Below, in pieces: positions 1 through 13,156 of a stretch of 13,156 nt of DNA. The translations under genes were made by a program, and so were the position numbers. The notes beneath the pieces were generated by a model that searched no databases, was not told the origin of the DNA, and worked only from the letters and a program-made list of their open reading frames with translations. Each line of letters starts with the position of its first letter. Position 1 is the first letter of the stretch. The DNA lies in assembly GCA_018065025.1 (NCBI GenBank), contig JAGHUB010000014.1, forward strand, positions 1 to 13,156, given 5' to 3'. This DNA is from Candidatus Equihabitans merdae (GTDB taxonomy: Bacteria > Bacillota > Clostridia > Lachnospirales > Lachnospiraceae).

Positions 1-20
1 ATTCAAATCCTTGCAACAGT

Positions 21-431
21 TTGGGCGATAAAACATCAAAATCCTCAAAAATATCCAAAGTGAAATTGCAGAAAGTTTACATAACTCAAATACTTGTGAG
101 ATTTTGGCTATATAGTCGAAATACAGGCCAGAAATAGCCCAAATAAGCCTATGAGGTTTACATAACTTCAATGCGTAATTTGCGAATTGGGCTGTGGAAG
201 CATGGAAATACCTGTATATATCCAAAATTTCTTGATTAGTTTACATAACTCAAACTCGACTTTTTATGATTGGGCGGTAGAGACATCAAAATCACTCTAT
301 ATGTCCAAAGGAAAAGACTTAGTTTACATAATTTATACCTGTGCTGCCTTTTTATACGAAAAAAGTTTACATAACTTCAAGTACATGCCATCATAATTGA
401 AGCATCAAAACACAAATGGTTTACATAACTT
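21..431 (+). repeat. Degenerate 83-bp tandem repeats ending in GTTTACATAAC
   Basis: Four long units begin with TTGGGC or a close variant at 21, 104, 187 and 270, exactly 83 bp apart. Inside the units a diverged ACATCAAAATC and then ATATCCAAAG recur, best preserved in units 1 and 4. Each unit ends in GTTTACATAACT(T)CAA, at 75, 156, 239 and 322 (the last truncated to GTTTACATAAT). Two more copies of the end motif follow at closer spacing, at 365 and 419. All copies are in the same orientation. The stretch is AT-rich and has no credible gene. It may begin before the window. Its function is unknown; it could be the repeated end of an insertion sequence (IS21-type ends carry internal repeats) or a protein-binding array. 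Confidence 0.8.
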
Positions 432-439
432 GTATCATA

Positions 440-490
440 CCCTTTCCCAATCCCTAATACAAGCCCTCCACCACTCCTCACCCTCCACCC
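440..490 (-). other. G-tract cluster (possible G-quadruplex) on the minus strand
   Basis: On the + strand CCC runs occur at 440-442, 446-448, 452-454, 464-466, 481-483 and 488-490, in a stretch almost free of G. On the minus strand four of these give GGG runs separated by 9, 3 and 3 nt, close to a G-quadruplex pattern. The tract lies between the 83-bp repeats and the promoter candidate at 497. No gene is seen here, and the rest of 432-672 shows nothing else beyond that promoter and the leader of the next gene. Confidence 0.4.
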
Positions 491-496
491 TCTGCC

Positions 497-524
497 TTGT
501 ATACAGAGGAATTTGGAGTATAAT
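497..524 (+). promoter_or_regulatory. Sigma-A-type promoter candidate for the TPR-like gene
   Basis: A TTGTAT -35 box (497-502) and a perfect TATAAT -10 box (519-524) are separated by 16 bp. Transcription would start near 531 and give a leader of about 140 nt before the ATG at 673. A short inverted repeat TTGATTCATCAA (619-630) lies in the leader; its role is unknown. Confidence 0.5.
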
Positions 525-672
525 AAGTGCAAGCATTTACTAGTCTGAAGGCAATTCAATGCATTTTACTTGATGTCTTCAATATTAGAATCTGATTATT
601 AGTACCAAATCATTAATGTTGATTCATCAATAGATATTTTCAATAAAACAACGTCACGATAAGGAAAACATC

Positions 673-1206
673 ATGAATATAGATTCAGCTAAGGAACATT
701 ATAAAGCGGGGCGCATGGATAAGGCCTTTGATGAGTGTGCTACGCTGCTGGCGGAGGACAGGCATTTGATCGAAGCCTGGGGGCTTATGACCAAGATCAT
801 GATCAGTCGTTGGAATCCGGGGCAGGAGAGCAGGAAAGGTGCCATTATGAAGGGCATCTCCGGTATTGTCAGAAATGCTCAGGATATCACAGAGGTGGAT
901 CGTATCTTAAGTGAAGTTAAGATGACTATCTATGATCGCAAGTTCAGTTATGCCGAGAAGTATTGCCGTCTTCAGAGACATAATCCGGAGCTTGGCAAGC
1001 ATGTAGATGAACTTAAATTTGTTCTGACTCAGTTTGATGATCTTGCCGGCAAAGACCTTCGTTTTGCGACACAATCTCATCGCAGAAGCATCATGCAGAC
1101 AGCAGGCATCGACTTTGATGATTACATCAATCCTTATGACACTATGGTTCGTGAATATGAGGAAGAAACTAATCGTCATATCGATGAATTGTTTGTGAAG
1201 AATTGA
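673..1206 (+). CDS. Unrecognised small TPR-like protein
   Basis: This encodes a 177-residue soluble protein with no signal peptide or membrane segment. Residues about 3-35 resemble one tetratricopeptide-type helical hairpin (AKEHYKAGRMDKAFDEC followed by an alpha-helical partner). The rest is mostly charged helix and ends in an acidic tail. I do not recognise a named family. An AAGGA ribosome binding site lies 7 nt upstream of the ATG, which supports this start. The gene has its own promoter candidate and is separated from the protease gene by 81 nt. A scaffold or protein-interaction role would fit a TPR fold, but that is only inference. Nothing links it to the cobalamin genes downstream. Confidence 0.75.
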   Translation: MNIDSAKEHYKAGRMDKAFDECATLLAEDRHLIEAWGLMTKIMISRWNPGQESRKGAIMKGISGIVRNAQDITEVDRILSEVKMTIYDRKFSYAEKYCRLQRHNPELGKHVDELKFVLTQFDDLAGKDLRFATQSHRRSIMQTAGIDFDDYINPYDTMVREYEEETNRHIDELFVKN

Positions 1207-1233
1207 TAATTTAACGAATTTGGATGCTATACT
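1203..1233 (+). promoter_or_regulatory. Extended -10 promoter candidate for the yugP-like gene
   Basis: TGCTATACT (1225-1233) is an extended -10 element. TTGATA (1203-1208) lies 19 bp upstream of the hexamer, a longer spacing than ideal. The element overlaps the stop codon of the preceding gene, so the protease gene may be transcribed both from here and by readthrough. Confidence 0.4.
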
Positions 1234-1287
1234 TACTTCAGAACTGAGCATTTATGAGAAGCTATAAACCAAGAAAGGACAACTTCT

Positions 1288-2007
1288 ATGTTTACTCTAT
1301 ATTCTTATGATCGCATGATCTCAGGTCTTTCCTATTATACTTGGGAATGGATTCTTCTGATTGGTGCATTTCTTGTCACTGTTATTGCTTCAACAACCAT
1401 GAACTCCACTTTTAAACAGTTCAGCAAGGTGCAGTCAAAGACAGGCGTTACCGGCAGAGAAGCTGCAGCCCGTATCGCTTATCATATTGGTCTTGGCAAC
1501 ATGTTGATCAGTCCCATTGGCGGTAACCTGACAGATCATTATGATCCCAGAAACAAGTCTTTATCACTGTCCCAGTCCACATTCAACAGCACTTCACTGG
1601 CAGCTCTTGCAGTAGCAGCTCATGAGTGCGGACATGCACAGCAGGATGCAGAAGGTTATGGTCCCCTTCGTCTCCGCAGCTCATTAGTACCGGTGACACA
1701 GTTTGCTTCATCCTTCTCATGGATTCTGATCGTTCTGGGTCTTTTCTTATCCATTGGCCCCCTGTGCACACTGGGTGTTGTTTTATTCTCAGCCGTCGTT
1801 CTGTTCCAGCTGGTAACACTGCCGGTTGAGTTCGATGCATCTCGCCGCGGTTTGAGATTTCTGGAAGAAACCGGTTTGATTATGCCGGATGAGAAAGCAG
1901 GCGCTCGTCGCGTTCTGACAGCCGCCGCTATGACATATGTAGCTGCCCTTATGGCATCCATCATGCAGCTGCTGCGTCTCTTCCTGATGACTCGTCGCAG
2001 AGACTAA
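1288..2007 (+). CDS. yugP: YugP-family membrane zinc metallopeptidase
   Basis: The product is a 239-residue protein of the neutral zinc metallopeptidase family typified by Bacillus YugP (Pfam Zn_peptidase_2). The zinc site is visible: HECGH at residues 112-116, matching HExxH with H112, E113 and H116, and a downstream EFDAS motif at 181-185 that supplies the third ligand, as in gluzincins. A membrane helix lies at about 20-38, hydrophobic segments at about 137-180, and a C-terminal helix at about 208-234 ends in Arg-rich MTRRRD. The length is normal for the family. An AAAGGA ribosome binding site is 8 nt upstream of the ATG. The physiological substrate of this family is not firmly established. 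A strong terminator follows directly, so the gene is separate from the cobalamin operon. Confidence 0.93.
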   Translation: MFTLYSYDRMISGLSYYTWEWILLIGAFLVTVIASTTMNSTFKQFSKVQSKTGVTGREAAARIAYHIGLGNMLISPIGGNLTDHYDPRNKSLSLSQSTFNSTSLAALAVAAHECGHAQQDAEGYGPLRLRSSLVPVTQFASSFSWILIVLGLFLSIGPLCTLGVVLFSAVVLFQLVTLPVEFDASRRGLRFLEETGLIMPDEKAGARRVLTAAAMTYVAALMASIMQLLRLFLMTRRRD

Positions 2008-2034
2008 TATAGAAACAGACTTATTATTTCAATG

Positions 2035-2065
2035 TCGGGATCGAATAATCGATCCCGATTTTTTT
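2035..2065 (+). terminator. Intrinsic terminator after the YugP-like gene
   Basis: TCGGGATCGA (2035-2044) pairs perfectly over 10 bp with TCGATCCCGA (2049-2058), with a 4-nt ATAA loop, followed by seven T (2059-2065). It separates the protease gene from the riboswitch-controlled operon. Confidence 0.95.
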
Positions 2066-2175
2066 GCAAAACACTCAATTATTAATCCTTGATAATTCAC
2101 TCCCAAAACCTGCATAAGTATCCACTAAATAATTGTTTGAAATCAACGAATCGTAAAAAGTATTTGCCTCCACAC

Positions 2176-2204
2176 TTGATGGGGTTTTGGGAAAATAGTA
2201 AAAT
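2176..2204 (+). promoter_or_regulatory. Promoter of the cobalamin-regulated operon
   Basis: TTGATG (2176-2181) and TAAAAT (2199-2204) are separated by exactly 17 bp. The predicted start near 2211 is about 17 nt before the first riboswitch helix, as expected for a riboswitch leader. Confidence 0.6.
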
Positions 2205-2227
2205 AATTTCAAATGGAATAAATAGAC

Positions 2228-2464
2228 GATGGTGTTTTCGGGTCTGTATAAAAAACACTGGCAGATCCGGGGATGAGGGAATCCGGTTAGAGTCCGGAAC
2301 GAGTAACGTCGCTGTAAATACATGAGTCTGCATTCGTGGAGTGATCCGGTCATTGAGATGTAGTATGAGTCTTGAGAAGGCGGAATGCAGGCGCAGGCTA
2401 ATAGCCTATAGTGTATAAGTCAGAAGACCTATCATTGAGTGAAGTTTAGATATCGCCGGATGTC
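2228..2464 (+). promoter_or_regulatory. Cobalamin riboswitch 1 (RF00174-type)
   Basis: The conserved core reads GGGAATCCGG at 2277, then AGAGTCCGGAAC, GTCGCTGTAAATAC, the GATCCGGTCATTGAG region, TGAGAAGGCGGAATG (2373-2387) and the B12 box AAGTCAGAAGACC (2417-2429). The outer helix is GATGGT (2228-2233) with ACC-T-ATC (2427-2433), with one bulged T. A further hairpin, GATATC/GATGTC with loop GCCG (2449-2464), may be the regulatory P13 helix. An intrinsic terminator 38 nt downstream indicates transcriptional control: bound adenosyl- or other cobalamin should stop expression of the ECF operon (known behaviour of the family; ligand preference not determinable here). Confidence 0.95.
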
Positions 2465-2501
2465 TGCTTGTTGTACTACTAACTGAATGCGTAAATAACG
2501 T

Positions 2502-2533
2502 TCGCATCGACGATATCGTCGGTGCGATTTTTT
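2502..2533 (+). terminator. Riboswitch-controlled intrinsic terminator
   Basis: TCGCATCGACG (2502-2512) pairs with CGTCGGTGCGA (2517-2527) over 11 bp with one G-T wobble and an ATAT loop, followed by six T (2528-2533). Its position, after the cobalamin aptamer and before ecfT, makes it the expression platform. An upstream ATGCG (2487-2491) can pair with CGCAT (2503-2507) inside the 5' arm, which gives a short possible antiterminator. Confidence 0.9.
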
Positions 2534-2598
2534 ATTTGATTTTTTTAAATTATCGATAGCAAGTTGACAGGTTTTTTGGAGGCTTGCAGACCGCCTGA

Positions 2599-2629
2599 GC
2601 ATCAGCCAATGAAAGCTTGGCGCTGATGC
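2599..2629 (+). other. Stable hairpin in the ecfT leader, without a U-run
   Basis: GCATCAGC (2599-2606) pairs perfectly with GCTGATGC (2622-2629). CAA/TTG extends the stem past a 2-nt bulge (GC, 2620-2621) to a 7-nt loop. No T run follows, so it is not a terminator. A smaller hairpin, AGGC/GCCT, lies just upstream around 2580-2596. It sits between the regulated terminator and the ecfT ribosome binding site and may stabilise or process the mRNA (inference). Confidence 0.5.
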
Positions 2630-2671
2630 AATCGTGATACCGGAAAACAAAGGAAGGAAATCCAAAACATT

Positions 2672-3550
2672 ATGGACCGTGTGGATACATTTTCCACTTA
2701 CAATCCCATATTAAATTTTGCTTACTTCATCGGGGCCATCGGTTTGGGCATGATCTTTATGCATCCCCTCTTTCTGGTGGTGAATCTGGTGGGGGCATTT
2801 GCTTATGCCCTGACACAGGATCCCAAGAAAGTAAAGAAGCTGATGCCTCTTGTAGTCATCATGTTTACCCTGATCACCTTGATCAATCCTTTGCTTAATA
2901 CAAACGGCAAGACAGTGCTTTTCACCTGGCTCCATGGTCGTCCATACACACTGGAGTCCATGTGCTGGGGCATGGTCACCGGCAGCATGTTTGCCGCCAT
3001 TATCATCTGGTTCGCGGCCTACAATCACGTCATGACCAGTGATAAATTCGTTTATCTCTTTGGCAAAGTCGTACCATCCATTTCTCTGGTACTGACCATG
3101 ATTCTTCGTTTGATTCCAAACTTTCAGAAGAAGGCCAATCAGATCATGGCAGCAAGGGCCAGCATTGGCATGACTGAGAAAAATATGGAAAATGTTTCGG
3201 CAGTATTTTCTGCATTGACAGGCTGGGCTCTGGAAGGCGGCATCGTTACAGCCGACAGCATGCGAGCCCGGGGCTATGGCAGCGGCAATCGTACAACATT
3301 TTCTATTTACAGATTTGATAAAAGAGATGTAGCCATGTTGGTGGCTATGTTCGTATTAATAAGTGGATGTGTGGTGTGCGCCTTGATGGGCGGTGCGGAA
3401 GTAACCTTCGTGCCGGACATTCAGACAGCACCCATCACCAATATGGCAACAGCGTTAGGTATCATCTGTTACGGATTATTCCTGTTGATACCTATCGTTC
3501 TAAATACAGTGGAGGCATTAAGATGGCACATTTTGAGATCAAGGATCTGA
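2672..3550 (+). CDS. ecfT: ECF transporter transmembrane component EcfT (first copy)
   Basis: This is a 292-residue integral membrane protein of the EcfT/CbiQ family, the scaffold that couples the ATPases to the substrate-binding S-component. Hydrophobic segments lie at about 13-48, 58-76, 98-118, 219-240 and 258-280. The cytoplasmic coupling helices carry both expected Arg motifs: ARA at 161-163 (in MAARASIG) and ARG at 199-201 (in MRARGYG). The conserved SIYRFDKRD stretch follows at 211-219. The ribosome binding site AGGAAGG (2651-2657) is 14 nt from the ATG, rather far, but no better start is visible. The gene is first behind the cobalamin riboswitch and overlaps the ATPase gene by 28 nt. 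It should act in the membrane with the fused EcfA and an S-component. Confidence 0.92.
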   Translation: MDRVDTFSTYNPILNFAYFIGAIGLGMIFMHPLFLVVNLVGAFAYALTQDPKKVKKLMPLVVIMFTLITLINPLLNTNGKTVLFTWLHGRPYTLESMCWGMVTGSMFAAIIIWFAAYNHVMTSDKFVYLFGKVVPSISLVLTMILRLIPNFQKKANQIMAARASIGMTEKNMENVSAVFSALTGWALEGGIVTADSMRARGYGSGNRTTFSIYRFDKRDVAMLVAMFVLISGCVVCALMGGAEVTFVPDIQTAPITNMATALGIICYGLFLLIPIVLNTVEALRWHILRSRI

Positions 3551-5184
3551 CATTTTCATATCCCACAGCTAAGGATCATCTTGCCCTGGATCACATCAAT
3601 CTGAGCATCGAGAAGGGACAGTACATCACCGTTTGCGGCAAGAGCGGCTGCGGTAAGACAACATTACTTAAGCATCTGAAGAGTGTACTGGCACCACACG
3701 GCAAGACTTCCGGTGAGATTTATTTCGAAGGCAAGCTTCTTAAAGATGTCAGCCTGAGAGAACAGTCTTCCAAGATCGGTTACGTTATGCAGAATCCTGA
3801 CAACCAGGTGGTTACCGACAAGGTTTGGCATGAGCTGGCCTTTGGTCTGGAAAGCCTGGGTATGGATCAGAAGACCATCCGCCTCCGTGTGGCTGAGATG
3901 GCCAGTTATTTCGGCATCCAGTCCTGGTTCCATAAAAATGTCTCAGACCTGTCCGGAGGTCAGAAGCAGCTGCTGAATCTGGCTTCTATCATGGCCATGC
4001 AGCCCACTGTGCTGATTCTGGATGAGCCCACATCTCAGCTGGATCCCATCGCAGCAGCGGACTTCCTTAATACCGTTCGTAAGATCAACCTGGAATTGGG
4101 TACCACCATTATCATCACCGAACATCGTCTGGAAGATGTTTTCCACGCTTCCGATCGCGTGGTGGTAATTGAAGACGGCCGCCTCATTGCTGATGACACA
4201 CCCAAGGCCGTTGGACGTTTCCTCAAGGAAACTAAGTCCGAGATGTTCACAGCTATGCCCTCACCGGTTCAGATTTATTACGGTGTAGACAGTGATCTGG
4301 ATTGCCCCCTTACCGTTCGTGAAGGCCGCTCATGGCTTAGCCAAGAATTCGAAGGTATCACACCTACAGTAACTTCCATCCAGGAAGAGCCCTACATGGA
4401 TGAAGAGATCAAGGATCCTGCTGTAGAAGTTAAGGAAGCCTGGTTCAGATATGAGAAAAACCTGCCCGATGTACTGAAAGGCGTCTCTTTCAAGGTTCCC
4501 CGTCAGTCCATCTTCGCCATCGTAGGCGGTAATGGTAACGGCAAGTCCACAACACTGAAGTCCATCAGCAATATCTGCAAGCCCTATCGTGGTCAGGTTC
4601 TGATCAATGGCAAGCGAGTAGATAAGTATAAAACCTCAGAATTATTCAAGGGAAATGTAGCCATGCTGCCTCAGGATCCTCAGAGCCTCTTCGTTAAGAA
4701 GACGGTGAAAGAGGAGCTGGAGGAAATGAAGGCTACTCCCGAAGAAGTGGAAAATGTTGCCAAGACCTGTGACATTACCCACCTGCTTAAGAGCCATCCC
4801 TATGATCTGTCCGGTGGTGAACAGCAGAGAGCAGCCCTGGCCAAGATCCTGCTGACCAATCCCAAGATCCTCTTGCTGGATGAGCCTACCAAGGGTATTG
4901 ATAACTTCTTCAAGTTACAGTTCGCTCAGATTCTACTTAAGCTGAAAGAGCAGGGCGTCACCGTTATCATGGTTACCCACGACGTAGAATTCTGCGCACG
5001 TTATGCAGATACTGTCAGCATGTTCCTTGATGGCAGCATCATTACCACCAATACACCAAACCGTTTCTTCTCAAGAAACAGCTTCTCTACCACAGCGGCT
5101 AACCGCATGAGCCTCCATCTGTTTGAAAATGCTATTACCAATGAGGATGTGATTGAATTATGCAGACAGAATCTAAACAAGTAA
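3523..5184 (+). CDS. ecfA: Fused ECF ATPase (EcfA1-EcfA2 in one chain)
   Basis: The product is 553 residues with two complete ABC ATPase domains, so one chain supplies both ATP sites that usually come from separate EcfA1 and EcfA2. Domain 1: Walker A GKSGCGKT (39-46), Q-loop Q90, signature LSGGQ (143-147), Walker B LILDEP (164-169), switch H201. Domain 2: Walker A GGNGNGKST (335-343), Q-loop Q384, signature LSGGEQQR (429-436), Walker B LLLDEP (450-455), switch H486. An acidic linker of about 245-300 joins them. All catalytic motifs look intact. The ATG at 3523 was chosen because GGAGG (3511-3515) lies 7 nt upstream and the family N-terminus starts there; the frame is open to 3367, but that part matches no ABC protein. 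It overlaps ecfT upstream and the S-component gene downstream, which suggests translational coupling. Confidence 0.94.
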   Translation: MAHFEIKDLTFSYPTAKDHLALDHINLSIEKGQYITVCGKSGCGKTTLLKHLKSVLAPHGKTSGEIYFEGKLLKDVSLREQSSKIGYVMQNPDNQVVTDKVWHELAFGLESLGMDQKTIRLRVAEMASYFGIQSWFHKNVSDLSGGQKQLLNLASIMAMQPTVLILDEPTSQLDPIAAADFLNTVRKINLELGTTIIITEHRLEDVFHASDRVVVIEDGRLIADDTPKAVGRFLKETKSEMFTAMPSPVQIYYGVDSDLDCPLTVREGRSWLSQEFEGITPTVTSIQEEPYMDEEIKDPAVEVKEAWFRYEKNLPDVLKGVSFKVPRQSIFAIVGGNGNGKSTTLKSISNICKPYRGQVLINGKRVDKYKTSELFKGNVAMLPQDPQSLFVKKTVKEELEEMKATPEEVENVAKTCDITHLLKSHPYDLSGGEQQRAALAKILLTNPKILLLDEPTKGIDNFFKLQFAQILLKLKEQGVTVIMVTHDVEFCARYADTVSMFLDGSIITTNTPNRFFSRNSFSTTAANRMSLHLFENAITNEDVIELCRQNLNK

Positions 5185-5885
5185 CAAAGAAAACCTGGCT
5201 TGGTATCATCATCGCCATCGTCTTAATGGCAGCTACAGTAGCCATTTCCTACAAAATGGGTGATACCAAGTATTACGTAGCATCAGTCCTGTGCATTTTC
5301 TATGCCATGATCCCCTTCGTCATGGGCTTCGAAAACAGAAAGCCCATGCCCAGAGAAATGGTTACCATCGCTGTACTGACAGCTCTGGCCGTCATTTCCC
5401 GTGTTATCTTTATCGCCATTCCCTTCTGCAAACCGGTTATCGGCGTCATCTTTATCGCCGGTATGGGTATGGGAGCCGGCAGCGGTTTCATGGTTGGTGC
5501 CTTGACTGCTATCGTCAGTGACATTATCTGTGGTCAGGGTCCCTGGACTCCCTGGCAGATGCTGGCCTTTGGTCTGGCCGGTTTCATCGGCGGCGTCCTC
5601 TGCCGCAAGGGTCTCATCAAGGGCGACAAGCCCCTTGTTCCCGCCATCATCAGTGGTCTTCTTTGTATCATCGTGGTAGGTCCCATTCTGGATACCTCTA
5701 CCTTGCTGGTTATGAGCAATATGGTTGACACCACCTCCGCCGGTGCTGTCTATCTGTCCGGTCTGCCGGTAAATGCCGTGCTGGGTGCCGCTACATTTGT
5801 CACCGTATTAGTTTTAGCTAAACCCATGCTGGAGAAGCTGGACCGTGTCAAGGTCAAGTACGGTATGATGGAGGAAGAGGAATGA
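5160..5885 (+). CDS. ECF S-component, predicted cobalamin/corrinoid-specific
   Basis: The product is a 241-residue, very hydrophobic protein with about six to seven membrane helices (about 13-31, 39-57, 66-88, 92-120, 131-148, 158-178 and 200-221). This size and topology match ECF substrate-binding components of the ECF_trnsprt type. The conserved loop GQGPWTPWQM (125-134) is typical of several S-component subfamilies, as far as I recall. It overlaps the ATPase gene by 25 nt and the next gene by 4 nt (ATGA). Substrate assignment rests on context: B12 riboswitch control and neighbouring transcobalamin-like proteins make a CbrT- or CblT-like role in cobalamin or corrinoid-precursor uptake most likely. 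Sequence alone cannot separate cobalamin, cobinamide and dimethylbenzimidazole. No cobalt transporter CbiM/CbiN is present here. Confidence 0.85.
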   Translation: MQTESKQVTKKTWLGIIIAIVLMAATVAISYKMGDTKYYVASVLCIFYAMIPFVMGFENRKPMPREMVTIAVLTALAVISRVIFIAIPFCKPVIGVIFIAGMGMGAGSGFMVGALTAIVSDIICGQGPWTPWQMLAFGLAGFIGGVLCRKGLIKGDKPLVPAIISGLLCIIVVGPILDTSTLLVMSNMVDTTSAGAVYLSGLPVNAVLGAATFVTVLVLAKPMLEKLDRVKVKYGMMEEEE

Positions 5886-6640
5886 AGCGGAGTCAGATTT
5901 ATATCTCCTCCATTGCATCGGACGTAAGAGAAAGCGCTAAACGTTCCGGATTCGGTATCGAGATTGCCCATTATTGTGACAGCACTCGTCTGGACGAAGC
6001 TTTGCCGGGACTTAAGGCCGAGGCAGAAGCGGATGCGGTGGGTATTGAAAGACGTACCCTCCATGCCCCATTTATCGAGCTTTTTCCATGTGCCATTGAT
6101 CCCTTGATCCGTCAGGTATCCTGGCAGCGCTACAAGCAGGCAGTGGATCTGGCCCTTGAGCACAAGGCTCACACTGTGATCATCCACGCCGGTCATAACC
6201 CAAAGATTCATTACCCGATTTGGTTCACAGAGCAGTCCGTTCCCTTTTGGAAAGACTTCGCCCGGGAGGTACCGGATGGCATGACTATCTGTCTGGAAAA
6301 TGTTCTGGAGACGGAGCCCTCTTACATGGCGGATATTATTGAAGGGGTAAATGATCCAAAGATTCAGATGTGCCTGGATGTAGGTCATGTCAATGCCTAC
6401 AGTCCTTACACAAATGATGAATGGCTGGAGAGATGTGCTCCTATTATTAAGCACTTCCACATCCACAATAATGATGCTGTTTTGGACAGCCATCAGATGT
6501 TGGCAGAGGGCATTATTCCCATGAAGGAATTGCTTCTGAAAGCTCAGGATATGTGCCCACAGGCTGAATACACCATGGAAGTGCTGGAAGCAGCCTCTTC
6601 AGTTGACTGGATGTTTGAACAGGGTTTGATTCAGGAATAA
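5882..6640 (+). CDS. TIM-barrel protein, xylose isomerase/AP-endonuclease-2 fold
   Basis: The product is a 252-residue soluble protein of the AP endonuclease 2/sugar phosphate isomerase-epimerase superfamily (Pfam AP_endonuc_2). Residues at the usual metal-site positions can be seen: HAPF (H61), IHAGH (H102), CLEN (E139), LDVGH (D166, H169), HFHIHNN (H191-N197), DSH (H204) and MEV (E233). Metal binding and catalysis therefore look intact, probably Mn, Zn or similar. The start is supported by GGAGGAAGAGG immediately upstream and an ATGA overlap with the S-component stop. Its place between an S-component and a second EcfT suggests a job on the imported compound, for example on a corrinoid or nucleotide-loop sugar, but this is inference. 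The superfamily also holds sugar isomerases and DNA repair enzymes; I cannot name the substrate. Confidence 0.85.
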   Translation: MKRSQIYISSIASDVRESAKRSGFGIEIAHYCDSTRLDEALPGLKAEAEADAVGIERRTLHAPFIELFPCAIDPLIRQVSWQRYKQAVDLALEHKAHTVIIHAGHNPKIHYPIWFTEQSVPFWKDFAREVPDGMTICLENVLETEPSYMADIIEGVNDPKIQMCLDVGHVNAYSPYTNDEWLERCAPIIKHFHIHNNDAVLDSHQMLAEGIIPMKELLLKAQDMCPQAEYTMEVLEAASSVDWMFEQGLIQE

Positions 6641-6695
6641 TCAGAAGTGACGCAGTCCCTGATCATAGATTGGGGCATGCGATAAAGAAGAAACT

Positions 6696-7583
6696 ATGAG
6701 ATTCGACAGTTATCATCCCACCATAAACTTAATATATTTCACGGCAACTATCGCATTTGCCCTGTGGTTTAACCATCCCGTATTCGTGCTGATCGGGTAC
6801 TTAAGTGCATTTGCCTATTCCATAAAGCTAAATGGCCTCAAGGCCCTAATCTTTGATCTGTGCCTGATCCCACTTGGAGCAGCATACGCCCTCTGGTATG
6901 CCTACTACAATCATTTCGGAATCACGCCGGTGCATCAGAACATCATCGGCAACCAGATCACAGTGGAAGCCCTGGTTTACGGCAGTGTGAGAGCTATTAC
7001 AGTGATCACCGCTATCATGTTTGTGACATGCCTTTTCAAGGTCTTTACCACAGATAAAGTAGTATACCTTTTTGGCAAGATCTCACCTAAGTTATCACTG
7101 TTCCTGTCCATTATTTTAAGGATAGGCCCCCGTATAAAGGTGGAAGGGCGCCGCATCAATGTGGCTCAGATGGGCATCGGACGAGGCATCGGCCAGGGAA
7201 ATATTTTCCAGAGAATATGGCACAGCCTGCGAGAGCTTTCCATCCTGATCACATGGACATTGGAGAGTTTTCTGGAAAGCACCAGATCCATGCAGAGTCG
7301 AGGCTATTCACTTAAAGGCCGCACAGCCTTCTCCATCTATCGCTTCGACAATCGTGACCGCAGTTTCGTCATCGCTATATTCGCCTGCCTGGTATGGATA
7401 TTTGCCGGTGTGGCCTTGAATCAGACCGCCATCAGCTATGATCCCCAGATTCTGATGAACCGCATCACACCTGTTTCATTTGTCTTTTATCTGGCATATG
7501 CCATTCTTTTATTACTTCCGATGATCCTTCAGATCATGGGAGAGAAAAAATTTGAACGCCTTCAGAGGAGTTGTCCGGTATGA
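6696..7583 (+). CDS. ecfT: Second EcfT paralogue with an altered coupling motif
   Basis: This is a 295-residue EcfT/CbiQ-family membrane protein. It is clearly paralogous to the first copy: both start with a short polar region and Y-x-P-x-x-N, both have DKxVYLFGK, and both have SIYRFDxRD after the second coupling helix. The second coupling motif is kept (SRG at 201-203 in QSRGYS). The first is changed: where copy 1 has AARASIG, this has VAQMGIG (156-162), so the coupling Arg is Gln158. The region between the motifs is longer and more basic. A weak AAGAAG ribosome binding site precedes the ATG, and 55 nt separate it from the TIM-barrel gene. The stop overlaps the next start (ATGA). It may pair with another S-component elsewhere, or serve a specialised or accessory role. 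Confidence 0.88.
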   Translation: MRFDSYHPTINLIYFTATIAFALWFNHPVFVLIGYLSAFAYSIKLNGLKALIFDLCLIPLGAAYALWYAYYNHFGITPVHQNIIGNQITVEALVYGSVRAITVITAIMFVTCLFKVFTTDKVVYLFGKISPKLSLFLSIILRIGPRIKVEGRRINVAQMGIGRGIGQGNIFQRIWHSLRELSILITWTLESFLESTRSMQSRGYSLKGRTAFSIYRFDNRDRSFVIAIFACLVWIFAGVALNQTAISYDPQILMNRITPVSFVFYLAYAILLLLPMILQIMGEKKFERLQRSCPV

Positions 7584-8821
7584 AAAAACAGAAGATTTTA
7601 AATATCGTTATGGTTGTCCTGATCGCCATCATCGTAGTAAGCGGTGTATTGGCAGTTGGTGCTTTAAAGGGCTGGTTTACCAAGTCTGAAGATGCTATCG
7701 CTACCATCGATCAGGTATCAGGTATTGTTAATGTAGAACGCGGCGGCGTAGGTTATCGTGCCGAAGAAGGGGCAGCCCTTCTGCCTAAGGATATCCTGGA
7801 GACCCTGCCCAAAGCTTCTGCTACATTTGATGGCACCACCATGGATGAGCAGAGTGAAGTTCAGTTTGGCGAAGACGGTATTGTTACATTAAATCGTGGC
7901 ACTATTTTCACCAGACTTGATGCACTGAATCTCATGGACGGTAAGGTTACCGCCACAGATGCCGTCTATGTAGCCGATATGCGTGACGGTTCCGGTTCTA
8001 TCCTGGTACTGGCAGGGACTGTGATCTATGAAAAAGATGGCGAGACTTACACAGCCAAGGCCGGTGAACAGATCAGCATCCTGGAAAATGACATCAGTGT
8101 AACCAAGCTGGATGCTACAGCTCTCAATGAATTCGCTATCACCCAGGCTAAGAATGCCAAAGAGACCCTGTGCTTCACAGCTGACGACCTGGACAAGGTT
8201 CTGGCCGATCGTGAAGCTGAACGTCAGGCTGCTTTGGAAACATCCGAAACCATCCATATCGGTGATGAAGCAAATGCCGATTCCACAGAGGCAGATGCTG
8301 ACAGCACCGGCAAGGATAAAGACAAGAATTCAAGTGCAGCTGAAGCTGAGGAAGAAGACGACGATGACAAGGGTGGTTCAGGCGGTTCTTCTTCCGGCGA
8401 AACAAGCGGCCCTGTTAACACATGTACTATTCAGATTCGTTGCGACACTATCCTCAACAACCTGGAGAATCTGGAACCCTCCAAGGCCGGTTATGTCCCG
8501 GGCAATGGCGTGATCCTGACTCCCTGCACCGTTGAGTTTGAAGAAGGCGAGACCGTATTCGATGTTCTCTGCCGTGTCTGCAACTATTTCGGTATCCAGA
8601 TCGAATACTCCTGGACACCTATCTACAACAGTTACTACATCGAAGGTATCAACAACCTGTATGAATTCGACTGCGGTAACCAGTCCGGTTGGATGTACAA
8701 AGTCAATGGTTGGTTCCCCAACTACGGCTGCAGTTCCTACACACTGAAAAATGGTGACAACATCGTCTGGTGCTACACCTGCAATGGTCTTGGTGCTGAC
8801 GTTGGCGCTTCTATGGGTTAA
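7580..8821 (+). CDS. Membrane-anchored FecR-like plus DUF4430 (transcobalamin beta domain) protein
   Basis: The product is 413 residues. A short basic N-terminus and one membrane helix (about 9-29) anchor it with the rest outside. Residues about 42-195 resemble a FecR-type beta domain (SGIVNVERGG, then A-x-x-G-x-x-L-x-x-x-D-I-x-x-T/L-x-x-A). An acidic, Ser/Gly-rich linker runs from about 220 to 278. Residues about 280-413 form a DUF4430/transcobalamin-like C-terminal domain, with the hallmark SGWMYKVNGWFPNYG (369-383), LKNGDNIVW (389-397) and a closing GADVG. Nine Cys lie in this domain (282, 288, 316, 331, 334, 365, 384, 398, 401). The ATG at 7580 was preferred over a TTG at 7571 because GAGGAG (7565-7570) is 9 nt upstream and it forms an ATGA overlap with ecfT. 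Role inferred: extracellular corrinoid binding beside the importer. Confidence 0.85.
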   Translation: MKKQKILNIVMVVLIAIIVVSGVLAVGALKGWFTKSEDAIATIDQVSGIVNVERGGVGYRAEEGAALLPKDILETLPKASATFDGTTMDEQSEVQFGEDGIVTLNRGTIFTRLDALNLMDGKVTATDAVYVADMRDGSGSILVLAGTVIYEKDGETYTAKAGEQISILENDISVTKLDATALNEFAITQAKNAKETLCFTADDLDKVLADREAERQAALETSETIHIGDEANADSTEADADSTGKDKDKNSSAAEAEEEDDDDKGGSGGSSSGETSGPVNTCTIQIRCDTILNNLENLEPSKAGYVPGNGVILTPCTVEFEEGETVFDVLCRVCNYFGIQIEYSWTPIYNSYYIEGINNLYEFDCGNQSGWMYKVNGWFPNYGCSSYTLKNGDNIVWCYTCNGLGADVGASMG

Positions 8822-8905
8822 TGATTTCCATATCGACCTTGAGATGATGAATTAAAAAATGTTTATAAAAGTCAGAAAATGACTGACTGATTTGGAGATG
8901 CATTT

Positions 8906-11653
8906 ATGAAGAAAAGATGGTTGGCTCTGGTACTGGCCGGTCTTATGACCATAAGTATCATTCCTGTCAATGCTATGGCAGACGAGGGCACATCAGAAGC
9001 GACGATGCCTGTTCAAACAGAAGAAAGTACAGAGCTTCCGGCAGAGAGTCTGCCGGAGCTTGCTGCGGAAGAACCGGTTGAAGAAGTTGTGCCGGAAGTT
9101 CCTGCAGATCAGGCTGTCAGTGAAACAGAAGAGGGCGAGAGTTCACAGGGAGATAAGGATCAAGGCTCTACAGATGCCGCTTCAAGTGGCACATCAAGTA
9201 CCACCGGCAATAATCCCACTGCAGCAGCTCCGCCTACAGAGAATATCGTAGACGGCACTGCCACACATGATTATGTGTCCGACATGGCCTTCTTCGACGA
9301 TGAGGCTGATCTTACCAGTAAAGTGACTGCCTTTGATTTCCGTAAGGAGATTGCTCGATACGATCTTAGATTGGATCTGACAGACAAGACCACATGGCGA
9401 CTTACCCCTGCTTCGCAGGATCTCTACTATGAAGTTCTGTTGGGGGACAAGGTGATCACCACCATCCGTCCTGTTGCATCCGAACTTGGCTGGATCGAAG
9501 TGCTGAGCAAGGAACTGAGAGAGGCTCTTTCCGACAAGCTTGTCAATGTCATCACCATTCGCATTGGTCACCTTGCCGAAAATGGTACAGGCTTTGCTGA
9601 TGGTGACAGTTATATCATCAACCTGTCTCTGACAGATCAGGCACAGTCTGAAGCAAAGGTAAATGAAGCAGTTGCCGGATCATCCGAGGCAGAATCTGAT
9701 TCAGAGGCTGCTGTTGATCAGAGTGCAAGCCCTGTTGAAGAAGAACTGAATGCCATCTCTGAATCTGCCTTGAATCAGATCTATCAGGAAAGCGGCAGTG
9801 CATTGTCCAATGCAGCTAAGTCCAGCACTCCCATCGTAGGCAGTATTGGTGGTGAATGGATGATGCTTGGCCTTCAAAGAGGCGGTCAGGATATCGATCC
9901 GGCTACCCTTCAGGGCTATCTCGATAATGTTATCAAAACCGTAGTGGATGCCGGAGGTGTTCTTCATAAGAAGAAATATACCGAGTATTCCCGTGTCGTT
10001 CTGGCTCTCACAGCCCTGGGACAGGATGTCACCGATGTTGGTGGTTACAACCTGCTGGAGCCTCTGGCCGATTACGACAAGACCATCTGGCAGGGCATCA
10101 ATGGTGCCATCTTCGCTTTGATTGCTTTTGACTCACACAATTATGTGATTCCTACAGCACCTGCCGGGGTTAAACAGACCACCCGCAGCAACCTGATCCA
10201 GTGTATCCTGGATCGTCAGCTTGCTGATGGCGGATGGACCCTGTCAGGCAATGCATCTGACGTAGATATGACAGCCATGGCTATGCAGTCCCTGGCACCT
10301 TATTACAACAAGGATGCAGCCGTTAAAGAAGCTGTAGATAAGGGCCTGGTTCGTCTGTCAAACCTCCAGCAAAGTGATGGCGGTTTCGGTAGTTACGGCA
10401 CTATCAATTCTGAGAGCTGCTCTCGGGTTATCGTGGCCTTAACAGCTCTTGGTATTGATCCCTATACGGACAGCCGTTTTATTAAAAATGGCAATTCGCT
10501 CTTTGATGCTTTGGCAAGATTTGCTGTGGCAGGCGGTGGCTTCAAGCATGTCGTTGACGGCTCAAAAGACGGCATGGCTTCAGAGCAGGCTCATTATGCA
10601 CTGGCAGCTTATTACCGCTTTAAAGAAGGTAAGACATCTCTCTACGATATGAGTGATGTAAAAATCGACAATAAGCACGTCAACCCCGATGATCCTGATG
10701 ATCCCTCACATGTGGATCCGGTGGATCCCACTAAACCTGACAATCCTTCAGGTGGCGGCGAAGACAAGCCTGTGGTCAAACCTGTACCTGGCGGCAGCAC
10801 CATCGGCGGCGGTACCTTAAGTCTTGGCGGCAAGGGCGGTACCATCGGTAAAAATGATGGCAAGGACGACAAGAAGGGTGACAAGAAAGACGATAAGAAG
10901 GGTCTTTACGACGATGACGATGATGACGAAGTAGTTCTGGATGATCAGGGTCATGTCATCGAATCTGAATCCGGCAAAGTTATTCAGCGCATCAAGAACC
11001 TGGTTCTTCCCAAAGACCCCGATGCCTATACCGAACAGGATGCTATAGCCATCACCAAGATCTTTAAGAAGTATGCAGCCCTGTCCTTTGAAGACAAGCA
11101 TACAGTAGAAGCCGATAAGGTTTACGGCGAATTTGAGAAGATGCTGGACAATGTAGGCGCCTTCAACCACAAGGACGGCGATGCTCTGGCTGAAGGTCAG
11201 GATCTTCCCTGGTATCTTAAGCTGGGCTATATGCCCGGTATCATTGATGAAGACAACGAAGCTCTGGTAAAGGGTGTGCTTGGTCAGGATGGCATCGTCT
11301 TGAATGCTCAGGACATTTATTTTGTAAATACCCTGACCGGAGAAGAACAGGAACCGGGTTGCGCCATCAGCATTCGTCTCAAAGGTGTCAATGCCGGTGA
11401 TTACGATGATGTAGTGCTGATCCATGTCCGTGATAACGGCAAGATCGAGTTGATTCCCTGTAGGGTAGAAGAGGACGGTGTAGTTTTCGAATCTGCTGAG
11501 TTCTCTATGTTCTATACTGCAGCGGTCAGCTCTCAGATGCAGACCATACTTGCAAGCAGCAACAACTTCGCCTGGATCCTCTTTGTGATCATGGGCCTGG
11601 CTGCGGCAGGTGCTTTAGTAGTCATCGTCCTTATGAGAAAACAGAGGAGATAA
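8906..11653 (+). CDS. Surface protein with a transcobalamin/prenyltransferase-type alpha barrel and C-terminal membrane anchor
   Basis: The product is 915 residues. A signal peptide (1-26, AMA before DEG) is followed by an acidic Ser/Thr/Glu-rich stretch to about 110 and an unrecognised beta-rich domain (about 115-245). Next comes an alpha/alpha barrel (about 285-580) with squalene-cyclase/prenyltransferase-type repeats: RQLADGGWTL (437-446), DVDMTAMAMQSL (452-463), LQQSDGGFGSYG (487-498), ALTALGIDP (511-519) and VAGGGFKHV (541-549). The DxTAMA helix followed by Q-x-x-DG-x-FG and ALTALG is also the pattern of the transcobalamin/intrinsic-factor barrel. A Pro/Asp, Gly and Lys/Asp linker with an Asp run (about 592-680) leads to a helical and beta domain (about 690-875), then a membrane helix (about 887-910) and RKQRR tail. 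No LPxTG motif is seen. GGAG lies 8 nt before the ATG. The gene is 84 nt downstream of the FecR/DUF4430 gene with no clear terminator between. Confidence 0.85.
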   Translation: MKKRWLALVLAGLMTISIIPVNAMADEGTSEATMPVQTEESTELPAESLPELAAEEPVEEVVPEVPADQAVSETEEGESSQGDKDQGSTDAASSGTSSTTGNNPTAAAPPTENIVDGTATHDYVSDMAFFDDEADLTSKVTAFDFRKEIARYDLRLDLTDKTTWRLTPASQDLYYEVLLGDKVITTIRPVASELGWIEVLSKELREALSDKLVNVITIRIGHLAENGTGFADGDSYIINLSLTDQAQSEAKVNEAVAGSSEAESDSEAAVDQSASPVEEELNAISESALNQIYQESGSALSNAAKSSTPIVGSIGGEWMMLGLQRGGQDIDPATLQGYLDNVIKTVVDAGGVLHKKKYTEYSRVVLALTALGQDVTDVGGYNLLEPLADYDKTIWQGINGAIFALIAFDSHNYVIPTAPAGVKQTTRSNLIQCILDRQLADGGWTLSGNASDVDMTAMAMQSLAPYYNKDAAVKEAVDKGLVRLSNLQQSDGGFGSYGTINSESCSRVIVALTALGIDPYTDSRFIKNGNSLFDALARFAVAGGGFKHVVDGSKDGMASEQAHYALAAYYRFKEGKTSLYDMSDVKIDNKHVNPDDPDDPSHVDPVDPTKPDNPSGGGEDKPVVKPVPGGSTIGGGTLSLGGKGGTIGKNDGKDDKKGDKKDDKKGLYDDDDDDEVVLDDQGHVIESESGKVIQRIKNLVLPKDPDAYTEQDAIAITKIFKKYAALSFEDKHTVEADKVYGEFEKMLDNVGAFNHKDGDALAEGQDLPWYLKLGYMPGIIDEDNEALVKGVLGQDGIVLNAQDIYFVNTLTGEEQEPGCAISIRLKGVNAGDYDDVVLIHVRDNGKIELIPCRVEEDGVVFESAEFSMFYTAAVSSQMQTILASSNNFAWILFVIMGLAAAGALVVIVLMRKQRR

Positions 11654-11660
11654 ATATTAT
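11631..11660 (+). promoter_or_regulatory. Weak promoter candidate for riboswitch 2
   Basis: TTATGA (11631-11636) and TATTAT (11655-11660) are 18 bp apart and overlap the end of the preceding gene. The match is poor. Because no terminator follows the 915-residue gene, readthrough from the operon could also feed riboswitch 2. Confidence 0.25.
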
Positions 11661-11679
11661 CTGCTTTAACTGAATATGA

Positions 11680-11897
11680 CTATGGTGTCCCGCATGCTGA
11701 TATTTGGGCCAGATGCAGGGATTAGGGAACCCGGTGAGAGTCCGGGACGTTAGCGGCGCTGTATGTACAGGAGTCGACATTTATGGAGTGATCCGGTCAT
11801 TGGGAGAAAGAAATCTTTGGATTTCGGTTGATCCTGAGAAGGCGGAATGTCGGCGCAAGAGCAATCTATACTGTATAAGTCAGAATACCGACCATAG
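11680..11897 (+). promoter_or_regulatory. Cobalamin riboswitch 2 (RF00174-type)
   Basis: The outer helix CTATGGT (11680-11686) pairs perfectly with ACCATAG (11891-11897). The core contains GGGAACCCGGTGAGAG (from 11725), TCCGGGACG, GGCGCTGTATG, TGGAGTGATCCGGTCATTG (11784-11802), TGAGAAGGCGGAATG (11835-11849) and the B12-box region TATAAGTCAGAATACC. The 19-nt TGGAGTGATCCGGTCATTG segment is identical to riboswitch 1 (2337-2355), which suggests a duplication. It controls the secreted DUF4430 gene at 12030, so that gene belongs to the same cobalamin regulon. Confidence 0.93.
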
Positions 11898-11971
11898 GTG
11901 CTTTCACACCAATGCCCAAGTGGCCATCTTTGGGAAATGCTGTTCCACCAGATGGTCTGAATACTGCTTAG

Positions 11972-11991
11972 CATTCCTGAGGGAATGTTTT
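11972..11991 (+). terminator. Short terminator-like hairpin of riboswitch 2
   Basis: CATTCC (11972-11977) pairs with GGAATG (11982-11987) around a TGAG loop, followed by only four T (11988-11991). An upstream GGAAATGC (11933-11940) can instead pair with GCATTCC (11971-11977) with one bulged A, so an antiterminator/terminator switch is possible. The stem and T run are short, so efficiency is uncertain. Confidence 0.45.
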
Positions 11992-12029
11992 GATATAGAA
12001 GTAGTAAAGAATAATAAAGGAGGAGAAAT

Positions 12030-13156
12030 ATGAAGAGTATTAAAAAACTACTCAGTTTTGTCTTAGCCATAGCTTTGATGGTTGGCATGATGCCGGCTAT
12101 GGTTCTGGCAGACGAAGTAACTCCTGCCGGTCAGGTCCGAGTCATCGTAGCCAACGATACTTACGTTGGTGAAAATGAAGACGGCGAGACGGCAGCGTGG
12201 ACAGGTACCTTGGTAGATACCATAGTGGAGATCAATTCTAAATCCACCATGATGTCTGCTGTTGTGGATGCCCTGACTTCCAAGGGTTTCACACAGGTAG
12301 GTGCTGAAAGCAATTACATTGAGGAAATCAATGGTCTGGCAGCATTCGACGGCGGATTCATGTCCGGTTGGATGACTACATTAAACGATTGGTTTGTCGA
12401 TGAAGGTGCCGGCAATTTTACTGTAGCAAACGGCAGTTTGGTTGACGGAGACGTCATCCGCTTCATGTATACCCTTGACTACGGCGCAGACCTTGGCGGC
12501 AGCTGGGACAATCAAAGTACTCAGCTCAAGGCCCTGGCTGTGGATGGCGCCCAGATTGAATTTGCTCCGGACAAATACAATTATGAATTAGAAGTTCCTG
12601 CAGAAGCAGATGCTATCCGCATTAACAGCGAAGCTGCCAACAAGAACTTCCAGGTTCGTAAGTATTCATCTGTAGCTACAGAGGACTCTCTTCGCTGCAC
12701 AGCTGATGCTTATGCATTAGCCACTAATCCGAGCAAAGCTAAATTCAACAGCGGCTACACAGGCGATCAGGCTCTGCCTCTGGCAGCAAGCGGCAACACC
12801 ATTATCAAGGTTGTTTGTGGTGATCCGGCATGGCCAAGCATGAATTCAAGCGCTGGTGCTTCTGTTTACACTATTACGGTTAAAAAACCCGTTCCGGTCA
12901 CAGAGGCAGATGTTACCATCCGCTCTCAGGCTGTTAACAACTATATGAACGGCTTTGATGAACCGGTTACCGTTAAGAGTGATCTGGCCGAAAGTTATGG
13001 CTACACAGCTGCCATTCCCGCTCAGGTCAGTGCTCTGGACGTTCTTGTAAAAGCTCATGAACAGGTATTTGGCCAAGACTTTACAGCCGAAACAGCCGGT
13101 GAATATCCGGTAGTCAAAGATGGTTCTAGTAAAGCTCTGTTTGGTGAAGTAACCGG
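12030..13156 (+). CDS. Secreted DUF4430/cadherin-like multidomain protein (3' end outside window)
   Basis: The frame is open from the ATG to the window end (375 complete codons), so the gene is cut by the window, not broken. A signal peptide MKSIKKLLSF... ends at VLA (25-27) before DEV. Residues about 36-158 form a DUF4430/transcobalamin-like beta domain, with SGWMTTLNDWF (112-122), a short loop, then LVDGDVIRFMYTLDYGADLGG (in part; 137-157). Residues about 165-285 resemble a cadherin-like beta-sandwich domain (LKALAVDGAQIEFAPDKYNY at 167-186, ITVKKP at 282-287). A second DUF4430-like unit seems to begin at about 294 (ALDVLVKAHEQVFG at 335-348). The ribosome binding site AAAGGAGG (12016-12023) is 6 nt from the ATG. 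Control by cobalamin riboswitch 2 points to extracellular corrinoid binding (inference). Any C-terminal anchor lies beyond the window. Confidence 0.88.
   Translation, partial: MKSIKKLLSFVLAIALMVGMMPAMVLADEVTPAGQVRVIVANDTYVGENEDGETAAWTGTLVDTIVEINSKSTMMSAVVDALTSKGFTQVGAESNYIEEINGLAAFDGGFMSGWMTTLNDWFVDEGAGNFTVANGSLVDGDVIRFMYTLDYGADLGGSWDNQSTQLKALAVDGAQIEFAPDKYNYELEVPAEADAIRINSEAANKNFQVRKYSSVATEDSLRCTADAYALATNPSKAKFNSGYTGDQALPLAASGNTIIKVVCGDPAWPSMNSSAGASVYTITVKKPVPVTEADVTIRSQAVNNYMNGFDEPVTVKSDLAESYGYTAAIPAQVSALDVLVKAHEQVFGQDFTAETAGEYPVVKDGSSKALFGEVT

Follow-up and report, generated by a model that had tools for sequence, protein, structure and literature searches.

Two neighbouring genes of Candidatus Equihabitans merdae (Lachnospiraceae) are, on balance, best explained as encoding a two-chain, transcobalamin-type corrinoid binder at the membrane, which would hold its ligand between the two halves, hand it on to a CbrT-like ECF importer and be repressed by B12. 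The window, i.e. the whole stretch of DNA that was analysed, comprises 13,156 nt (GCA_018065025.1, contig JAGHUB010000014.1, positions 1 to 13,156, forward strand), and all features described below lie on its plus strand. The 915-residue toroid protein is called T and the 413-residue DUF4430 protein D, in the window and in its relatives alike. T would supply the alpha-like (toroid) half and D the beta-like (DUF4430 beta-grasp) half, the two chains being anchored next to each other on the outside of the cytoplasmic membrane. Between them a ligand-dependent sandwich would form around what is presumably a corrinoid, the neighbouring importer would receive this through its S component, and B12 would shut down the operon through a riboswitch acting as an OFF switch. 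The points in favour are the riboswitch, the CbrT-like S component and ECF genes, the computed domain content and predicted anchors of T and D, their conserved adjacency and co-occurrence, natural single-chain relatives, a transitive homology to the animal carriers, and the precedent of human TC-alpha and TC-beta, which are reported, when expressed apart, to co-elute only with cobalamin (PMC5599065).

Operon organization and importer

Curated cut-offs were applied for Pfam and NCBIfam, and the Rfam gathering threshold of 31.5 bits for the cobalamin riboswitch (RF00174). An aptamer of this family (2213..2450, 52.6 bits) heads the operon, upstream of the ECF genes. Just past it lies a hairpin of 11 pairs, 7 of them GC, with a T run (2502..2527), which resembles an intrinsic terminator and is probably the OFF-switch platform of the riboswitch. 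Hairpins of this kind are not enriched in the region overall (11 found, against a mean of 8.8, sd 3.1, in shuffles). Two EcfT-like membrane proteins, T1 (2672..3550) and T2 (6696..7583), resemble each other (121 bits); T2 matches the EcfT chains 5d3m, 4huq and 4hzu in the PDB (E 0.003-0.006), and searches of Pfam and NCBIfam gave no match for T1. Between them are a fused double ECF ATPase (3517..5184), matched by TIGR04520 in two stretches (362 bits, above the cut-off of 315), and an S component (5160..5885) scoring above the cut-off in PF07155/PF12822. Residues 66-235 of the latter match PDB 6fnp chain A (E 1.5e-8), which we take to be CbrT of a solved B12 importer. The make-up of an ECF-CbrT importer is present in the window, with a CbrT-related S component, ECF ATPases and an EcfT-like protein. 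The next gene (5882..6640) encodes a TIM barrel of the AP-endonuclease-2 type (PF01261, E 2.9e-19). It is CbiR-like, scoring 49.4 bits in the curated CbiR family NF041277 (below the cut-off of 105), and from its sequence a role in cobamide remodelling is possible.

These findings bear out the initial annotation, which had placed the two surface proteins in an operon behind a cobalamin riboswitch with an ECF transporter. A second riboswitch of the same family (11666..11910, 52.8 bits) is found directly 3' of the toroid gene. It is followed by a second DUF4430 protein (12030..13156; PF14478, E 7.5e-9), truncated by the contig end, which has a hydrophobic, signal-peptide-like start and a Cadherin-like domain (PF12733, E 4.9e-7). 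Both, as well as the CbiR-like gene and the two EcfT-like genes, were omitted from that annotation. Relatives were collected as 80 loci via matches to D. ECF genes are present at 65 of these, and at least one riboswitch, not always heading the operon, occurs in 19 of the 33 that were scanned and in 4 of 10 further loci.

The D and T proteins

D (7580..8821) starts with ATG and consists of an N-terminal anchor, a FecR-like region, a linker and a C-terminal DUF4430 domain; an alternative TTG start at 7571 would lengthen it to 416 residues. The predicted membrane anchor is a hydrophobic segment (residues 9-27) preceded by MKKQK, and an N-terminal TM segment is seen in 95 of 98 D proteins. The FecR-like region carries a precomputed PF04773 assignment in many relatives, which was not found in the window's D itself. 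The DUF4430 domain (8420..8818; PF14478, residues 323-400, E 4.2e-20 to 3.4e-19) is a transcobalamin-C-like beta-grasp. Its median identity is 73% over 80 relatives and that of the rest of D 31% over 71, a comparison biased by selection.

T (8906..11653) has a signal-peptide-like N-terminus, followed by an acidic linker, an N-terminal domain without relatives among the 80 loci, the alpha/alpha-toroid (residues 283-596; 9752..10693, from the toroid HMM), an Asp-rich linker and a membrane-proximal domain. It ends in a hydrophobic anchor (residues 891-909; 11576..11632) followed by MRKQRR, and a C-terminal TM segment occurs in 26 of 32 toroid-only ORFs. The motifs DMTAMA, QQSDGGFG and ALTALG (twice) are seen in the translation. 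The description from which this work started, with DUF4430 in the 413-residue protein, a barrel with these motifs in the adjacent 915-residue protein, and anchors at opposite ends of the two, is correct.

Recurrence of the split pair

A toroid ORF without DUF4430 is found at 25 of the 80 D loci (one of them, L014, cut at the 3' end), and at 24 of these 25 it shares the strand of D and is no more than 500 bases away. In a separate sample of 100 genomes of the family, T is found in 18 and a D match in 21; both occur together in 17, three of them with the two as one chain (Fisher p 1.5e-14, or 1.6e-12 leaving out those three). The single-chain relatives (L130-L132) have the order toroid, TM, basic loop, TM, DUF4430, i.e. 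an architecture like the window's T and D joined, with both anchors kept. They are the best new evidence for the pairing of T and D. Two of the three adjoin T1-A-S, and the contig of the third is too short to tell. L094 and L098 likewise combine both domains in a single chain, with the toroid ahead of the beta domain.

The idea of a split transcobalamin-like pair is upheld by the separate halves, by the recurrence of the split and by the three joined relatives; it falls short in that the barrel has no direct match to the animal family. That of a two-protein clamp agrees with toroid-only ORFs lying next to D and with a D match in 17 of 18 T genomes, but no toroid is seen at 36 of the 80 D loci. 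When 24 genomes with such loci were searched for a toroid, 16 gave no match at E 1e-10. With no toroid seen in so many D loci and genomes, a clamp that is obligatory everywhere is ruled out as a general rule. The constant member of the pair is therefore D, with T being optional, and D is probably able to work alone.

This distribution lends some weight to a relay instead of a clamp, in which the ECF importer would receive its corrinoid from D as the sole receptor, with T and other surface proteins acting as separate, accessory binders that feed D. Also in keeping with it are the far stronger conservation of DUF4430 than of the rest of D (with the selection bias given above), the second DUF4430 protein that adjoins the one-chain forms L130 and L132, and the mention of organisms having the beta domain alone (PMC11107200). 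The separate D is moreover kept beside toroid ORFs that already hold a DUF4430 of their own (19 of 80 loci). We nevertheless consider it rather unlikely as a full account, as a relay alone leaves unexplained the T-TM-TM-D chains, the placement of toroid-only ORFs next to D, and the presence of D in nearly all genomes with T. The D loci without toroids, D beside toroid-DUF4430 ORFs, and the further DUF4430 proteins do count against the two-chain binder. Fusion or fission of T with D, considered from the toroid ORFs with and without DUF4430, was rejected: all 19 loci keep a separate D, which points to repeated gain or loss of an extra DUF4430 in the toroid ORF.

Relationship of the toroid to animal carriers and terpene cyclases

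The eukaryotic cobalamin-binding family, against which a search of the barrel had been proposed, gives no such link directly: PF01122 has no match in the window's genome at E<=10, and matches only one of 39 related toroids (E 0.0088). A direct assignment of T to this family was ruled out accordingly. A profile built from the 39 toroids matches terpene cyclases of the squalene-hopene type in the PDB, and weakly alpha-2-macroglobulin-type and other chains. Neither this profile nor that of DUF4430 matched a transcobalamin chain there, so that for both D and T the link runs via intermediates only. These three results, together with the cyclase-family scores of some relatives given below, count against the two-chain binder. 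The T-type toroids (A2) do align in hhalign with clostridial PF01122-type toroids (A7; probability 99.6%, E 2.6e-24), and the clostridial profile matches haptocorrin (E 1.4e-4) and intrinsic factor (E 0.0081). As a negative control, the toroid profile compared with the DUF4430 profile gave a probability of 1.3%. The toroid of T thus appears tied to the animal carriers transitively, through a clostridial intermediate family.

The initial annotation had raised the prospect that the barrel aligns only with terpene cyclases. Direct matches are indeed mainly of this kind, but the profile link to haptocorrin and intrinsic factor via intermediates is not. T could accordingly be a surface protein of the terpene-cyclase superfamily without a corrinoid role, binding cell wall, glycan or a partner and merely co-regulated with the importer. 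The window's toroid matches PF13243 and PF00432 below their cut-offs (PF13243: 21.1 bits against 26.1), and some relatives pass PF13243 or PF00432 (PF13243: L131, 27.4; L140, 27.9). The acid motif of squalene-hopene cyclases is DxDD; the equivalent position in T reads DVDM, sharing an Asp with the motif but having Met for its second Asp. We regard such a role as improbable, given that T is predicted to be extracellular and anchored, has the profile link described, and is associated with DUF4430 and with an operon under B12 control.

Ligand and host biosynthesis

That the system is real and its ligand cobinamide, another corrinoid precursor or cobalt instead of complete cobamides is very improbable: S components are hard to assign from sequence (NCBIfam offers only a FolT family, which was rejected with a score below cut-off) and ECF-CbrT is reported to transport cobinamide as well (PMC5997447), but the cobalamin riboswitch, the CbrT match and the CbiR-like gene, CbiR being reported to hydrolyse complete cobamides (PMC7733943), speak against it. 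A check for CbiC and CbiD found both in the same draft genome, on contig C324 (E 3.5e-76 and 1.4e-96), so that scavenging is not obviously essential; this too counts against the preferred explanation. On the strength of these two genes, the view that the system exists to serve a B12 auxotroph is rejected for this genome.

Comparison with known systems

Vertebrate TCN proteins are reported to have DUF4430 at the C-terminus (PMC4350170). Like transcobalamin, intrinsic factor and haptocorrin, the window combines a toroid with a DUF4430-type beta domain, predicted to be extracellular. The animal carriers, however, are one soluble chain with a PF01122 toroid first and rely on endocytosis, whereas the window has two membrane-anchored chains, D then T, coupled to an ECF importer.

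In 2007, Burroughs et al. (PMC1796856) proposed that bacterial toroid and transcobalamin-C-like (SLBB) proteins encoded next to CbiO/CbiQ genes scavenge B12. The window shares with those systems the DUF4430/SLBB clade, a toroid partner, a surface location and a CbiO/CbiQ-type operon. As described there, they either fuse toroid and SLBB into a single polypeptide or have operons with two SLBB proteins, and their hosts usually lack key B12 biosynthesis enzymes; here the chains are separate, T is without DUF4430 and the host has cbi genes. Bacterial toroid-DUF4430 scavengers are therefore already known as a prediction, and it is the two-chain form that looks new: among the papers listed by searches of the openly licensed PMC literature, none was recognised as dealing with a split pair. 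The importer resembles ECF-CbrT of Lactobacillus delbrueckii in its S component, ATPases and EcfT-like protein, but lies in a dedicated operon with a pair of EcfT-like proteins and with tethered proteins outside the cell, a kind of partner not named for CbrT in the abstract of that report (PMC5997447). By analogy only, a surface system that captures B12 for an importer recalls BtuG of Bacteroides, a lipoprotein said to be limited to Bacteroidetes that acts with the outer-membrane BtuB (PMC6143338).

Biological implications

As a tentative extension, the two-chain transcobalamin may be reversible: the corrinoid would glue the tethered halves together, and their parting again would deliver it to the S component and leave the carrier intact. 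If so, the release step would be solved without the proteolysis reported to be needed by transcobalamin, intrinsic factor and haptocorrin (PMC11107200). Whether the two halves are partners, and whether the ligand is handed over, can be tested directly with the natural T-TM-TM-D chains. Overall, Gram-positive gut bacteria would have in this system a surface receptor dedicated to B12, a counterpart by analogy to BtuG. The animal B12 carriers would also gain bacterial relatives, both split and one-chain. The clostridial chains with toroid and DUF4430, in which the toroid profile matches both haptocorrin and intrinsic factor, are relevant to the proposal that those carriers came from bacteria.

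Gene organization around the DUF4430 and toroid proteins

The draft genome comprises 1.86 Mb in 447 contigs, one of which (C82, 13,156 bases) is the window in its entirety, and every gene named in it lies on the + strand. A cobalamin riboswitch (2213–2450) is found upstream of the ECF transporter genes, with a terminator-like hairpin on its 3' side (2502–2527). The genes 3' of the hairpin overlap or are separated by short gaps: EcfT-like 1 (T1, 2672–3550), a fused double ECF ATPase (3517–5184), an S component (5160–5885), a CbiR-like TIM barrel (5882–6640), EcfT-like 2 (T2, 6696–7583; a weak match to solved EcfT, E 0.0034), the 413-residue DUF4430 protein D (7580–8821) and the 915-residue toroid protein T (8906–11653). 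The S component matches 6fnp chain A (E 1.5e-8), which we take to be CbrT of the ECF-CbrT B12 importer. That importer is treated in PMC5997447. The initial annotation of an operon with an ECF transporter behind a cobalamin riboswitch is borne out by the riboswitch, ATPase and S component. "CbiR-like" is a label only, since the protein scores 49.4 bits with NF041277, under the cut-off of 105. The two distinct EcfT-like genes flank a single ATPase and a single S component, and these four genes are found together repeatedly, in many of 80 related loci. Downstream of a second cobalamin riboswitch (11666–11910), another DUF4430 protein, which also has a Cadherin-like domain, starts at 12030 and runs off the contig end at 13156. 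Proteins in loci L017 and L027 resemble it at the N-terminus and carry a toroid further along.

D has a basic start followed by a membrane segment (residues 9–27), and ends in a DUF4430 domain (E 3.4e-19) preceded by a charged linker. A FecR domain (PF04773) is precomputed between anchor and linker in many relatives of D, and was not detected by the domain scan in the window's own D. T has a signal-peptide-like N-terminus and a toroid at residues 283–596; an Asp-rich linker then leads to a membrane-proximal domain, and the sequence MRKQRR comes after a membrane segment at the C-terminus. At E 1e-5, none of the 80 loci holds a relative of its pre-toroid domain (residues 111–280, window 9236–9745). 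A family search of the whole genome gave three DUF4430 matches, namely D, the protein cut by the contig end and a CWB2 cell-wall protein on contig C4, and none in T. The two domains reside in separate proteins with anchors at opposite ends, as had been claimed initially. From these anchor positions, read from hydropathy, both ectodomains would face outward by the usual rules.

In L010 (3573–11788), the C4 protein and another cell-wall protein, each about 1350 aa long and bearing CWB2 repeats, lie downstream of a further cobalamin riboswitch (2882–3147). The genome also encodes CbiC and CbiD (L148, contig C324), adjoining a fragment of CobS and an aminotransferase judged by eye to resemble CobD, and contig C178 (L149) holds a second CbiC-type match. 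Because CbiC and CbiD genes are present, the host may make corrinoids itself as well as importing them.

Recurrence of the split pair

GTDB contigs were scanned with an alignment of D relatives; 544 stretches encode a relative, and the best 80 of the 544 were kept. DUF4430 and toroid HMMs were iterated on these loci plus protein hits. A toroid ORF without DUF4430 occurs in 25 of the 80 loci, and in 24 of the 25 a DUF4430 ORF precedes or follows it on the same strand, no more than 500 bases away (L047 is the sole exception; L014 is truncated at the 3' end). Another 19 loci have toroid and DUF4430 in a single ORF besides a separate D (in L018, L028 and L046 one of the two domains is weak). No toroid was seen in 36 of the 80; since many loci are truncated by contig ends, such counts of absence are upper bounds. 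ECF genes are present in 65 loci, an S component in 54 and a CbiR-like gene in 10. At least one cobalamin riboswitch was found in 19 of the 33 loci that were scanned from the 80, plus 4 of 10 further loci. It is not always at the operon head, being on the other strand in L021, L022 and L077, downstream of the operon in L026 and L088, and several kilobases upstream in L028 and L089. Immediately upstream of the D-T-ECF operon of L021 there is a Clostridiales-1 RNA (9563–9721, 96.3 bits), which adjoins the other-strand riboswitch.

Among 100 genomes of the family (E 1e-10), 18 have a toroid, 21 a D match and 17 both (Fisher p 1.5e-14). Three of the 17 hold both in one ORF; without these, 14 of 15 toroid genomes have D (p 1.6e-12). 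A toroid-only ORF plus D is found in seven, the window's genome included (G387 has further toroids elsewhere), and seven more combine a toroid ORF bearing its own DUF4430 with a distinct D protein, which in G333 lies on a different contig. The one toroid genome without a D match at this threshold, G345, has a DUF4430 ORF by HMM (L145).

D may instead be a stand-alone receptor, whose affinity T would raise or to which T would relay the ligand, because D is often without a toroid and is kept beside toroid ORFs that already carry DUF4430. In 24 genomes searched, representing 25 of the 36 toroid-less loci, a toroid occurs elsewhere in 8. Median identity is 73% for the DUF4430 part of D (80 loci) and 31% over its FecR-like region (71 loci), which shows the former to be under apparently strong constraint in loci that were chosen by DUF4430 motifs.

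Anchors and one-chain relatives

The pairing of T with D as two oppositely anchored halves has a counterpart in the three one-chain proteins, L130 (592 aa), L131 (603 aa) and L132 (689 aa), which run toroid, linker, membrane segment, basic loop, membrane segment, DUF4430. This is the layout of T (anchor last) joined to D (anchor first), with both ectodomains outside. L130 and L132 adjoin ECF genes (the L131 contig is too short to tell) and each has an extra DUF4430 protein beside it; a cobalamin riboswitch starts the L130 cluster. Of 32 toroid-only ORFs complete at the 3' end, 26 have a C-terminal membrane segment and none has LPxTG. A membrane segment lies ahead of DUF4430 in 95 of 98 complete D proteins (at most 650 aa, DUF4430 at the extreme C-terminus; some, such as L078 and L137, are near-copies). 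Many near toroid relatives (P0002–P0088) are large surface proteins with DUF4430 between two toroids, often with SLH domains.

A tree of 83 toroids (75 labelled), made by a quick method and with several long branches, needs at least 14 changes of the label "DUF4430 in same ORF" (shuffles need 25, and none of 500 was as low); six changes are forced by branches with good support. Since all 19 same-ORF loci of the 80 keep a separate D, the changes show an additional DUF4430 being gained and lost rather than T fusing with D, and they lend weak support to the pairing.

Relationship to transcobalamin

Searching for the eukaryotic cobalamin-binding family (PF01122), as initially suggested, produced no hit in the host genome with the limit set as loosely as E 10. 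Dereplication of 45 toroids left 39, whose profile matched squalene-hopene-type cyclases best in the PDB (E 2.1e-10), alpha-2-macroglobulin-type and other chains weakly, and transcobalamin not at all. Among the 39, PF01122 matches one (E 0.0088), PF00432 31 and PF13243 29 (E up to 0.01). As judged from these profiles, kinship between T-type toroids and transcobalamin is not direct.

PF01122 matches occur in 6 of 291 genomes of the class, above cut-off in 4. The clostridial toroids of seven PF01122-matching loci, selected for that match, were aligned (A7). In the PDB their profile finds haptocorrin (4kki, E 1.4e-4), intrinsic factor (E 0.0081), transcobalamin (E 0.44) and two unrelated chains (E 0.5–0.7), and none of its hits with E of 1 or less is a terpene cyclase. 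L094 and L098 have toroid then DUF4430 in a single chain, the animal order. In L097 and L099 a neighbouring ORF has a DUF4430-type HMM match; for L097 that ORF is cut, and a Pfam scan gave it no domain at E 0.001. The alignment between the profile of window-type toroids and A7 covers 246 columns (probability 99.6%, E 2.6e-24), against 1.3% for a control with the DUF4430 profile. The seven A7 proteins score 31–75 bits with the toroid HMM and terpene cyclases up to 43.4 bits with a sister profile, so the ranges overlap. Of the transcobalamin-like barrel first proposed, the link through A7 to haptocorrin stands, while a direct match does not; the link is one of transitive homology inside the toroid superfamily, which does not prove a special kinship.

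Vertebrate TCN proteins are said to end in a C-terminal DUF4430 (PMC4350170), and a fish transcobalamin search by Burroughs et al. is described as recovering bacterial members (PMC1796856). In the PDB, transcobalamin was not among the matches of a DUF4430 profile built from 48 of 83 dereplicated domains. Animal carriers have toroid then DUF4430 in one chain, whereas the window has D then T in separate chains.

A candidate two-chain corrinoid clamp

Parts of Burroughs et al. 2007 (PMC1796856) already describe bacterial toroid-SLBB fusions and SLBB operons with CbiO/CbiQ-type genes, propose a role in scavenging B12 as well as a transfer to animals, and suggest that two extracellular SLBB proteins may form complexes. 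The bacterial systems in those parts have toroid and SLBB fused or two SLBB proteins per operon, unlike the separate chains of the window, and literature searches of openly licensed PMC papers found none on a split toroid/DUF4430 pair. As far as could be seen, the recurrent separation into two oppositely anchored chains is new, as are the one-chain proteins with two central membrane segments, the clostridial bridge toroids and the association with a CbrT-like S component.

The riboswitch, S component and CbiR-like gene point to a corrinoid as the probable ligand. Human TC-alpha and TC-beta made separately co-elute only with cyanocobalamin present (PMC5599065), and isolated domains are said to be able to bind cobalamin (PMC11107200); a two-chain clamp would thus be physically reasonable by analogy. 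T and D, tethered in one membrane, would close on a corrinoid as a sandwich, and the CbrT-like S component would then receive it from them. In animals, proteolysis of the carrier is reported to be required before B12 is released (PMC11107200), a need that separable tethered halves would sidestep.
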